Below the pieces are notes generated by a model, which was not told where the DNA came from, ran no database searches, and was given only the letters and a program-made list of their open reading frames with translations. The translations under genes were made by a program, and so were the position numbers. This document shows positions 1 through 64,000 of a stretch of DNA of 64,000 nucleotides, piece by piece. The stretch comes from Sphingobium nicotianae. Lineage in GTDB: Bacteria; Pseudomonadota; Alphaproteobacteria; Sphingomonadales; Sphingomonadaceae. The DNA lies in contig NZ_JAHGAW010000008.1 in assembly GCF_018603885.1 (NCBI RefSeq), positions 186,001 to 250,000 on the forward strand, given 5' to 3'. The first letter of the stretch is position 1. Each line of letters begins with the position of its first letter.

Positions 1-1
1 G

Positions 2-487
2 GAGGAAGGGCTCGGCGCGGTCAGCCTGCGCAAGGTCGCGGCGCGGCTCGGCGTCAGCGTGTCCTCGCTCTATTGGCACGTGGCGGACAAGGACATGCTC
101 CTTGGCCTCATGTCCGCCTCCATCTTTCGCGCCTGCCTGGATGCTGTGCGGCCGGCGCCGAGCTGGCAGCGCTGGCTGCATGATTTCGGCCTGGCGCTAT
201 GGGACGCGCAGATTGCCATCCCCGAGGCGCGCCAACTCATCGTCATCGCTCGCCCGCAGGAAGGGCTGGCGGAGGAGTCGCTCACCTTCATCCTGCAATC
301 GCTCGGCGCGCTGGGCCTGCCGCGCGATCAGGCGATCGTCGCCCAGCGCTCGGTGCAGGCGCTGGTGACCGGCTGGACGACCCTGCGCTCGGCCCGGCCG
401 GATGCCGTCGGTGCCGATCGCGGCAGTTTCGTGGTGGCGCTCGACGTGCTGATCGGCGGCTGGGAGGCGCGCATCGGACAGTCGTGA
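2..487 (+). CDS. TetR-family transcriptional regulator (5' end outside window)
   Basis: The reading frame is open from the first bases of the window, so the N-terminus is missing; 161 residues remain. The visible part starts inside a helix-turn-helix (S-L-R-K-V-A-A-R-L-G-V then the recognition helix ending S-L-Y-W-H-V), the hallmark of TetR proteins of the tetracycline-repressor type. The remaining helical region fits a TetR_C ligand-binding and dimerisation domain. Such proteins repress a nearby efflux or catabolic gene, but the likely target lies outside the window. An internal GTG at 59 could be miscalled as a start, but it would cut through the HTH, so the gene clearly begins upstream. 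Confidence 0.85.
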   Translation, partial: EEGLGAVSLRKVAARLGVSVSSLYWHVADKDMLLGLMSASIFRACLDAVRPAPSWQRWLHDFGLALWDAQIAIPEARQLIVIARPQEGLAEESLTFILQSLGALGLPRDQAIVAQRSVQALVTGWTTLRSARPDAVGADRGSFVVALDVLIGGWEARIGQS

Positions 488-530
488 TGTAGGATGGAAT
501 CGCCCGCGTCCTGTTGAATGGAAACCCATC

Positions 531-602
531 CGTTCGTGTCGAGCGAAGTCGAGACACGCTCAGCGCTGTGCCAACGTGTCTCGACTTCGCTCGACACGAA
601 CG
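531..602. repeat. Perfect 28-bp inverted repeat (family A palindrome)
   Basis: Bases 531-558 are the exact reverse complement of 575-602, with a 16-nt loop. The arm reads cgttcgtgtcgagcgaagtc and continues gagacacg. It lies between the convergent TetR and ComB-like genes, so its transcript would form a long hairpin that could end or protect both mRNAs. Arms of this kind recur between genes in sphingomonad genomes (general knowledge). Confidence 0.85.
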
Positions 603-625
603 GCCGGGTCGGCCGACGTCCACCC

Positions 626-1345
626 CTACTGCCGATAGGCCCCGTCGACCAGCAGTGGCGCGCCGTCGCTCACGTCGAGGTCGATCGCCATTTCGACATC
701 GCCCTCATAGCCGCCCTCGATCAGCTCGCGGCCGGACATGGAAGTGCGGATGAGATGGGCGAAGTCGGCCCGTGCGGCCTCGAAGGAGATGCGCGCCAGC
801 TCGGCTTCCGGCGCGCAGGGCAGGCCGAGCGCCGAGATGATCGCCCCCGCGCCCAGCCAGTCCTCGATCGCCGGGCGCAGGCTGTCGTCCTGCGGCCAGC
901 GCTCGCCGGCCGGAATGACGGCGATGTCGCGCCCGCCGGCAAAGGCGCGCACCGAATCGGCCAGCGCCGTCGCGTTGCGCAGGCACCCGGCGAACACCGG
1001 CGTGTCGCCGCAGGCCAGGGTCAGCGTCGATCCGTTGGGGGAGGGGAGCATGATCCGCGCGGCCGGCGCAGCCCCGGCGAGGCTGGCGGGCGAGAGGCTG
1101 TATTGCCCGCCCGCCGCAACCTTCCGGGGTAGAGCGAGCACCGCGCCCACGGCGCGGGCAGCTTCTTCCGCCCGCGCCGCGCCGTCCGCGCTGCGGTCGT
1201 AAGCATGGGGATAGATCAGCGCGCCGCGCGCCGTGGCCACGTCCACCGCCGTCGTGAAGGAGAGCACGTCGACGATCACGATGACGCCCGCCCGGTCGCG
1301 CAGCAGCTCGACGCCCTTGAGGCCCCATTCACAGCGGACGGTCAT
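626..1345 (-). CDS. 2-phosphosulfolactate phosphatase-like protein (ComB family)
   Basis: This 239-residue protein matches the usual ComB length. It has the family's acidic motif V-I-V-I-V-D-V-L-S-F-T-T near residues 21-32 (Asp26), a P-S-P-N-G-S-T segment, and V-I-P-A-G-E-R-W further on. ComB hydrolyses 2-phosphosulfolactate in coenzyme M synthesis, but many bacteria that make no coenzyme M carry homologues, so the substrate here is unknown. The ATG at 1345 is chosen because AGGAAACC lies just upstream and the family N-terminus aligns there; an in-frame start at 1399 would add 18 residues without family similarity. No coenzyme M gene is nearby. Confidence 0.75.
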   Translation of the reverse strand: MTVRCEWGLKGVELLRDRAGVIVIVDVLSFTTAVDVATARGALIYPHAYDRSADGAARAEEAARAVGAVLALPRKVAAGGQYSLSPASLAGAAPAARIMLPSPNGSTLTLACGDTPVFAGCLRNATALADSVRAFAGGRDIAVIPAGERWPQDDSLRPAIEDWLGAGAIISALGLPCAPEAELARISFEAARADFAHLIRTSMSGRELIEGGYEGDVEMAIDLDVSDGAPLLVDGAYRQ

Positions 1346-1532
1346 CTTCCGGTTTCCTTCCGCATCGTCGACGCGCCGACATGCGACAAGTTGATACAAA
1401 TTTTGCGTTTCGCGACAAAGTCTCGCGACAAGTCGGGGCTATACCCCATTTCAGCGCTTCTCCCACGGCGCTGAAGAAAACGGCGTTTCTCCCACGACGC
1501 CAATGAGTGAAGTCTCCCACTGATCCCACTCC

Positions 1533-1561
1533 GGCCCTCCCCGCTCCCACCGGGGAGGGCC
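1533..1561. repeat. GC-rich hairpin repeat
   Basis: Arms ggccctcccc (1533-1542) and ggggagggcc (1552-1561) are perfectly complementary around a 9-nt loop. It stands about 20 nt before the longer family-B repeat and may be a solo terminal arm of one of the GC-rich repeat families in this window. Confidence 0.7.
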
Positions 1562-1583
1562 AAGTGATTCGGGACTACACAAA

Positions 1584-1735
1584 CCCTCTCCCGCTTGCGG
1601 GAGAGGGAGGGAGTGCCGAAGGCACGGAAGGGTGAGGGTCTTCTGGAGGTTGCCGAAAGTAAGACCCTCATCCAACCGCACCTAATTCGCTTCGCTCAAA
1701 AAGGCTGCGTATCCTTCTCCCGCTTGGGGGAAGGG
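1584..1735. repeat. Family-B intergenic repeat, copy 1 (about 152 bp)
   Basis: The element begins with the hairpin ccctctcccgcttgcgggag..., contains gggtgagggtcttctgga and agaccctcatccaac, and ends with ttctcccgcttgggggaagg. The same order of blocks occurs at 11708-11840, so the two are copies of one dispersed element. This copy carries an extra segment (cctaattcgcttcgctcaaa) near its right end. No coding frame is conserved between copies. Confidence 0.8.
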
Positions 1736-1762
1736 TTGGCGGCGGCTCGATCGTCATGAAAC

Positions 1763-1798
1763 AAACGCCAAAACGCCCGGTCAGAGGCTGACCGGGCG
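1763..1798 (-). terminator. Rho-independent terminator of rpmJ
   Basis: Perfect 11-bp stem (1774-1784 with 1788-1798, sequence cgcccggtcag) and a 3-nt loop. On the minus strand it is followed by TTTTGGCGTTT. It lies about 50 nt beyond the rpmJ stop, as expected for the transcript's end. Confidence 0.8.
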
Positions 1799-1848
1799 TC
1801 GATTGTCTCGTCAAGCGGACCGAGGCGATCCGCTTCCGGCGCGGAAGC

Positions 1849-1974
1849 TCAGCCCTGGCGGGCCTTGAAGCGGCGCTGGGTCTTGTTGATCACATAGGTG
1901 CGCCCGCGACGACGGATCACGCGGTTGTCCCGGTGGCGGTCCTTGAGCGACTTGAGCGAGTTACGGATCTTCAT
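1849..1974 (-). CDS. rpmJ: 50S ribosomal protein L36
   Basis: Reading the minus strand from ATG at 1974 gives a 41-residue, very basic protein starting [11 protein letters not shown] and ending R-F-K-A-R-Q-G. It has the [14 protein letters not shown] core of L36. The 41-residue form without zinc-binding cysteines is typical of alphaproteobacteria. L36 binds 23S rRNA in the large ribosomal subunit. It is monocistronic, with its own terminator downstream. Confidence 0.95.
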
Positions 1975-2086
1975 GATCGGGCTTCCGAATGATTCTGCAG
2001 GGCTGAAAACGAAGCCGCGCCTCTATGGGGGCATCGGCGCAAAGTCAAGGCACGCGGGGCGGAAAAAGCGGAAGCGGGGCGCCCGC

Positions 2087-2470
2087 TCAGGGCAACCGGC
2101 TCCCGAACACGCGCCGGATCGGGATCGTGTCTAGGTCGACACCCTCCAGGCAGCGCACATTGACCGCCCACCCCTCGAAGCGCGGCAGGCCCGCCGCTTC
2201 CTCGGTTGGGGTCAGCCCGCGCGGACGGCGAAACGGCTGGATGCCGCAGACCGGGCAGAAATAGTCGCGGGCCGTCTGCGTGTGGAACGTGTAGAGACTC
2301 AGATGCTCGATCGGCGTCAGCAGGCGCAGATCCTTCTCCGCCACGCGATGGTTGAGCGCGCCGCGCTGCCGGCAGATTGAGCAGTCGCAGGCGCGCACAT
2401 GATCGAGATCGGCCGTCACCTCGAACCGCGTCCGGCCGCAGTGACACGCGCCCTGATAGGTCTGCCTCAT
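2087..2470 (-). CDS. GFA-family (glutathione-dependent formaldehyde-activating-like) zinc protein
   Basis: This 127-residue protein has the zinc-binding cysteine layout of the GFA/CENP-V fold: C9-H-C11, C28-D-C30 with C33, and C72-P-V-C75. The family takes its name from an enzyme proposed to speed S-hydroxymethylglutathione formation, but most members have no proven reaction, so only the fold is assigned. The ATG at 2470 follows a GGGGGGAT purine tract and gives the usual start M-R-Q-T-Y-Q-G-A-C-H-C; an upstream start at 2500 is possible. It is transcribed toward rpmJ but with a 112-nt gap, so probably alone. Confidence 0.8.
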   Translation of the reverse strand: MRQTYQGACHCGRTRFEVTADLDHVRACDCSICRQRGALNHRVAEKDLRLLTPIEHLSLYTFHTQTARDYFCPVCGIQPFRRPRGLTPTEEAAGLPRFEGWAVNVRCLEGVDLDTIPIRRVFGSRLP

Positions 2471-2743
2471 GCGAAATCCCCCCTGTCCTACATCGCGCAT
2501 AGCGAGTCATGCTGTCCCCGATCAGACCTGAGCCGTTCGGGCGACTCGGGCGGCGGAGTTTTTACAATTGCGCCACCCCGTGAACTTCGTGATTTTCGAC
2601 CGAAAATGACGCGCAAATCGGATGCTGCCATGCCACAGTCGCCCGACAATGTTGATCGCCGCCCGCTAAGGGTGCACTCCTGTCCGGTCACGAAATTGCG
2701 CCGCGATCGTTGTGGGATCGGCGGCAGAGAGGATGGACGGGCA

Positions 2744-3337
2744 ATGACGCGCTTCAGACATATCATGGCTTCGGCGCTGCCGGCGCTCCTGCTGACGGGC
2801 TGCGCCACCGCGCTGGCACCGGTCGACGTGACGCGCTTCCATGGCGATGCGGTCGCGCGGCAGGGGCGGGTGCTGCTCGTGCCGGGCGATGCGGCCGACG
2901 CCGGCAGCCTGGAGTTCCGCACCACCGCCAATGCCGTCGGCGCGGCATTGACGCGCACCGGCTTCTCCGTCGTCGACGGCGGCGCCGCCGATTTCGAGGC
3001 GGTGATCGACACGACGCGCGACACGCTCGCGCCCGCCGAGCAGCGGCGCTCGCCGGTCAGCGTCGGGGTCGGCGGATCGACCGGCAGCTACGGCAGCGGT
3101 CTGGGCCTTGGCATCGGCATCAATCTCTCCGGCAAGCCCAAGCCGGTGGTGGCGACACGCCTGCGCGTCCAGCTCCGCCGGGTCAGCGACAGGACCGCCA
3201 TCTGGGAAGGCCGCGCCGAGACGCAGGCGAAGCAGGGCACGCCCGCCGCGCAGCCGGGTCTGGCCGCGGGCAAGCTCGCCGACGCGCTGTTCAGGGACTA
3301 TCCTGGTCCCTCGGGTCAGACTATCACGGTGAAATGA
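2744..3337 (+). CDS. Putative outer-membrane lipoprotein, DUF4136-like
   Basis: This 197-residue protein starts with a lipoprotein signal whose lipobox L-L-T-G-C puts the lipidated cysteine at residue 20. The mature part has a glycine-rich run near residues 105-130 ([11 protein letters not shown]) and the C-terminal [10 protein letters not shown] seen in DUF4136-type envelope lipoproteins. Function is unknown. ATG 2744 is chosen for the agagagga element upstream and because it gives a normal signal peptide; longer open sequence upstream looks non-coding. Its stop overlaps the next gene's start (ATGA at 3334-3337), so the two are translationally coupled. Confidence 0.8.
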
Positions 3338-4491
3338 CCGACCAGACCAGGAGCGCGGCCGCCGCGCTGAGCATCACCAGCGTCTTCGACAGCGGCAATA
3401 TCGTCGTCGAGGGCATCGACGGAACCACCGCCACCCTCTCGATCCGCAAGGACAATGAGAGCGACTTCTTCCAGTGGTTCCATTTCCGCGCCGCCGCCCC
3501 GGCCGGCACGGCGCTGACCCTGCGCATCACCGGCCTCGCGGCCTCCGCCTATCCGGACGGCTGGGCCGATTATGGCGCCTGCGTCTCGGAGGATCGCGAG
3601 ACGTGGCGCCGCGCCACTTCCAGCTACGACGTGAACGAGGCTGGCGGCACGCTGACGGTGCGCTACACCTTGGAGAGCGACGCCGCCTGGTTCGCCTATT
3701 TCGCGCCTTACTCGCTGGAACGGCATCACGATCTGGTTGCACAGGCCGGTGCCTGCGACGGCGTGACCCTGCGCCAGCTCGGCTTCAGCCTCGATGGCCG
3801 GCCGATCGACTGCCTCGAGCTGGGCACCGGCGCCAAACCCATCTGGTTCATCGCCCGCCAGCATCCCGGCGAGTCCATGGCCGAGTGGTGGATGGAAGGC
3901 GCGCTGGACATGCTGACCGACCCCGGCAATGTCCACGCCCGCAAGCTGCTCGCCGCCTGCAGGATCTACATCGTTCCGAACATGAACCCCGATGGTTCGA
4001 CGCGGGGACACCTTCGCACCAATGCGGCAGGCGTCAATCTCAACCGCGAGTGGCATGCGCCAAGCGCCGAGCGCTCGCCCGAAGTGCTGTGCGTGCGCGA
4101 CCGGATGGACGAGACCGGTGTCGCCTTCGCCATGGACGTGCATGGTGACGAGGCGATCCCGGCCGTCTTCCTCGCCGGTTTCGAGGGCATCCCGTCGATC
4201 AAGGACGCGCAGCTCGCTTCGTTCCGCAAGTATCGCGACACGCTGGCGGTCCGCACGCCCGATTTCCAGACCCGCCTCGGCTATCCCGAGGCGCGGCCCG
4301 GCAAGGCCAATCTCTCCATGGCCACCGCCCAGCTCGCCGAGCGCTACGGCGCCGTCGCGATGACGCTGGAAATGCCGTTCAAGGACAATGTCGACATGCC
4401 CGATCCCGCCCAGGGCTGGAGCCCCGAGCGCTCGATGCAGCTCGCCCGCGACTGCCTGGCGACGTTGGCGGAGATGGTGGAGGAGATTTGA
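3334..4491 (+). CDS. M14-family zinc carboxypeptidase, cytosolic carboxypeptidase-like
   Basis: This 385-residue protein has an N-terminal beta-sandwich carrying F-F-Q-W-F-H-F (46-51) and Y-F-A-P-Y-S (122-127), as in the cytosolic carboxypeptidase (CCP/Nna1-like, M14D) group. The peptidase domain shows zinc ligands H177-P-G-E180 and H270 (D-V-H-G-D-E), the substrate-binding region [13 protein letters not shown], and catalytic Glu346 (T-L-E-M-P-F). No signal peptide is seen, so it should be cytoplasmic. Eukaryotic relatives trim glutamate side chains; the bacterial substrate is unknown. It overlaps the stop of the lipoprotein gene by 4 nt. Confidence 0.88.
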
Positions 4492-4509
4492 AGAGGCGCT
4501 TGAGAAGGC

Positions 4510-5220
4510 TCAGCCGAACACTTCCTCAAAGAAATCCGTCATCGCCTTCCAGCTCCGCCGGTTGGTGTCGGGCTGGAAGCCGAAGGCCGGGCTCGGCGGG
4601 GTGTCGTCGGCAGTGAAGGCATGGCCGGTGCGGCTGTAGCTGATGAACTGCCAGTCGGCATCTGCCTCGGTCAGTTCCTTGCAGAGCGCGACCTTCGCGT
4701 CTGGCGGACAGAGGCTGTCGTTCCAGCCGTCGCAGATCAGCAGCTTGGCGGTGATCGCGGCGTTGGGGAAGGGCGGTGCGTCGTACACGCCGTGGAAGCT
4801 CACGCCGCCCTTGATGTCCGCCCCGGCACGGGCGAGGTCGAGCACGCACTTGCCCCCGGCGCAAAAGCCGATCGCGCCCAGCTGCGCGCCGTCCACTCCG
4901 GGCTGCTTCCTGAGTTCCGCCATAGCGTCGAGCAGCCGTTCCTTCACAAGCGCCCTGTCGTCCATGAAATCGTGCAGCAGCTTCCCGGCCTCTTCCATGG
5001 ATGCCGCGCGCTTGTCCTGCCCATAATAGTCGACGACCAGCACCTTGTAGCCGAGCGCGGCGAGCGTCTCGGCCTTGGCATAGTCCCATTCCTTGACGCC
5101 CCAGAAATTGGGGAAGAGCAGGATACCCGGCTGGGTGCCGGCGTCCGCGTCGCTCACGAACATGGATTCGAACGGGCCGCCGGGACCCTCATGGATGTGC
5201 ACTGTCCGCTCGATTGCCAT
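4510..5220 (-). CDS. Dienelactone hydrolase family protein
   Basis: This 236-residue alpha/beta hydrolase has the family triad Cys120 (G-F-C-A-G-G), Asp168 (C-D-G-W-N-D) and His200 (R-T-G-H-A-F), and a Y-Y-G segment after strand 3. Dienelactone hydrolases open lactone rings in chloroaromatic breakdown, but many chromosomal homologues act on unknown esters, and no aromatic pathway genes are near. It is convergent with the M14 gene (18-nt gap) and divergent from gpmA. The start ATG at 5220 follows a purine-rich GAAGGAGAAGCAGC element. Confidence 0.85.
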   Translation of the reverse strand: MAIERTVHIHEGPGGPFESMFVSDADAGTQPGILLFPNFWGVKEWDYAKAETLAALGYKVLVVDYYGQDKRAASMEEAGKLLHDFMDDRALVKERLLDAMAELRKQPGVDGAQLGAIGFCAGGKCVLDLARAGADIKGGVSFHGVYDAPPFPNAAITAKLLICDGWNDSLCPPDAKVALCKELTEADADWQFISYSRTGHAFTADDTPPSPAFGFQPDTNRRSWKAMTDFFEEVFG

Positions 5221-5354
5221 GCTGCTTCTCCTTCACGTTCGCCTGTCTATGCGCCTGCGGGCGGTTTCATGACGGATTGTGATGGCCCGGACAAGTTGCA
5301 CCGCCGTGAAATCGCGCTATCAGGCCCCCAATATCGACAGACTGGAGCCCTGCC

Positions 5355-6041
5355 ATGCCGACCCTCGTCCTCATCCGCCACGGCCAGTCCGCCTGGAACC
5401 TGGAGAATCGCTTCACCGGCTGGTGGGACGTGGACGTGACCGAGAAGGGCGCTGCGGAGGCCAAGGCGGCCGGCGAGCTGATGGCTGCCAAGGGTCTCGA
5501 CTTCGATCAGTGCTTCGCCTCGGTCCAGCTGCGCGCGATCAAGACGCTCAACATCGCGCTGGAGGCGATGGGCCGCCTGTGGCTGCCGGTCGAGAAGGAC
5601 TGGCGCCTCAACGAGCGCCACTATGGCGGCCTGACCGGCCTCGATAAAGCGGAGACGGCGGCCAAACATGGTGCCGACCAGGTGCTGATCTGGCGCCGCA
5701 GCTTCGACATCCCGCCGCCGCCGCTGGCGCCGGGCGGCGAGTATGACCTCTCGAAAGATCGCCGCTATGCCGGCATCGCGATCCCCAATACCGAGAGCCT
5801 CAAGGACACGATCGCCCGCGTCCTGCCTTATTGGGAAAGCCGCATCGCGCCGGAGCTGCGGGCTGGCAAGCGCGTGCTGATCTCGGCCCACGGCAACTCG
5901 CTGCGCGCGCTGGTCAAGCATCTCTCGGGCATTCCGGACGACGAGATCACCAGCCTCGAAATCCCGACCGGCCAGCCGATCGTCTATGAGCTGGATGACG
6001 AGTTGAAGGCGGTGGATCGCTATTATCTCTCGGAGCGGTGA
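5355..6041 (+). CDS. gpmA: 2,3-bisphosphoglycerate-dependent phosphoglycerate mutase
   Basis: This 228-residue cytoplasmic enzyme interconverts 3- and 2-phosphoglycerate in glycolysis and gluconeogenesis. The phosphohistidine is His9 in L-I-R-H-G-Q-S. The other catalytic residues are Arg60, Glu87 ([11 protein letters not shown]) and His179 (S-A-H-G-N-S-L-R). Length and motif spacing match cofactor-dependent GpmA. It stands alone on the plus strand, divergent from the dienelactone hydrolase with a 134-nt promoter gap. Confidence 0.95.
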
Positions 6042-6132
6042 GGGGGCGGCGGCCTCCATCCGAGGAAAGACAGGTACTCGCCGCTTCTAAAGAAGTTTCG
6101 CGTCTCGACACTGCACAACGCACCGGCGAACC

Positions 6133-6411
6133 CTATTGCGCAACCAGATCCCGCTCCTCGGGGTGCCGCTGCAGATAGGCCACGATGTAGCTGCACTGCG
6201 GCACGATCTTGAGCCCACGGGCGCGGATATCGGCAAGCATGCCCTTGACCAGCTGCCCGGCAAGGCCGCGACCCTGCAGCGCCGGGGGCGTTTCGGTATG
6301 GACGATCAGCAGCTTGTCGCCCTGCGGCCGATAGTCGGCGAAGACGAGGCCGCCGTCGACCTCCAGCTCGTAGCGATGCAGCGCTTCATTGTGGCGTATG
6401 TTTCCCGACAT
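6133..6411 (-). CDS. Small GNAT-type N-acetyltransferase (COG2388/NATD1-like)
   Basis: This 92-residue protein has the compact GNAT core of the YidJ/NATD1 group: H-T-E-T-P-P-A-L-Q-G-R-G-L-A acetyl-CoA-binding turn (residues about 39-52) followed by a helix and the C-terminal C-S-Y-I-V-A-Y-L strand. Substrate unknown. Its ATG directly follows the stop of the upstream diguanylate cyclase gene (TGA then ATG, no gap), so the two form an operon read on the minus strand. It is convergent with gpmA. Confidence 0.85.
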   Translation of the reverse strand: MSGNIRHNEALHRYELEVDGGLVFADYRPQGDKLLIVHTETPPALQGRGLAGQLVKGMLADIRARGLKIVPQCSYIVAYLQRHPEERDLVAQ

Positions 6412-7032
6412 TCAGGCGCCTCCGTAGCCGTTTCCGATGCGCCGCTTGGCGGAATACATGGCCATGTCGGCGCGGGCGATCGCGGAGAAGTCGCTGTCGC
6501 CGGGGCGCAGCGCGGTGCAGCCGAACGAGGCGGAGAGCATGAGGACATCCTCGCCGAACCGGCATTCCGAGGCCGCGATGGCGGCGGCGAGCTGGCTCGC
6601 CTTGTCGCGGGCCCCATCCTCGGTCACGCCATCGAGCAACAGCGCGAACTCGTCTCCGCCGACACGCGCGGCGATGTCCGTGCTGCGCACCGAGGCGGCC
6701 AGCAGGCGCGAGATATGCAGCAGCGCATAGTCGCCGGCGCTGTGGCCGTAATTGTCGTTGATCAGCTTCATGCCGTTGACGTCGACGAAGACCAGGGCGG
6801 CGAGGGTGCCGTATCGTTCCAGGCGGCTGAGGCGATCGGCGAGGCACGAGATGAAATGGCGGCGATTGAACAGCGGCGTGAGCGTGTCGCGCACCACCAG
6901 CCGCTCGAGCTCCTCATTGGCGAGTTGCAGCAGCCGCAGCTCTCTGCGGAGCGCGAAAACCTCTTGTTCCAGTGCCGGGAGGTCGCCGCCGTTTGAGTCG
7001 CGCGCGACGTCCCGGGTAGTGGCTCGTGCCAA
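6412..7032 (-). CDS. Diguanylate cyclase (GGDEF domain) without sensor domain
   Basis: This 206-residue protein makes cyclic di-GMP from two GTP. After a short N-terminal coiled-coil (about 20-48), the GGDEF domain carries metal-binding D84 (F-V-D-V-N-G) and the active-site GGDEF at 125-129. R116-S-T-D119 stands five residues before it, which is the RxxD allosteric inhibitory site, so product feedback is expected. No membrane segment or recognised sensor domain is present, so activity would be controlled by dimerisation through the coiled-coil or by expression. It is first in a two-gene unit with the acetyltransferase. Confidence 0.92.
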   Translation of the reverse strand: MARATTRDVARDSNGGDLPALEQEVFALRRELRLLQLANEELERLVVRDTLTPLFNRRHFISCLADRLSRLERYGTLAALVFVDVNGMKLINDNYGHSAGDYALLHISRLLAASVRSTDIAARVGGDEFALLLDGVTEDGARDKASQLAAAIAASECRFGEDVLMLSASFGCTALRPGDSDFSAIARADMAMYSAKRRIGNGYGGA

Positions 7033-7261
7033 GCTCTACCTCCCTTGCGCGACCAAGATGTGAACCCGTTTTACGAAGTATAGTTTCATGTTTTGATTTT
7101 TGCAGCCCCAAAAGAGCGACCGGTCCCGAAGCTGGACCGTTTTGATCGGTTGTGCCGCCTGCCCCTGATCTCTATTGGCGAGCGAATTAACGAAAGGTTT
7201 CCAGCCGACATGTCCAGGCGCATTAGGCATGGATTTAGGCGATAAGGTCGGGGCGGGTAAG

Positions 7262-7738
7262 ATGGTGAAAATAGGCGTGATCATGGGCTCGCAATCCGAT
7301 TGGGAGACCATGCGCCATACGTCCGACACGCTCAAAACGCTCGATGTGCCGCATGAATGCCGTATCGTCTCGGCGCACCGCACGCCCGACCGGATGGCTG
7401 ACTATGCCAAAAACGCGGCAGGACGTGGGCTGGAGATCATCATCGCGGCCGCCGGCGGCGCGGCGCACCTGCCGGGCATGACCGCCGCCATGACGCGCCT
7501 GCCTGTGCTCGGCGTGCCGATCCAGTCCGCCGCGCTCTCGGGCGTCGACAGCCTCTATTCCATCGTCCAGATGCCCGGCGGCATCCCTGTCGGCACGCTT
7601 GCGATCGGCAAGCCCGGCGCGATCAACGCCGCCCTGCTGGCGGCCGCCATTCTCGCCAATCACGATCCGGCGCTGGCCCGGCGGCTCGATGCCTGGCGCA
7701 AGCGGCAGACCGAGGCGGTGGCGGAGACGCCCGAATGA
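7262..7738 (+). CDS. purE: N5-carboxyaminoimidazole ribonucleotide mutase
   Basis: This 158-residue enzyme converts N5-CAIR to CAIR in purine synthesis. The N-terminal [12 protein letters not shown] motif, the A-H-R-T-P-D-R loop and the [11 protein letters not shown] turn are those of class I PurE. ATG 7262 gives the family start M-V-K-I-G-V-I-M-G; in-frame codons at 7175 and 7229 would add a tail without similarity. purK follows on the same strand but is split off by an 89-bp palindromic repeat. Confidence 0.95.
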
Positions 7739-7761
7739 GGTGCCTCGCACCCTCAGCATCT

Positions 7762-7850
7762 CGTCATTCCGGCGAACGCGGGAATCCAGTTGCAATGTCG
7801 ATGACGAGTGCGCCAATGCGGTCTGGATTCCCGCGTCCGCGGGAATGACG
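7762..7850. repeat. Family-E inverted repeat between purE and purK
   Basis: Arms 7762-7788 and 7824-7850 (27 nt each) are complementary at 25 of 27 positions; the right arm begins tggattcccgcgtccgcggg. The 89-bp element resembles the widespread gcggga-rich palindromes flanking proteobacterial genes. It sits wholly in the purE-purK gap and could modulate purK expression through an RNA hairpin. Confidence 0.85.
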
Positions 7851-7875
7851 GCAGTTTGGTGATCGGGAGCATCCC

Positions 7876-8964
7876 TTGAAACTCGTCCCTCCCGGTTCGA
7901 CCATCGGCATCGTCGGCGGCGGCCAGCTCGGCCGCATGCTCGCCATGGCGGGCGCGCAGCTCGGCTATCGCGCGCATATCTTCGCGCCCGAGGAGAGCGG
8001 GCCGGCCGCCGATGTCGCGCCGCGCTGGACGCGCGGCGCCTATGGGGACGCCGACGCGCTCGGCCGGTTCGCCGATGCGGTCGACGTCATCACTTACGAG
8101 TTCGAGAATGTGCCGAGCGAGGCGGTCGCGCTGCTCGGCCAGCTCGGCCATGTCCAGCCCAATGCGCGCGCCCTCGGCATCGCGCAGGACCGGCTGGCGG
8201 AGAAGGGCTTCGTCGCCGGGCTCGGCGGCCGCACCGCACCTTATGCGCCGGTCCCGGATCGCGTTGCGCTGGACGCGGCGATCGCGCAGGTCGGCGCCCC
8301 CGCGATCCTCAAGACCATCCGTTTCGGATATGACGGGAAGGGTCAGGCCCGCCTGATGGACACCGCCCCGGCCACGCTCGATCGCGCCTGGGCCGAGATT
8401 GGCGGGCAGAGCGCGGTGCTGGAGGGCTTCGTGCGGTTCGATCACGAATTCTCGGTGATTCTCGTGAGGGGCCATGACGGCCAGCTCCGCTTCTGGGATT
8501 CGCCGGTCAACGTCCATGCGGACGGCATCCTTGATACCTCGACCGTGCCCGCACCCCCGCCGATCCTCGCGCAGGTGCCGGAGGCGCGTGCCATCGCCGG
8601 CAGGATCGCGCAGGCGCTCGATTATGTCGGTGTGCTGGCGCTGGAGTTCTTCTGCGGCGCCGATGGGCCGATCTTCAACGAGATGGCGCCGCGCGTCCAC
8701 AATAGCGGTCACTGGACGATCGAGGGCGCCGTCACCAGCCAGTTCGAGAATCATGTCCGCGCCATTTGCGGCCTGCCGCTCGGCTCGACCCTGCTGGCCG
8801 CGCCCGGCGTCGCGATGGAGAATCTCATCGGCGACCAGGCGCACGACTGGGCGCAGATCCTCGCCGACGAGACCGCGCATCTGCATCTTTACGGCAAGCA
8901 TGAGGCGCGCCCCGGCCGCAAGATGGGCCATGTGACGCGGCTGCGTCTGGGAGGACAGGCATGA
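7876..8964 (+). CDS. purK: 5-(carboxyamino)imidazole ribonucleotide synthase
   Basis: This 362-residue ATP-grasp enzyme carboxylates AIR to N5-CAIR using ATP and bicarbonate, supplying PurE's substrate. The N-terminus I-G-I-V-G-G-G-Q-L-G-R-M-L is diagnostic. Later come I-L-K-T-I-R-F-G-Y-D-G-K-G-Q (ATP grasp) and the C-terminal N-E-M-A-P-R-V-H-N-S-G-H-W-T segment. Length fits the family. The stop overlaps the first DHFR start by 4 nt (ATGA at 8961-8964), so the two are translationally coupled. Confidence 0.95.
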   Translation: MKLVPPGSTIGIVGGGQLGRMLAMAGAQLGYRAHIFAPEESGPAADVAPRWTRGAYGDADALGRFADAVDVITYEFENVPSEAVALLGQLGHVQPNARALGIAQDRLAEKGFVAGLGGRTAPYAPVPDRVALDAAIAQVGAPAILKTIRFGYDGKGQARLMDTAPATLDRAWAEIGGQSAVLEGFVRFDHEFSVILVRGHDGQLRFWDSPVNVHADGILDTSTVPAPPPILAQVPEARAIAGRIAQALDYVGVLALEFFCGADGPIFNEMAPRVHNSGHWTIEGAVTSQFENHVRAICGLPLGSTLLAAPGVAMENLIGDQAHDWAQILADETAHLHLYGKHEARPGRKMGHVTRLRLGGQA

Positions 8965-9455
8965 GTGAGAGCAAGCCCGAAATCGTCCTGATGTTCGCCC
9001 GCGCCGACAATGGCGTGATCGGCGCGAACAACGATATTCCCTGGTATATCCCTTCGGATCTGCGCCGTTTCAAGGCGATGACGATGGGCACGCCGATGCT
9101 GATGGGCCGCAAGACCTTCGAGAGCCTGCCCGGCGTGCTGGCGGACAGGCGTCACATCGTGCTGACGCGCGATCCCGACTGGTCGGCGCCCGGCGCCGAG
9201 GTTGTCCACACGATGGAGGAGGCGATCGCCGCGGCGCACGGCCCGGTGCTCTCGGTGATCGGCGGCGCGGAGCTCCACGCCATGTTCGAGCCCATCGCCG
9301 ACCGGCTGGAATATACCGAGGTCCACATCGCGCCGCCGGGCGACACGACCATCCCCGCGCCGGACCTCACACGCTGGCGCGAGACCGCCCGCGAGGACTT
9401 CCCGCCGCTCGGTGACGTGCCGGCCTATAGCTACGTCACCTATCTGCGCGCCTGA
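8961..9455 (+). CDS. folA: Dihydrofolate reductase, tandem copy 1
   Basis: This 164-residue enzyme reduces dihydrofolate with NADPH. It shows N-G-V-I-G, I-P-W-Y-I-P-S-D-L with Trp28 and the catalytic-type Asp33 (equivalent to E. coli Asp27), M-G-R-K-T-F-E-S and V-I-G-G-A-E-L. His106 stands where E. coli has Tyr100, and the usual R-P-L-P-G-R segment is altered to G-V-L-A-D-R. The start overlaps purK by 4 nt. A second DHFR, about 70% identical by ungapped hand alignment, follows 11 nt later. Either copy could be the main FolA. Confidence 0.9.
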   Translation: MSESKPEIVLMFARADNGVIGANNDIPWYIPSDLRRFKAMTMGTPMLMGRKTFESLPGVLADRRHIVLTRDPDWSAPGAEVVHTMEEAIAAAHGPVLSVIGGAELHAMFEPIADRLEYTEVHIAPPGDTTIPAPDLTRWRETAREDFPPLGDVPAYSYVTYLRA

Positions 9456-9466
9456 AACCCCGTCGC

Positions 9467-9961
9467 ATGGTCGCAGGCCGCCCGGAGATCGTTCTGCTGA
9501 TTGCCCGCGCCGACAATGGCGTGATCGGCAGCGACGGCGGCATCCCTTGGCGCATTCCCGGCGAGCAGCGTCGCTTCAAGGCGATGACCATGGGTACGCC
9601 GATGGTCATGGGCCGCAAGACCTTCGAGAGCTTCCCTCGGCCACTTCCCGGCCGCCGCCATATCGTGCTCACCCGCGACGGGGGATTGGCGCGGGAGGGC
9701 GCCGAGGTGGTCCACAGTGTCGAGGACGCGGTCGCCATCGCCGACGCGCCGGTCATCTCCGTGATCGGCGGCGCCGAGCTGTATCGCCTGTTCGAGCCGA
9801 TCGCCGATCGCATCGAACTGACCCAGGTGCATAGCTATCCGATGGGCGATGCCTTCATTGCCTCACCCGATCCTGCCCGCTGGCGCGAGACTGCCCGCGA
9901 GGATTTTCCCACGCTTGGCGACGTGCCGGCCTATAGCTACGTCACCTATCTGCGCGCCTGA
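9467..9961 (+). CDS. folA: Dihydrofolate reductase, tandem copy 2
   Basis: This 164-residue paralogue of the preceding gene keeps the standard M-G-R-K-T-F-E-S, R-P-L-P-G-R-R-H and G-G-A-E-L-Y (Tyr106) features. The folate-pocket acid is Glu33 (I-P-W-R-I-P-G-E-Q), not Asp, with Gln at the next position where copy 1 has Leu. Glu occupies this site in vertebrate DHFR. The last 42 nt of both genes are identical, which suggests recent duplication or gene conversion. The 11-nt gap points to cotranscription with purK and copy 1. Confidence 0.9.
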   Translation: MVAGRPEIVLLIARADNGVIGSDGGIPWRIPGEQRRFKAMTMGTPMVMGRKTFESFPRPLPGRRHIVLTRDGGLAREGAEVVHSVEDAVAIADAPVISVIGGAELYRLFEPIADRIELTQVHSYPMGDAFIASPDPARWRETAREDFPTLGDVPAYSYVTYLRA

Positions 9962-10066
9962 GCAATTCGGCCAACCCCGAGATGGTTCGCTGAGTTTCCC
10001 GGATGGAAAAGCCTGTGTCTAGCAGGGACTGGCGCAGACCCTCCGCGCTGCCTATAGCCGGGCTGA

Positions 10067-10993
10067 ATGGAACGGATCACCAGCGAGGGGGCGATCCCGG
10101 CGCATCTGCGCGGCGGCATCATCGCCCTTGGCAATTTCGACGGCTTTCATCTCGGTCATCAGGCCGTGGTGGCACGCGCCGTCGAGCGGGCGCGGGCGGA
10201 AGGGCGTCCCGTCATCGTCGCGACCTTCGATCCGCATCCCGTGCGCCTGTTCCGGCCCGAGACCCCTTTCTTCCGCCTGACCACGCTCGACCAGCGCGAG
10301 CGGCTGTTCGGGCAGGCGGGGGCGGACGCGATGCTGGTTTTCCGGTTCAACGAGGCGCTGGCGGCCAAGAGTGCCGAGGAATTCGTCGCCATGCTGACCG
10401 GCCCGCTCGGCGCGGCGGGCGTCGTCACCGGCGAGGACTTCACCTTCGGCAAGGGCCGCGGCGGCGACATCCATGTGCTGCGCCATCTCGGCGCGGCGCA
10501 GGGCTTCACGGCCGAGGCCGTCGCGCCGGTGCTGGACGAGCATGGCGAGATCGTCTCGTCCAGCCGCATCCGCGACGCGCTGGTGGCGGGCGATTGCGCC
10601 ACGGCGACCCGCCTGATGACGCGCCCTTTCGCCATTCAGGGCGAGGTGATCGACGGCGACAAGCGTGGCCGCACCATCGGCTTCCCGACCGCCAACATGC
10701 TGCTCGGTTCCTATCTGCGGCCGGCTTACGGCATCTATTCGGTGCGCGTGCGCCTGCCCGACGAGCGTGTCTATGCGGGCGCGGCCAATCTCGGCATCCG
10801 CCCGACCTTCGATCCGCCTAAGGAACTGCTCGAGACCTTCCTCTTTGATTTTTCCGGCAGCCTCTATGGCCAGACGCTGGACGTCGCCCTGATCGAGCGG
10901 CTGCGCGGCGAGGAGAAGTTCGACAGCCTCGACGCGCTGGTCGCGCAGATGGACAAGGACGTCGCCCGGGCGCGGGAGATTTTGGGCGCATGA
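10067..10993 (+). CDS. ribF: Bifunctional riboflavin kinase / FAD synthetase
   Basis: This 308-residue enzyme phosphorylates riboflavin to FMN and adenylates it to FAD. The N-terminal nucleotidyltransferase domain has G-N-F-D-G-F-H-L-G-H and the later S-S-S-R-I-R-D signature. The C-terminal kinase domain has G-R-T-I-G-F-P-T-A-N and A-A-N-L-G-I-R-P-T-F. Length fits proteobacterial RibF. In many bacteria ribF precedes ileS-lspA; here about 1.9 kb of other genes and repeats intervene before ileS. Confidence 0.95.
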   Translation: MERITSEGAIPAHLRGGIIALGNFDGFHLGHQAVVARAVERARAEGRPVIVATFDPHPVRLFRPETPFFRLTTLDQRERLFGQAGADAMLVFRFNEALAAKSAEEFVAMLTGPLGAAGVVTGEDFTFGKGRGGDIHVLRHLGAAQGFTAEAVAPVLDEHGEIVSSSRIRDALVAGDCATATRLMTRPFAIQGEVIDGDKRGRTIGFPTANMLLGSYLRPAYGIYSVRVRLPDERVYAGAANLGIRPTFDPPKELLETFLFDFSGSLYGQTLDVALIERLRGEEKFDSLDALVAQMDKDVARAREILGA

Positions 10994-11002
10994 CTGATCT
11001 AA

Positions 11003-11119
11003 GCCCCTCCCTTTCAAGGGAGGGGTAGGGGGTGGGTGTCGCGCAGCGATCATCGCAACGTCGCGTCAAGTCGCCAAGGTTGAAACCCCACCCCAACCCC
11101 TCCCCTAAAGGGGAGGGGC
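11003..11119. repeat. Family-C repeat, short form (117 bp)
   Basis: It starts gcccctccctttcaagggag and ends with a ccctaaaggggaggggc hairpin. Inside lie gggtgggtgtcgcgcagcgat and ccccaccccaacccc. It lacks the middle block of about 40 bp found in the copies at 37246-37400 and 56379-56532. It fills the ribF-acetyltransferase gap and ends 21 nt before the acetyltransferase ATG. Confidence 0.85.
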
Positions 11120-11139
11120 TAAAGACAAAATGGAGAGAC

Positions 11140-11703
11140 ATGACCCAGCCCCCCACCATCGAGACCCCCCGCCTCATCCTGCGCGCTTTCCGCGCCGACG
11201 ATGTCGAGACCTTCTGCGCGGAGATGGGCGACGATCGCTTCGCCGCCTTCATCACGCGCGAGGGGCGGGGCCTCAGCTATGCCGAGAGCTGGCAGCGCTT
11301 CTGCAATCTCTCGGGCCACTGGACCGCGCGCGGCTTCGGCAATTTCGCGGTGGAGGAGAAGGCGAGCGGCAACTTCGTCGGCCATGTCGGCCCGCTCCAG
11401 CCGCCGGGCTGGCCGGATTTCGAGATCGGCTGGGGCATCTTCCCGGCCTTCCAGGGCAGGGGCTATGCGGTCGAGGCGGCCGCGGCCGCATTCCACTGGG
11501 CGCATCACATGCTCGGCCGCACGCAGACGCTGCACATGATCGACCCGGCCAACGAGCCGAGCGCTCGTGTCGCCCGCGCGCTGGGCGCGGAGCCGGGCGA
11601 GATGTGGACGCCCTTCTGGCCGGAGGCCAAACCGGTGCGGCAATGGAAAACCACCTGGGAGGCGTTCACGGCGACACCGGTCTATGCGCGCCTGACCGCC
11701 TAA
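11140..11703 (+). CDS. GNAT-family N-acetyltransferase, RimJ/RimL type
   Basis: This 187-residue protein starts with I-E-T-P-R-L-I-L-R-A-F, the typical N-terminus of Acetyltransf_3 (RimJ-like) proteins. It has the acetyl-CoA loop F-Q-G-R-G-Y-A-V-E-A-A and ends with the M-I-D-P-A-N-E-P-S-A-R-V-A-R-A-L-G-A motif. It likely acetylates an amino group of a small molecule or protein terminus; the substrate is unknown. ATG 11140 follows GGAGAG; an upstream in-frame ATG at 11032 would translate repeat DNA and is rejected. Confidence 0.88.
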   Translation: MTQPPTIETPRLILRAFRADDVETFCAEMGDDRFAAFITREGRGLSYAESWQRFCNLSGHWTARGFGNFAVEEKASGNFVGHVGPLQPPGWPDFEIGWGIFPAFQGRGYAVEAAAAAFHWAHHMLGRTQTLHMIDPANEPSARVARALGAEPGEMWTPFWPEAKPVRQWKTTWEAFTATPVYARLTA

Positions 11704-11707
11704 ATCA

Positions 11708-11840
11708 CCCTCTCCCGCTGGCGGGAGAGGGAGGGACCCGCGAAGCGGGAGGGTGAGGGCCTTCTGGACCCTGCCGAAGAAAGACCCTCATCCAACTCCG
11801 TCCTGAGGCTGCATATCCTTCTCCCGCTTGCGGGAGAAGG
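11708..11840. repeat. Family-B intergenic repeat, copy 2 (133 bp)
   Basis: It contains the same ordered blocks as 1584-1735: ccctctcccgctggcgggag at the left, gggtgagggccttctgga and agaccctcatccaac in the middle, and ttctcccgcttgcgggagaa at the right. The ends are inverted, as in miniature mobile elements. It begins 5 nt after the acetyltransferase stop. Confidence 0.85.
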
Positions 11841-11898
11841 ATGGCCACATGCATGTTCGCATTGTAACGGGATCCCCAAAGGCAGATCGGACCCACTC

Positions 11899-12306
11899 AT
11901 GTTGCCAGCGCGCACCTTCAGCATCTCCGTCGCCATGCCGTGGCGAGCGCTTTACGAGCAGATCTGGCGGCCGGAGGTCTTCCCCAGATGGGCAGCGGGT
12001 CTCGCCGAGAGCGATCTCCACCCGGCCGGCGATCATTGGGAGGCGATCGGCCCGGACGGCCCGATCCGCATCCGCTTCACGCCGCATAACGATTATGGCG
12101 TCATGGATCATGTCGTCGACACGGGCGAGGGGGCGCCCGTCCATGTGCCGCTCCGCGTCCTGGAGAATGGGGAAGGCGCGGAAGTTGTCCTCACCCTGTT
12201 CCGCCAGCCGGGGATGGACGAGGAGCGCTTCGCCGCCGACATCAAGCTGATCAACCGCGACTTGAAGGCGCTCAAGGCGATGATCGAGCGGCCCGGCCGC
12301 GGCTGA
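11899..12306 (+). CDS. SRPBCC-like (START-fold) small protein
   Basis: This 135-residue protein resembles the polyketide cyclase/SRPBCC group. It has an N-terminal strand followed by M-P-W-R-A-L-Y-E-Q-I-W-R-P-E-V-F-P-R-W, which corresponds to the first helix where such proteins start their ligand cavity. Mid-strands end in G-V-M-D-H-V-V-D and V-V-L-T-L-F-R-Q, and a long C-terminal helix contains D-L-K-A-L-K. Ligand and role are unknown. The ATG at 11899 has only a weak ribosome site. It is convergent with the small lipoprotein gene. Confidence 0.65.
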   Translation: MLPARTFSISVAMPWRALYEQIWRPEVFPRWAAGLAESDLHPAGDHWEAIGPDGPIRIRFTPHNDYGVMDHVVDTGEGAPVHVPLRVLENGEGAEVVLTLFRQPGMDEERFAADIKLINRDLKALKAMIERPGRG

Positions 12307-12328
12307 GCGCGCGCCCTCCGCTGACGGT

Positions 12329-12598
12329 TCAGTGCTTGCGCAGGTCGCGTCCGGCATTCTCCAGTGCCGCGCCGGTGGCATTGCTGGCGTTGGTGGCGGC
12401 CGCGCTCGCCTTGTTAAGCGCATTCTGCGCCCGGTCGCTGAGCTTGTCGGCAGCGGCGGAAACATTGCTGGCCGCATTGCTCATGTCGTTGGCAATGGCA
12501 TTTCCGGCATCCTTGGCCTTGTCCTGCGCCTCCTGGCTGCAGGCGGAGAGGCCGGCGACGACCACGGCGAGACCGGCAAACAAGGGAGCGACGCGCAT
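12329..12598 (-). CDS. Small alanine-rich lipoprotein
   Basis: This 89-residue protein has a lipoprotein signal ending L-S-A-C at the modification site, then a low-complexity helix rich in Ala, Asn, Ser and Lys with heptad-like repeats (A-N-D-M-S-N-A-A-S-N-V-S-A-A-A). It resembles small entericidin- or Lpp-like periplasmic coiled-coils, but no family is certain. ATG 12598 follows GAGAGGA and gives a proper signal peptide; a start at 12658 would add 20 unlikely residues. Confidence 0.7.
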   Translation of the reverse strand: MRVAPLFAGLAVVVAGLSACSQEAQDKAKDAGNAIANDMSNAASNVSAAADKLSDRAQNALNKASAAATNASNATGAALENAGRDLRKH

Positions 12599-12741
12599 CG
12601 GGAATCCTCTCTGCTGTTGGACGGCGACCTGCATAGAGCAGACCAGCGGCAGCCTCAACGACTGCCGCGCGCCTCGGTCCCTTGGCGCCCGTCGCTTGCG
12701 CCCGCCCGCCGCCTCGCGTAGGGGCGAACCTCTTTTCCCTC

Positions 12742-12854
12742 CCCGTTCGCGTTGAGTAGGGACTGAGCCTATCGAAGGCCCGTATCGAAGCGTCAGGCGC
12801 TGTCCTTCGATACGCCGCTTCGACGTCGCTCAGCAGCTACTCAGGACGAACGGG
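12742..12854. repeat. Nested palindromic repeat directly before ileS
   Basis: Outer arms 12742-12759 and 12837-12854 (18 nt) match except for a 3-nt central block. Inside, cgtatcgaag (12781-12790) is exactly complementary to 12805-12814. The element is 113 bp and ends 9 nt before the ATG at 12864 and 21 nt before the ATG at 12876. Its right arm holds tcaggacg, the only purine tract near the ileS start. Confidence 0.8.
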
Positions 12855-12875
12855 CTTTGCTAGATGCCCGCCATC

Positions 12876-15830
12876 ATGACCGACCAGCCCAGCCCCGACA
12901 CCGCGGACTACAAGTCCACCGTCTTCCTGCCCCAGACCGACTTCCCCATGAAGGCCGGCCTCGCGCAGAAGGAGCCGGCCATTCTCGCGCGCTGGGAAGA
13001 GCAGGATCTCTACAAGACCCTGCGCAAGGCCCGCACCGGCGCCCAGCGCTTCATCCTCCACGACGGCCCGCCCTATGCCAATGGCGACATCCATATGGGC
13101 CATGCGATGAACAAGGTGCTCAAGGACATCATCGTGCGCAGCCAGTCGCTGCTCGGCAAGGACGCGCCCTATGTGCCCGGCTGGGACTGCCACGGCCTTC
13201 CGATCGAATGGAAGATCGAGGAGGAATATCGCAAGCAGAAGAAGAACAAGGACGAGGTGCCGCCCGCCGAGTTCCGCGCCCAGTGCCGCGCCTATGCCGC
13301 CAAGTGGGTCGACGTGCAGCGCGAGCAGTTCAAGCGTCTCGGCATCATGGGCGATTGGGAAGACCCGTACCTGACCATGAAGTTCGAGGCCGAGGCCGCG
13401 ATCGTGAAGGAACTGCTGACCTTCGCCGAGACCGGCCAGCTCTATCGCGGCGCCAAGCCGGTGATGTGGTCCCCGGTCGAGAAGACCGCGCTTGCCGAAG
13501 CCGAGGTCGAATATGAGGATGTGACCTCAACCCAGATCGATCTGGCGTTTGAGATCGTCGAGGCGCCGAACGCGCCGGAGCTTCAAGAGGCGATCAGTTC
13601 CGGAATCCCGCACTATGCGGTGATCTGGACGACCACACCGTGGACGATCCCGGTCAACCAAGGAATCGCTTACGGTGAAGGGATTGAGTACGTCGTCTCT
13701 GAGATCGATGGGCGTCGATTTATCTACGCGCTCAACCTCGAAAAGTCTTTTCTTGAGCGGTTGGGGAAGACTTCGGTCGACAAAGGGCTGGGCCTTCTAG
13801 GCGGGTCACTCGCCGGCGCCGTCGCCCGCCACCCGATGCACCATCTCGGCGGCTTCTTCGCCAAGCCGCGCCCATTCATCTCCGCGCCGCACGTCACCAC
13901 CGACGCCGGCACCGGCCTCGTCCACATGGCGCCCGATCATGGCGAGGAGGATTTCCTCGCCTGCAAGCCGCATGGCATCGATCCGGTCTTCGCGGTCGAG
14001 GCGGACGGCGTCTATCGCGCCGACTGGCTCTGGCTGCCGCGCGGTGACGCGCGCTCGAACAGCGTCATCAACCCGAAGTTCAACGCCCCCGATGGCCCGA
14101 TCTGCTCGGACCTGCGCGAGGTCGGCGCCCTGCTCTCGGCCGGCGCCTTCCAGCACAGCTATCCCCACTCGTGGCGCTCCAAGGCGCGCATCATCTATCG
14201 CTGCACCCCACAATGGTTCATCCCGATGGACCAGCCGAGCGACATCTCGACGCCCGAGCCGGTGCATCCGCCCGAGGTGCCGCTGGGCATCGGCCTCACC
14301 AGCCTCATCGCCGGCCATGGCAAGGGCAACGGCCCGACTCTGCGCGAGGTGGCGCTGGACGCGATCGAGCGCACCCGCTGGGTGCCCGAGCGCTCGAAGA
14401 ACCGCATCAACGCCATGGTCTCGGATCGTCCGGACTGGGTGATCAGCCGCCAGCGCGCCTGGGGCGTGCCGATCGCGCTCTATGTGAACCGCCAGAGCGG
14501 GCAATATCTCAACGACCCCGCCGTCAATGCCCGCATCATCGCCGCGTTCGAGCAGGGCGGGGCGGACGCCTGGTTCGGCGCCGATCATCAGGCGCTGCTC
14601 GGCGACAAATATCGCCTCGAAGACTTCGAGGTGGTCAACGACATTCTCGACGTCTGGTTCGACAGCGGCTCCACCCACAGCTTCGTCGTCGAGGCGCGCT
14701 ATGGCGCCGGCGTCCGCGCCGATCTCTACATCGAGGGATCTGACCAGCATCGCGGCTGGTTCCAGTCCTCGCTGCTGGAAAGCTGCGGATCGCGCGGCCG
14801 CGCGCCCTATGACGCGGTGCTGACCCACGGCTTCGCGCTGGACGGGCAGGGCCGCAAGATGTCCAAGAGCCTCGGCAATGTCGTCGATCCGCTGAAGATC
14901 ATCGGCGAGAGCGGCGCCGACATCCTGCGCATGTGGGTCGCCTCGACCGACTATTTCGACGACGTCCGCATCGGCAAGGAAGTGCTCGCCGGTTCCTCCG
15001 ATGCCTATCGCAAATTGCGCAACACCTTCCGCTATCTGCTCGGCGCGCTCGCCGGCTTCTCGCAGGATGATCGCGTGCCCGTCTCGGCCATGCCGGAGCT
15101 GGAGCGCTACATGCTCCACAAGCTCGCCGAGCTGGACGCGCAGATGCGCGCTGTCGTCGACAAGGGCGAGGATCGCGAGGACTGGCTGGAGTTCGGCCGC
15201 TACACCCGCGCCCTCAATGACTTCGCCAACAATGATCTCTCGGCCTTCTTCTTCGATATCCGCAAGGATTGCCTCTATTGCGAGATCGATCCGGCGACGG
15301 GCCGGGAGACCGACAAGCGCCGCGCCTACCGCACCGTGCTCGATCATCTGTTCCACGCGCTGGTGCGCTATGCCGCGCCGATCATCCCATTCACGGCCGA
15401 GGAAGTCTGGCAGTCGCGTTACCCGGAGAGCGGCTCGGTGCATCTGCTGGTCTGGCCGGACGTGCACGCCGCCTGGCTCGATCCGTCGCTCGGCCAGCGC
15501 TGGGCGGCGATCCGTTCATCGCGCGATCAGGTGAACGAGGCCATTGAGCCCCTGCGGCGGGAGAAGCGTGTGCGATCAAGTCTTGAAGCTGGTGTGCGGA
15601 TTCAGGTTTTTTCTCCTTACGAGGAGGAGATTTTGCAGTCTGTGGACATGGCTGAAATTGCCATCACCGCTCCGGTTTCGATCTTCAAAGATGGTTATGA
15701 TACTGCACGGACGATAGAGATTGAAGTATCTCCGACCAGCCATCACAAATGCGGCCGCTGTTGGCGCCACCTGCCCGAGGTGACGCAGGACGGCGCCCTG
15801 TGCGATCGCTGCGCCGAGGTGCTGGCATGA
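12876..15830 (+). CDS. ileS: Isoleucyl-tRNA synthetase
   Basis: This about 984-residue class I synthetase charges tRNA-Ile. It shows the HIGH-type motif (D-I-H-M-G-H), the editing-domain segments W-T-T-T-P-W-T-I-P and T-D-A-G-T-G-L-V-H-M-A-P, K-M-S-K-S near 14855-14870, and a C-terminal zinc finger (C-G-R-C-W-R-H and C-D-R-C). The ATG at 12876 matches the family N-terminus; one at 12864 is also possible. Two stretches inside the gene (about 13535-13800 and 15560-15755) have much lower G+C and different codon choice than the rest, though the reading frame and motifs stay intact. lspA follows after a repeat. Confidence 0.96.
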   Translation: MTDQPSPDTADYKSTVFLPQTDFPMKAGLAQKEPAILARWEEQDLYKTLRKARTGAQRFILHDGPPYANGDIHMGHAMNKVLKDIIVRSQSLLGKDAPYVPGWDCHGLPIEWKIEEEYRKQKKNKDEVPPAEFRAQCRAYAAKWVDVQREQFKRLGIMGDWEDPYLTMKFEAEAAIVKELLTFAETGQLYRGAKPVMWSPVEKTALAEAEVEYEDVTSTQIDLAFEIVEAPNAPELQEAISSGIPHYAVIWTTTPWTIPVNQGIAYGEGIEYVVSEIDGRRFIYALNLEKSFLERLGKTSVDKGLGLLGGSLAGAVARHPMHHLGGFFAKPRPFISAPHVTTDAGTGLVHMAPDHGEEDFLACKPHGIDPVFAVEADGVYRADWLWLPRGDARSNSVINPKFNAPDGPICSDLREVGALLSAGAFQHSYPHSWRSKARIIYRCTPQWFIPMDQPSDISTPEPVHPPEVPLGIGLTSLIAGHGKGNGPTLREVALDAIERTRWVPERSKNRINAMVSDRPDWVISRQRAWGVPIALYVNRQSGQYLNDPAVNARIIAAFEQGGADAWFGADHQALLGDKYRLEDFEVVNDILDVWFDSGSTHSFVVEARYGAGVRADLYIEGSDQHRGWFQSSLLESCGSRGRAPYDAVLTHGFALDGQGRKMSKSLGNVVDPLKIIGESGADILRMWVASTDYFDDVRIGKEVLAGSSDAYRKLRNTFRYLLGALAGFSQDDRVPVSAMPELERYMLHKLAELDAQMRAVVDKGEDREDWLEFGRYTRALNDFANNDLSAFFFDIRKDCLYCEIDPATGRETDKRRAYRTVLDHLFHALVRYAAPIIPFTAEEVWQSRYPESGSVHLLVWPDVHAAWLDPSLGQRWAAIRSSRDQVNEAIEPLRREKRVRSSLEAGVRIQVFSPYEEEILQSVDMAEIAITAPVSIFKDGYDTARTIEIEVSPTSHHKCGRCWRHLPEVTQDGALCDRCAEVLA

Positions 15831-15846
15831 CGTTATGCAAAAAAAA

Positions 15847-15985
15847 TCCTCCCCGGTACGGGGAGGGGGACCAGCGAAGCTGGTGGAGGGGTTCTACGGC
15901 CAGGACTTGCCGTCCGGATGGTGCGCTGCGTTGCGGGGCCCCTCCGTCAGCCCTCCGGGCTGCCACCTCCCCGCGCCGGGGAGGA
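15847..15985. repeat. Family-D repeat, copy 1 (139 bp)
   Basis: Left end tcctccccggtacggggagg and right end cctccccgcgccggggagga are inverted. Inside lie ggaccagcgaagctggtgga and gcccctccgtcagccctccg. A second element of nearly the same size and plan is at 59238-59375. It occupies the ileS-lspA gap. Confidence 0.8.
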
Positions 15986-16017
15986 TTTGGCGGATCCGCC
16001 TTCCGGAGTGCCCACCC

Positions 16018-16533
16018 ATGAGCGTCCTCGCCATTAATCATCGCCGGCTCGGCGTCGCCACCGCGGGCGTCATCGTGCTGGTCGACCAGCTCCTCAAATT
16101 CTTCGTGCTCCACACGCTCCAGCTCGCCAGCCGGGGCAGCGCGGGCATCGAGCTGCTGCCCTTCTTCAATCTCACCTACACCGAGAACAAGGGCGTCTCG
16201 ATGGGCTTCTTCTATGCCGAGACCAACGTCATGCGCTGGCTGCTGGTCGTCATGACCCTGGTCATCGCCGGCTTCGTCGCCTGGTGGATGTGGCGCGAGA
16301 AGGGGCGGGACGATGCCTTCGCGCTCGGCCTCGTGCTCGGCGGCGCCATCGGCAATATCATCGATCGGGTGCGCCTCGGCTTCGTCATCGACTATGCCGA
16401 TTTCCATATCGGCGGCTGGCGCCCCTTCCTCATCTTCAATCTCGCCGACGCCGCGATCACCATCGGCGTCCTCATCCTGCTTGCGCGGGCGCTGCTGCTG
16501 CGCGAAAAGACGGCAGTCAAGGAGTCACGTTAG
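16018..16533 (+). CDS. lspA: Lipoprotein signal peptidase (signal peptidase II)
   Basis: This 171-residue inner-membrane aspartyl protease cuts lipoprotein signals after lipidation. Four hydrophobic segments are evident. The catalytic aspartates are Asp125 (G-F-V-I-D-Y) and Asp144 (F-N-L-A-D-A-A), in the G-N-I-I-D-R and F-N-L-A-D contexts of the family. ATG 16018 is chosen because the in-frame extension to 15835 runs through repeat DNA. The stop TAG is followed immediately by the ATG of a lipoprotein gene. Confidence 0.95.
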   Translation: MSVLAINHRRLGVATAGVIVLVDQLLKFFVLHTLQLASRGSAGIELLPFFNLTYTENKGVSMGFFYAETNVMRWLLVVMTLVIAGFVAWWMWREKGRDDAFALGLVLGGAIGNIIDRVRLGFVIDYADFHIGGWRPFLIFNLADAAITIGVLILLARALLLREKTAVKESR

Positions 16534-16953
16534 ATGCATCATGTCGTTCGCCTGTCCGTTGCCATTGCCGGCATTTCCATGCTTGCCGGCTGCGGCGCGA
16601 CCAGCCTGTTCAATCGCGACCGGCCGGACGAGATGGCGGTGTCGCGCCAGCCCCCGCTGGTCATCCCGCCCGATTTCGCGCTGACCCCGCCCGCGCCGGG
16701 CACGGCCGCTGCCCAGCAGAACACGCTCCAGCAGAACGCGCTCGAGGCGATGTTCGGCGGCACTGCGCCGCGCAGCCCGGGCGAGACCAGTGCGTTGCGC
16801 CAGGCCGGCCGCTCGCTGGCCGAGATCGGCATCCGCTCCTCGGTGGGCGATCCGTCGACCGAAGTGGTCGACAAGGGCGCGACCACGCAGGACATCGTGA
16901 CCGCGCCGGAGGGCGACGGCCAGTTCGCCCGTGTGGTGGCCTCCGCGCAGTAA
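16534..16953 (+). CDS. DUF3035-type lipoprotein (BamF-like)
   Basis: This 139-residue protein has a lipoprotein signal with lipobox L-A-G-C, then a proline-rich stretch P-P-L-V-I-P-P-D-F-A-L-T-P-P, the hallmark of DUF3035 proteins. An alphaproteobacterial lipoprotein of this type has been described as BamF, an accessory of the outer-membrane beta-barrel assembly complex; calling this gene BamF is inference. The ATG abuts the lspA stop with no gap, so the lipoprotein and its signal peptidase are co-translated. Confidence 0.75.
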   Translation: MHHVVRLSVAIAGISMLAGCGATSLFNRDRPDEMAVSRQPPLVIPPDFALTPPAPGTAAAQQNTLQQNALEAMFGGTAPRSPGETSALRQAGRSLAEIGIRSSVGDPSTEVVDKGATTQDIVTAPEGDGQFARVVASAQ

Positions 16954-17004
16954 GTCCGGCGGGCCACGGCTCGCCGCATTTCCGGACTCCGGCAGAAACC
17001 CTTG

Positions 17005-17029
17005 CGCCGGCCCGCTCGTTGGGCCGGCG
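17005..17029. other. Perfect hairpin in the leader of the PPOX gene
   Basis: Arms cgccggccc (17005-17013) and gggccggcg (17021-17029) pair perfectly around a 7-nt loop, 13 nt before the ATG at 17043 and just before the AAAGGAA ribosome site. There is no U-run, so it may be an mRNA-processing or partial termination structure between the DUF3035 gene and the next. Confidence 0.55.
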
Positions 17030-17042
17030 AAAGGAATTCGCC

Positions 17043-17516
17043 ATGTCCGACGTCAAGGATGATTTCTGGAACGCGCTCGCCCGCAGCCCCTTCCTCATGG
17101 TCAAGCGCAACGACAGCGACGATCATGCCCTGCCGATGACCGCCCAGCTCGATCGCGATCTCGGCCCCGCGCGCGGCGGCGCGATCTGGTTCTTTACGGA
17201 ACGGAACAATCGCCTCGCCAAAGGCGGCCCGGCCATGGCGCAGTACGTCGCCAAGGGGCACGATCTCTTCGCCTGCATCTCGGGTGTGCTCTACCCGGAA
17301 CAGGACCCGGCGCTGATCGACCGCTTCTGGTCCCCGACCGTCGCCGCCTGGTATGATGGCGGCCGCGACGATCCGGATCTGCTGATGCTGCGCATGGACC
17401 TCATGGACGTCGAGATCTGGGAAGCGGACGTTGGCATCAAGGGCCTGCTCAGGATGGTGACCGGCAGCAAGATCAAGGGCCGCGAAGCCGGCAAGCACGT
17501 CCACGAGGCGGTGTGA
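17043..17516 (+). CDS. Pyridoxamine 5'-phosphate oxidase-family (general stress) protein
   Basis: This 157-residue split-barrel flavoprotein resembles the general stress protein 26 type of the PPOX superfamily. Features are F-W-N-A-L-A-R-S-P-F-L-M-V near the N-terminus, a G-A-I-W-F-F-T strand, and R-F-W-S-P-T-V-A-A-W-Y-D-G-G-R-D-D-P-D-L near residue 100. Relatives bind FMN or F420; the reaction is unknown. The AAAGGAATTCGCC ribosome site supports the ATG at 17043. It is the last gene of the plus-strand group and is convergent with the DUF72 gene. Confidence 0.82.
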   Translation: MSDVKDDFWNALARSPFLMVKRNDSDDHALPMTAQLDRDLGPARGGAIWFFTERNNRLAKGGPAMAQYVAKGHDLFACISGVLYPEQDPALIDRFWSPTVAAWYDGGRDDPDLLMLRMDLMDVEIWEADVGIKGLLRMVTGSKIKGREAGKHVHEAV

Positions 17517-17525
17517 AGCCACCGA

Positions 17526-17549
17526 GCCCCTCCTCTTCAGAGGAGGGGC
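17526..17549. repeat. Short hairpin between convergent genes
   Basis: gcccctcctct and agaggaggggc pair perfectly (11 bp, 2-nt loop). The same 11-bp arm occurs at 22279-22302 and forms the end of the family-C copy at 41916-42029, so this may be a solo repeat end acting as a bidirectional terminator. Confidence 0.7.
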
Positions 17550-17559
17550 GAAGAGTCCC

Positions 17560-18357
17560 TCATCCCGTCAACCGCTCCGCCAGCGCCATCGCCGCCGCCG
17601 GATTGCGCACCTTCGCGCCAGAGATGAAATAAGCAAACACATCCCGCGCCGTGCCATCGCCCTTCGCATCGGCCGCATAGCGCAGCCCCTCAGGCGCCTC
17701 GCCCTTGGCCCAAGCTTTGGCCACACTCGCCCAGCGATCCAGTCCAGCCGCATCATAACCGGTCGGCACATCCTCCTGGCTTCGCATCAGCCGCGCATAG
17801 ACGAAATCCGCCGTCAGATCGGCAATCTGCGGATGCGTGTCATGATCCGCGACGACCACCGCCGCCTCATGCTTGCGCAGCAGCTCGACAAACTCGGCGC
17901 AGGCAAAGCTCTCGTGCCGCACCTCCAGCACATGGCGCGCGGGCACACCGTCGATCTGCGCGGGCAGCATGTCGAGGAACGCGGCGATGTCCTCGGGGTC
18001 GAACTTGCGATGCTCGCGGAACTGCCAGAGGATCGGCCCCATCCTGTCGCCCAGCTCGCTGAGGCCCGAGGCGAGGAACTTGCCGATCGATTCGCCCGCC
18101 TCGGCCAGCTTCTTCTTGGCGACGCAATATTGCAGCGCCTTCACCGCATAGACGAACCCGTCCGGCGCCGCATCGCGCCACTTGGCGAAGGTGGCGGGCG
18201 TCTGCGTGCGATAGAAGGTGCCGTTGATCTCGATCGTGCCGAGATGATGGACGGCATAATCCGCCTCCTTCGCCTTGGGCAGGTCGGCGGGATAGAAAGT
18301 CCCGCGCCACGGCTCGAACGTCCAGCCGCCGATGCCGGTGCGGATGGCGCCGGTCAC
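17560..18357 (-). CDS. DUF72 family protein
   Basis: This 265-residue protein has the DUF72 (COG1801) TIM-barrel signature: [14 protein letters not shown] near the N-terminus, E-I-N-G-T-F-Y-R (about 43-50), W-Q-F-R-E-H-R-K-F, and E-V-R-H-E-S-F-A. Structural relatives resemble TIM-barrel hydrolases or isomerases, but no reaction is known. Its ATG overlaps the dxs stop by 4 nt (18354-18357), so it is translationally coupled to dxs. Confidence 0.88.
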
Positions 18358-20282
18358 GCCCGCACTCCGGCCTCGTCGATTCCCGTGCTGTTGTGCCGCA
18401 GCGCCGTCAGCACCGTCTCGACGATGTGCGGCGCGTTGAGGCGCGCATCGTCATACTGTTTCTCGGGCTTGTCCTGATCCTGGAAGATATCCGGCAGCCG
18501 CATGGTGCGTAGCTTGAGGCCGGCGTCGATCAGCCCCTCGTCGCTGGCCAGCGTCAGCACATGCGCGCCGAGCCCGCCGATGGCGCCTTCCTCCACCGTC
18601 ACCGCCACGTCGTGCGTGGTCAGCAGCTTGCGGATCAGCGCCTCGTCGAGCGGCTTGGCGAAGCGCAGGTCGGCGACGGTGGTCGAGAGCCCGCGCGCGT
18701 CCAGCGCATCGGCGGCCTTGAGCGCTTCCTCCAGCCGTGTGCCGAGCGAGAGGATCGCGACCTTCTTGCCCTCGCGCACGATGCGGCCCTTGCCGATCTC
18801 GAGCCGCTGCGGCGTTTCCGGCAGCGCCACGCCGGTGCCGTTGCCGCGCGGATAGCGCAGCGCGATCGGCCCGCTGTCGTGGCAGGCGGCAGTGTGGACC
18901 ATATGGACCAGCTCTGCCTCGTCCGCCGCCGCCATCACCACCATGTTGGGCAAGGTGGCGAGATAGGTCACGTCGAAGCTGCCGGCATGGGTCGATCCGT
19001 CCGCGCCGACCAGTCCCGCGCGATCGATCGCGAAGCGCACCGGCAGATTCTGGATCGCCACGTCATGCACCACCTGGTCATAGGCGCGCTGCAGGAAGGT
19101 CGAATAGATGGTCGCGAACGGCCGCATGCCCTGCGCCGCGAGGCCCGCCGCGAAGGTCACCGCATGCTGCTCGGCAATGCCGACGTCGAAGCAGCGGTCG
19201 GGATAGGCGGCCGCGAACTTGTCGAGGCCCGTGCCGGACGGCATGGCGGCGGTGATCGCCACGATCTTCTCGTCGCGCGCCGCCTCGTCGATCAGCGCCT
19301 TGGCGAAGACATTGGTGTAGCTCGGCGGTCCCGGCGGCGCCTTGGCCTGCTCGCCGGTGACGACGTTGAATTTCTGCACGCCGTGATATTTGTCGGCCGC
19401 CGCTTCGGCCGGGGCATAGCCCTTGCCCTTGACCGTCACGACATGGACGAGCACCGGCCCGTCCGCCATGTCGCGCACATTCTCCAGTACCGGGATGAGC
19501 TGGTCGAGATTATGCCCGTCGACCGGCCCGACATAATAGAAGCCCAGCTCCTCGAAGAGCGTTCCGCCCATCGCCATGCCGCGGGCGAACTCGTCGGTCT
19601 TCTTGGCCGCCTTGTGCAGCGGGCGGGGCAGCTTGCGGGCGAGGCGGCGCAACGTCTCGCGCACCGAGAGGAACTCGCGGCTGGAGACGATCCGCGCCAG
19701 ATAGGCCGAGAGCCCGCCCACCGGCGGCGCGATCGACATGTCATTGTCGTTGAGGATGACGATCAGGCGATTGCCCGCGTCGCGCGCATTGTTCATCGCC
19801 TCATAGGCCATGCCGGCCGACATGGCGCCGTCGCCGATCACCGCGATGCCCTTGCCCGGCTGGCCCGAGAGCTTGTTGGCGATCGCGAAGCCCAAAGCCG
19901 CGCTGATCGAGGTCGACGAATGCGCCGCGCCGAACGGATCATACTCGCTCTCGCTGCGCTTGGTGAAGCCGGAGAGCCCGTCGCCCATGCGCAGCGTGCG
20001 GATGCGGTCGCGCCGCCCGGTCAGGATCTTGTGGGGGTAGCATTGATGCCCCACGTCCCAGACCAGCTTGTCCTGCGGCGTGTTGAACACATAATGGATC
20101 GCCGTGGTCAGCTCGACCACGCCAAGTCCCGAGCCGAGATGGCCGCCGGTCACGCCGACGGCGGAGATGGTCTCGGCGCGCAGTTCGTCGGCAAGCTGGC
20201 GAAGTTGTCCCGGCGCAAGCTTGCGCAGGTCGGCTGGATCGCGCACCTGATCGAGCAGGGGCGTGGCAGGCTGGTCCGTCAT
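18354..20282 (-). CDS. dxs: 1-deoxy-D-xylulose-5-phosphate synthase
   Basis: This 642-residue thiamine diphosphate enzyme condenses pyruvate with glyceraldehyde 3-phosphate, the first step of the MEP isoprenoid pathway. Visible are the [16 protein letters not shown] thiamine motif, [12 protein letters not shown], and [12 protein letters not shown] in the pyrimidine-binding domain. Length is typical. The last pathway enzyme, IspH, is encoded at 48059-49030. Downstream DUF72 overlaps by 4 nt. Confidence 0.96.
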
Positions 20283-20376
20283 GGGGGCGGATTTAATGCG
20301 CCCGGGATCAAATGTCGAACGAAGTTCGTCCGCCTGCTGCTATGACGTCATGCAAATCCTGTGGAGGAGACTCGTC

Positions 20377-20763
20377 ATGAGCCTGTTGAGCGGCGCGAAA
20401 CCGGTGGCCTTCGTCCCCAGCCGGGACGTGGCGGCGCTGCTGCCTTTCTATCGGGATACGCTGGGACTCACCCTGATCGCGCAGGACGACTTCGCCGCGA
20501 CCTTCGATCTGGGCGGCGGTGCGACCTTGCGCCTCGCCGCCATGCCGGACCACAAGCCCGCGCCCGGCACCGTGCTGGGCTGGGTGGTCTCGGATCTCGA
20601 CATGCTGCTCGACCGGCTCGCGCCGCACGGCGTGAGGGGCGAGATATTCGAGGGGTTCGGTCAGGATGCGCGCGGCATCTGGACCGTTCCGGACGGCAGC
20701 GCCCGCCTCATCTGGTTCAGGGATCCCGAGGGCAATCTCCTCAGCCTGACCCAGCTCGGCTGA
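20377..20763 (+). CDS. VOC-family (glyoxalase-like) protein
   Basis: This 128-residue protein has paired VOC modules: the first has P-F-Y-R-D-T-L-G-L-T-L, the second ends W-F-R-D-P-E-G-N-L-L-S-L-T. The family includes glyoxalase I, dioxygenases and resistance proteins; the substrate is unknown here. ATG 20377 follows GTGGAGGAGA, a good ribosome site; upstream in-frame ATGs are not supported. A small membrane protein gene begins 5 nt after its stop. Confidence 0.85.
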   Translation: MSLLSGAKPVAFVPSRDVAALLPFYRDTLGLTLIAQDDFAATFDLGGGATLRLAAMPDHKPAPGTVLGWVVSDLDMLLDRLAPHGVRGEIFEGFGQDARGIWTVPDGSARLIWFRDPEGNLLSLTQLG

Positions 20764-20767
20764 ACCG

Positions 20768-21115
20768 ATGGTGTCGCTCGCCGGCCCGGTCTCGTCCTTC
20801 CAGCTCGCCAAGCTCTGGCTGGTCGCCCATACCGGCCTCGCCAAGGATGCGCTGCATGTCTATGTCGCGCTCATCCTCTTCTTCGGTTCGATGCTCGTCT
20901 TCCGCTGGCGGCCGGGCGACTGGCGCCCCTGGCTGGTCGTCCTGGCCGCCGCGCTCGCGGGCGAGCTCTGGGACATCGGCGACACCCTCCGGTGGCAACG
21001 CCGCGTCTATTGGGCGGCGAACTGGAAGGACATCTGGAACACCCTGTTCTGGCCGAGCGCGATCCTGCTGCTGGCGCGCTGGACGCCGCTGTTCGGTCGG
21101 CGCGGTCGACGATAG
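20768..21115 (+). CDS. Small membrane protein of unknown function
   Basis: This 115-residue protein has about three hydrophobic segments: residues 28-45 (H-V-Y-V-A-L-I-L-F-F-G), 53-68 (W-L-V-V-L-A-A-A-L-A) and 92-105 (F-W-P-S-A-I-L-L-L-A). Tryptophans are frequent and the tail is arginine-rich (G-R-R-G-R-R). I recognise no family. It begins 4 nt after the VOC stop and is probably co-transcribed with it. Confidence 0.65.
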   Translation: MVSLAGPVSSFQLAKLWLVAHTGLAKDALHVYVALILFFGSMLVFRWRPGDWRPWLVVLAAALAGELWDIGDTLRWQRRVYWAANWKDIWNTLFWPSAILLLARWTPLFGRRGRR

Positions 21116-21309
21116 GGGCGCAAGCGCGGAATCCGACGGGACATTTTTGAGCGATCCGATGGGCGTGGCGGCAATGCCGACATCGGTTCGTCGCATGATC
21201 GGCTCGAATTGCCTGCCCATCAAAATTGTTTTACCGGGCGGTTCATCTGCCAGAAAGGTTCGCCTGAACAGGCTGACTTCTCGGGGGTGAAATTTGAAGG
21301 AGCGGATCA

Positions 21310-22185
21310 ATGCGTGTCATCACCAATAGGCGCGGGAAGCTCGTCCTGCTCGCCATGCTGACCATGTCGGCCCCGTGCAGCCTGCTCGCGCAGTCGCAGC
21401 CGCAGACCGAGACCGGGACGACGACCGCCGCCAATAACGACATCAATGTTTACGGCACCAAGACCGCCGGGCCCGAGATCAAGGGGTTCATCTCCGCGCG
21501 CAAGGGCGACAAGCTCCAGGTTACCGCCGCGGACGGCTCGCGTACCGTCATTGCCCTTGACGATGCGACCAAGATCAAGGCGAGCAGCGGCCTGTTCGGC
21601 AGTCGCAGCAAGCCGACCGCCGACTCCCTGCTCAATGGCCTCCCGGTGACCGTCAAGACATGGCAGTCGGACGCCGGCCTGATCGCGAGCCAGGTCGTGT
21701 TCCGCAACAATGATCTCAAGACGGCGTCGATGATCCGCAGCGGCACGGCCCAGGGCTTCGAGGAGCAGACCGCCGCCACCGAGGCGCTGCGCGGTCGCGT
21801 GGGTGACATCGACAATTATAATATCAAGGGCACGACCAACGTGAACTTCGACACCGGCAAGTCGGAGCTGTCACCCGAGGCGAAGCAGAACCTCTGCGCC
21901 GCTGCAGCCTCAGCCGAGGGAACGAATAACGCGCTGCTGCTTGTGGTCGGTTACACGGACTCGACGGGTAACCCGGACTTCAATCAGGTGTTGAGCGAGA
22001 AGCGCGCCACCCGCGTCGTCAACTACCTCCAGCAGGCCTGCCACTGGAAGCCCTATCGCATGCTGACGCCCACCGGCATGGCCATGGCCGATCCGCTGGC
22101 TGACAACACGACCGAGGAAGGCAAGGCGCAGAACCGCCGTGTCGCGGTCAACATCATGGTCAGCAAGGCCGTCGACGGCATGTGA
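21310..22185 (+). CDS. OmpA-family peptidoglycan-associated protein
   Basis: This 291-residue exported protein has an N-terminal signal ending near L-L-A-Q, then a domain with K-L-Q-V-T-A-A-D-G-S-R-T-V-I-A-L-D-D-A-T-style strands (DUF5666-like), and a C-terminal OmpA domain with V-N-F-D-T-G-K-S-E-L-S, G-Y-T-D-S-T-G and N-R-R-V-A-V-N-I. OmpA domains bind meso-diaminopimelate of peptidoglycan. No beta-barrel is seen, so it is probably periplasmic. The ribosome site GAAGGAG precedes the ATG. Confidence 0.88.
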   Translation: MRVITNRRGKLVLLAMLTMSAPCSLLAQSQPQTETGTTTAANNDINVYGTKTAGPEIKGFISARKGDKLQVTAADGSRTVIALDDATKIKASSGLFGSRSKPTADSLLNGLPVTVKTWQSDAGLIASQVVFRNNDLKTASMIRSGTAQGFEEQTAATEALRGRVGDIDNYNIKGTTNVNFDTGKSELSPEAKQNLCAAAASAEGTNNALLLVVGYTDSTGNPDFNQVLSEKRATRVVNYLQQACHWKPYRMLTPTGMAMADPLADNTTEEGKAQNRRVAVNIMVSKAVDGM

Positions 22186-22538
22186 GGTCCGCGGGGCGGG
22201 CTTGGCTCGCCCCCAGTCCTCGCTGAAGCAGGCCGATATGGCCGGACCCGCTCGAGGCGAGCGATTGCGGACAGCATAGCCCCTCCTCTAAAGAGGAGGG
22301 GCTTATGGCAGCTCCCCGACCTTAAACCGCCGACGCCTCGATCCGGACGTCCGCGCTCTTCCACGCCTGCTCGAACTGCCTCCGGGGCCCCTCCGCTCCG
22401 GCCGTCCTGCCTAGCGCCTTGGGCGCCTGGGCGAGCCCGGGCAATGAACGATCATCGCTCCGCAACGAAACGTCACTCGAAAAGCGGAAAGATGCGGTCG
22501 ATCGGCGCCTTGCGTGCGCGATCAGGCGGAAAAACCGC
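22186..22538. other. Intergenic region between convergent genes
   Basis: These 353 nt separate the OmpA-like and zur stops. A hairpin just after the OmpA stop (22193-22213; ggggcgggc-ttg-gctcgcccc, one G-U pair) could end that transcript, and the repeat hairpin at 22279-22302 lies further on. I see no gene in the rest. Confidence 0.6.
22279..22302. repeat. Short hairpin repeat
   Basis: gcccctcctct and agaggaggggc form an 11-bp perfect stem with a 2-nt loop, the same arm as at 17526-17549. Confidence 0.7.
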
Positions 22539-23012
22539 TCAGGCGCACTTGGCGCAGGTGCCGAGCACTTCGATCACCGGCCGGTCCGCCGTGAAACCCT
22601 GGCTCGCGGCCACGCCGCGCACCTGCCCCGTCACGACATCATTGTCGACATGAGTCGTCTCGCCGCAGCTCTTGCAGACGAGGAAGATGCAGTCGTGCAG
22701 GCAGCCCGGATGCGCATTGGCGATGAAGGCGTTCTGGCTCTCGACGCGCTGCGCGAGGTTGTTGCTCACAAACAGGTCGAGGATGCGATAGACGCTGTTG
22801 GGCGCCACGCGCTTGCCGCGCCTGTGCGAAACCTTGTCGGCGATGTCATAGGCCGAGGCGGGTTTGTCCATCGCCGCGAGCACCGCGAAGATGTCTGCGC
22901 GCATGTCGGTCCATTGCTCGCCCTGCGCCTCCAGCGTCTCGCGCGCGGCCTTGGCGAGGCCCTTGCCGGTCGGCTCGCTATGGTCGTGATGATGAGGAGC
23001 GGCTTGTGCCAT
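22539..23012 (-). CDS. zur: Fur-family transcriptional regulator, Zur type
   Basis: This 157-residue metalloregulator has a winged helix (V-A-P-N-S-V-Y-R-I-L-D-L-F recognition region near 69-81) and the structural zinc site C113-K-S-C116 with C153-A-K-C156. The N-terminus is His-rich (H-H-H-D-H). The pattern fits Zur, which represses zinc uptake genes when zinc-loaded; no zinc transporter is in the window. ATG 23012 is chosen over 23021 because AGGACC precedes it. Zur versus another Fur paralogue is inferred from motif pattern only. Confidence 0.85.
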   Translation of the reverse strand: MAQAAPHHHDHSEPTGKGLAKAARETLEAQGEQWTDMRADIFAVLAAMDKPASAYDIADKVSHRRGKRVAPNSVYRILDLFVSNNLAQRVESQNAFIANAHPGCLHDCIFLVCKSCGETTHVDNDVVTGQVRGVAASQGFTADRPVIEVLGTCAKCA

Positions 23013-23107
23013 GGTCCTCATGTAAGCAGCGCGGCGCACACACACAAGCTGGCATCGCCGGTCGCGCTCGGCTAATCGCGGTTGATAAAGTCCATCGGGA
23101 GAGAGCT

Positions 23108-24124
23108 ATGCGAGTCGGGACGGCATTGCGGCGAATGGCCGCCGCTTCGATCATGGCCGGCCTCGTTCTTTCGGCGCCCGCCGCGGCACAGGTCGCGATC
23201 GAGAGGATCAAGGTCCACTCGCCCTCGGTGGAGGGCAATCTCGAGGGCAACAGCGCCGATCGCGACGTCATCGTGGTCCTCCCGCCGAGCTACGGCAAGG
23301 AGTCGAAGAAGCGCTATCCGGTTGTCTATTTCCTCCACGGCTTCTCCGCGACGGCCGAGCGCTACGACGCGGTGGTCAAGTTCGGCGAGGCAATGGAAGG
23401 CGAGGCGGCCCGGGGGCACGAGATGATCCTCGTCGTGCCGGACAGCTATACGAAGCATGGCGGCTCCATGTATTCGGACTCGGCGACAGTCGGCAATTTC
23501 GAGGGGTTCATCGCCCGCGACCTCGTCGCCTATGTCGACGGCCATTACCGCACGCTGGCCCGGCGCGACGCGCGCGGCCTCGCCGGCCATTCGATGGGCG
23601 GCTACGGCACGTTCAAGATCGGCATGAAATATCCCGGGGTCTTCTCCAGCCTTTATGCGATGAGCGCCTGCTGCCTCCTGCCCCAGCCGATGACGCCCGA
23701 GCGCGGCAAGGCGCTCGAGATGCTCACGCCTGAGGAAGTGCTGAAAGGCGATTTCAGCGTCCGTGCCATGTTCGCCTCCGCCGCCGCCTGGTCGCCCGCG
23801 CCGGACAAGGCGCCCCTGTTCGTCGACCTGCCGACCAGGAATGGCGAGCCCGACCGGCGCGTGATGGCGCAATGGGCGGCCAACGCGCCGGACATCATGA
23901 TCCCGCAATATGCGAGCAGCCTCAAGACCATGACCGCCATCGCCATGGACGTGGGCGACAAGGACACGCTGCTCGGCAGCAATCAGGACATGGACAGGCA
24001 ACTCACCCGCTTCGGCGTGACGCACAAGTTCGAGACATATGACGGCGATCATATGAACCATATGCCGTTGCGCTTCCGTGATTTCGTGCTGCCCTTCTTC
24101 GCCGAGCATCTCGCGACGAAGTAA
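23108..24124 (+). CDS. Secreted esterase of the esterase D / antigen 85 type
   Basis: This 338-residue alpha/beta hydrolase has a Sec signal peptide cut near A-P-A-A-A/Q (27/28). The nucleophile is Ser162 (G-L-A-G-H-S-M-G-G), and the acid and base are likely Asp in V-G-D-K-D and His in G-D-H-M-N-H. The oxyanion region is Y-F-L-H-G-F. It belongs with S-formylglutathione-hydrolase-like and ferulate-esterase-like exported enzymes; the true ester is unknown. ATG 23108 is chosen because it gives a clean signal peptide and follows GGGAGAG. Confidence 0.85.
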   Translation: MRVGTALRRMAAASIMAGLVLSAPAAAQVAIERIKVHSPSVEGNLEGNSADRDVIVVLPPSYGKESKKRYPVVYFLHGFSATAERYDAVVKFGEAMEGEAARGHEMILVVPDSYTKHGGSMYSDSATVGNFEGFIARDLVAYVDGHYRTLARRDARGLAGHSMGGYGTFKIGMKYPGVFSSLYAMSACCLLPQPMTPERGKALEMLTPEEVLKGDFSVRAMFASAAAWSPAPDKAPLFVDLPTRNGEPDRRVMAQWAANAPDIMIPQYASSLKTMTAIAMDVGDKDTLLGSNQDMDRQLTRFGVTHKFETYDGDHMNHMPLRFRDFVLPFFAEHLATK

Positions 24125-24262
24125 TGGCCGGGCGATCGACATGCCCAGAACGGCACTAAAGCTTGGATAGGGCGGGGCGGATGGTTCGCTTTCCTTGCTC
24201 CGGCCCCGCCGGGCGCTAGAAAACGCGCGACCCCGATGGGGCCGTCAATCGAGGAGAGAGCC

Positions 24263-26380
24263 ATGCCGCGTCCGTTCGCCCTGATCTGCTCGCTGCTTGC
24301 CCTGCTCCTCGCGGTTCCCGCCCAGGCCGATCCTGCCCTCGACAGCTTCGCGCGCGACGTCGATCGCACCGAGAGCCTGCGCGCCGTGCTGACGCTCCAG
24401 CGCAGCTATGCCCAATATGCGCAGGCAGGGCTGTGGCGCGAAGCGGGGGCGCTGTTCACCTCTGGTGGGCAATTCATCTTCGACGGCCAGGTGAAGGCCG
24501 CGCAGACCGTGACCGGCCCCGGCGCCATCGCCGCCTTCCTGCGCACACGCTATGGCGGCGGTCATGAGGGTCTGCGCGCCGGCGATCTCTCGACCATGAT
24601 GATCGACGCGCCCTTGGCGAACCTGTCGGCGGGCGGCGAAAGCGCCAAGGTGCGCTGGCAGGCGATCATCTTCCATGGTCATAGCGGCGCCGCGCGCATC
24701 GAGGGCGGCGTGTTCGAGAATGACTATGTGCGCGAGCGCGGCGTCTGGAAGATCGCCACTGCCCATTATTATCCGCAATATGACGGCGCCTATGAGGATG
24801 GCTGGACGAACTGGGGCGGCGGCGATCTGCCGATCCCGCCCGCGCATTACACCGTCGAGAGCGCCGGCATCCCGATCCCGCCCGCCACCGGCACGGCGCC
24901 TGCGGCCCGGGCCAGCCTCGCCGCCCTCCAGAAGCGCGTCGACGCGCTCAATGAGGAAGATCGCATCCGCAATCTCCAGGCCGCCTATGGCTTCTATGCC
25001 GATCGCAGGATGTGGGACGACGTGGTCGATCTGTTCGCGGCGGACAGCGTCGTCGAGAATGGCGGTCAGGGCGTCTGGCGGGGCAAGGCCGGTGTGCGCC
25101 GCTGGCTGGAGAGTATCGGTCCGGCCGGCCTGAGCCACGGCCAGCTTAACGATCGCGTCCAGTTCGACGTGACCGTCACCATCGCGCCCGGCGGCAACGA
25201 GGCCTATGCGCGCGGCATCGAGCTCGGCATGCTCGGCGAGGCCGATCAGGAAAAGGGCTGGTGGGAGGTTGCCGCCTTCCGCAATCGCTTCGTGCGCGAG
25301 AATGGCGTGTGGAAGCTCCGTGAGCTGCGTCGCTTCCCGCTGATGAAGACCGACATCTTTCAGGGCTGGGGCAAGAGCCGCATTGTCGACCCGGTGCCCG
25401 CCCCCCCCAACGCGTCGGATGCGCCGAGCCCGGACGCCGCTCCCGCGTCGCAGGGCCTCGCCGTCCCTGCCTTCCTCACCGCCCATCCCGTGACGGGCAA
25501 GGCGATCGCGCTGACCGGGGAGGCCAGGCTCGTCGCCGCGCACCCGCTCACCGGCGCCATCAGGTCAGTCAAGGCCGCGCCCGTCACGCTCGACGAGGCC
25601 AGGCGACGCCTCGCCCGTTCCGCTGCGTGGGACGGCGCGAACAATGTCTCGACGGCCTATGGCTACTATATCGACGACGGCAACGCCGCCGGCTTCGCGG
25701 GCGTGATGGCCGAGAAGGGCTTCAAGGAAACTCCCTTCGCCGGCTATTATATCGGCCGCGATCGCATCATCAAAGCGCGCGTCAGCGGGCCCGTGCCGCA
25801 GATGCGCCCGGGCATCTCCTATCACTGGCTGGTCCAGCCGGTGATCCTCGTCTCGGCGGACGGCCGATCCACCACCGGCCGCAGCCGCCTGTTCCAGCCG
25901 CGCACCGGCAGGGAGGTCGGCAAGGCCGGCGATTTCTACGCCGCCGCCTTCTGGGGCGGCATGTATAACAACCAATATGTGCTGGAGAATGGCGTCTGGC
26001 GCATCTGGGACCTGACGCTCGACGAGCCCTACATCAATCCCGTCGCCTGGAAGGACGGCGTCTGGGCGAAGTCCAAGGATCCTGTCCCGCCGCCGCCCGG
26101 CACGCCGCAGCGTGTCTTCACCGGCGGCAATTTCCCGCCTGACGTGCCGCTGAAGTCGATGGGCCGGCGCGAGGAGGGCATGCGCGGCGGCATCGGTCCG
26201 GCGCTGGAATGGCCGAGCATCATGCCGATGTGGTTCAACTATACCAATCCGGTCAGCGGCCGCGTTCCCGAGCGCTATCAGGAGGATTGCGGCCCCTGCG
26301 AGGTTCGTCCCGATCTTCGTCTGGATCGTAACGGCTACCAGACCCCCCCCAACGCACCCATCGCGAACAGCTCGCCCTAA
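24263..26380 (+). CDS. Secreted protein with three NTF2-like (SnoaL-type) domains
   Basis: This 705-residue protein has a signal peptide ending about P-A-Q-A-D. Three similar blocks follow, each with a Y-A/F-Y helix, a conserved N/G-V-W-K or N-G-V-W-R strand and a final F/Y-strand: about residues 40-190, 235-390 and 450-615. Blocks are joined by proline-rich linkers (P-P-A-H-Y; P-V-P-A-P-P-N; P-P-P-P-G). NTF2-like folds bind small hydrophobic ligands or act as ketosteroid isomerase-like enzymes. I cannot name a reaction. ATG 24263 follows GAGGAGAGAG. Confidence 0.8.
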   Translation: MPRPFALICSLLALLLAVPAQADPALDSFARDVDRTESLRAVLTLQRSYAQYAQAGLWREAGALFTSGGQFIFDGQVKAAQTVTGPGAIAAFLRTRYGGGHEGLRAGDLSTMMIDAPLANLSAGGESAKVRWQAIIFHGHSGAARIEGGVFENDYVRERGVWKIATAHYYPQYDGAYEDGWTNWGGGDLPIPPAHYTVESAGIPIPPATGTAPAARASLAALQKRVDALNEEDRIRNLQAAYGFYADRRMWDDVVDLFAADSVVENGGQGVWRGKAGVRRWLESIGPAGLSHGQLNDRVQFDVTVTIAPGGNEAYARGIELGMLGEADQEKGWWEVAAFRNRFVRENGVWKLRELRRFPLMKTDIFQGWGKSRIVDPVPAPPNASDAPSPDAAPASQGLAVPAFLTAHPVTGKAIALTGEARLVAAHPLTGAIRSVKAAPVTLDEARRRLARSAAWDGANNVSTAYGYYIDDGNAAGFAGVMAEKGFKETPFAGYYIGRDRIIKARVSGPVPQMRPGISYHWLVQPVILVSADGRSTTGRSRLFQPRTGREVGKAGDFYAAAFWGGMYNNQYVLENGVWRIWDLTLDEPYINPVAWKDGVWAKSKDPVPPPPGTPQRVFTGGNFPPDVPLKSMGRREEGMRGGIGPALEWPSIMPMWFNYTNPVSGRVPERYQEDCGPCEVRPDLRLDRNGYQTPPNAPIANSSP

Positions 26381-26389
26381 CGTTGCTGA

Positions 26390-28162
26390 TCAACGGCCGC
26401 GCACGCGCCGGCCCTCGCCGAAGACTTCCCGCTGCGAAGCCTCGAATTCCTCGAAATAGCGTCGCCGCGCATGCTTCTCGGTGACGATACCCAAAACGTT
26501 CCGCGCCGCATCCGCGACCACGATCTCGTCGGCCGACAATCGATCGAACAGGGAGAGCAGGGACTGGATGTCGGTGTCCGGTGCGAGCGTGATGTTGCTC
26601 AGGGTCGCGAGAGGCGCGATGGGCGCTGCTCCGTCCAGATCCGGGCTGTACGCCGACGCCGTCGATATGATTCCGCGATAGGCGCCGTGCGCGTCGACCA
26701 TGATCGCCTTGCTGGTCGAGCCCAGCGGGACGTGCGCGCGAAACGCTGCCACCGACATGCTGTCCGGCACCGCAACCCAGTCCTTGCGCATGATCTGGCC
26801 GGCGGTGAGCGTCAGCGCCCAGCCGATGTCGCGCGGGCTGCGAATGGTCGAGCCACGCAGGTGCAGGCGCCAGGTCGAGAAGGAATAGCCGAACGCCTCG
26901 CGCGTGACGGAACTGGACAGCAAGGCGGCGGTGAGGACCACGCCCATCAGCGCGAAGTCGTGGGTCGTCTCCAGCATCAGCATGGCGAGTGTCATCGGGC
27001 CGCCGACGATCGAGACGCTGAGCGCGGCCATGCCGACCAGCGCGGCATCATAGACATTGAGGGACAGAGCCAGCGGGCTGTCGTTGATCACGCCCGCGAA
27101 AATCTGTCCGATGAGCGAGCCCAGAAACAGCGAGGCGAAAAACAGACCGCCTCTGAAGCCGAAGCTGAGCGAGATCACCGAGGCGGCGATTTTGATCAGC
27201 AGGATCACGAGCAATACCGAGAGGGCTGGCCGCAGCAGCAGGTCGAGATGCAGCGCGCCATGGCCTGCCGAGAGCGACTGTGGCGAGAGCCAGGCGAGCG
27301 GAATGAGCAGGGCGCCGCCAATCACCGGTCGCCAGCTCAGGATCGCCGTCCAGCGCTGCACCCGCTGCTCTGCAAACGTGACGAGGCGCATGATGGCGAT
27401 GCCGATCGCCGCGCAGATCAGGCCGAGCGCGGCATAGGCCAGATAATCCGGAAGTGCGAGAGCCCGGTCCGCGGTCGTCGCAATGAGATAGGGCGACACG
27501 CCGAGCGCACGCGTGACGAAGGCGGCCGACAGCGCCGCCGCCATCACCGGCGCAACGGCCGCCGGCGTGTAATTGCCGATCACGATCTCGAATGCGTAGA
27601 AAGCGCCCGTCAGCGGTGCCCCGAACGCCGCGCCGACGGCGGCGCCGGCACCGGCGCCGACGAGGGTGCGCAGGTCGTTGCGGCGCAGCTTCAGCCACTG
27701 CCCTAGCACCGACGCGATGCCGCCGCCCATCTGGGCGTAGGTTGCCTCCAGACCGACCGACGCGCCCGCGCCGTTGGAAAGGATCGTCTGCGCGGCGATC
27801 ACGAGATTGTCGCTGAAGGGAATCCGCCCGCCGTGCAGTGCATTGGCCTCGACCACGTCGATCGGCGCCCGCTTGCGGTGCCGCAGAGCGCGCATCAGGC
27901 AGGCCAGGAGCAGCCCGCCAATCGGTAATGCCAGCAAGCGCCAGGGATGGTGAATCGATGCCAGTGCGCTGAGCCGGTTCATCGCTACACCGTAAAAGAG
28001 GTGCTGGATGCCATGGGCCAGCCACTGCTGGAGATTCGTCGCCAGGCCAGCACTCAGGCCGGCGAGCGCGGCCAGCAGGATGAAAGCGGCTTCGCTCTCA
28101 CGCAGGAACCGGCGCTGTCGCAGCGCAAGGAGCCACAGAAGGGATTTCCAGGATCGGCGCAT
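26390..28162 (-). CDS. ClC-type chloride channel/antiporter with CBS region
   Basis: This 590-residue membrane protein has the ClC fold (about residues 25-440) and a C-terminal CBS pair (about 455-580). The filter motifs are unusual: GSGIP appears as G111-G-R-I-P, and GREGP as G137-L-E139-A-T. The gating glutamate Glu139 is kept, so a proton-coupled mechanism stays possible, but the serine, arginine and proline are lost. Substrate specificity may differ from chloride. It is convergent with the NTF2-like gene (9-nt gap), and dctA lies upstream on the same strand (88-nt gap). Confidence 0.88.
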   Translation of the reverse strand: MRRSWKSLLWLLALRQRRFLRESEAAFILLAALAGLSAGLATNLQQWLAHGIQHLFYGVAMNRLSALASIHHPWRLLALPIGGLLLACLMRALRHRKRAPIDVVEANALHGGRIPFSDNLVIAAQTILSNGAGASVGLEATYAQMGGGIASVLGQWLKLRRNDLRTLVGAGAGAAVGAAFGAPLTGAFYAFEIVIGNYTPAAVAPVMAAALSAAFVTRALGVSPYLIATTADRALALPDYLAYAALGLICAAIGIAIMRLVTFAEQRVQRWTAILSWRPVIGGALLIPLAWLSPQSLSAGHGALHLDLLLRPALSVLLVILLIKIAASVISLSFGFRGGLFFASLFLGSLIGQIFAGVINDSPLALSLNVYDAALVGMAALSVSIVGGPMTLAMLMLETTHDFALMGVVLTAALLSSSVTREAFGYSFSTWRLHLRGSTIRSPRDIGWALTLTAGQIMRKDWVAVPDSMSVAAFRAHVPLGSTSKAIMVDAHGAYRGIISTASAYSPDLDGAAPIAPLATLSNITLAPDTDIQSLLSLFDRLSADEIVVADAARNVLGIVTEKHARRRYFEEFEASQREVFGEGRRVRGR

Positions 28163-28250
28163 GACGGAACCTAAGCGCCCCCTTGCCCCTGTCCGTCAAG
28201 AAATATGCCGAGCACCGGCAAAGGTGCCCGGTGCGCGCCAGGCATCGCCA

Positions 28251-29561
28251 TTACGCGCTTGCCGCGGCGCCCTGCTGGCCCAGCGCGGCCGTCAGTAGGT
28301 CCTCGTCCAGCGCGCCTTCCCAGCGCGCGATGACGATGGTGGCGACGGCGTTGCCGATGATGTTGGTGAGCGCCCGGCATTCGCTCATGAAGCGGTCGAC
28401 CCCCAGGATCAGTGCCATGCCGGCGACGGGCACGCTCGGCACCACGGCAAGTGTCGCGGCCAATGTGATGAATCCCGATCCGGTGACGCCGGCCGCGCCC
28501 TTGCTGGAGATGATCGCGACGCCGAACAGGGCGAATTGCTGGCCGAGCGAGAGCTCGACGCCGCAGGCTTGCGCGATGAAGAGGGCGGCCAAAGTCATGT
28601 AGATGTTCGTGCCGTCGAGATTGAAGCTGTAACCCAGGGGAATGACCAGCCCGACCACGCCCGGCTCGCAGCCCGCCACTTCCAGCCGCGCAATGAGCGG
28701 GGGCAGGGCTGCCTCGGACGAGGAGGTGCCGAGCACGATCAGCAACTCACCCTTGATATAGATGAGCAGCCGCAGGATCGAGAAGCCCGCTACCCGCGCG
28801 ATGGCGCCCAGCACCAGCAGCACGAACAAGGCCGATGTGAGATAGAAAGTCGCCACCAGCCCGGCCAGATTGACGAGCACGCCGATGCCATAATGGCCGA
28901 TGGTGAAGGCCATGGCCGCGAAAGCGCCGATCGGCGCGAGGCGCATGATCAGGGCGACGAGGCGGAAGACGATCACCGAGAGCCGGTCGAGCAGGTCGAC
29001 GACCGGCGTCGCCGGCTCGCCGACCAGGGCGATGGCGATGCCGGTCAGCACCGCGACGAACAATACCTGCAGGATCGATCCGTCGGTGAGCGCGGAGAGC
29101 GGCGTGGTCGGGATGATCGCCAGCAGGAAGTCCGTGATCGAGGCATGATGCGCCTGATCGACATAATCCGCCACGGCCGCGCCATCGAGCGTGCGCGGAT
29201 CGATATTGAGCCCCGCGCCCGGTTGCACGACATTGGCAACGATCATCCCGATGATCAGGGCGAGGCTCGACACCACGACAAAATAGCCGAGGGCGCGCAA
29301 GGCGACCCGGCCGAGCTCCCCGAGACCCCGCATATGGGCGATGCCGCTCGTCAGGGTGAGGAAGATCACCGGCGCGATGACCATCTTGATGAGCTTGATG
29401 AAGGCGTCGGCGATCGGCTTCATCGCGCTGCCCCATTCGGGCCGCAGGGCGCCGAGCAGGACGCCCAGCGCGATCGCGATCAGCACCTGGAGGTAGAGAT
29501 GACGCCACCAGGCGGTCCTGCCGCTTGCGCTCCGTTCCTTGCCCATGACCGTGTCCGCCAT
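28251..29561 (-). CDS. dctA: C4-dicarboxylate:cation symporter
   Basis: This 436-residue DAACS-family transporter imports succinate, fumarate and malate with protons or sodium. It has the S-S-S-E-A-A-L-P reentrant-loop motif, G-Y-S-F-N-L-D-G-T, and the [14 protein letters not shown] substrate region, which match DctA rather than GltP. ATG 29561 gives the usual length; the in-frame extension upstream is rejected. It diverges from the acyl-CoA dehydrogenase gene. No DctBD regulators are near. Confidence 0.9.
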
Positions 29562-29660
29562 GCCCGATCCGCCCCGTCCGTCGTGCCCGTTTGCGCTTGC
29601 CCTACACGAGCGCAGGGTTTCGCGATACAGCCGGGGCAACAGGAAACAGGAGAGAGCGGA

Positions 29661-31388
29661 ATGGCCGATTATCGCGCGCCGACGCAGGAACAATTGTTCG
29701 TGCTGGAGACGGTCGCGGACCTTACGGAATTGAGCACGCTGCCCGGTTTCGAGGATGCGACTCTCGACATGGCGGGCCAGATCCTGGCCGAATCAGCCCG
29801 GCTTGCTGAGCAGGGCTTCGCGCCGCTGAACGGGATTGGCGATCGCGAAGGCGCGCGGTTTGCGGATGGCAAGGTGACGCTGCCAGCGGGCTTCGCGCAG
29901 GTCTATCAGGACTACGCGACGGCGGGCTGGAACGGCCTTTCCGCCGATCCGGCGGCGGGCGGCCAAGGCCTGCCCTTCGTCCTATCGGTGGCGGTGCAGG
30001 AGCAGTTCACCGCCGCCAACATGGCCTTCGCGCTCTGTCCGATGCTCAGCCTCTCCGCCATCGAGGCGCTGCAGGCGCATGGCGATGATGCGATGAAGGC
30101 GCTTTACCTCCCCAAGCTGGTCTCAGGGGAATGGACGGGCACGATGCTGCTCACCGAGCCGCAGGCGGGATCGGACGTTGGTGCGCTGCGCACGAGCGCG
30201 ACGCCGGCCGGCGATGGCACTTATCGTCTCAAGGGTCAGAAGATCTTCATCACCTGGGGCGAGCATGATCTCGCCGAGAATATCGTCCACTTCATCCTTG
30301 CACGCCTGCCCGACGCGCCAGCCGGCTCGAAGGGGATCAGCCTGTTTCTCGCGCCGAAATTTTTGCCCGATGCGGACGGCAATCCGGGCGTGCGCAACGA
30401 TGCGCGCTGCATCGCCATCGAGCACAAGATGGGTATTCACGCCTCGCCGACCTGCACCATGGCGTTCGGCGAGACGGGCGACTGCCTCGGCTGGCTCGTC
30501 GGCGAGCCCAATGGTGGGCTCGCAGCCATGTTCACGATGATGAACCATGCCCGCGTCAATGTCGGCAATCAGGGTGTCGCCATCGCCGAGCGCGCGTCGC
30601 AGGATGCGCTGGCCTATGCGCGGGAGCGCGTCCAGTTCGGTCCCATCATCGGCCATCCGGACGTGCGCCGCATGCTCATGACGATGCGCAGCCTGACGCA
30701 GGCGGCGCGCGCGATCGTCTATGCCAATGCCGCCGCCGTCGACCGCGCGCACAAGGAGAGCGACCCGGAGCGGCGCGCTTACTGGAAGCGCCGGGCGGAC
30801 CTGCTGACGCCGATCAGCAAGGCCTGGGCGACCGACGCCGGTATCGAGGTGACCAGCCTCGCCATTCAGGTGCATGGCGGCGCCGGCTTCATCGAGGAAA
30901 CGGGTGTCGCGCGCCATTATCGCGATGCGCGGATCGCGGCGATCTACGAAGGCACCAACGGTATCCAGGCGATGGATCTGGCCGGCCGCAAGCTGCGCCT
31001 CGACAATGGCGCGGCGATGAGAGAGCTTGAAACGACGATCGCGCGGGACGTGGCCGGCTGGACCGATGCGGAGATGCAAGGGGCGATGACCGCGGCGCTG
31101 GATCAACTCGCGCGGGCCCGCGAAGCCATGCTCGCCCACGATCAGGTCGGCCTTGGTGCGGCAGCAACTCCCTTCCTCGCCCTGTGCGGCGGCGTCATCG
31201 GCGGCTGGCTGTTCGGGCGCCAGGCCGACCGTGCGGCGCGCAAGCTGGTCGCGAACGAGGGTGATCCCGCCTTGCTCCAAGACAAACAGGCCGTGGCGAG
31301 CTTCTTCGTGACGCAGCGCCTGCCGGTTGCGCTGGCTCAGATCGCGGCGATCCGCGCGCCATCCGACCAGCTCGAAATCCCGGACTAG
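29661..31388 (+). CDS. Acyl-CoA dehydrogenase, DmdC-like
   Basis: This 575-residue FAD enzyme oxidises an acyl-CoA at the alpha-beta bond. It has the long form typical of 3-methylmercaptopropionyl-CoA dehydrogenase (DmdC)-type proteins, with N-terminus M-A-D-Y-R-A-P and [11 protein letters not shown]. The catalytic base is the Glu in [12 protein letters not shown]-terminal helical extension follows. Many bacteria use such paralogues for ordinary fatty or branched acyl-CoAs, so DMSP breakdown is not implied. AGGAGAGAGCGGA precedes ATG 29661. Confidence 0.9.
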
Positions 31389-31763
31389 ATCAATATCGCC
31401 TGCTCCCTCATGCAAGAATGGCGGAGTGGCGCAAACGCCTGCGGACTCTAAACGGTTGAATATCTCTATAATTCAACCGGCTCTTAAGGCCCTTGCCGGT
31501 GCCTTGCTCACGCAGCGAATTTGCGCATCATGTAATGAAAAACAGGAAGCTATCCCGGCCGTTACGGCTGAGTGATGCAATGCGGTCACAGTTTTTGAAA
31601 ATGACAATATCCGCTTGAATCTATATATCATGATAGCTAGTCAGCGTGAAACGGCTCCCCGGGCCACTTTTGGCGCGGGATAAAGTCAACAACGGACAAG
31701 GCCTACAGCGGCCGAGAGAACCGGATTGGCGCGCAAGCGCGTCGTTGAACAAGGGAGAGAGAT
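31389..31763. other. AT-richer intergenic region upstream of TonB receptor
   Basis: This 375-nt region has clearly more A+T than its neighbours (for example tctatatatcatgatag near 31620-31636), as expected for a regulated promoter. It also holds a class-II tRNA-like half sequence at about 31412-31452 and the hairpin at 31453-31479. I see no protein gene. Confidence 0.6.
31453..31479. other. Perfect AT-rich hairpin in receptor leader
   Basis: cggttgaat (31453-31461) and attcaaccg (31471-31479) pair perfectly around the loop atctctata. It lies about 285 nt before the receptor start. It may be a regulator site or an end of the acyl-CoA dehydrogenase transcript. Confidence 0.5.
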
Positions 31764-34700
31764 ATGTCTTTTACATTCCGAAAATTCTGCTTGATGTCGG
31801 TGCTCGCCGGCACGAGCGCGCTGACCTTTCCCACGATTGGCCACGCGCAGGATGCGCAGCAGGCCGACGAGCCCAGTGAGCCCGCGATCGTCGTCACCGG
31901 TTCGCGCATCGTGCGGCGCGACTATGAGGCGAACAGCCCGATCGTGACCGCCGGTCAGGAACTGCTGCAGAAGTCTTCGACCGCTGCGCTCGAAACCAAT
32001 CTCAACAAGCTGCCCAACTTCACGCCGGTCCAGACCCCCTCACTCGGCGGCGACATTCAGCCGACCGCGACCAGCACCCCGGGCGCTGCGACTGTCTCGC
32101 TGCGCGGCCTTGGCACCAACCGCAGCCTCGTCCTGGTCGATGGTCGCCGCACGACGCCGGCGAACGCGCTTGGCGTGGTCGACATCAACACCATCCCCGC
32201 CGCCGCGATCGAGCGCGTCGAGGTTATCACTGGCGGCGCTTCGGCGACTTACGGTGCGGACGCCGTCGCCGGCGTCGTCAACTTCATCCTCAAGAAGAAT
32301 TTCCAGGGCTTACAGCTCGACGCTCAGATGGGCCTCTCGCAGCGGGGCGATGGCCGCGAATATTCGATCAGCGGCATCATGGGTTCCAACTTTGACGATG
32401 GCCGCGGCAACATCACCATCGGCCTGTCGATGAACAATCGCGAGGCGGCCTATCGCCGCGACCGTAGCTGGTTCCGCGACGCCTGGCGGGATCCGCGCTT
32501 TACCGGCAACGAGTTCTTCCCGCACCAGTCGGGCTATCAGCCTATTCCTGGTAACGCACCGGTGCAGGGGGCCGTCGCTTCGATCTTCGGCACGAATGTT
32601 CCCGGCGACACCGTAAATGGCGTTCCGACCGGCTTCAATTCGAGCCGTTTCTATTTCAATGATGACGGCACGGCCTTCACGGGCTTCTTCCAGAGCCCTC
32701 CCGGTGGCGCATACCGGTTTAAGGGTGACTTGACGGGCCTGAAGTACAAGAAGCAGGGCGACGGTACGCTCGGTCAGAACTTCCAGGACGAACTGTTGCA
32801 GCTGCCGCTCGAGCGCTACAATGTCTATGCGCGTGGCAATTACGAGATCAACGACTGGGTCGGCGTCTTCGCTCAGGCCACCTTCACGCGCGTTCAGACC
32901 ACGACGATCAACCAGCCGTCACCTTCCGTGAACGGATGGTCGGCCGCAATCCCGCGGGACGGCCGCGCTATTCCGACCGAGCTTGCCACGCTGCTCAACG
33001 GTCGCCCGGATCCGAACGGTCCATGGCAGCTCACTTACTATCTCGACTTCATGAACCGCACCGCTCGCACGGACGTGTTCACCTACAACATGGTCGCCGG
33101 CTTCGAGGGCAAGATCCCGGGCACCGACTTCACGTGGGACGTCAGCGCATCGCAGGGTGAATCGGAGACGAATGCGCTCATCAAGGGCACGGCATCGCTC
33201 GAGCGCTTCCGCGCGGTGATCTCGGCGCCGAATTGGGGTGCGGGTTTCAAGGCGCAGGGCAATGCGGCATTCGGCGGCTTCGGTGCGTCGTCGGCCACTT
33301 GCACCAGCGGCTTCGATCCGTTCAACAAGAACAAGGCGATCACGCAGGATTGCATCAACGCGATCAGCGCGCCGCTCTCCAACCGCGCCGTGATGCAGCA
33401 GACCGTGTTCGAGGGTAACCTCCAGGGCGGCATCTTCACCCTGCCGGCCGGCTCCGTCCGGATCGCGCTCGGTGCGAGCCATCGCCAGAACGCCTATGAC
33501 TTCCAGAACGACACCCTGACCACGCAGGGCTCGTCCTTCCTTGATCAGACGATCGGCATCTATCCGAGCGGCAGCTCCAACGGCAAGATCACCGCTAACG
33601 AGCTGTACGGCGAGTTGCTGGTTCCGGTCCTGGCCGATCTGCCTCTGGTCAAGAAGCTGGAGCTGAACCTGGGCGTTCGTAACTCCGACTACAACACGAC
33701 GGGCAATGCCTTCACCTGGAAGGCGGCCGCCGACTGGGAAGTCACCGACTGGCTGCGTATCCGCGGCGGTTACAACAAGGCGATCCGCGCACCGAACGTC
33801 GCCGAGCTTTACCTCGCTCCGCAGCAGACCTTTACGGCCGCGGGCGGTGGTGACGTTTGCCGCCTGAACAACACGCTCGGCTGGTCAGCCAATCCCAAGG
33901 CCAATCCGAACGCCGCCAATGTGCTCGCGGTCTGCAAGAGCCTGATGGATCAGTCGATCGCAGGAACGTCGGCAAAATTCTATAGTGACCCCCAGTTCTA
34001 CAACAATCCTGGCCCCGCATTCGCGTTCCCGACCCTGGTCGGCAACCCGAATATCAAGCCCGAGAAGGCAAAGACCTGGACGCTGGGTGCAGTGATCAGC
34101 TCCCCTTCGTCGAATGAGATGTTCCGCCGCCTGCGTCTGTCGGTCGACTATTACAACATCTCGGTCGACGACGCGATCGGGCCGCTCACGCTGGATACTG
34201 CCCAGCGCACCTGCTTCGATCCGACCTTCAACCCGGCGATCGCCAACAATCCGACGGCGGCCGCTGCTACGGCGCAGTGCCAGGCGATCGGTCGCGTGGC
34301 TGGCGACGGTGCGCTCGGCAACGTGCAGGTGACCTATCTCAACAATGGTCGCTTCCGCACGCAGGGCATCGACTTGCAGCTCGACTGGGCTTTCCCGGTC
34401 GGTCCTGGCACGTTCAGCCTGAACTCGGTGTTCAACTATCTGATCTCGCTCAAGTCCGCACCTCTGCCTGCTTCGGCTGGCGCGGCCGGTCAGCTGGTCG
34501 AATATGCGGGTACCTTGGGTCCGGCAGGCAGCGCCGCCATCGCCGAGAATGGTCTGAACCCGGGCGCCTTCCGCTGGAAGATGTTCAACACGTTCGGCTA
34601 CTCGCTCGATCGCGCGTCGATCTCGCTGCAGTGGCAGCATCTGCCTGCCGCCAAGTCGATCGCCTATACGTCCAACAATGCGACGCCGTTCGTCGGAGCG

Positions 34701-34922
34701 CCCGCTTATGATCTCTTCAATCTGAGCGGTACCTTCACGATCACGAAGAATGCGACGCTGCGCTGGGGCGTGGACAACCTGTTCGACAAGGCTCCGCCGC
34801 TGGTTGAATATAATGCCTCGGCCACGGGCCTTGCCAACGGCATCGGCGCCAGCCCGTTCAACGCCTACTTCTATGACTTGAATGGCCGTCGCTTCTACGT
34901 CGGCGCGACATTCAAGTTCTGA
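31764..34922 (+). CDS. TonB-dependent outer-membrane receptor
   Basis: This 1052-residue protein has a signal peptide (cut near G-H-A-Q), a TonB-box-like E-P-A-I-V-V-T-G-S-R-I, and a plug domain with V-S-L-R-G-L-G-T-N-R-S-L-V-L-V-D-G-R and I-E-R-V-E-V-I-T-G-G-A-S-A-T-Y-G. A 22-strand barrel ends in the aromatic strand G-A-T-F-K-F. It belongs to the large receptor group lacking a carboxypeptidase-like extension. The ligand is unknown. A strong terminator follows, before the PQQ dehydrogenase. Confidence 0.92.
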   Translation: MSFTFRKFCLMSVLAGTSALTFPTIGHAQDAQQADEPSEPAIVVTGSRIVRRDYEANSPIVTAGQELLQKSSTAALETNLNKLPNFTPVQTPSLGGDIQPTATSTPGAATVSLRGLGTNRSLVLVDGRRTTPANALGVVDINTIPAAAIERVEVITGGASATYGADAVAGVVNFILKKNFQGLQLDAQMGLSQRGDGREYSISGIMGSNFDDGRGNITIGLSMNNREAAYRRDRSWFRDAWRDPRFTGNEFFPHQSGYQPIPGNAPVQGAVASIFGTNVPGDTVNGVPTGFNSSRFYFNDDGTAFTGFFQSPPGGAYRFKGDLTGLKYKKQGDGTLGQNFQDELLQLPLERYNVYARGNYEINDWVGVFAQATFTRVQTTTINQPSPSVNGWSAAIPRDGRAIPTELATLLNGRPDPNGPWQLTYYLDFMNRTARTDVFTYNMVAGFEGKIPGTDFTWDVSASQGESETNALIKGTASLERFRAVISAPNWGAGFKAQGNAAFGGFGASSATCTSGFDPFNKNKAITQDCINAISAPLSNRAVMQQTVFEGNLQGGIFTLPAGSVRIALGASHRQNAYDFQNDTLTTQGSSFLDQTIGIYPSGSSNGKITANELYGELLVPVLADLPLVKKLELNLGVRNSDYNTTGNAFTWKAAADWEVTDWLRIRGGYNKAIRAPNVAELYLAPQQTFTAAGGGDVCRLNNTLGWSANPKANPNAANVLAVCKSLMDQSIAGTSAKFYSDPQFYNNPGPAFAFPTLVGNPNIKPEKAKTWTLGAVISSPSSNEMFRRLRLSVDYYNISVDDAIGPLTLDTAQRTCFDPTFNPAIANNPTAAAATAQCQAIGRVAGDGALGNVQVTYLNNGRFRTQGIDLQLDWAFPVGPGTFSLNSVFNYLISLKSAPLPASAGAAGQLVEYAGTLGPAGSAAIAENGLNPGAFRWKMFNTFGYSLDRASISLQWQHLPAAKSIAYTSNNATPFVGAPAYDLFNLSGTFTITKNATLRWGVDNLFDKAPPLVEYNASATGLANGIGASPFNAYFYDLNGRRFYVGATFKF

Positions 34923-34938
34923 TCCCAAAAAGGGGAGA

Positions 34939-34973
34939 GGGGGGCCGCTCCAGCCGGGCGGTCCCCCTTTTTT
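34939..34973 (+). terminator. Rho-independent terminator after TonB receptor
   Basis: ggggggccgc (34939-34948) pairs with gcggtccccc (34958-34967), with one G-U pair and a 9-nt loop, followed by six T (34968-34973). It begins 17 nt after the receptor stop. Confidence 0.8.
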
Positions 34974-35044
34974 GCCAACGACGTCGCCGCGTCGTGATAA
35001 AACGAGCGGAAAAGCCTGACAGATCAAGAAACGGAGAGATGGAG

Positions 35045-37180
<2,136 letters not shown>

Positions 37181-37190
37181 TCCCCCCTTG

Positions 37191-37226
37191 GGGAGGGGTG
37201 TCACTGCGCCCCTCCCGCATTTTTTT
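37191..37226 (+). terminator. Rho-independent terminator after PQQ dehydrogenase
   Basis: gggaggggtg (37191-37200) pairs with cgcccctccc (37207-37216), with one G-U pair, a 6-nt loop, then gca and seven T (37220-37226). It starts 10 nt after the stop codon. Confidence 0.8.
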
Positions 37227-37245
37227 GGGGGATCGAGGAAAATTA

Positions 37246-37400
37246 GCCCCTCCCCTTGAGGGGAGGGATTGGGGTGGGGCTGCGGCGTTTCAGATCGCTG
37301 CGCGACACCCACCCCGGATCCTGTAAACAGCGCCCTGCGCTGTTTAGGTCATGCCGGGGGCATGACCGACCTGATGCGCCCTCCCTTGAAAGGGAGGGGC
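37246..37400. repeat. Family-C repeat, long form (155 bp, inverted)
   Basis: The reverse complement of this segment matches 56379-56532 along nearly its whole length. Both contain the nested hairpins gtcatgccccc-ggcatgac and aaacagcgc-gcgctgttt and the block gggtgggtgtcgcgcagcgat. The outer ends are inverted (gcccctccc...gggaggggc). It lies between the PQQ dehydrogenase terminator and the phosphodiesterase gene. Confidence 0.88.
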
Positions 37401-37410
37401 TTAAGTAGCT

Positions 37411-38745
37411 CTATCGCACCGCCAGCGCCTTCAACTCCGCATTGGGCAGTTCCGCGCCCAGTAGCGACGCCACTGTCGGGGCGATCGCGCGCATGTCGAT
37501 GACGCCCAGATCCTTGCCCTTGGCGATCCCTTTGCCGAGCAGCATGAAGGTCGAGCGGATATTCGCCGATCCGGGAAAATAGCCGTGCATCCCCAGATAA
37601 TGCGGCGCCCCGGAGACCGGCCCGGCGGCGAAGAGGAACGGCCCCGTCATCGTGCCGGGCATCAGATCGACATAGAAGCTTGCCTCCGGATTGCCGCGCA
37701 TCGTGGCGATCTCGTCCTTGCCGATGATCTGCGCGATATGCGTGGCGGGATCGGCCTTGAGCTTCTCCAGCACCGCGCGGACTCGGGCGGCAAGCGCGGC
37801 ATCGTCCGGCCGGCGCAGCATGATCGCGGCCGATCCGCCGGAGATCCAGGGCGCGGCTTCCCAGTCCTTGATCTTCGTGCCGTCCATTGTGATCAGCCCG
37901 GCGTCGATGAACGCCCGGAAGAAATTCGTCTCGGACGTGATCGGCTCGAAGCCATGATCGCTGACCAGCGCGATCGCGGCATCGGGATGCGCCGCCAGCT
38001 CCGCGTCGATCAGCTTGCCGACGATCGCGTCGATCCGCTCTAGCACGGCATGGGCTTCCGGCGTGTCCGGCCCTTTGGCATGTTGCTCGTGATCGAGCGC
38101 GGTCAGATAGACGGTGGTGAAGTCCGGCTTGTGCGCCTTGATCAGCGCGATCGAGAAGCGCCCGCGCTTCTCGTCGGCATCGATGCTCTCGTCGATCCCG
38201 GCGGCATAGGGCTCGCCAAGTGACTTCTCCAGTTCGGCCACCAGCCCGGTCGAAGCGAGGGCGCCGATCAGCTTGGCGTCGTCGGCTGTGCCCGCGCGCC
38301 AGATCTGTGGCAGGTTCCAGCGGGCATGGGCGCCGACGCTGACCGGCCAGTGGACATTGCCGGTCGAGAGGCCCGCCTTGGCGGCCGCGTCCCACAGGGT
38401 CGGTACCTTGATGTCGCTCGCATACCAGTACCAGCCGTCATAATTGGCCTGGAACGGGTCGAAGGTCGTGTTGCTATAGATGCCATGCTTCGCCGGGCCG
38501 ACGCCGGTCAGTAGGGTGGTGTGGCTTGGATAAGTGAGGGTTGGCAGGACGCCGTTGACGCCCTGTGCATAGGCTCCATCCGTCAGGAAGCGCCGCAGGT
38601 TCGGCAGCTTGAGGCCGCGCTTGTCGGCCTCGATCACGTCGCCCGGCCGTAGCCCGTCGATGGAGATCATCAGCACCGGCTCGGCGCTCGCCGCGACCGG
38701 AGTCGCGGCGAGAACCAGGGCTGCCAGCAGGGACTGGCGGCCCAT
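37411..38745 (-). CDS. Secreted nucleotide pyrophosphatase/phosphodiesterase (alkaline phosphatase superfamily)
   Basis: This 444-residue enzyme has a signal peptide cut near A-S-A and the NPP metal motifs: Asp30 (S-I-D-G-L-R-P-G), the Thr71 nucleophile (P-T-L-T-Y-P-S-H-T-T), D-H-E-Q-H and S-D-H-G-F-E-P. Relatives hydrolyse phosphodiester or pyrophosphate bonds of nucleotides or lipid headgroups outside the cytoplasm. Its ATG overlaps the stop of the upstream TonB receptor by 1 nt, so it is coupled to that receptor and probably frees the ligand or phosphate the receptor imports. Confidence 0.9.
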   Translation of the reverse strand: MGRQSLLAALVLAATPVAASAEPVLMISIDGLRPGDVIEADKRGLKLPNLRRFLTDGAYAQGVNGVLPTLTYPSHTTLLTGVGPAKHGIYSNTTFDPFQANYDGWYWYASDIKVPTLWDAAAKAGLSTGNVHWPVSVGAHARWNLPQIWRAGTADDAKLIGALASTGLVAELEKSLGEPYAAGIDESIDADEKRGRFSIALIKAHKPDFTTVYLTALDHEQHAKGPDTPEAHAVLERIDAIVGKLIDAELAAHPDAAIALVSDHGFEPITSETNFFRAFIDAGLITMDGTKIKDWEAAPWISGGSAAIMLRRPDDAALAARVRAVLEKLKADPATHIAQIIGKDEIATMRGNPEASFYVDLMPGTMTGPFLFAAGPVSGAPHYLGMHGYFPGSANIRSTFMLLGKGIAKGKDLGVIDMRAIAPTVASLLGAELPNAELKALAVR

Positions 38746-40988
38746 CAGAAGCCGGCCTTCAGCGTCGCGAAGAACTGCTGCGGCGCGCCGATCAGCAGCG
38801 TCTGGGAATCGCCGCTGACGGAGAAGCCGTTGGAGCCGATCGTGCCGACATATTCCTTGTCGAAGATGTTGGTCGCGTTGAGCTGCAGCTCGATCTGCGG
38901 CGTGAAGCGATAGCCGACCGACGCATCGACCAGCACCCGGCTCGGCACCGAGGCATCGTTCATGTAGCTGAAGTAGCGCTTGGACATGTAGTTGACGCCG
39001 ACCCGGCCATAGATCGGGCCCTGATCATAGGCCAGCTCGCCGCGCGCCATGTGGCGCGGGCTGTCGACTACCGTCTTGCCCGAGATCGGCACGACCGTGC
39101 CGGTGCCAAGCTTCACGTCGTCCTGATAGGTCGAGTCCGTGTAGCTGTAGGAGGCGTAGAGGCTGAAGCCGGCGCCGAGCTTGAGGTCGCCCGCCGCCTC
39201 GAAGCCGAGCGACTGGACGCCGCCGACATTGGCCAGCACGTTGGGCGCGCCAACGATGCCCGCGCCGCCGGGAATGACCAGCAGGCGATTGTGGAAGTTG
39301 ACGAGATAGACGCCGACGACGCCGTGAAACCCGCCCTGATTGTAGCGCGCGCCCAGCTCATAGGTGTCCGAGCTTTCCGGCTTCAGCGTGTTCTTGATCG
39401 CGTCGAAGCCGGCCTGCGTCGTGCTGAACGGGCCGGCGGTTGTGGCCGCCTGATAGGCGCGCGTCACCTGCGTGAAGCCGGCGAACAGCTCGGCCTCCGG
39501 GGTGATCTCGGCGACGATGCCGGTATGCGGCTGGAACCAGTCGGTCACGCCGATCTTGCCCTGCGGAAAGCCGCCGCCGACGATCGCGGTGGCTTCGCTG
39601 GTGACCTTGTAGCCCTTCCAGCCCAGGTTCACCTTGATCATGCCGAGGTCGATCTTGTCCTGGACATGATACTGGAAGGTGTCGGTCGAGAAATCGAACG
39701 CCCACTGGGTCGCGAACGGGTTGGTCGGATAGGTGCGGAAGCTGAAGCCCGGCGCGGTCCGGCTGGCGAGCGCATAGAAGCGGCGGGCCTGGTTGAACTT
39801 GTTGTTCTCGTACCAGGCGCCGACGCTGATCTCGTTGATGCCGATCGTTGCGCCGACCGTGCCGAAGATGCCGCCGCGGTCGATCTTGTACTCGGTGGTG
39901 CGCACCGAGATCGGCACACCGTTCGGGCTCGGCACATACGGCGTGGCCCACAGGCCCATGCCTTTGTTGTGGTGATAATAGCCGCGCAGCGCGACCTTGA
40001 ACATGTCGCCGAGCGGCGACTTGAGGCCGATCGAGGCCAGCGTGTCCTTGCGCAGGCCGGCGGCGTCATAATAAGCGTCGTCGACCGTCGTGACGTTGCC
40101 GGGATAGACCTTGCCCGCCGCCGCGTTGGAGACCGGCGCACCGGTTTCGCCGCGATTATTGCCGATGTCGGCATAGAGGACCGCGCGGTTCCAGTCGGGC
40201 GCCGTATTGTCCCAGCCCCAACCCAGGCGCTGGATCATGCCGAGCGACATGTCCTGATAATCCTGCTCGCGCCGGTCGGAATAGCTCAGCCAGCCGTCGA
40301 GCGTCGCCGCGCCTGCGGGCACGACGATCTTGGCGTTGGCCATGTGCTGGTCCTGCGTGCCCGAGCCGCGATACTTGTTGGTCGCGCCATAGGCATAGGA
40401 GACAAAGCCGCGAATGCCGTCGGCCACGCCCATGTTGACCCGCGCGAAGCCGCGCCATGTCTCGTTGCTGCCATAGGTCAGGTTGCCCTGCGCCTTGAAG
40501 CTGTCGGCCGGGTCCATCGAGAAGGTCTCGACCGTGCCGCCGAGATTGTTGGTCGACTGGGTGCCGATCGAGCCGGCGCCCTGGGACACGCGCACCACAC
40601 CGATATTCTCCGGGCTGATCGCGCGGCTGATGTGCAGGCCGTTCATATTGCCGTAGCTCATGTCGCCGAGCGGAATGCCGTCAAAGGTGAAGCCGAGCTG
40701 GTTCTGGCTGAACGCGCGGATGGTGACGCGGGTCGACCATTCATAATTGCCGAACGGATCGGCCGACTGGAAGTTGACGCTGGGCAACTTCTCGATCGCC
40801 TTCAGGGGGCTGGTGCCCGGCGTCAGCGTGACGAGATCGGCGGCCGAGACTTCCTGGACCTGGCGGGTTTCGCCGCGGCCGAAGACGACGATGTCCGCGC
40901 CGCCTTCCGCATCGTCGGCGGGGGCTTGCGCCAGGGCCGGCGCGGCGAGGGAGAGGGCGGTGGTTGCAAGCAATATGGCGATGCGCAT
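38745..40988 (-). CDS. TonB-dependent outer-membrane receptor coupled to phosphodiesterase
   Basis: This 747-residue receptor has a signal peptide ending A-L-A-Q, a plug with V-T-I-R-A-F-S-Q-N-Q-L-G-F-T-F-D-G-I-P-L-G, and a C-terminal barrel strand F-F-A-T-L-K-A-G-F. The N-terminal segment A-D-I-V-V-F-G-R-G resembles a TonB box. It is read with the secreted phosphodiesterase gene (1-nt overlap), suggesting uptake of an organophosphate product. ATG 40988 is chosen for AAAGGGGA upstream and the signal peptide; longer in-frame sequence upstream is not coding-like. Confidence 0.92.
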   Translation of the reverse strand: MRIAILLATTALSLAAPALAQAPADDAEGGADIVVFGRGETRQVQEVSAADLVTLTPGTSPLKAIEKLPSVNFQSADPFGNYEWSTRVTIRAFSQNQLGFTFDGIPLGDMSYGNMNGLHISRAISPENIGVVRVSQGAGSIGTQSTNNLGGTVETFSMDPADSFKAQGNLTYGSNETWRGFARVNMGVADGIRGFVSYAYGATNKYRGSGTQDQHMANAKIVVPAGAATLDGWLSYSDRREQDYQDMSLGMIQRLGWGWDNTAPDWNRAVLYADIGNNRGETGAPVSNAAAGKVYPGNVTTVDDAYYDAAGLRKDTLASIGLKSPLGDMFKVALRGYYHHNKGMGLWATPYVPSPNGVPISVRTTEYKIDRGGIFGTVGATIGINEISVGAWYENNKFNQARRFYALASRTAPGFSFRTYPTNPFATQWAFDFSTDTFQYHVQDKIDLGMIKVNLGWKGYKVTSEATAIVGGGFPQGKIGVTDWFQPHTGIVAEITPEAELFAGFTQVTRAYQAATTAGPFSTTQAGFDAIKNTLKPESSDTYELGARYNQGGFHGVVGVYLVNFHNRLLVIPGGAGIVGAPNVLANVGGVQSLGFEAAGDLKLGAGFSLYASYSYTDSTYQDDVKLGTGTVVPISGKTVVDSPRHMARGELAYDQGPIYGRVGVNYMSKRYFSYMNDASVPSRVLVDASVGYRFTPQIELQLNATNIFDKEYVGTIGSNGFSVSGDSQTLLIGAPQQFFATLKAGF

Positions 40989-41066
40989 GGGAGTCCCCTT
41001 TGTTGTGCTGTGGGGATCCGCTAGGCGCGCACTGTTGCAGCGCGGCGTAAGTCCTGTTGCATTGCA

Positions 41067-41084
41067 GTGTCGACTTTTTGACAG
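41067..41084 (-). promoter_or_regulatory. Possible Pho box
   Basis: On the minus strand the site reads ctgtcaaaaagtcgacac, 79 nt before the receptor ATG. The first heptamer matches the PhoB consensus CTGTCAT at 6 of 7, the second only at 4 of 7, with the correct 4-nt spacer. It is listed because the downstream operon encodes a phosphodiesterase. Confidence 0.35.
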
Positions 41085-41202
41085 TTTTGCGATGGCGGAC
41101 CATTCGCCATCCGTCCGGCTCTTTTCGTCGCGGACGGCGCAAACATGTGCAGTTTTCGCAGTTGATGACCCCGCCTGCGCGTTAAGCACGCGAAGGGCTT
41201 CT

Positions 41203-41219
41203 GATCGATTTAATCGATC
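41203..41219 (+). promoter_or_regulatory. Perfect 17-nt palindrome, OxyR-like operator upstream of ahpC
   Basis: gatcgatttaatcgatc is a perfect palindrome about 78 nt before the ahpC ATG. It matches the OxyR-core pattern GATAGGTTNAACCTATC at 12 of 16 defined positions. OxyR commonly activates ahpC; no oxyR gene is in the window. It could also serve the divergent receptor operon. Confidence 0.45.
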
Positions 41220-41297
41220 TTTGGAGCGAGTTTAATCAATTTCACCTGTGGAGTCCGGCTTCCTATGTGCGTTGCGTCAACAACCGAAGGAGCCGAC

Positions 41298-41861
41298 ATG
41301 AGTCTCGTCAATACCCCTCTCAAGCCATTCGCCGCCACCGCATACAAGCAGGGCAAGTTCGTCGACGTCACCGATGCCGATGTGAAGGGCAAGTGGGCAG
41401 TCTTCTTCTTCTATCCCGCCGATTTCACCTTCGTGTGCCCGACGGAGCTGGAGGATCTGGCCGATATCTACCCCACACTGCAGGGCATGGGCGTCGAGGT
41501 CTATTCGGTCTCCACCGACACGCATTTCAGCCACAAGGCCTGGCATGACACCTCGCCGGCCATCGGCAAGATCGATTATTACATGTTGGGCGACCAGAAC
41601 CACAGCATCTCGAACAATTTCGAGATCCTGCGCGAAGGCGTCGGCCTTGCCGATCGCGGCACGTTCGTCGTCGATCCGGAAGGCACGATCCAGCTCGTCG
41701 AGATCACGCCGGAGGGCGTGGGCCGCAACGCCACCGAGCTCCTGCGCAAGATCAAAGCGCTGCAATATTGGGTGAGCCACCCTGGCGAGGTCTGCCCTGC
41801 CAAGTGGGAAGAAGGCGAGAAGACCCTCGCGCCTTCGCTCGACCTGGTCGGCAAGATCTGA
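41298..41861 (+). CDS. ahpC: Alkyl hydroperoxide reductase subunit C (peroxiredoxin)
   Basis: This 187-residue typical 2-Cys peroxiredoxin reduces hydrogen peroxide and organic hydroperoxides. The peroxidatic Cys47 is in F-T-F-V-C-P-T-E and the resolving Cys166 is in G-E-V-C-P-A-K-W. It is recycled by AhpF, encoded next on the same strand. ATG 41298 follows GAAGGAGCC. The 192-nt gap to ahpF holds a family-C repeat. Confidence 0.96.
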
Positions 41862-41915
41862 TTTCCCAAGGGTCCGGGGCCGCTGGCGCGGTCCCGGAGT
41901 CCGGACGCCGTCCCA

Positions 41916-42029
41916 CCCCTCCTCTTCAAGAGGAGGGGCAGGTGGTGGCGATGCGCAGCATCGCTCCGCGCAGCGACAACTCGCAGCGTCGCAAGCACCA
42001 CCCCAACCCCTCCTCTGGAGAGGAGGGGC
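41916..42029. repeat. Family-C repeat, short form (114 bp) between ahpC and ahpF
   Basis: It begins cccctcctcttcaagaggag and ends with the hairpin cctctggagaggaggggc, with gcgcagcgacaactcgcagc and accaccccaacccctcc inside, like the 11003-11119 copy. The ahpF ribosome site AAGGAG lies just outside it. Confidence 0.82.
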
Positions 42030-42053
42030 TAAGTTTCATTAAGGAGCCCCCCA

Positions 42054-43637
42054 ATGTTGGACGCCGCGATCAAGACCCAGTTGCAGGCCTATCTGGCCAA
42101 CATCAAACAGCCGATCGAGCTGGTGCCGTCGCTTGACGACAGCGCCAAGGCGTCGGAGCTGCGCGCGCTGCTGGAAGAGATTGCCGGGCTGCACGAGATG
42201 GTGACGCTCGCCCCCGAAGCCGACGACGCCCGCAAGCCGAGCTTCCTCATCCGCCGCACGGGCACGGACATCGGCGTGCGCTTCGCCGGCATCCCGCTCG
42301 GCCATGAGTTCACCTCGCTGGTGCTGGCGCTGCTGCAGGTCGGCGGCCATCCGCCCAAGGTGAGCGACGAGGTCATCGCGCAGGTCCGGGCGCTGGAGGG
42401 CGACTTCGCTTTCGAGACCTATTTCTCGCTCTCCTGCCAGAATTGCCCGGACGTCGTGCAGGCGCTCAACCTGATGAGCATCCTCAATCCGCGCATCAGC
42501 AACGTCTCGATCGACGGCGCTTTGTTCAAGGACGAGGTCGACGGCCGCAAGATCATGGCGGTGCCGAGCGTCTATCTGAACGGCGAGCCGTTCGCCTCGG
42601 GCCGCATGGACATCGAGCAGATCCTCGCCAAGCTGGACACGGGCGCCGTCGCTCGCGCCGCCGAGAAGATCGCCGCCAAGGAGCCGTTCGACGTGCTGGT
42701 CGTCGGCGGCGGCCCTGCGGGCGCGGCCGCGGCCATCTATGCCGCGCGCAAGGGCATCCGCACCGGCGTCGTTGCCGAGCGGTTCGGCGGGCAGGTGCTC
42801 GACACGATGGGCATCGAGAATTTCATCTCGGTCCCGCACACCGAAGGGCCCAGGCTCGCCACCGCGCTGGAACAGCACGTCCGCGACTATGACGTCGACA
42901 TCATGAACGTGCAGCGCGCGAAGAAGCTGGTCCCCGCCCGCACCGTCGGCGGCTATGCCGAGGTCGAGCTGGAGAGCGGCGCGACGCTGCGGGCCAGGGC
43001 GGTCATCCTCGCCACCGGCGCCCGCTGGCGCACGATGAACGTGCCGGGCGAAGACGAGTATCGCAACAAGGGCGTGGCCTATTGCCCGCATTGCGACGGC
43101 CCGCTCTTCAAGGGCAAGCGCGTCGCGGTGATCGGAGGCGGCAACAGCGGCATCGAGGCGGCGATCGACCTGGCCGGCATCACTGCGCATGTCACCCTGA
43201 TCGAGTATGACGGCCAGCTGCGCGCCGACGCGGTGCTGCAGCGCAAGCTTTACAGCCTGCCCAATGTCACCGTGATCACCTCGGCGCTCACCACGCAGGT
43301 GCATGGTGACGGCGAGAAGGTGGTCGGCCTGACCTACAAGGACCGCAACACGGAGGAGACGCATCTCGTCGAGCTGGAAGGCATTTTCGTCCAGATCGGC
43401 CTTGTCCCCAACACAGAGTTCCTGGCCGACGCCGTCGCGCTCAGCAATCGCGGCGAGATCGAGGTCGATCATCGCGCCCACACCTCGCAGCCCGGCATCT
43501 TCGCGGCGGGCGACGCGACGACCGTGCCCTACAAGCAGATCATCATCGCGATGGGCCAGGGCTCGACGGCGGCGCTCTCCGCCTTCGACTATCTGATCCG
43601 CCTGCCCGCAGAGGAAGAACGCGCCGAGGCCGCCTGA
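42054..43637 (+). CDS. ahpF: Alkyl hydroperoxide reductase subunit F
   Basis: This 527-residue flavoprotein passes electrons from NADH to AhpC. The N-terminal tandem thioredoxin-fold region carries Cys128-Q-N-Cys131. The FAD motif is [13 protein letters not shown], the second dithiol is C-P-H-C in A-Y-C-P-H-C-D-G, and the NAD motif is [11 protein letters not shown]. Length matches AhpF, not plain thioredoxin reductase. Confidence 0.96.
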
Positions 43638-43651
43638 CCTCCTCCTTCGGA

Positions 43652-43690
43652 ACCCTCTCCCCCCGGCGGGAGAGGGCAGGGTGAGGGTCT
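43652..43690. repeat. Partial family-B repeat
   Basis: ccctctccccccggcgggag and the following agggcagggtgagggtctt match the left part of the family-B elements; the right half is missing. It lies 14 nt after the ahpF stop. Confidence 0.6.
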
Positions 43691-43861
43691 TTCTTCTTCT
43701 CGGCCGCTCCCAAAGAACGCCCTGCCGCGCGGAAAAAGCCCGCGAGGGGCTGGTGCAACCTCGCCTTCCAACGCATCCAGGGATGCGACGAACGGCATGG
43801 CCTCCTTGCCGTCTCGCGCGTTGATGGCTGGGCGACTGTCGTCGCCGACAGGAGAGCGATC

Positions 43862-44341
43862 ATGAAAAAACTTCCCCTCCTTGCCGCTCTGGCAAGTTTT
43901 GCAATCGCCGCGCCGCTTTATGCCGCCACCACCGCCGCCACCTACGTTGCCAAGGCGGGAGGGGGCGATCTTTACGAAACCCAGTCGAGCAAACTCGTCT
44001 TGACGACGACGAAGGACGCGAAGGTCCGCGCCTTTGCCGATCGCATGATAGCCGACCATGCGGTCAGCACCGCGAAGGTCAAAGCCGCAGCCGCGAAATC
44101 AAAGCTGACGGTCGCGGCCCCCAAGCTCGATGCGGCGCAAAACGCGATGATGGCTGAACTCAAGGCGGCGACGGGTCCGGCCCGCGACAAGCTGTACCTG
44201 CAACAGCAGCACAAGGCCCATGAGATGGCCCTCGCTCTGCACCAGGATTACGCCAATTCCGGCGACAAGCCCGCGCTGAAATCAGCTGCGGCGGAGATCG
44301 TGCCTGTCGTCAAGCAGCACATCGCGTCGATGCCCATGTGA
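43862..44341 (+). CDS. Exported DUF4142 protein
   Basis: This 159-residue protein has a signal peptide ending P-L-Y-A and a four-helix ferritin-like DUF4142 body: Y-V-A-K-A-G-G-G-D-L-Y-E-T-Q-S-S, V-R-A-F-A-D-R-M-I-A-D-H, and A-H-E-M-A-L-A-L-H-Q-D-Y. Predicted periplasmic; relatives are often linked to stress. Function unknown. CAGGAGAGC precedes the ATG. Confidence 0.85.
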   Translation: MKKLPLLAALASFAIAAPLYAATTAATYVAKAGGGDLYETQSSKLVLTTTKDAKVRAFADRMIADHAVSTAKVKAAAAKSKLTVAAPKLDAAQNAMMAELKAATGPARDKLYLQQQHKAHEMALALHQDYANSGDKPALKSAAAEIVPVVKQHIASMPM

Positions 44342-44350
44342 CCTGGCTCG

Positions 44351-44386
44351 GAGTCCCGCTGTGCACGGCCGATGGCTGCGGGACTC
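44351..44386. terminator. Bidirectional hairpin between convergent genes
   Basis: gagtcccgc (44351-44359) and gcgggactc (44378-44386) pair perfectly around an 18-nt loop, between the DUF4142 and DUF6265 stops. There is no long U-run, so it may mark 3' ends of both transcripts without being a strong intrinsic terminator. Confidence 0.55.
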
Positions 44387-44419
44387 TGGTCATCCGGGGG
44401 CGATCCTTCATCGCCCCGA

Positions 44420-44884
44420 TCAGTCGCGGCGATAGGTCCAGCGCGTCGGCTTCGATCCGTCGAGCAGCGCGATTTCGGCCACCAGCTTGCCGTCCGCCAG
44501 CCGGTAGGTGATGCGCTGCGGATAATCATGCGTTGCGTTGACGAAGCTCACTTCGCCGGCGCTCTGCCGGTCCAGCTTGAAGCGTACCGAAGTCGTGCCG
44601 CCCGGTTGGCCGATGAAGCCGAGCCCTTCGGCATCGCGCAAGATGCGCATATGTTCGAAGCTGCGGGTTCCCTCGCTGTCGTAGGTCTGGCTGCTGCCGA
44701 GCATCATCGATCCGCGCGGCATCGTCCAGCATTCCTCGACGCGCGTCGTCTGGCCGGGGTCGGTCAGCCAGCAGCCGGACATCCAGCGGGGGAGCCCTGC
44801 GGTGGCGTCGCCCTCGGCATGAACGGCGGCGCTACGCGCCATCATGAAGGCCGCCAGTCCGATCAATATCCAAAGGCGTGCCAT
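44420..44884 (-). CDS. Exported DUF6265-like protein
   Basis: This 154-residue protein has a signal peptide and the pattern W-M-S-G-C-W (about 34-39), V-E-E-C-W-T, F-E-H-M-R-I, T-H-D-Y-P-Q-R-I and a final basic strand, as in DUF6265/lipocalin-like proteins. Function unknown. ATG 44884 follows GGAGAGAGGTG; a GTG at 44890 is a less likely start. Confidence 0.78.
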   Translation of the reverse strand: MARLWILIGLAAFMMARSAAVHAEGDATAGLPRWMSGCWLTDPGQTTRVEECWTMPRGSMMLGSSQTYDSEGTRSFEHMRILRDAEGLGFIGQPGGTTSVRFKLDRQSAGEVSFVNATHDYPQRITYRLADGKLVAEIALLDGSKPTRWTYRRD

Positions 44885-45097
44885 GATCACCTCTCTCCAG
44901 CGACATGTCGGCTAGTATAGGCGTACAGCTACTCTCCCGACAATCGTCCGCATTTTTGCTGTCCTACACGCCGCGCGCGAAGGCATGCTCCGCTTGTGAT
45001 CGATTCCCTCAATCAATCGGCCCCCGACAAGAAAATTCATAGTGCGCCACAGCGTGTCCTTCGTGAACTTCGGAAGGAAATTACGCAGTTGCGCAAT

Positions 45098-46606
45098 TTA
45101 ATCAGCCGCCTGCGGCATCATCGCCTGCTCGCGCAGGGCGGCCTTCTGGACCTTGCCCATCGTGTTGCGGGGCAGGGCATCGACGAAGATCACCGTCTTG
45201 GGCAGCTTGAAGCGGGCGAGCCGCGTGGCGAGCGCCGCGCGGATCTCGGCTTCGCCGATCGTGCTCCCCGGCGTGCGCACGACCACCGCCGTCACGGCCT
45301 CGCCGAAGTCGGCATCGGGCAGCCCGATGACCGCCGATTCCTCCACGCCCTCCAGCGCGTCGATCTCGGTCTCGACTTCCTTGGGATAGACGTTGAGCCC
45401 GCCGGTGATGACCAGGTCCTTGCCGCGTCCGACAATCTCCAGATAGCTGTCCGCGCTGAGCTGGCCCAGGTCGCCGGTGACGAACCAGCCATCCGCCTTG
45501 AGCTCGGCGGCGGTTTTCTCCGGCATGCGCCAATAGCCTGTGAACACGTTCGGTCCCTTGACCTCGATCATACCGATCTCGCCGGCCGGCAGCGGCGCGC
45601 GGCTGGCCTCGTCGACCACGCGGACAGAGACGCCCGACAGGGCCGGACCGACCGTGCCGGGCCGCCGTTCGCCGTCATAGGGATTGGAGGTGTTCATGCC
45701 GGTCTCGCTCATCCCGTAGCGCTCGAGGACGCGGTGGCCGGTGCGTTCCTCCCAGGCGCGATGCGTCTCGGCAAGCAAAGGCGCCGAGCCGGACACGAAC
45801 AGGCGCATGCCCTTGGTCGCGTCCCTGTCGAGGCGCGGGTCGGCGAGCAGGCGGGTATAGAAGGTCGGCACGCCCATCATGACGGTTGCGGTCTCCAGCC
45901 CGCGGAGCACCGCGCGGGGCTCGAACTTCGGCAGCAGCCGGATGCGCGCGCCGGCCAGCAGCGGCACGTTGGTCGCCACGAACAGGCCGTGGATATGATA
46001 GACTGGCAGCGCGTGGAGCAGCTCGTCATCGGCGGTGAAGCGCCATGCGTCGACCAACGTCGCGGCATTGGAATAGAGGTTGCCGTGGCTCAGCATCGCG
46101 CCCTTGGAGCGGCCCGTGGTGCCAGAGGTGTAGAGGATCACGGCGAGGTCGTCGGCGCCGCGGGGCACGTCGTCGAAGGTCGCGGGGAAGGTGTCCAGTC
46201 CGTCGAGCAGGCTGCCGCTCTTGCCGTCCGTGCCGAGCGTCGCCAGCGTCGCGCCGACCTCGCTTGCGAGCGGGCCGGCGCTCTCGCTAGCGGCCGGATC
46301 GACGACGAACAGGCTCGGCTCCGCATCGCCGAGGAAATAGGCGATCTCGGCAGGCGTATAATCGGTGTTGAGCGGCAGGTAGGCCGCGCTGATGCGCAAG
46401 GTCGCGAGATAGAGGATCAGCGTCTCGGCGCTCTTGCCGGTCTGCACGGCGATCCGATCGCCCGGTGCGACGCCGAGCGCGATCAGGCGGTGCGCCATGC
46501 GCGCGGTGGCATCGGCAAGCTCGCCATAGCTCAGGCTCCGCTCCCAGCCGCTGATCAGCGCCGGTGCCGCCCGGTCCTTGCCATCCATGATCGCGCGGAA
46601 CAGCAT
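45098..46606 (-). CDS. matB: Malonyl-CoA synthetase (acyl-CoA synthetase family)
   Basis: This 502-residue ANL-superfamily enzyme adenylates a carboxylate and forms its CoA thioester. It has the P-loop Y-T-S-G-T-T-G-R-S-K-G, the MatB-type core R-Y-G-M-S-E-T-G-M-N-T-S-N-P-Y-D-G-E-R-R and the C-terminal G-R-G-K-D-L-V-I-T-G-G-L-N with catalytic Lys near P-R-N-T-M-G-K-V. Malonate is the likely substrate but not proven. ATG 46606 follows GAGGAGAGAGGCG. It is the last gene of the ispH-thrB-rnhA run. Confidence 0.85.
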   Translation of the reverse strand: MLFRAIMDGKDRAAPALISGWERSLSYGELADATARMAHRLIALGVAPGDRIAVQTGKSAETLILYLATLRISAAYLPLNTDYTPAEIAYFLGDAEPSLFVVDPAASESAGPLASEVGATLATLGTDGKSGSLLDGLDTFPATFDDVPRGADDLAVILYTSGTTGRSKGAMLSHGNLYSNAATLVDAWRFTADDELLHALPVYHIHGLFVATNVPLLAGARIRLLPKFEPRAVLRGLETATVMMGVPTFYTRLLADPRLDRDATKGMRLFVSGSAPLLAETHRAWEERTGHRVLERYGMSETGMNTSNPYDGERRPGTVGPALSGVSVRVVDEASRAPLPAGEIGMIEVKGPNVFTGYWRMPEKTAAELKADGWFVTGDLGQLSADSYLEIVGRGKDLVITGGLNVYPKEVETEIDALEGVEESAVIGLPDADFGEAVTAVVVRTPGSTIGEAEIRAALATRLARFKLPKTVIFVDALPRNTMGKVQKAALREQAMMPQAAD

Positions 46607-46631
46607 CGCCTCTCTCCTCAGCCTGTTTGTA

Positions 46632-47072
46632 TCAGCCTCGCGCCGCTTCCGCTGCGGCGCTGGCGAGGCGGTCGGCGCGTTCATTCTCGGGATGGCCGGC
46701 ATGGCCCTTGACCCATTGCCAGTCGATGCGGTGCTGCTTGGTCTCGGCCAGCAGCGCCTGCCACAGGTCGGCATTCTTGACCGGCTTCTTGTCGGCGGTG
46801 CGCCAGCCGTTGCGCACCCAGCCGTGGATCCACTTGGTGATGCCGTCCTTCACATAGACGCTGTCGGTCGAGAGGATGACATCGCACGGCCGGGTCAGTG
46901 CCTTCAGCCCTTCGATCGCGGCCATCAGCTCCATGCGGTTGTTGGTGGTATGCGCCTCGCCGCCGGAGAGCTCCTTCTCCCGGTCGCCATAGCGCAGCAC
47001 CGCGCCCCAGCCGCCGGGGCCGGGATTGCCCTTGCAGGCGCCGTCCGTGAAGACATGAACCGGCTCGCTCAT
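46632..47072 (-). CDS. rnhA: Ribonuclease HI
   Basis: This 146-residue nuclease cuts RNA in RNA-DNA hybrids. The metal-binding residues Asp10 (F-T-D-G-A-C), Glu48 (R-M-E-L-M), Asp70 (S-T-D-S) and Asp134 (E-R-A-D) are all present. The thrB stop at 47069 overlaps its start at 47072 by 4 nt. matB starts 25 nt after its stop. Confidence 0.96.
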
Positions 47073-48052
47073 ACCAGCCGGCCGAACAGGCGCTCGGCTG
47101 GCAGCGTCGCATAGGTCTCCAGGCGGCGCAGATAGGCGAGCGGATCCTTGCGCGTCACGAGCGCGTCGGGCGGCGTGTTGATCCAGTCATATGCGCGGGT
47201 CAGCAGGAAGCGAAGGGACGCGCCGCGTGAGAGGATGGGGAGGGCGGCATGTTCGGCCGGGGTCAGACCATGGCTCGCGACATAGCCGAAGATCAGCTTG
47301 TGGGCGACCGTCTCGTTGAACGTCGTGCCGTCCGGCGTGAAGCCCCAGGCGCTGTGGGTGATAGCGACGTCATAGGCACGGATGTCGGTGCAGCTGAAGT
47401 AGAAGTCGATGAGCCCGCCCACCTCGTTGCCGCGCATCAGGACATTGTCCGGGAACAGGTCGGCATGAATGACGCAGCGATCGAGGGTCGTCGGCCAGTG
47501 TGCGTCGAGGAAGGCGAGCTCATGGCGCACGCGGGCACCCAGGTCCGGCGTGATCTCGTCCAGCCCGTCGCCGCAGGCGTCCGCGAGCCGATGCCAGCCC
47601 TCGGGTCCGAGCGCGTTCGGGCGCTCGCCGGTGAAGTCCTCTGCCGCGCGGTGAAGCTGGCCCAGCGCCACGCCTGTCGCGCGCGCCTGCTCCGGGGTCG
47701 GCCTCGTGACGGAGACGCCGCTCAGGAACTCGATCAGGCAGGCAGGCCGTCCGCACAGCGTCTGCAGCGTCTTGCCTTCCCGATCGTGGATGAAGCGCGG
47801 GACGAGGCAGCCCCGCTCGCCCAGATGATCGAGCAGCGCAAAGAAGAAGGGCAGGTCGGCCACGTCGACCCGCTTCTCGTACAGCGTCAGGATGAAGCGG
47901 GCGCCCTGGCCGTCCGCGCCCGTCGTATCGACGAGGTAATTGCTGTTCTCGACGCCCTCGGCGATGCCCTTGGCGGCCAGCAAGGTGCCGACGTCATAGA
48001 GTTCGAGGAAGCGGGCCAGCTCTTCGGCCGGAACCTGGGTATAGACCGCCAT
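47069..48052 (-). CDS. thrB: Homoserine kinase (type II, ThrB2-like)
   Basis: This 327-residue enzyme of the aminoglycoside-phosphotransferase fold phosphorylates homoserine in threonine synthesis. It has [11 protein letters not shown] at the nucleotide loop, the catalytic motif [11 protein letters not shown], and the metal-binding D in G-G-L-I-D-F-Y-F. Position between ispH and rnhA matches a common alphaproteobacterial order. Its start lies 6 nt after the ispH stop. Confidence 0.92.
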
Positions 48053-48058
48053 CGTCGT

Positions 48059-49030
48059 TCAGACCGCTTCGAGGCCGCGGGGCAGCTTGAAGGCCATGTC
48101 CTCCGTCGTCGTGCGGACTTCCTCTTCGGTGACGATGAAGCGCTCGGCGAGCTTCTCGACCACGCCGCGCACGAGGATCTCCGGCGCGCTCGCGCCGGCG
48201 GTAATGCCGAGCATCTTGATGTCGCCAATCCAGTCGAAGTCGATCTCGGCCGCTGTCTGGATGAGCCGCGCCCGCGTACCCAGACGCTCGGCGACTTCGA
48301 CGAGACGCAGCGAATTGGAGCTGTTGGGCGCCCCGATCACCAGCACGGCATCGGCGCGCGCCGCGATCACCTTGGCGGCGCTCTGGCGATTGGAGGTCGC
48401 GTAGCAGATGTCCTCGCCCTTGGGCGCGATAATGTCCGGGAAGCGGCGCTCCAGCGTGGCGACAATCGCTGCGGTATCGTCGACCGAGAGCGTGGTCTGG
48501 GTGAGGAAGGCGAGCGCCTGGCCGGGCTGCGGCGTGAAGGCTTCGGCATCCGCCTCGGTCTCGATCAAGGTCATGCTGCCCTCGGCAACCTGGCCGAAGG
48601 TGCCGATGACTTCCGGATGGCCCTTATGACCGATGAACAGGATGTGCCGTCCGGCCGCGACCTGGCGCTCGGCCTGGCGGTGGACCTTGGAGACGAGCGG
48701 GCAGGTGGCGTCGAGATAGTCGAGGCCGCGTTCCTGCGCGGTGGCAGGGATCAGCTTGGGCACGCCGTGGGCGGAGAAGACGACCGGGCGGCCGTCCGGG
48801 CACTCGTCCAGCTCGTCGACGAACACGGCGCCCTTGGCGCGCAGCGCATCGACGACGAAACGGTTGTGGACGATCTCGTGGCGCACATAGACCGGCGCGC
48901 CATATTTCTCGAGCGCGCGCTCCACGATCATGATCGCCCGGTCGACCCCGGCGCAGAAGCCGCGCGGCGCCGCGATCAGCACGGTGAGCGGCGGGCGGGT
49001 GTCGGAAACGGGCGAAGATGCGGCGGCCAT
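48059..49030 (-). CDS. ispH: 4-hydroxy-3-methylbut-2-enyl diphosphate reductase
   Basis: This 323-residue iron-sulphur enzyme makes IPP and DMAPP, the last MEP step. The cluster cysteines are Cys26 (R-G-F-C-A-G-V), Cys110 (D-A-T-C-P-L-V) and Cys209 ([10 protein letters not shown]), and the acid is Glu140 (H-P-E). Length is typical. It leads the minus-strand group ispH-thrB-rnhA-matB. Confidence 0.96.
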
Positions 49031-49142
49031 GCGCCCCCATTAGGGGGACTGGGGCGGGAGGGGAAGGTGGAACCGGTGGAGGATTTCTTTTGACCGCAAG
49101 TCCCGGGATGTCGTCGCGGCACGGCGATCCTACATGAGGCGC

Positions 49143-49892
49143 ATGACGACATTGACTGAGCACCCGATCGACACTGTGATCGACATCGCGATCGAGGCAA
49201 GGATTGCCGGCCTGGATTGGTCGGCCATTTCAAACGGGCTGGACACGGAGGGCTGGGCACATATTCCCGCTTTGCTAACCCCTGCGGAATGTCGCGATGC
49301 CACCGCAATGTTCGCAGCTCCGGACGGTTTCCGCAGCCACGTCATCATGCAGCGGCACGGCTATGGGCAGGGCGAATATCGCTATTTCGCCTACCCGCTA
49401 CCGCCGTTGGTCGCGGCGTTGCGGAGCGGACTCTATCCCCATCTCGCGCCGCTCGCGAATGACTGGCATCGGCGGATGGGTCTGCCGGCGGACCTTCCGG
49501 CCGATCATGACGCGTTCATCGCGCGCTGCCATGCAGACGGCCAGCGCCGCCCAACGCCCCTGATCCTGCGCTATGGGCCGGGCGACTATAACCGGCTGCA
49601 TCAGGATCTCTATGGCGCGCATGTCTTTCCTATCCAGGCGGTCGTTCTGCTGTCCGATCCGCGGACGGATTTCGACGGCGGCGAACTGGTGCTGACCGAG
49701 CAGCGGCCGCGCATGCAATCGCGCGCTCAGGTGGTGCCTGCCCGGCGGGGCGATATGATATTGTTTGCGGTGAACGTCCGGCCGCAGGCCGGCAGCCGGG
49801 GCGATTATCGCGTAACCATGCGCCACGGCGTCAGCACGGTTCGGGCCGGCGAGCGCCACGCGCTCGGTATCATTTTTCACGACGCGGCCTGA
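49143..49892 (+). CDS. 2OG-Fe(II) oxygenase family protein (COG3826-like)
   Basis: This 249-residue protein (counted from 49143) has the iron facial triad R-L-H-Q-D...H: His and Asp in R-L-H-Q-D-L-Y-G and a distal His in T-M-R-H-G-V-S, with a 2-oxoglutarate Arg in G-E-R-H-A-L-G. It resembles the oxygenase found beside DNA-alkylation repair genes in alphaproteobacteria. alkB begins 4 nt after its stop. Substrate unknown; hydroxylation of nucleic acid or protein is possible. An ATG at 49134 is an alternative start. Confidence 0.82.
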   Translation: MTTLTEHPIDTVIDIAIEARIAGLDWSAISNGLDTEGWAHIPALLTPAECRDATAMFAAPDGFRSHVIMQRHGYGQGEYRYFAYPLPPLVAALRSGLYPHLAPLANDWHRRMGLPADLPADHDAFIARCHADGQRRPTPLILRYGPGDYNRLHQDLYGAHVFPIQAVVLLSDPRTDFDGGELVLTEQRPRMQSRAQVVPARRGDMILFAVNVRPQAGSRGDYRVTMRHGVSTVRAGERHALGIIFHDAA

Positions 49893-49896
49893 GGCG

Positions 49897-50538
49897 GTGA
49901 CGGCGGACCTGTTCGCTGCCGATCGGCGCCATGTTGCGCTCGATCCCGGAGCGTTGCTCCTCGGCGGCTTCGCGCTGGACGAAGCACCCCGGATCCTCGC
50001 TGCGATCGCGTGCATCGCGGCGCGGGCGCCGTTGCGGCATTTGGAAACGCCGGGCGGGCGGCGCATGTCCGTTGCTATGACCAATTGCGGCGAGGCCGGC
50101 TGGGTCAGCGACCGCAGCGGCTATCGCTATGCGGCGCACGACCCGCTCTCCGGCTTGCCTTGGGGCGCCATGTCGCCTTTGTTTCGAGATCTTGCCGTCC
50201 GCGCCGCGCTAGCCGCCGGATTTCCCGGCTTCGCGCCCGATGCCTGCCTCATCAATCGTTACGAGCCGGGCGCGCGCCTCACCTTGCATCAGGACAAGGA
50301 CGAGGCCTTCCACACTGCGCCGGTCGTCTCGGTGTCGCTCGGCGTGTCGGCGACCTTTCTCTGGGGCGGGCAGGCGCGGGGCGACAAGGTGCGGCGCCAT
50401 GTCCTGCATCATGGCGATGTGGTTGTCTGGGGTGGTCCGGCGCGGTTGACCTTCCACGGCATCGCGCCGCTGCCCGTGGACGCGCACCCGCTGACCGGCC
50501 CCCTGCGCTACAATCTGACCTTCCGCCAGGCGCGATAG
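49897..50538 (+). CDS. alkB: DNA-alkylation repair dioxygenase AlkB
   Basis: This 213-residue 2OG-Fe(II) enzyme removes methyl groups from 1-methyladenine and 3-methylcytosine. With GTG 49897 as residue 1, the iron ligands are His131, Asp133 and His187 and the 2-oxoglutarate arginines are Arg204 and Arg210, the same numbers as in E. coli AlkB. Trp69 and Tyr76 likewise occupy the base-binding positions. It follows the other oxygenase by 4 nt, so they share an operon. No ada gene is in the window. Confidence 0.94.
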   Translation: MTADLFAADRRHVALDPGALLLGGFALDEAPRILAAIACIAARAPLRHLETPGGRRMSVAMTNCGEAGWVSDRSGYRYAAHDPLSGLPWGAMSPLFRDLAVRAALAAGFPGFAPDACLINRYEPGARLTLHQDKDEAFHTAPVVSVSLGVSATFLWGGQARGDKVRRHVLHHGDVVVWGGPARLTFHGIAPLPVDAHPLTGPLRYNLTFRQAR

Positions 50539-50702
50539 GGACAGTTCAGCTTGGCGAAAGCTTCGCTGGGCGAGGTGCGGGCGGTCGTCTCAGCCATGAG
50601 CCGCCCTTTCGGTTGCGCGACCGGGGGACCATGACTAAGAAGCGCGGACTATTTTGCGATCGGGCGGCGCCATTCATGCCCGTGGAAGGATTTGGAGCCA
50701 CA

Positions 50703-51356
50703 GTGCGGATCGCCGCTGCATCGAAATTTCTCGCTCTCGGCGCCGTTCTGGCTCTCGTAGCGGGCTGCGCCAAGCGCGGCGACATCGACTCCACCGGACA
50801 GGGCATCATCCAGTTTCGGTCGGCTTGCCCGAGCGTTGCGATCCCTGCTAACATCGGCGATATCACGCTCTTCGACCCGGCGGGCAGCAAGGATGCCGCC
50901 GCGATCGACGTGGTCGCCAACATCACCGACCTGCGCTCGACCTGCCAGACCGTCGGCGAGGAGATCCAGAGCCAGGTGACCTTCGTGGTCAATGCGCTGC
51001 GCCGCGATGCCGGACCGGCGCGCTCGGTCGACGTGCCGGTCTTCTCGACGGTGGTGCGCGGCGCGACCTCGGTGATCGCCAAGCGGGTCACGATGGTGCG
51101 GCTGAACTTCGCCGAAGGCTCGCTGCGTGCCTCGACGCCCGCCTCGAGCACCGCCTTCGTCAACCGCGCCGCCGCGACGCTGCCGCCGGAGATCGAGCGC
51201 CTGATCACTCGCCCGCGCAAGACCGGCGATGCCGATGCCGCGCTCGATCCGCTGGCCCGGCCCGAGGTCAAGGCCGCGATCCAGCGAACCAGCTTCGAGC
51301 TGCTCGTGGGCTTCAACCTGACCCCGGACCAGCTCCGCTACAATATCACCCGCTGA
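50703..51356 (+). CDS. Lipoprotein of unknown function
   Basis: This 217-residue protein starts at a GTG preceded by TTTGGAG, and its signal ends V-A-G-C, so it should be lipidated. The mature part begins with Q-F-R-S-A-C-P and contains beta-rich I-D-V-V-A-N-I-T-D-L-R-S-T-C-Q and S-V-D-V-P-V-F-S-T-V-V-R; two Cys may pair. ATGs at 50631 and 50676 would give an implausibly long n-region. No known family is certain. argS follows after 71 nt. Confidence 0.72.
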   Translation: MRIAAASKFLALGAVLALVAGCAKRGDIDSTGQGIIQFRSACPSVAIPANIGDITLFDPAGSKDAAAIDVVANITDLRSTCQTVGEEIQSQVTFVVNALRRDAGPARSVDVPVFSTVVRGATSVIAKRVTMVRLNFAEGSLRASTPASSTAFVNRAAATLPPEIERLITRPRKTGDADAALDPLARPEVKAAIQRTSFELLVGFNLTPDQLRYNITR

Positions 51357-51427
51357 GCTTATTCTCGGCGCGGCCTTGCGAGCGCAGCCATTCTGTCGGT
51401 AAGGCCCGCCGCTGACAGGATGGAAAC

Positions 51428-53161
51428 ATGACGATTTTCGCTCGCATATCGGCCGCGCTGGACGGCCTTCTCGATGATATGGTCGCAGCCGGCGAGTTGC
51501 CCGCTGGCCTCAACCACGCTGCCGTCACCGTCGAGCCGCCCCGCGACCCGAGCCATGGCGACATGGCGACCAATGCCGCGATGGTGCTCGCCAAGCCCGC
51601 CGGGACCAATCCGCGCGCGCTCGCCGAGCTGATCGCGACAAGGCTGCGCGGCCTGCCCGAGGTCGAGAGCGTCGATATCGCCGGGCCGGGGTTCATCAAC
51701 ATGCGGCTGGACCGCAGCGCCTGGGAAGCCGAGCTCACGCTCATCAACGAGCGGGCCGGCGGCTATGGCCGCACCGATGTCGGCAAGGGCAAGCGCGTCA
51801 ATGTCGAATATGTCTCGGCCAATCCGACCGGCCCCATGCATATGGGCCATTGCCGCGGCGCGGTGGTAGGCGATGCGCTCGCCAGCCTGCTCGCCTTCTC
51901 GGGCTATGAGGTCACGCGCGAATATTATATCAACGATGCCGGCAGCCAGGTGCAGACGCTCGGCCAGTCCGTCCACCTGCGCTATCGCGAAGCGCTCGGC
52001 GAGGACATCGGCGAGATTCCCGAGGGCTATTATCCCGGTGACTATCTGATCCCGATCGGCCAGGCGCTCGCCGCCGAATATGGCGACAAATATGTCGGCG
52101 TGCCCGATCTCGTCTGGCTCGACCTGTTCCGCGAGCGCGCCGTCGCCGCGATGATGGACATGATCCGGGCCGACCTGGCGCTGCTCGGCATCCATCACGA
52201 TCTCTTCTCGTCCGAAGCGGAGATGCAGAAGAGCGGCAAGGTCGATGCGGCGATCCAGCGGCTGACCGACATGGGCCTCATCTATGAAGGCACGCTCGAG
52301 CAGCCCAAGGGCGAGCCGGCTGACGAGGACTGGGCGCCGGTGCCGATGGTGCTGTTCCGCGCCAGCCAGTTCGGCGACGACAGCGACCGGCCGGTCAAGC
52401 GGCCAAACGGGCTCTATACCTATTTCGGCAACGACCTCGCTTATCATGCCGACAAGGCGAGCCGCGCCGACGAGCTGATCGACATCTGGGGCGCGGACCA
52501 TGCCGGCACGGTCAAGCGGATCAAGGCCGCCGTCGCCGCGCTGACCCAGGGCAAGGCCAAGTTCGACGTCAAGCTCGTCCAGATGGTCCGGCTGCTGCGC
52601 GAGGGCGAGCCGGTCAAGATGAGCAAGCGCTCGGGCAATTTCGTGACGCTCGCCGATGTCGTCGAGGAAGTCGGCAAGGATGTGGTGCGCTTCACCATGC
52701 TGACGCGCAAGGCCGACGCGCAGATGGATTTCGACTTCGCCAAGGTCGTCGAGGCCTCCAAGGACAACCCGGTTTTCTACGTTCAATATGCCCATGCACG
52801 CATCGCGTCGCTCGGGCGGCGGGTGAAGGAGGCATTTCCCGGGGAACTTCCTGCTGCGGACCTGTCCCGCTTCGGGGCGGAGGAGCTCGACCTGATCAAG
52901 CAAATGGCCAATTTCCCGCGGGTCGTGGAGGGGGCGGCAAATGCCCACGAGCCGCACAGAATCGCCTTTTATCTCTATGACTTGGCTGCAGCGTTCCATG
53001 GCTGGTGGAACCTCGGCAACGACCAGCCTGAGCGGCGCGTCATTGTCGCAGGCGATATAGGGTTAACCGCCTCTAGACTGCACTTGAGCGCCGGAATCGC
53101 TCAGGTTATCAGGAACGGCCTCGGCTTGATGGGGGTTGCGGCGCTTGAGGAGATGAACTGA
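51428..53161 (+). CDS. argS: Arginyl-tRNA synthetase
   Basis: This 577-residue class I synthetase charges tRNA-Arg. The HIGH-type motif is in S-A-N-P-T-G-P-M-H-M-G-H, the KMSKS-type signal in K-M-S-K-R-S-G-N, and the N-terminal ArgRS additional domain is present. Its stop overlaps the ATG of the SPOR gene (TGATG at 53159-53163). Confidence 0.96.
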   Translation: MTIFARISAALDGLLDDMVAAGELPAGLNHAAVTVEPPRDPSHGDMATNAAMVLAKPAGTNPRALAELIATRLRGLPEVESVDIAGPGFINMRLDRSAWEAELTLINERAGGYGRTDVGKGKRVNVEYVSANPTGPMHMGHCRGAVVGDALASLLAFSGYEVTREYYINDAGSQVQTLGQSVHLRYREALGEDIGEIPEGYYPGDYLIPIGQALAAEYGDKYVGVPDLVWLDLFRERAVAAMMDMIRADLALLGIHHDLFSSEAEMQKSGKVDAAIQRLTDMGLIYEGTLEQPKGEPADEDWAPVPMVLFRASQFGDDSDRPVKRPNGLYTYFGNDLAYHADKASRADELIDIWGADHAGTVKRIKAAVAALTQGKAKFDVKLVQMVRLLREGEPVKMSKRSGNFVTLADVVEEVGKDVVRFTMLTRKADAQMDFDFAKVVEASKDNPVFYVQYAHARIASLGRRVKEAFPGELPAADLSRFGAEELDLIKQMANFPRVVEGAANAHEPHRIAFYLYDLAAAFHGWWNLGNDQPERRVIVAGDIGLTASRLHLSAGIAQVIRNGLGLMGVAALEEMN

Positions 53162-53907
53162 TGTCGGCTGAGCAGCAAAGCGACGGCTTCAATCTGGACG
53201 ATCGCGATCGTCTGCCCTGGCTCGAGCCGGCAGGCATCGAGGAAGAGCCCGAGCGGGTGTCGCCGCTCAAGGTGCTCGGTCTCGTCGCCCTCGGCCTGGC
53301 TTTGCTCGGTGTGATCGTCGGTGGCGGCTACTGGCTCAAGAACAAGGGCCAAGGCGGCGGCGGCGAGAATGCCAAGCTGATCGCCGCGAAGAGCGCGACC
53401 TACAAGATCCCGGCCAATGCCTCCGATGCCAAGGAATTCCAGGGCGAGGGCGATCAGGCGTTCGAGGCCAGCGAAGGCGGCGAAGCGACCGGCAAGATCG
53501 ACGCGAGCAAGGTGCCCGAGACGCCGCGCACCGATCTCAAGGCTGTCGAGAAGAAGGCGCCGGAGACCGTCAAGGCGCCCGTCGCCAAGCCGACGGTCAA
53601 GGCGGCGGTGAAGAATGTCCCTGCCGACACCAAGAAGATCGCTGCCGGCGCGGGCGCTGCCGCCGCACCGGGCGCGGCCCGCATCCAGCTCGGCGCGTTC
53701 GGCTCGAAGGATCTGGCCGAGACGGTCTGGAAGAAACTCTCCGGCCGCTTCGATTATCTGGCCGCCGCGACCCATTCGGTCGAGCCGGTCGAGACCGGCG
53801 GCAAGACGCTCTACCGCCTGCGCGCCAGCGCCGCGTCCGCGAAGGATGGCGATGCGATGTGCGGCAAGTTGCGCGTGGCCGGCGAAAGCTGCATGGTGGT
53901 GCACTGA
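53161..53907 (+). CDS. SPOR-domain cell-envelope protein
   Basis: This 248-residue protein has a short cytoplasmic N-terminus, one transmembrane segment (about 37-57, L-G-L-V-A-L-G-L-A-L-L-G), a lysine/alanine-rich periplasmic linker (about 105-165) and a C-terminal SPOR domain (R-I-Q-L-G-A-F-G-S-K-D-L-A-E-T-V-W). SPOR domains bind denuded glycan strands at the septum. It overlaps argS by 1 nt; nagZ follows after 24 nt. Confidence 0.88.
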   Translation: MSAEQQSDGFNLDDRDRLPWLEPAGIEEEPERVSPLKVLGLVALGLALLGVIVGGGYWLKNKGQGGGGENAKLIAAKSATYKIPANASDAKEFQGEGDQAFEASEGGEATGKIDASKVPETPRTDLKAVEKKAPETVKAPVAKPTVKAAVKNVPADTKKIAAGAGAAAAPGAARIQLGAFGSKDLAETVWKKLSGRFDYLAAATHSVEPVETGGKTLYRLRASAASAKDGDAMCGKLRVAGESCMVVH

Positions 53908-53931
53908 CAATCGGAGTATGAGTCCCCCGGC

Positions 53932-54948
53932 ATGAAGCCAGTTATTTTCGGCCTTGCCGGCGAGACGGTCAGCGACGAGGAGCGGGCGCTTTTCAAGGCG
54001 TGCGAGCCGGCTGGCTATATCCTGTTCGGCCGCAACATCCGCGACAAGGCACAGCTGCGCGCGCTGACCGATGATTTGCGCGCCATTGCGGGGCGTGACG
54101 ATCTCTTCATCCTGATCGATCAGGAAGGCGGCCGGGTGGCGCGGATGTCGCCCCCCGTATGGCCGGCCTTTCCTGCGGCCGGTGCCTTCGATGCGCTCTA
54201 CGAGATTGCGCCATCGAGCGCGATCGAGGCGGCGCGTTGCAATGCGCGCGCGCTGGGCGCGATGCTGCGCGAGGTCGGCATCACCGCCAACGCCGCCCCG
54301 GTGCTCGACGTGCGCCAGCCCGGCGCCAGCGAGGTGGTCGGCGATCGCTCCTTCGGCGGCGAGCCGATGCGCGTCGCCGCACTCGGCCGCGCAACGCTGG
54401 AGGGACTGCGCGCGGGCGGCGTGGTCGGTTGCATCAAGCATATGCCGGGCCATGGCCGCGCTTTGGTCGACAGCCACAAGGAACTGCCGCATGTCGACGC
54501 CAGCGGCTGGGATCTGGAGATGGACCTCGCGCCGTTCCGCACGCTCAATCAGGCGCCGGTCGGCATGACCTGCCATTGCCTCTACACCGCCTGGGATGCG
54601 CAGCGCCCGGCCAGCCTTTCGCCGATCGTGATCGGCGAGATCATCCGCGGGGCGATCGGCTTCGACGGGCTGCTGCTCTCGGACGATCTCGACATGAAGG
54701 CGCTCAACGGCACGCCGGACGATCTGGCGGCCGGCGTGATCGAGGCGGGCTGCGACATCGCGCTCAATTGCTGGGGCCGGATGGACGAGATGACCGCCAT
54801 CGCCGCGCGCCTGCCCGAGATCAGCGATGTGTCGCGCGCGCGGCTCGACCGGGCGATGGCGACGATCGCGGCCGGCGCAGATGCAGACTGGCCGATCGAG
54901 CGCTCCCTGGCGACCCGCGACGCCCTGCTCGCCAAGAGCGCGGCATGA
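53932..54948 (+). CDS. nagZ: Beta-N-acetylhexosaminidase
   Basis: This 338-residue family GH3 enzyme frees N-acetylglucosamine from muropeptides in cell-wall recycling. It shows D-Q-E-G-G-R-V near residue 63, the catalytic His loop K-H-M-P-G-H-G-R-A-L-V-D-S-H-K-E-L-P, and the nucleophile Asp in L-L-S-D-D-L-D-M-K-A. Its stop overlaps scpA by 4 nt. Confidence 0.94.
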   Translation: MKPVIFGLAGETVSDEERALFKACEPAGYILFGRNIRDKAQLRALTDDLRAIAGRDDLFILIDQEGGRVARMSPPVWPAFPAAGAFDALYEIAPSSAIEAARCNARALGAMLREVGITANAAPVLDVRQPGASEVVGDRSFGGEPMRVAALGRATLEGLRAGGVVGCIKHMPGHGRALVDSHKELPHVDASGWDLEMDLAPFRTLNQAPVGMTCHCLYTAWDAQRPASLSPIVIGEIIRGAIGFDGLLLSDDLDMKALNGTPDDLAAGVIEAGCDIALNCWGRMDEMTAIAARLPEISDVSRARLDRAMATIAAGADADWPIERSLATRDALLAKSAA

Positions 54949-55778
54949 GCGGCGAGGCGTCCACGGACATTCGGTCACCCGAGCAGCTCGACGTCGATAC
55001 GCTGCTGGGCGACGCCGACTGGGCCGAGCCGATCCGCCGCGCCCCGGGCGAGGCGATCCTGACCGTCCAGACCGAAAGCTGGGAAGGGCCGCTCGACCTC
55101 CTGCTCTCGCTGGCGCGCACCCAGAAGGTGGATCTGCGCGAAATCTCGATCCTCGCGCTCGTCGAGCAATATCTGCGCTTCATCGAGGACGCAGTGGAGC
55201 TCCGGCTGGAACTGGCCGCCGATTATCTCGTCATGGCCGCCTGGCTGGCTTATCTCAAATCCGGCCTGCTGCTGCCCAAGGAAGCGCAGCCCGATCCCTC
55301 GCCCGAGGAACTGGCGCTGCGCCTGCATCTGCGCCTGCAGCGGCTGGAAGCAATGCGCGAGGCCGGCGCGCGCCTGATGGGCCGCGACCGCATCGGCCGT
55401 GACGTGTTCGTGCGCCCCGAGCCGGAAGGGCTGCACCGGCCCCGGTCGATCGTCTGGCAAGCCGGCCTGTTCGATCTCATCCAGGCCTATGGCCAGGTGA
55501 AGGCGCGCACCGCGCCGCGCATGCACATCGTCCATCGGCGCCCGGTGATGACGCTCGACGAGGCGATCGAGCGCGTCTCGCGCCTCATCGGCGTGCGGCT
55601 CGACTGGGCGGATCTGCGCAGCTTCCTGCCCGATCATGCCGATCCGCAGCTCAGGCGATCGGCGCTGGCGAGCAGTTTCGTCGCCGCGCTGGAACTGGCC
55701 AGGCAGGGGCGGGTGGAAATCCGGCAGGAGGCGATCTTCGCGCCACTTTACCTCAAGGCGCCGGAGGCACGCGCGTGA
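54945..55778 (+). CDS. scpA: Segregation and condensation protein A
   Basis: This 277-residue kleisin links SMC heads with ScpB in chromosome condensation. The N-terminal W-E-G-P-L-D-L-L-L-S-L-A and K-V-D-L-R-E-I-S-I are diagnostic, and the C-terminal winged helix ends with A-P-L-Y-L-K. The start overlaps nagZ by 4 nt and the stop overlaps scpB by 4 nt. Confidence 0.94.
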   Translation: MSGEASTDIRSPEQLDVDTLLGDADWAEPIRRAPGEAILTVQTESWEGPLDLLLSLARTQKVDLREISILALVEQYLRFIEDAVELRLELAADYLVMAAWLAYLKSGLLLPKEAQPDPSPEELALRLHLRLQRLEAMREAGARLMGRDRIGRDVFVRPEPEGLHRPRSIVWQAGLFDLIQAYGQVKARTAPRMHIVHRRPVMTLDEAIERVSRLIGVRLDWADLRSFLPDHADPQLRRSALASSFVAALELARQGRVEIRQEAIFAPLYLKAPEARA

Positions 55779-56374
55779 GCCTGACCATCTCCGCGCGTCT
55801 TGTCGAAGCGGTACTGTTCGCCGCCGAAGGGCCCCTGACCCAGCAGGAAATCCAGCGGCACTCGGCTTTGGAAGAAAGCGTCCTCCCGCATCTGACGGCG
55901 CTAGCCGATCATTATGCAGGGCGTGGCATCGAACTGGTGGAGCGCGGCGGTCGCTGGCATTTCCAGACCGCGGCGGATTTGAGCTACATCCTGCGACGCG
56001 AGCGCGAGGAGCCGCGCAAGCTCAGTCGCGCGGCGGTCGAGACGCTGGCGATCATCGCCTATCACGAGCCGGTCAGCCGCGCCGAGATCGAATCGATTCG
56101 CGGCGTCCAGGTCGCCAAGGGTACGCTTGACGTGCTGATGGAAGCAGGCTGGGTCCGCCCTGCCGGCCGCCGCGAGGTGCCGGGGCGTCCGCTCATCTAT
56201 GCGACGACAGGCGACTTTCTCAGCCATTTCGGCCTGACGAGCCGCCGCGACCTTCCCGGCATCGAGGATCTGCGCGCCGCCGGCCTGCTCGACCCGATCG
56301 ACCTCGCGATGGAGAGCATGGAGTCGCAGGCCCTGCTGGAGCGGGACGAGGTGGAGGAAGAGGGCGAGGACTAA
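55775..56374 (+). CDS. scpB: Segregation and condensation protein B
   Basis: This 199-residue tandem winged-helix protein starts with GTG. It shows V-E-A-V-L-F-A-A-E-G-P-L, L-S-R-A-A-V-E-T-L-A-I-I-A-Y-H-E-P-V-S-R (trimmed), G-R-R-E-V-P-G-R-P and an acidic tail (E-V-E-E-E-G-E-D). It dimerises and binds ScpA. A 154-bp repeat separates it from tatA. Confidence 0.93.
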   Translation: MSLTISARLVEAVLFAAEGPLTQQEIQRHSALEESVLPHLTALADHYAGRGIELVERGGRWHFQTAADLSYILRREREEPRKLSRAAVETLAIIAYHEPVSRAEIESIRGVQVAKGTLDVLMEAGWVRPAGRREVPGRPLIYATTGDFLSHFGLTSRRDLPGIEDLRAAGLLDPIDLAMESMESQALLERDEVEEEGED

Positions 56375-56378
56375 ATAA

Positions 56379-56532
56379 GCCCCTCCCTTTCAAGGGAGGG
56401 CGCATCGGGTCGGTCATGCCCCCCGGCATGACCTAAACAGCGCGGGGCGCTGTTTACCCGACGCGGGGTGGGTGTCGCGCAGCGATCTGCGACCTTGCAG
56501 CCCCACCCCAACCCTCCCCTGAAGGGGAGGGG
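56379..56532. repeat. Family-C repeat, long form (154 bp)
   Basis: It begins gcccctccctttcaagggag and ends ccctgaaggggaggggc. The middle contains gtcatgccccccggcatgac and aaacagcgcggggcgctgtt. The same element lies inverted at 37246-37400. It fills the scpB-tatA gap. Confidence 0.88.
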
Positions 56533-56634
56533 CCACTGAAAATAGACTCGCTTCCATCAAGAAGCCAAGCCGTCACGGCCATTGCGCAGCGGGTGCCAAG
56601 AGCCTAGTTAGGGCGCGTACACAGGAGATTTTTC

Positions 56635-56877
56635 ATGGGTTCCTTTTCAGCCCTGCACTGGATCGTGGTCATCCTCGTCGTCGTGCTGCTGTTCGGCGGC
56701 GGGCGTATCTCGGGCGTGATGGGTGACGTCGCCAAGGGCATCAAGAGCTTCAAGAAAGGGCTCGCCGAGGACGACGATGATGTCGCCGCCTCTGCCAAGC
56801 CCGCGCAGCGCATCCCGCAGCAGACCCCGGTTGGCGAGCCAAGCGCCACCCGCGATGAGCATAAGCTCGACAGCTAA
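56635..56877 (+). CDS. tatA: Sec-independent translocase protein TatA
   Basis: This 80-residue protein has one N-terminal membrane helix ([12 protein letters not shown]), the F-G-G-G-R-I hinge and an amphipathic helix ([12 protein letters not shown]), then an acidic tail. TatA oligomers form the translocation pathway for folded proteins. tatB follows after 33 nt. Confidence 0.94.
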
Positions 56878-56910
56878 TACCCGCTGACCGAGGCAGGGGA
56901 ACGGCCGAAC

Positions 56911-57324
56911 ATGTTCGATATCGGCTCATCCGAGCTGTTGCTGATCATCGTGGTTGCGATCGTGGTGATCGGCCCGAAGGATCTGCCGCGCGCGCTCTAC
57001 AAGGTGGGCCAGGTCGTCGGCAAGGCGAAGGGCATGGCCCGCCATTTCCGCACCGGCATCGACGCGATGATCCGCGAGGCGGAGCTGGAGGAGCTGCAGA
57101 AGCAGTGGGCCGCCGAAAATGAGCGAATCATGGCGCAGACCTTGCCCGACCTTGGCGGACGGATGACATCGCTGGTCGACGAGAGCGCGACTGCCGGCGA
57201 GCTTCCGCCGCCCGCGGCCGCCGCCGCATCGTCGGAGGCCGTCGCGGACGGATCGCCCGTAGAGCCCACGCTCCCGCTTGACGCACCACATGGCGAAGTG
57301 CCCAAGGGCTCGTCGGCGGCATGA
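56911..57324 (+). CDS. tatB: Sec-independent translocase protein TatB
   Basis: This 137-residue protein has the TatB N-terminus [12 protein letters not shown], the [10 protein letters not shown] turn after the membrane helix, a long amphipathic helix, and an Ala/Pro-rich tail. It forms the signal-binding complex with TatC. It overlaps tatC by 4 nt (57321-57324). Confidence 0.94.
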
Positions 57325-58094
57325 GGGACATTGACGAGACCAAGGCGCCGCTGATCGAGCACCTGATCGAGCTGCGCCGTCGCCTGCTCATCTCGATCGC
57401 GGCTTTGTTCGTCTCCGGCGCGGTCTGCTTCTATTTCTCCGACCAGATCCTCGCCTTCCTCGTCGAGCCGCTCAAGAAGGGCTTTGGCGATGCGCAGGGC
57501 CGCCTCGTCTATACCAAGCTGTATGAGGCCTTCTTCGTGCAGCTCAAGGTCGCGATGTTCGGCGCCTTTTTCGTGTCCTTCCCGATCACCGCGAACCAGC
57601 TCTGGCTGTTCATCGCGCCCGGGCTCTACAGCAAGGAGAAGCGCGCGCTGCTGCCGTTTCTGCTCGCGACGCCGATCCTGTTCGTCATGGGCGCGGCGCT
57701 GGCTTATTATGTGGTGATGCCCACAGCCTTCCATTTCTTCCTGAAATTCCAGGGGAACAGCGGTGGAATCACGGTCGAGGCGCTGCCCAGTATGGACAGT
57801 TATCTCAGCCTGGTCATGCAGTTCATTCTGGCTTTCGGGATCAGTTTCCTGCTGCCGGTTCTGGTCATGCTGCTCAACCGGGCCGGCCTGGTCAGCCGCC
57901 ATCAACTGGTCAGCGTGCGGCGCTACGTGATCGTCGCGGCGGTGATCGTCGCTGCGGTGCTGACGCCGCCGGACGTCATCTCGCAGCTCATGCTCGCGAT
58001 CCCGCTGATCCTGCTCTACGAGCTGGCGCTGATCGCCATCTGGTTCACGGAGCGGCGCGAGGCGAAGGAACAGGCGCTGGCGAACGCCGAATAG
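57321..58094 (+). CDS. tatC: Sec-independent translocase protein TatC
   Basis: This 257-residue six-helix membrane protein binds twin-arginine signals. It has the H-L-I-E-L-R-R-R motif near residue 13, the F-S/V-E-P-L-K-K loop, and the helix [10 protein letters not shown]. Its last 50 nt overlap the convergent wall-hydrolase gene's 3' end. Confidence 0.95.
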
Positions 58095-59187
58095 CGCCTG
58101 AGGGGCGGTTCAAGGGTCGCCCGCTGTTGAGATATTCCGGCTTCACGTCTCCCGACTGGATCAGGACGCGCGGCGTGGGGTTCGCGGCGGGCAGCGTAGC
58201 CGGCACGCTTGCGATCGCAACCGGGGACGCAACGATCGGCGCCGGCGCTGGCGGAAGACCCGCTGCCGCGCTCTCGACCGGGATCGCCGGGATCAGCGCG
58301 GGGCTGTTGCGCGGATCGAGATAGGCATTGGCGCTCGGGCCATTGATCGTCTCGATGCCGGCATAGGCGTCGCGGAACCGGCCGGGCGTGCCGCTCGGGC
58401 CCGGGGCGCGATAGAAGATATGCGCGCCGATGATCGCCGAGGCATGCATCTGTGTGGCCCAGCCCGGAAAAACGGTGAGCGTGTGATAATAGGTCGCGAG
58501 GCCGGCCGGCTCGAACACCTTGCCGCCCAGCGCCTCCTCGGCGACCCGCCGCGCGCGCAGCCATTTGTCGCCATTGGGGATGCGCGCCATCGAGCCGTCG
58601 CAACTGAAAGTGAACTGGCAGCGCAGATCGTCGCGCTCCGTCCCCTGATAGACGACGCCGCAGATGCTGTTGGGCCAGTCCGGGCTGCGCAGCCGATTGA
58701 GCACTACCTGCGCGACCGCGCGCTGCCCTTCCTCGGGCTCGTTGGCCGCCTCGTAATAGATGGCGTTGGTCAGGCAGGAGAGGGCGCGCAGCCGGTCGAC
58801 CGGCGTGCGCCCCACGAACCGGTAGGACGCGGCCGCCGGGCCGATGTCGATCGCCAGAATGTGCCTGTTGCCGCGCCATCTGGCGGGAAGTCCGTTGGCC
58901 GCGCCACTCGCTCCCGGAGCCGGATCGAACGCGTCCTGTGCGAAGAAATAGGCCGAGCCCGGAAAGGTCTCGCCCGATCGCTCGATGAGATTAGGAACCG
59001 AGACCGCCGCCATCTGCGCCGGCGATGCGCCGTGCGTGCCCGATATCTCTCCGGCTGCAATCGGGACGAGGCGCAGCGCGAGGGCGATCAGCACGAACGG
59101 CACAATCCAGCGCCACACCGACAGGCGCTGCCGGGTCACCAGGACCGGCGGGTAGAATCGGTCGCCTCCGGGCGCGGGATCGGACAT
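58045..59187 (-). CDS. SleB-type cell-wall hydrolase
   Basis: This 380-residue protein has an N-terminal membrane anchor (W-I-V-P-F-V-L-I-A-L-A-L), then the Hydrolase_2/SleB domain with N-A-I-Y-Y-E-A-A-N-E-P (catalytic Glu region), V-A-Q-V-V-L-N-R and T-Y-Y-H-T-L. A Pro/Ala-rich tail follows. It likely cuts peptidoglycan glycan strands in the periplasm. ATG 59187 gives the anchor; an upstream in-frame start at 59412 would run through the family-D repeat. Confidence 0.88.
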   Translation of the reverse strand: MSDPAPGGDRFYPPVLVTRQRLSVWRWIVPFVLIALALRLVPIAAGEISGTHGASPAQMAAVSVPNLIERSGETFPGSAYFFAQDAFDPAPGASGAANGLPARWRGNRHILAIDIGPAAASYRFVGRTPVDRLRALSCLTNAIYYEAANEPEEGQRAVAQVVLNRLRSPDWPNSICGVVYQGTERDDLRCQFTFSCDGSMARIPNGDKWLRARRVAEEALGGKVFEPAGLATYYHTLTVFPGWATQMHASAIIGAHIFYRAPGPSGTPGRFRDAYAGIETINGPSANAYLDPRNSPALIPAIPVESAAAGLPPAPAPIVASPVAIASVPATLPAANPTPRVLIQSGDVKPEYLNSGRPLNRPSGAIRRSPAPVPSPRAAP

Positions 59188-59237
59188 TGGCCGCGCATAG
59201 CAGAAACAAGGTAAATTTTCCTGAACCTGTCTTTCCA

Positions 59238-59375
59238 TTCCTCCCTGAGCTCGCTCGGGGAGGGGGACCGCGACGCGTAGCGGCGTGGTGGAGGGGAAAT
59301 GCCGAGCTGTCGGCCTTCGGCCGCCCCTCCACCGCCTTCGGCGGTCCCCCCTCCCCAAGCGAGCTTGGGGAGGAA
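59238..59375. repeat. Family-D repeat, copy 2 (138 bp)
   Basis: The ends attcctccctgagctcgctc and gcgagcttggggaggaat are inverted. Inside are ggtggaggggaaat and gcccctccaccgccttcggc. Size and plan match 15847-15985. It lies between the divergent wall-hydrolase and cysK genes. Confidence 0.8.
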
Positions 59376-59457
59376 TGAAGCGGTGCAACCTGCACTTCGC
59401 GAGACTCCACATCTCCTTGCTTGCCGTCCGAGCCTTGGCATCCTACGTGATGCAGCG

Positions 59458-60444
59458 ATGACCGTTCACAGCGACACGCTCTCTCTCATTGGCAACACGC
59501 CGCTGGTGCGGTTGGCCGGCCCTTCCAAGGCCAGCGGCGCCGAAATCTACGGCAAGTGCGAGTTCATGAATCCCGGCGCCTCGGTCAAGGACCGTGCCGC
59601 GCTCTACATCGTCGAGGATGCCGAGGAGAAGGGCCAGCTCCAGCCCGGCGGCACGATCGTCGAGGGGACGGCGGGCAATACCGGCATCGGCCTTGCCCTC
59701 GTCGGCAATGCGAAGGGTTACAAGACGATCATCGTCATGCCCGAGACGCAGAGCCGCGAGAAGATGGACACGCTGCGCGCGCTCGGCGCCGAGCTGGTGC
59801 TGGTTCCGGCCGCGCCTTTCTCCAATCCCGGCCATTTCGTCCACACCTCGCGCCGCATCGCCGAGGAGACACCGAACGCCATCTGGGCGAACCAGTTCGA
59901 CAATACCGCCAATCGCAAGGCGCATATCCTCGGCACCTCCGAGGAAATCTGGGCGCAGATGGAAGGGCGGGTCGACGGCTTCACCTGCGCCGCGGGCACG
60001 GGCGGCACGATCGCCGGTGTCGGGCTCGGCCTCAAGCAGAAGGATGAGCGCGTCACGATCGCGCTCACCGATCCGCACGGCGCGGCGCTCTACAATTATT
60101 ATGCGCATGGCGAGCTGAAGGCCGAGGGAAGCAGCGTCGCCGAGGGCATCGGGCAGGGGCGCATCACCGCCAATCTCGACGGTGCGCCGATCGACACGCA
60201 ATATCGCATCTCGGATCAGGAAGGCATGGTCTGGGTCGAGAAGCTGATGGGCGAGGGGCTGTGCGTGGGCCTCTCCACCGGTATCAATATTGCGGGCGCC
60301 GTGGCGCTGGGCAAGCAGCTCGGCCCGGGCAGCCGCATCGTGACCATCCTGTGCGACACGGGCCTGCGTTATCTCTCGACACTCTACAATCGTGAGTGGC
60401 TCGTCTCCAAGGGCTTGACGCCGTTCCCCTGGCTGTCAAATTGA
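59458..60444 (+). CDS. cysK: Cysteine synthase A
   Basis: This 328-residue PLP enzyme makes cysteine from O-acetylserine and sulphide. The PLP lysine is Lys44 in N-P-G-A-S-V-K-D-R, followed by E-G-T-A-G-N-T-G-I-G (substrate loop) and A-G-T-G-G-T-I-A-G (phosphate loop). ATG 59458 is chosen; an upstream extension crosses a repeat. It may lead a unit with the next two genes (23- and 20-nt gaps). Confidence 0.93.
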   Translation: MTVHSDTLSLIGNTPLVRLAGPSKASGAEIYGKCEFMNPGASVKDRAALYIVEDAEEKGQLQPGGTIVEGTAGNTGIGLALVGNAKGYKTIIVMPETQSREKMDTLRALGAELVLVPAAPFSNPGHFVHTSRRIAEETPNAIWANQFDNTANRKAHILGTSEEIWAQMEGRVDGFTCAAGTGGTIAGVGLGLKQKDERVTIALTDPHGAALYNYYAHGELKAEGSSVAEGIGQGRITANLDGAPIDTQYRISDQEGMVWVEKLMGEGLCVGLSTGINIAGAVALGKQLGPGSRIVTILCDTGLRYLSTLYNREWLVSKGLTPFPWLSN

Positions 60445-60467
60445 GGCTGGCGGTCCGGAGGCGACCC

Positions 60468-60803
60468 ATGGCTCTGAGAAATGAATTGCGAGCGCACCGT
60501 GAGGAGCTCCAGCGTGTGCAGATCGGCCTCGTCGGGCTGGCGGCGGTGTTGCTGGTGGTGACGCTCGCCAATCTCGTCATCCAGACCGCGCGGGGCGATG
60601 GTCCGGGGTCGAATGGCGCGCCGGTCGAGCAGGTCGCGTCGGGAACGGCAGGCGCCAATGGCGCGGCTGAACCGACCGAGCCGCTCGCCGATCTTGGCGT
60701 CACCCCCACGGCTGACACCGCCGCCCCCTCGGTACCGGATCTGGAGCCTGATCCGCGCTTGCGCAAGCGCATGGACCGCGATCCCAAGCAATCGCAGCGC
60801 TAA
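60468..60803 (+). CDS. Single-pass membrane protein of unknown function
   Basis: This 111-residue protein has a basic N-terminus, one hydrophobic segment (residues 19-41, G-L-V-G-L-A-A-V-L-L-V-V-T-L), and a periplasmic Pro/Ala/Thr-rich tail ending in a basic stretch (R-L-R-K-R-M-D-R-D). I recognise no family. CGGAGG precedes ATG 60468. It lies between cysK and a GldG-like gene. Confidence 0.7.
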   Translation: MALRNELRAHREELQRVQIGLVGLAAVLLVVTLANLVIQTARGDGPGSNGAPVEQVASGTAGANGAAEPTEPLADLGVTPTADTAAPSVPDLEPDPRLRKRMDRDPKQSQR

Positions 60804-60823
60804 AGCCTGCCGAGCGGCCGGCC

Positions 60824-62134
60824 ATGGCGCGCGTGCTGATCTCCGCCTTGATTCTCTTTCTCATTGCCGGTGCGGCATTGCTGCTCGGCCTTGCCGGAAC
60901 GGCGTTGCACACCGGGCGGATCGATCCGTTCGACTGGCTGCTGCCCGGCGCGGCGGCGATCCTGTGCTTGCGGTGGTATGGCGGGCGCAGTGGCTGGAGG
61001 TCGGCGGCGATCGCCTGGACCCTGGTCATGGCGCCAACGACCCTGCTCATCCTGCTGGTCGCATCGCGGCAGCCTTGGTTCGATCTGGCGATGCTCGGCG
61101 GCGCTCTGGCGGGCATCGCGGCGGCGGCCGGCTGGGCTTTCGTGCGTGCCGCGTCGTTGCGCCGGCCGTCGCTTGTCCTGCTGTCCCTGCTCGTTGTTGG
61201 CGGCCGGGAGGCCATGCTGCTGGCCTCGCGCGACAGTCCGCAAACGCCATCCGCAGGGCGCCCGGCTGTGGGCGTGATCAGTGCGCTGCCGCTCTACGGG
61301 GCTGCCCTGGCGCCGGCCGGCCAGACCGATATGCTGCGCGATACTGCACGAACCACGCCGATATGGGACATGCTGGGGCGCGACTATGATCTGCGCCCGA
61401 TCGATCATCTCGATCCAGCGGCCCTTACGCCCTTCCGGCGTCTGCTCATCGCCCAGCCGCGCCAGCTCGCGCCGACCGAGCTGGTCGCGCTCGATGGCTG
61501 GGTGCGTGGCGGCGGCTACGCGCTGGTCCTGGCCGATCCGCTGCTCGGCTGGCCGGACCCGCGTCCGCTCGGCGATCCGCGACGGACACCGCTTACCAGT
61601 CTTCTGGACCCCCTGCTGACGCACTGGGGCCTGCAGCTCGAGCCAGCCCGAGGCGGCGCAGTGGAAAGGCGCATCCTGAAAAGCGGCGCGCTTCTGCAGA
61701 TGACGGGCGCCTCGCGTTTTACGCGGCTGGCGCGTGGCGATGCGCGCTGCGAGCTTGGCGAGGAGGGGCTGATCGCCCGCTGTGTCGTGGGGCGAGGGCA
61801 TGTCCGCCTCATTGCCGACGCCGATTGGATCGATGACCGCCTGTGGACGTTCGATCCCACGATCCCCCATGACCGTGCCGCCTGGACCAGCGATGCCGTG
61901 CCAGCGCTCCGCACCTGGCTGCGTCCCGACAGTATGCGAGTCGACTCGCCCGGCATCTGGCTGGTGGATCAAAATCGGCTGATTTCCGCGCTCCGCTGGG
62001 CCTTCCTCCTGCTGCTTCTGCTGGTGGCGGCCTGGGCCGTCGTGAAGCGGCTCCCCACGACTTCCCATATGCGCTCCGTCAAGCCACCGGACCAAAAAAG
62101 GAACATAGGAGGTCTAAAAGCTGATTCCAGGTAA
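60824..62134 (+). CDS. GldG/DUF4350-like membrane protein
   Basis: This 436-residue protein has about five N-terminal membrane segments (residues 1-130), then a soluble domain with V-G-V-I-S-A-L-P-L-Y-G, L-L-I-A-Q-P-R-Q-L-A-P-T-E-L and G-W-V-R-G-G-G-Y-A-L-V-L-A-D-P, and a final helix (A-F-L-L-L-L-L-L-V-A-A-W). This glutaminase-like exported domain resembles GldG and DUF4350 proteins of ABC-type systems, but no ABC ATPase is beside it. Function unknown. Confidence 0.7.
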   Translation: MARVLISALILFLIAGAALLLGLAGTALHTGRIDPFDWLLPGAAAILCLRWYGGRSGWRSAAIAWTLVMAPTTLLILLVASRQPWFDLAMLGGALAGIAAAAGWAFVRAASLRRPSLVLLSLLVVGGREAMLLASRDSPQTPSAGRPAVGVISALPLYGAALAPAGQTDMLRDTARTTPIWDMLGRDYDLRPIDHLDPAALTPFRRLLIAQPRQLAPTELVALDGWVRGGGYALVLADPLLGWPDPRPLGDPRRTPLTSLLDPLLTHWGLQLEPARGGAVERRILKSGALLQMTGASRFTRLARGDARCELGEEGLIARCVVGRGHVRLIADADWIDDRLWTFDPTIPHDRAAWTSDAVPALRTWLRPDSMRVDSPGIWLVDQNRLISALRWAFLLLLLLVAAWAVVKRLPTTSHMRSVKPPDQKRNIGGLKADSR

Positions 62135-62160
62135 CACTTCCCCGGAATCCATCATGATTT

Positions 62161-62174
62161 CCCATGAATTCCCA
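62161..62174 (-). promoter_or_regulatory. Possible MraZ-binding repeats
   Basis: cccatgaattccca gives two TGGG units on the minus strand at 10-bp spacing, the arrangement MraZ binds upstream of its own operon in E. coli. Only two units are seen at that phase; further CCCA sites at 62192 and 62217 are off-phase. Confidence 0.4.
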
Positions 62175-62319
62175 TATTTTGCTTTCGCGATCCCAGGCAC
62201 TTTGATAGGAAAGTGACCCAAGGGGCAGCTCGTCTCATTCCCGGACATCGACGCCGTGCGCATGCGCGTTTCGGCAACGGGGAGACGTTTGTCCCGAGGA
62301 CAGGGAGCGTTGGCGCCAA

Positions 62320-62820
62320 GTGGCTGGGGCAGTTTTCAAGGGATATGGCAGCAGCGCCCTCGATTCGAAGGGGCGCTTCGTCATGCCTGCGAACTTCCGC
62401 GGCGAACTGCGCAAAAGCTGCACCGTCGAGACCCGCATCCAGCTGCGGCTGGACGAGAACCGCCCCTATCTCACGGTCTTCGGCGATTCCGAGCTGCTGG
62501 CCTTTCAGGCCGAATCCGAAGCCAAGGCGCAAGCTGCCCGCGCCCGCGGCGAGGACTTCGATCAGGACATGCACGACATGGCCTTCTTCGTCGGCATCGA
62601 CGAAGTGAATCTGGATGGCGCCGGCCGCTTCGCCATCCCGCGCGAAGTGCGCGAATCCGCCGGCATTTCGGATGCGATCTTCTTCACCGGCGCCAATCGC
62701 GTGATCCAGCTCTGGGATCCCCAGCGCTTCCTCGATCTTGGCCCCAAGAACAGCGTGATCGATGGCTTCTGCCGCAAGTTCATGGCGGAAGTCGAAGCCA
62801 AGCGGAGGGCGAAGGCATGA
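62320..62820 (+). CDS. mraZ: Transcriptional regulator MraZ
   Basis: This 166-residue protein has two MraZ repeats with D-S-K-G-R-F-V-M-P and [10 protein letters not shown] (DXXXR motifs). It represses the division and wall cluster. It starts at GTG 62320. The 186-nt leader upstream holds the candidate operator. Its stop overlaps rsmH by 4 nt. Confidence 0.94.
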
Positions 62821-63794
62821 GCCACGCCGCTTCAGCAACCCCGCCGGCCGAGCCGCACCTGCCCGTGCTGCTCGACGAAAGCGTCGAGGCGCTCGCCATT
62901 GCCCCCGGCGAGACGCATGTCGACGGCACTTTCGGCGCCGGCGGGCACAGTTCCGCCATGGCGGCGCGCGGCGCGCGCGTCGTCTCGATCGACCAGGACC
63001 CGGATGCGATCGCGGAGGGTCAGGCGGTCGTCGCGGCGAGCGACGGCGCGATCCGCCTGCTGCACGGCAATTTCGCGGTGATGGACGCGCTTCTCGCGGA
63101 AGCCGGCTACGGCTCCGTCGATGGCGTCCTGCTCGACATCGGCGTGTCGTCCATGCATCTCGACCGGGCGCGGCGCGGCTTCTCGTTCCGCTTTCCCGAT
63201 GCACCGCTCGACATGCGGATGAGCCAGGCCGGCGAGACGGCGGCGGAATTGCTCAACCGTATCGACGAAAGCGAGCTTGCCGACATTCTCTACACTTATG
63301 GCGAGGAGCGCCAGTCGCGCCGCGTTGCCCGGTTCATCGTCGCGGCGCGCCCTCTGGCGACGATCGGCGATCTGGTCGGCGCCGTCCACAAGGCGCTTGG
63401 CAAGCGGCCGGGCGACAAGACCGATCCGGCCACGCGGACGTTTCAGGCGATCCGCATCTATCTGAACGGTGAGCTGGATGCGCTGGAGCGCGGGCTCGAT
63501 GCCGCCGAGGCCGTGCTGCGTCCCGGCGGGCGGCTCGCCGTCATCACTTTCCACAGCCTCGAGGATCGCATCGTCAAGAATTTCCTGCGCGCCCGTTCCG
63601 GTCAGGATGCCGGCGGATCGCGCCACCGCCCCGAGGCGCGCGCCACCCGGGCGCCGACCTTTCACAAGCCTGCCCGGGCCGTCCGCCCCGGCGACGCGGA
63701 GCTTGCCCGCAATCCCCGTGCCCGCTCCGCCACCCTGCGCAGCGCCGTGCGGACGGACGCCCCAGCCTGGAACCATGTGGGAGCACAGTCATGA
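62817..63794 (+). CDS. rsmH: 16S rRNA (cytosine-1402 N4) methyltransferase
   Basis: This 325-residue enzyme methylates C1402 of 16S rRNA with S-adenosylmethionine. It has [20 protein letters not shown] (SAM site), [10 protein letters not shown] and [14 protein letters not shown] overlaps join it to mraZ before and ftsL after. Confidence 0.96.
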
Positions 63795-64000
63795 TCGCCA
63801 TCAAGCGCCTGCAAAGCATCATGTGGATTCTCGTCGTCGCGATGGGGGCGCTCTCGGCCTATCTCATCAGCCTGCGCGTCGCGACCGAGCGCAACGCGGT
63901 GCACGACGTGATCGACCAGATCCGCTGGACGCGCGCCAATATCCGCTACCTTGAGGCGGAGTTCGGGTCGCGCGCGAGCATGCGTCAGCTGGCCGCGTGG
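63791..64000 (+). CDS. ftsL: Cell-division protein FtsL (3' end outside window)
   Basis: The 70 visible residues begin with a short basic cytoplasmic part, a membrane helix ([16 protein letters not shown]) and the start of a periplasmic coiled-coil ([15 protein letters not shown]). The position directly after rsmH with a 4-nt overlap is the standard ftsL place. The frame is open at the window end. Confidence 0.85.

Follow-up and report, generated by a model that had tools for sequence, protein, structure and literature searches.

The window (the whole stretch of DNA that was analysed, 64,000 nucleotides) carries two adjacent dihydrofolate reductase (DHFR) genes that are most likely a xenologous pair, or synologs, made of a resident folA (copy 2) and an acquired one (copy 1), and not the product of a duplication within the lineage. 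With a probability of roughly two in three, copy 1 came from a lineage resembling that of genome G059 and entered the ancestor shared by the window genome and genome G057, by recombination of the DNA bearing it into the purK-folA-ribF locus; G057 would later have lost its resident gene, and with both genes retained the window genome would represent an intermediate of xenologous displacement. When a foreign homolog displaces an essential housekeeping gene, this is usually recognized in retrospect, from trees. With a resident gene and a newcomer side by side, this locus may instead capture such a replacement while it is going on. Both genes seemingly stand at the native locus here and the probable sister, G057, shows only the newcomer, so that the steps of the displacement become testable in living strains.

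Organization of the folA locus

The preliminary description of this DNA had reported two DHFR genes 11 nt apart with 114 of 164 residues identical, and our analysis agrees on each of these points, both genes being intact ORFs (Table 1). The flanking genes carry the usual names of their families.

Table 1. Features of the folA locus, with positions counted in the window.
Feature	Position	Strand	Remarks
purE	7262..7738	+	Opens the gene run; start inferred (ATG); from the ORF list; collinear in relatives
purK	7876..8964	+	Stop and folA copy 1 start codon overlap in ATGA (8961-8964); from the ORF list; collinear in relatives
folA copy 1 (DHFR, 164 aa)	8961..9455	+	Asp33-Leu34, Ala61-Asp62, His106; G057/G059 type; probable incoming xenolog
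3' tail of folA copy 1, same as copy 2 tail	9414..9455	+	Probable conversion tract
Spacer AACCCCGTCGC between the folA copies, 11 nt	9456..9466	.	No purine-rich ribosome-binding site by eye
folA copy 2 (DHFR, 164 aa)	9467..9961	+	Glu33-Gln34, Tyr106, Leu74; SYK-6/G090 type; probable resident gene
3' tail of folA copy 2, same as copy 1 tail	9920..9961	+	Likely source of the tract
ribF	10067..10993	+	Next gene, 105 nt 3' of folA copy 2

A GGGAGG motif lies 7-12 nt upstream of the start of copy 1; nothing like it was found in the 11-nt spacer before copy 2, and a simple scan of positions 7000-11200 returned no sigma-70-like promoter. We infer two active enzymes whose genes would be read through from purE-purK, translation of copy 1 starting from a ribosome-binding site of its own, which overlaps the purK stop, and that of copy 2 being coupled over the 11-nt spacer, with both DHFRs recycling the dihydrofolate made by ThyA. 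Third-codon-position GC is 0.885 in copy 1, 0.812 in copy 2, 0.854 in purK and 0.867 in ribF, and by this measure the codon composition of copy 1 bears no foreign signature in comparison with the other three genes. No mobile element was noticed among the ORFs neighbouring the pair. Between purE and purK (7762-7850) we also observed a 28-nt inverted repeat, 93% complementary, with 33 nt between its arms and with the ends CGTCATTCC..GGAATGACG, which resembles a dispersed intergenic repeat.

Both proteins matched PF00186, with 153.8 and 157.2 bits for a cut-off of 25. They missed the cut-off of NF008037, the model for type 3 dihydrofolate reductase (79.1 and 96.3 bits vs 168), and no model among the best 25 of the 28 matched by each copy reached its NCBIfam cut-off. 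The alignment with E. coli FolA showed that Trp22, Phe31, Arg57 and Thr113 are invariant in both copies and that both have an acid, Asp or Glu, at E. coli position 27; together we take these to be the key positions of a DHFR. For copy 1, the one that was folded, the AlphaFold model has a DHFR fold with a mean pLDDT of 94.2 and a Foldseek TM of about 0.9 to solved DHFRs. The locus resembles a chromosomal folA of the PF00186 family in length, fold (for copy 1), pocket residues and purK-folA-ribF order, and differs from it by having two diverged copies instead of one and, in copy 1, His at Tyr100 and Asp at Gly56.

Pairwise dN/dS values (Nei-Gojobori) were 0.125 to G057 and 0.134 to G059 for copy 1, and 0.167 to SYK-6, 0.191 to G046 and 0.225 to G090 for copy 2, with a dS of 0.64-0.92 in the same-type pairs (copy 1 with G057 and G059, copy 2 with SYK-6 and G090). 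Comparisons across types gave higher values, 0.251 between copy 1 and copy 2 and 0.334 between copy 1 and G090. These ratios suggest that both copies are under constraint, and such purifying selection, with the relatives that have a DHFR of either type as sole copy, lends indirect support to a reduction of dihydrofolate with NADPH by both enzymes. The preliminary description had envisaged that one of them might prove to be an inactive relic; neither looks like one, as opposed by the range of 0.125-0.225 to the nearest same-type relatives and, for copy 1, also by the confident fold. We considered in addition whether DHFR could be bypassed by ThyX, and this was rejected, since ThyX was found in none of ten genomes, including that of the window; ThyA was found in nine of the ten, the window genome among them and the incomplete G059 excepted. 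As ThyA is present and ThyX was not found, DHFR activity is expected to be essential.

Rarity of the tandem pair

The window genome (4.43 Mb in 26 contigs, 99.95% complete, 0.3% contaminated) contains no third PF00186 match. We searched 94 genomes of the same genus, this one included, and found one DHFR match in 91, two in 2 and none in 1, the last being only 60% complete. In the other genome with two matches, G075, these lie on different contigs and the assembly is 9% contaminated; none of the other 93 same-genus genomes shows a tandem folA pair. A search of the family (397 genomes) with copy 1 as query, in which a very diverged second DHFR could go undetected, gave one match in 384 genomes, none in 8 and two in 5. 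Among the candidates so raised, G171 and G265 yielded one PF00186 match each despite their two matches in the family search, and the two partial matches of G100 and of G247 were recognized by the PF00186 check as one interrupted gene; with G075, all five were examined and none is tandem. The split of the sole DHFR match in G100 (G100:C1:1747309-1747793) and G247 (G247:C157:24408-24859) reflects either a sequencing error or a broken folA. In 39 genomes of the same order reached with copy 2, one match each was found. The genus and family sets overlap by 11 genomes and thus amount to 480 distinct genomes, in none of which, other than the window genome, was a folA pair like this one found. The retained pair is therefore as unusual as had been claimed from the window alone.

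Position of the two copies in gene and species trees

The DHFR tree was built on 95 of 120 rows after removing the tail shared by the two copies. Loci L101 and above were omitted (mostly other families; L101 is a Sphingomonas), and repeat and very distant loci had been skipped before. In this tree, copy 2 joins G090 with a support of 100/92 and then Sphingobium sp. SYK-6 and G028 with 91/83. Copy 1, G057 and G059 form a clade of their own (100/99) that branches outside the group's other DHFRs, that of the deepest species, G084, included, and is sister to them. The two copies are thus not sisters in the gene tree, as expected of synologs. AU tests rejected a sister relation of copies 1 and 2 (p 0.012), a placement of copy 1 and G057 with the SYK-6-group rows, G059 and G084 excluded (p 0.026), and their placement with only the rows of SYK-6, G028, G090, copy 2 and G046 (p 0.003). 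As a side observation, the DHFR of Sphingobium sufflavum G084 (L068:3001-3480) lies inside the Glu-Gln clade (see below) beside G046 on a long branch, so that folA exchange in the group may extend beyond the window pair.

The duplication within this lineage that had first been proposed does not survive the rejection of sister copies. In its most explicit form, a recent duplication in the window lineage after which copy 1, released from constraint, diverged fast, we regard it as highly improbable. Such an event would account for two adjacent genes of equal length with identical last 42 nt, and for 7 nt common to the 11-nt spacer and the DNA after copy 2. Against it, in addition to the AU test, Asp62 of copy 1 recurs in G057 and G059 and its His106 in G059 (the cut codon of G057 starts with C, as one for His would), and the dN/dS of copy 1 to its own relatives, 0.125-0.134, is below that of copy 2.

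The species relationships were approached with a marker tree of ribF, ileS, argS, valS and leuS, using matched segments in 10 genomes. Results showed the window genome with G057 (96/97) and then with G090 (92/99), and the marker data spoke against a grouping of the window genome with SYK-6 and G028 (p 0.033) as well as against one with G057 and G059 (p 0.007). By these marker genes, G057 is probably the sister of the window genome and G090 the next relative. Single-gene trees of ribF, ileS, argS and leuS gave the window genome with G057, those of purK and valS did not, and in a three-gene tree without argS of G057 the window genome went with SYK-6 at 83/99, the position of G057 being unresolved. 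The window purE is 90% identical to that of G090 and 78% to that of G057, an affinity that suggests recombination in this chromosomal stretch. When the DHFR and marker trees are read together, the position of copy 2 is the one expected of an inherited gene, and that of copy 1 is not. The preliminary description had considered that copy 2 might have come in by transfer; transfer is indeed what the trees favour, but in mirror image, as copy 1 appears to be the newcomer.

A tree with copy 2 beside G090 and SYK-6 and with copy 1 beside G057 and the distant G059 would also be produced by an ancient tandem duplication that preceded the split of the SYK-6 group, followed by about seven losses, the other lineages having lost one copy and the window genome alone having kept the pair. 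We consider this main rival unlikely. In its favour, the copy-1 clade is sister to the group's other DHFRs, even to that of the deepest species G084, copy 1 does not stand out as foreign in codon composition, and the hydrolases preceding ribF in G057 and G059 are quite diverged, as those of an old shared arrangement would be. The cost, however, is a loss of copy 1 in each of G084, G058/G061, G046, SYK-6/G028 and G090 and a loss of copy 2 in G059 and in G057, versus one or two transfers and one loss if copy 1 was acquired; moreover, the tandem arrangement is seen in none of the other 93 genomes of the genus, and the similarity of copy 1 to G059 somewhat exceeds the prediction from the markers. 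This excess, 84% identity vs a mean of 79% for seven markers, or 2.1 sd more than the trend across 21 pairs predicts, backs transfer only modestly, and when the comparison is limited to the first 105 residues the three copy-1-type pairs exceed the trend by 1.2-1.5 sd. Among 69 loci compared in genomes of named species, close relatives only, identity to copy 1 exceeds 71% in L063 (G059) and L071 (G057) alone. We also looked for a resident-type 5' end in copy 1, but its first 20 codons are about equally close to G090, G059 and G057 (87, 85 and 83%) and make no case for one.

The identical 3' ends

The last 42 nt of the two copies, stop codon included, are identical, which the preliminary description had taken as a hint of gene conversion, and closer inspection strengthens this view. 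The copies agree at 57% of third codon positions over their whole length and at 93% in the final 14 codons, showing that the tail is not background. In the tail, copy 1 agrees with copy 2 against G059 at 7 sites and with G059 against copy 2 at 0, and outside it the corresponding numbers are 30 and 75 (Fisher p 0.0003, with a cut picked after seeing the tail). The folA of SYK-6 ends in CTGCGCGCCTGA, as both window copies do, and that of G059 in CGGAGGCGCTGA. Because the tail is like SYK-6 and unlike G059 (one relative each), the direction was probably from copy 2 to copy 1, and the identical 3' ends probably arose by gene conversion in this sense.

The spacer AACCCCGTCGC and the first 20 nt after copy 2 have AACCCCG in common, a weak match that was equalled in 70 of 5000 shuffles when the first 20 nt were considered and in 251 of 5000 for the 105 nt, and that may be a trace of copy 2 having once been duplicated in tandem. 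This leads to a variant of the displacement reading, counted inside its probability and in itself quite doubtful, in which the resident folA was duplicated in tandem and the first copy was then overwritten by a copy-1-type gene except for its last 42 nt, which stayed resident. The variant would explain the tail, which resembles SYK-6 and not G059, together with the shared AACCCCG and no separate conversion event, but the 7-nt match is of the modest quality just given, and G057, if it shares the acquisition, should show the same tail at a point that lies beyond the end of its contig.

Active-site residues and trimethoprim

Asp33-Leu34 of copy 1 and Glu33-Gln34 of copy 2, both correctly read in the preliminary description, align with Asp27-Leu28 of E. 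coli FolA. Copy 2 is thus equivalent to D27E + L28Q; copy 1 corresponds, in E. coli numbering, to Y100H, P55A and G56D, its His106 aligning with Tyr100. In what follows, residue counts are not frequencies, because the 95 rows (39 of them from the genus) are not the whole genus and loci were fetched best matches first. His106 had been singled out as a departure from the usual Tyr, and among the 94 rows reaching this position we counted Tyr in 63, Phe in 28, His in 2 (copy 1 and G059) and Cys in 1. Three of 95 rows have Asp at E. coli position 56, and Asp62 of copy 1 is common to G057 and G059. At position 74, copy 2 has Leu and the 94 other rows Trp. Judged by sequence, copy 1 is the odder of the two at the pocket with respect to the sampled family (His106, Asp62).

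The Glu-Gln pair had been presented as a change of copy 2, yet it is found in 8 of the 95 rows (copy 2, SYK-6, G028, G090, G046, G061, G084 and L083), and the enzyme bearing it is the only DHFR found in six SYK-6-group genomes; G058, of the same group, has Asp-Leu. On these alignments, most genomes of the SYK-6 group have Glu-Gln as their resident state. The DHFR of L083 (L083:3001-3480, Sphingomonadaceae MAG CP_BM_RX_R9_5) has copy 2's IPWRIPGEQRRFKAMTM stretch and stands on the Sphingomonas side of the tree, where its Glu27/Gln28 may represent a second origin or a recombination of the pair.

The same two substitutions are known from resistance enzymes. In PMC9106665, D27E/L28Q is reported for the trimethoprim-resistant DfrA1 and DfrA5 and the pair is reported as conserved in 67% of DfrA proteins; introduced in E. 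coli DHFR, it causes a 98-fold drop in affinity for trimethoprim and a 70-fold drop in catalytic efficiency, so that other changes are thought necessary. As the Glu-Gln pair of DfrA1/DfrA5 occupies the corresponding positions in copy 2 and in the six SYK-6-group enzymes, we predict a trimethoprim-insensitive resident enzyme. Chromosomal D27E/L28Q DHFRs present as sole copy likewise predict trimethoprim insensitivity in SYK-6 and relatives and, considering the cost of about 70-fold in catalytic efficiency given for E. coli DHFR in PMC9106665, the SYK-6-group DHFRs would be natural backgrounds in which the two changes must work. Unlike the mobile DfrA1/DfrA5, copy 2 is chromosomal, nested among sphingomonad folA genes and, with 76.1 bits, far below the cut-off of 250 bits of NF000330 (DfrA1-like), which copy 1 also missed with 63.9. 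The incoming Asp-Leu, His100 enzyme is predicted to differ in folate and inhibitor binding. The earlier proposal is supported in that there are residues here that bear on antifolate binding, and an altered antifolate response is plausible.

A cell with two DHFRs of different origin recalls the acquisition of a dfrA beside a sensitive chromosomal folA, as described in PMC9106665 and PMC7725336; in contrast to that situation, it is the resident that has the resistance-type residues and the newcomer, in the native locus, that has Asp-Leu. One could imagine a two-enzyme system of reversed polarity, in which the resident antifolate-insensitive Glu27/Gln28 enzyme and the acquired Asp27/Leu28, His100 enzyme, whose kinetics would differ, are both maintained by selection for different folate or inhibitor conditions, an idea that we hold only tentatively and rate as rather improbable. 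Literature searches returned nothing on SYK-6 with DHFR, nor on F98Y with Y100 in S. aureus DHFR, and the main texts found for D27E + L28Q DHFR lacked the word stem Sphingo.

folA loci in relatives

The order purK-folA-ribF is present in close relatives, and G057, G059, G046, G058, G061, G084, G090, SYK-6 and G028 have one PF00186 match each. In G059, a single contig carries purE-purK-folA-alpha/beta hydrolase-ribF, with an intact, single folA of the copy-1 type. The folA of G057 is cut by a contig end after codon 105; the next base is C, which as first base of codon 106 fits His and not Tyr. The contig with ribF in G057 starts with the end of an alpha/beta hydrolase like that of G059, and the two hydrolases are 62% identical over 63 residues, a value so low that it argues against one recently moved folA-hydrolase cassette. 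Completeness is 91% for G057 and 80%, with 6% contamination, for G059; these assemblies being incomplete and the folA of G057 cut, either may have a second folA that escaped notice. With this proviso, G057 suggests that the newcomer folA can take over alone.

We also searched for a source of the genes. No close plasmid match to copy 1 or copy 2 was seen among the up to 5000 records listed, the best of which, from Sphingopyxis, reached 56% for copy 1 and 59% for copy 2, and no close match to copy 1 was found in phages or viral contigs. The G059 lineage is a donor-like relative only, neither a donor nor a vector having been found in these searches. The proposed history resembles the laboratory replacement of folA between species in E. 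coli, in which (Bershtein et al. 2015, PMC4618355) a foreign folA takes the place of the resident one; the window differs from it in being a natural case with both genes present.

The interval between folA and ribF varies among these genomes (positions 9962-10066 in the window; L063:3496-4555 in G059, with the hydrolase; L152; L068): in G090 it holds a long ORF that by eye looks like a membrane dipeptidase, in G084 it spans about 2 kb and in SYK-6 about 130 nt.
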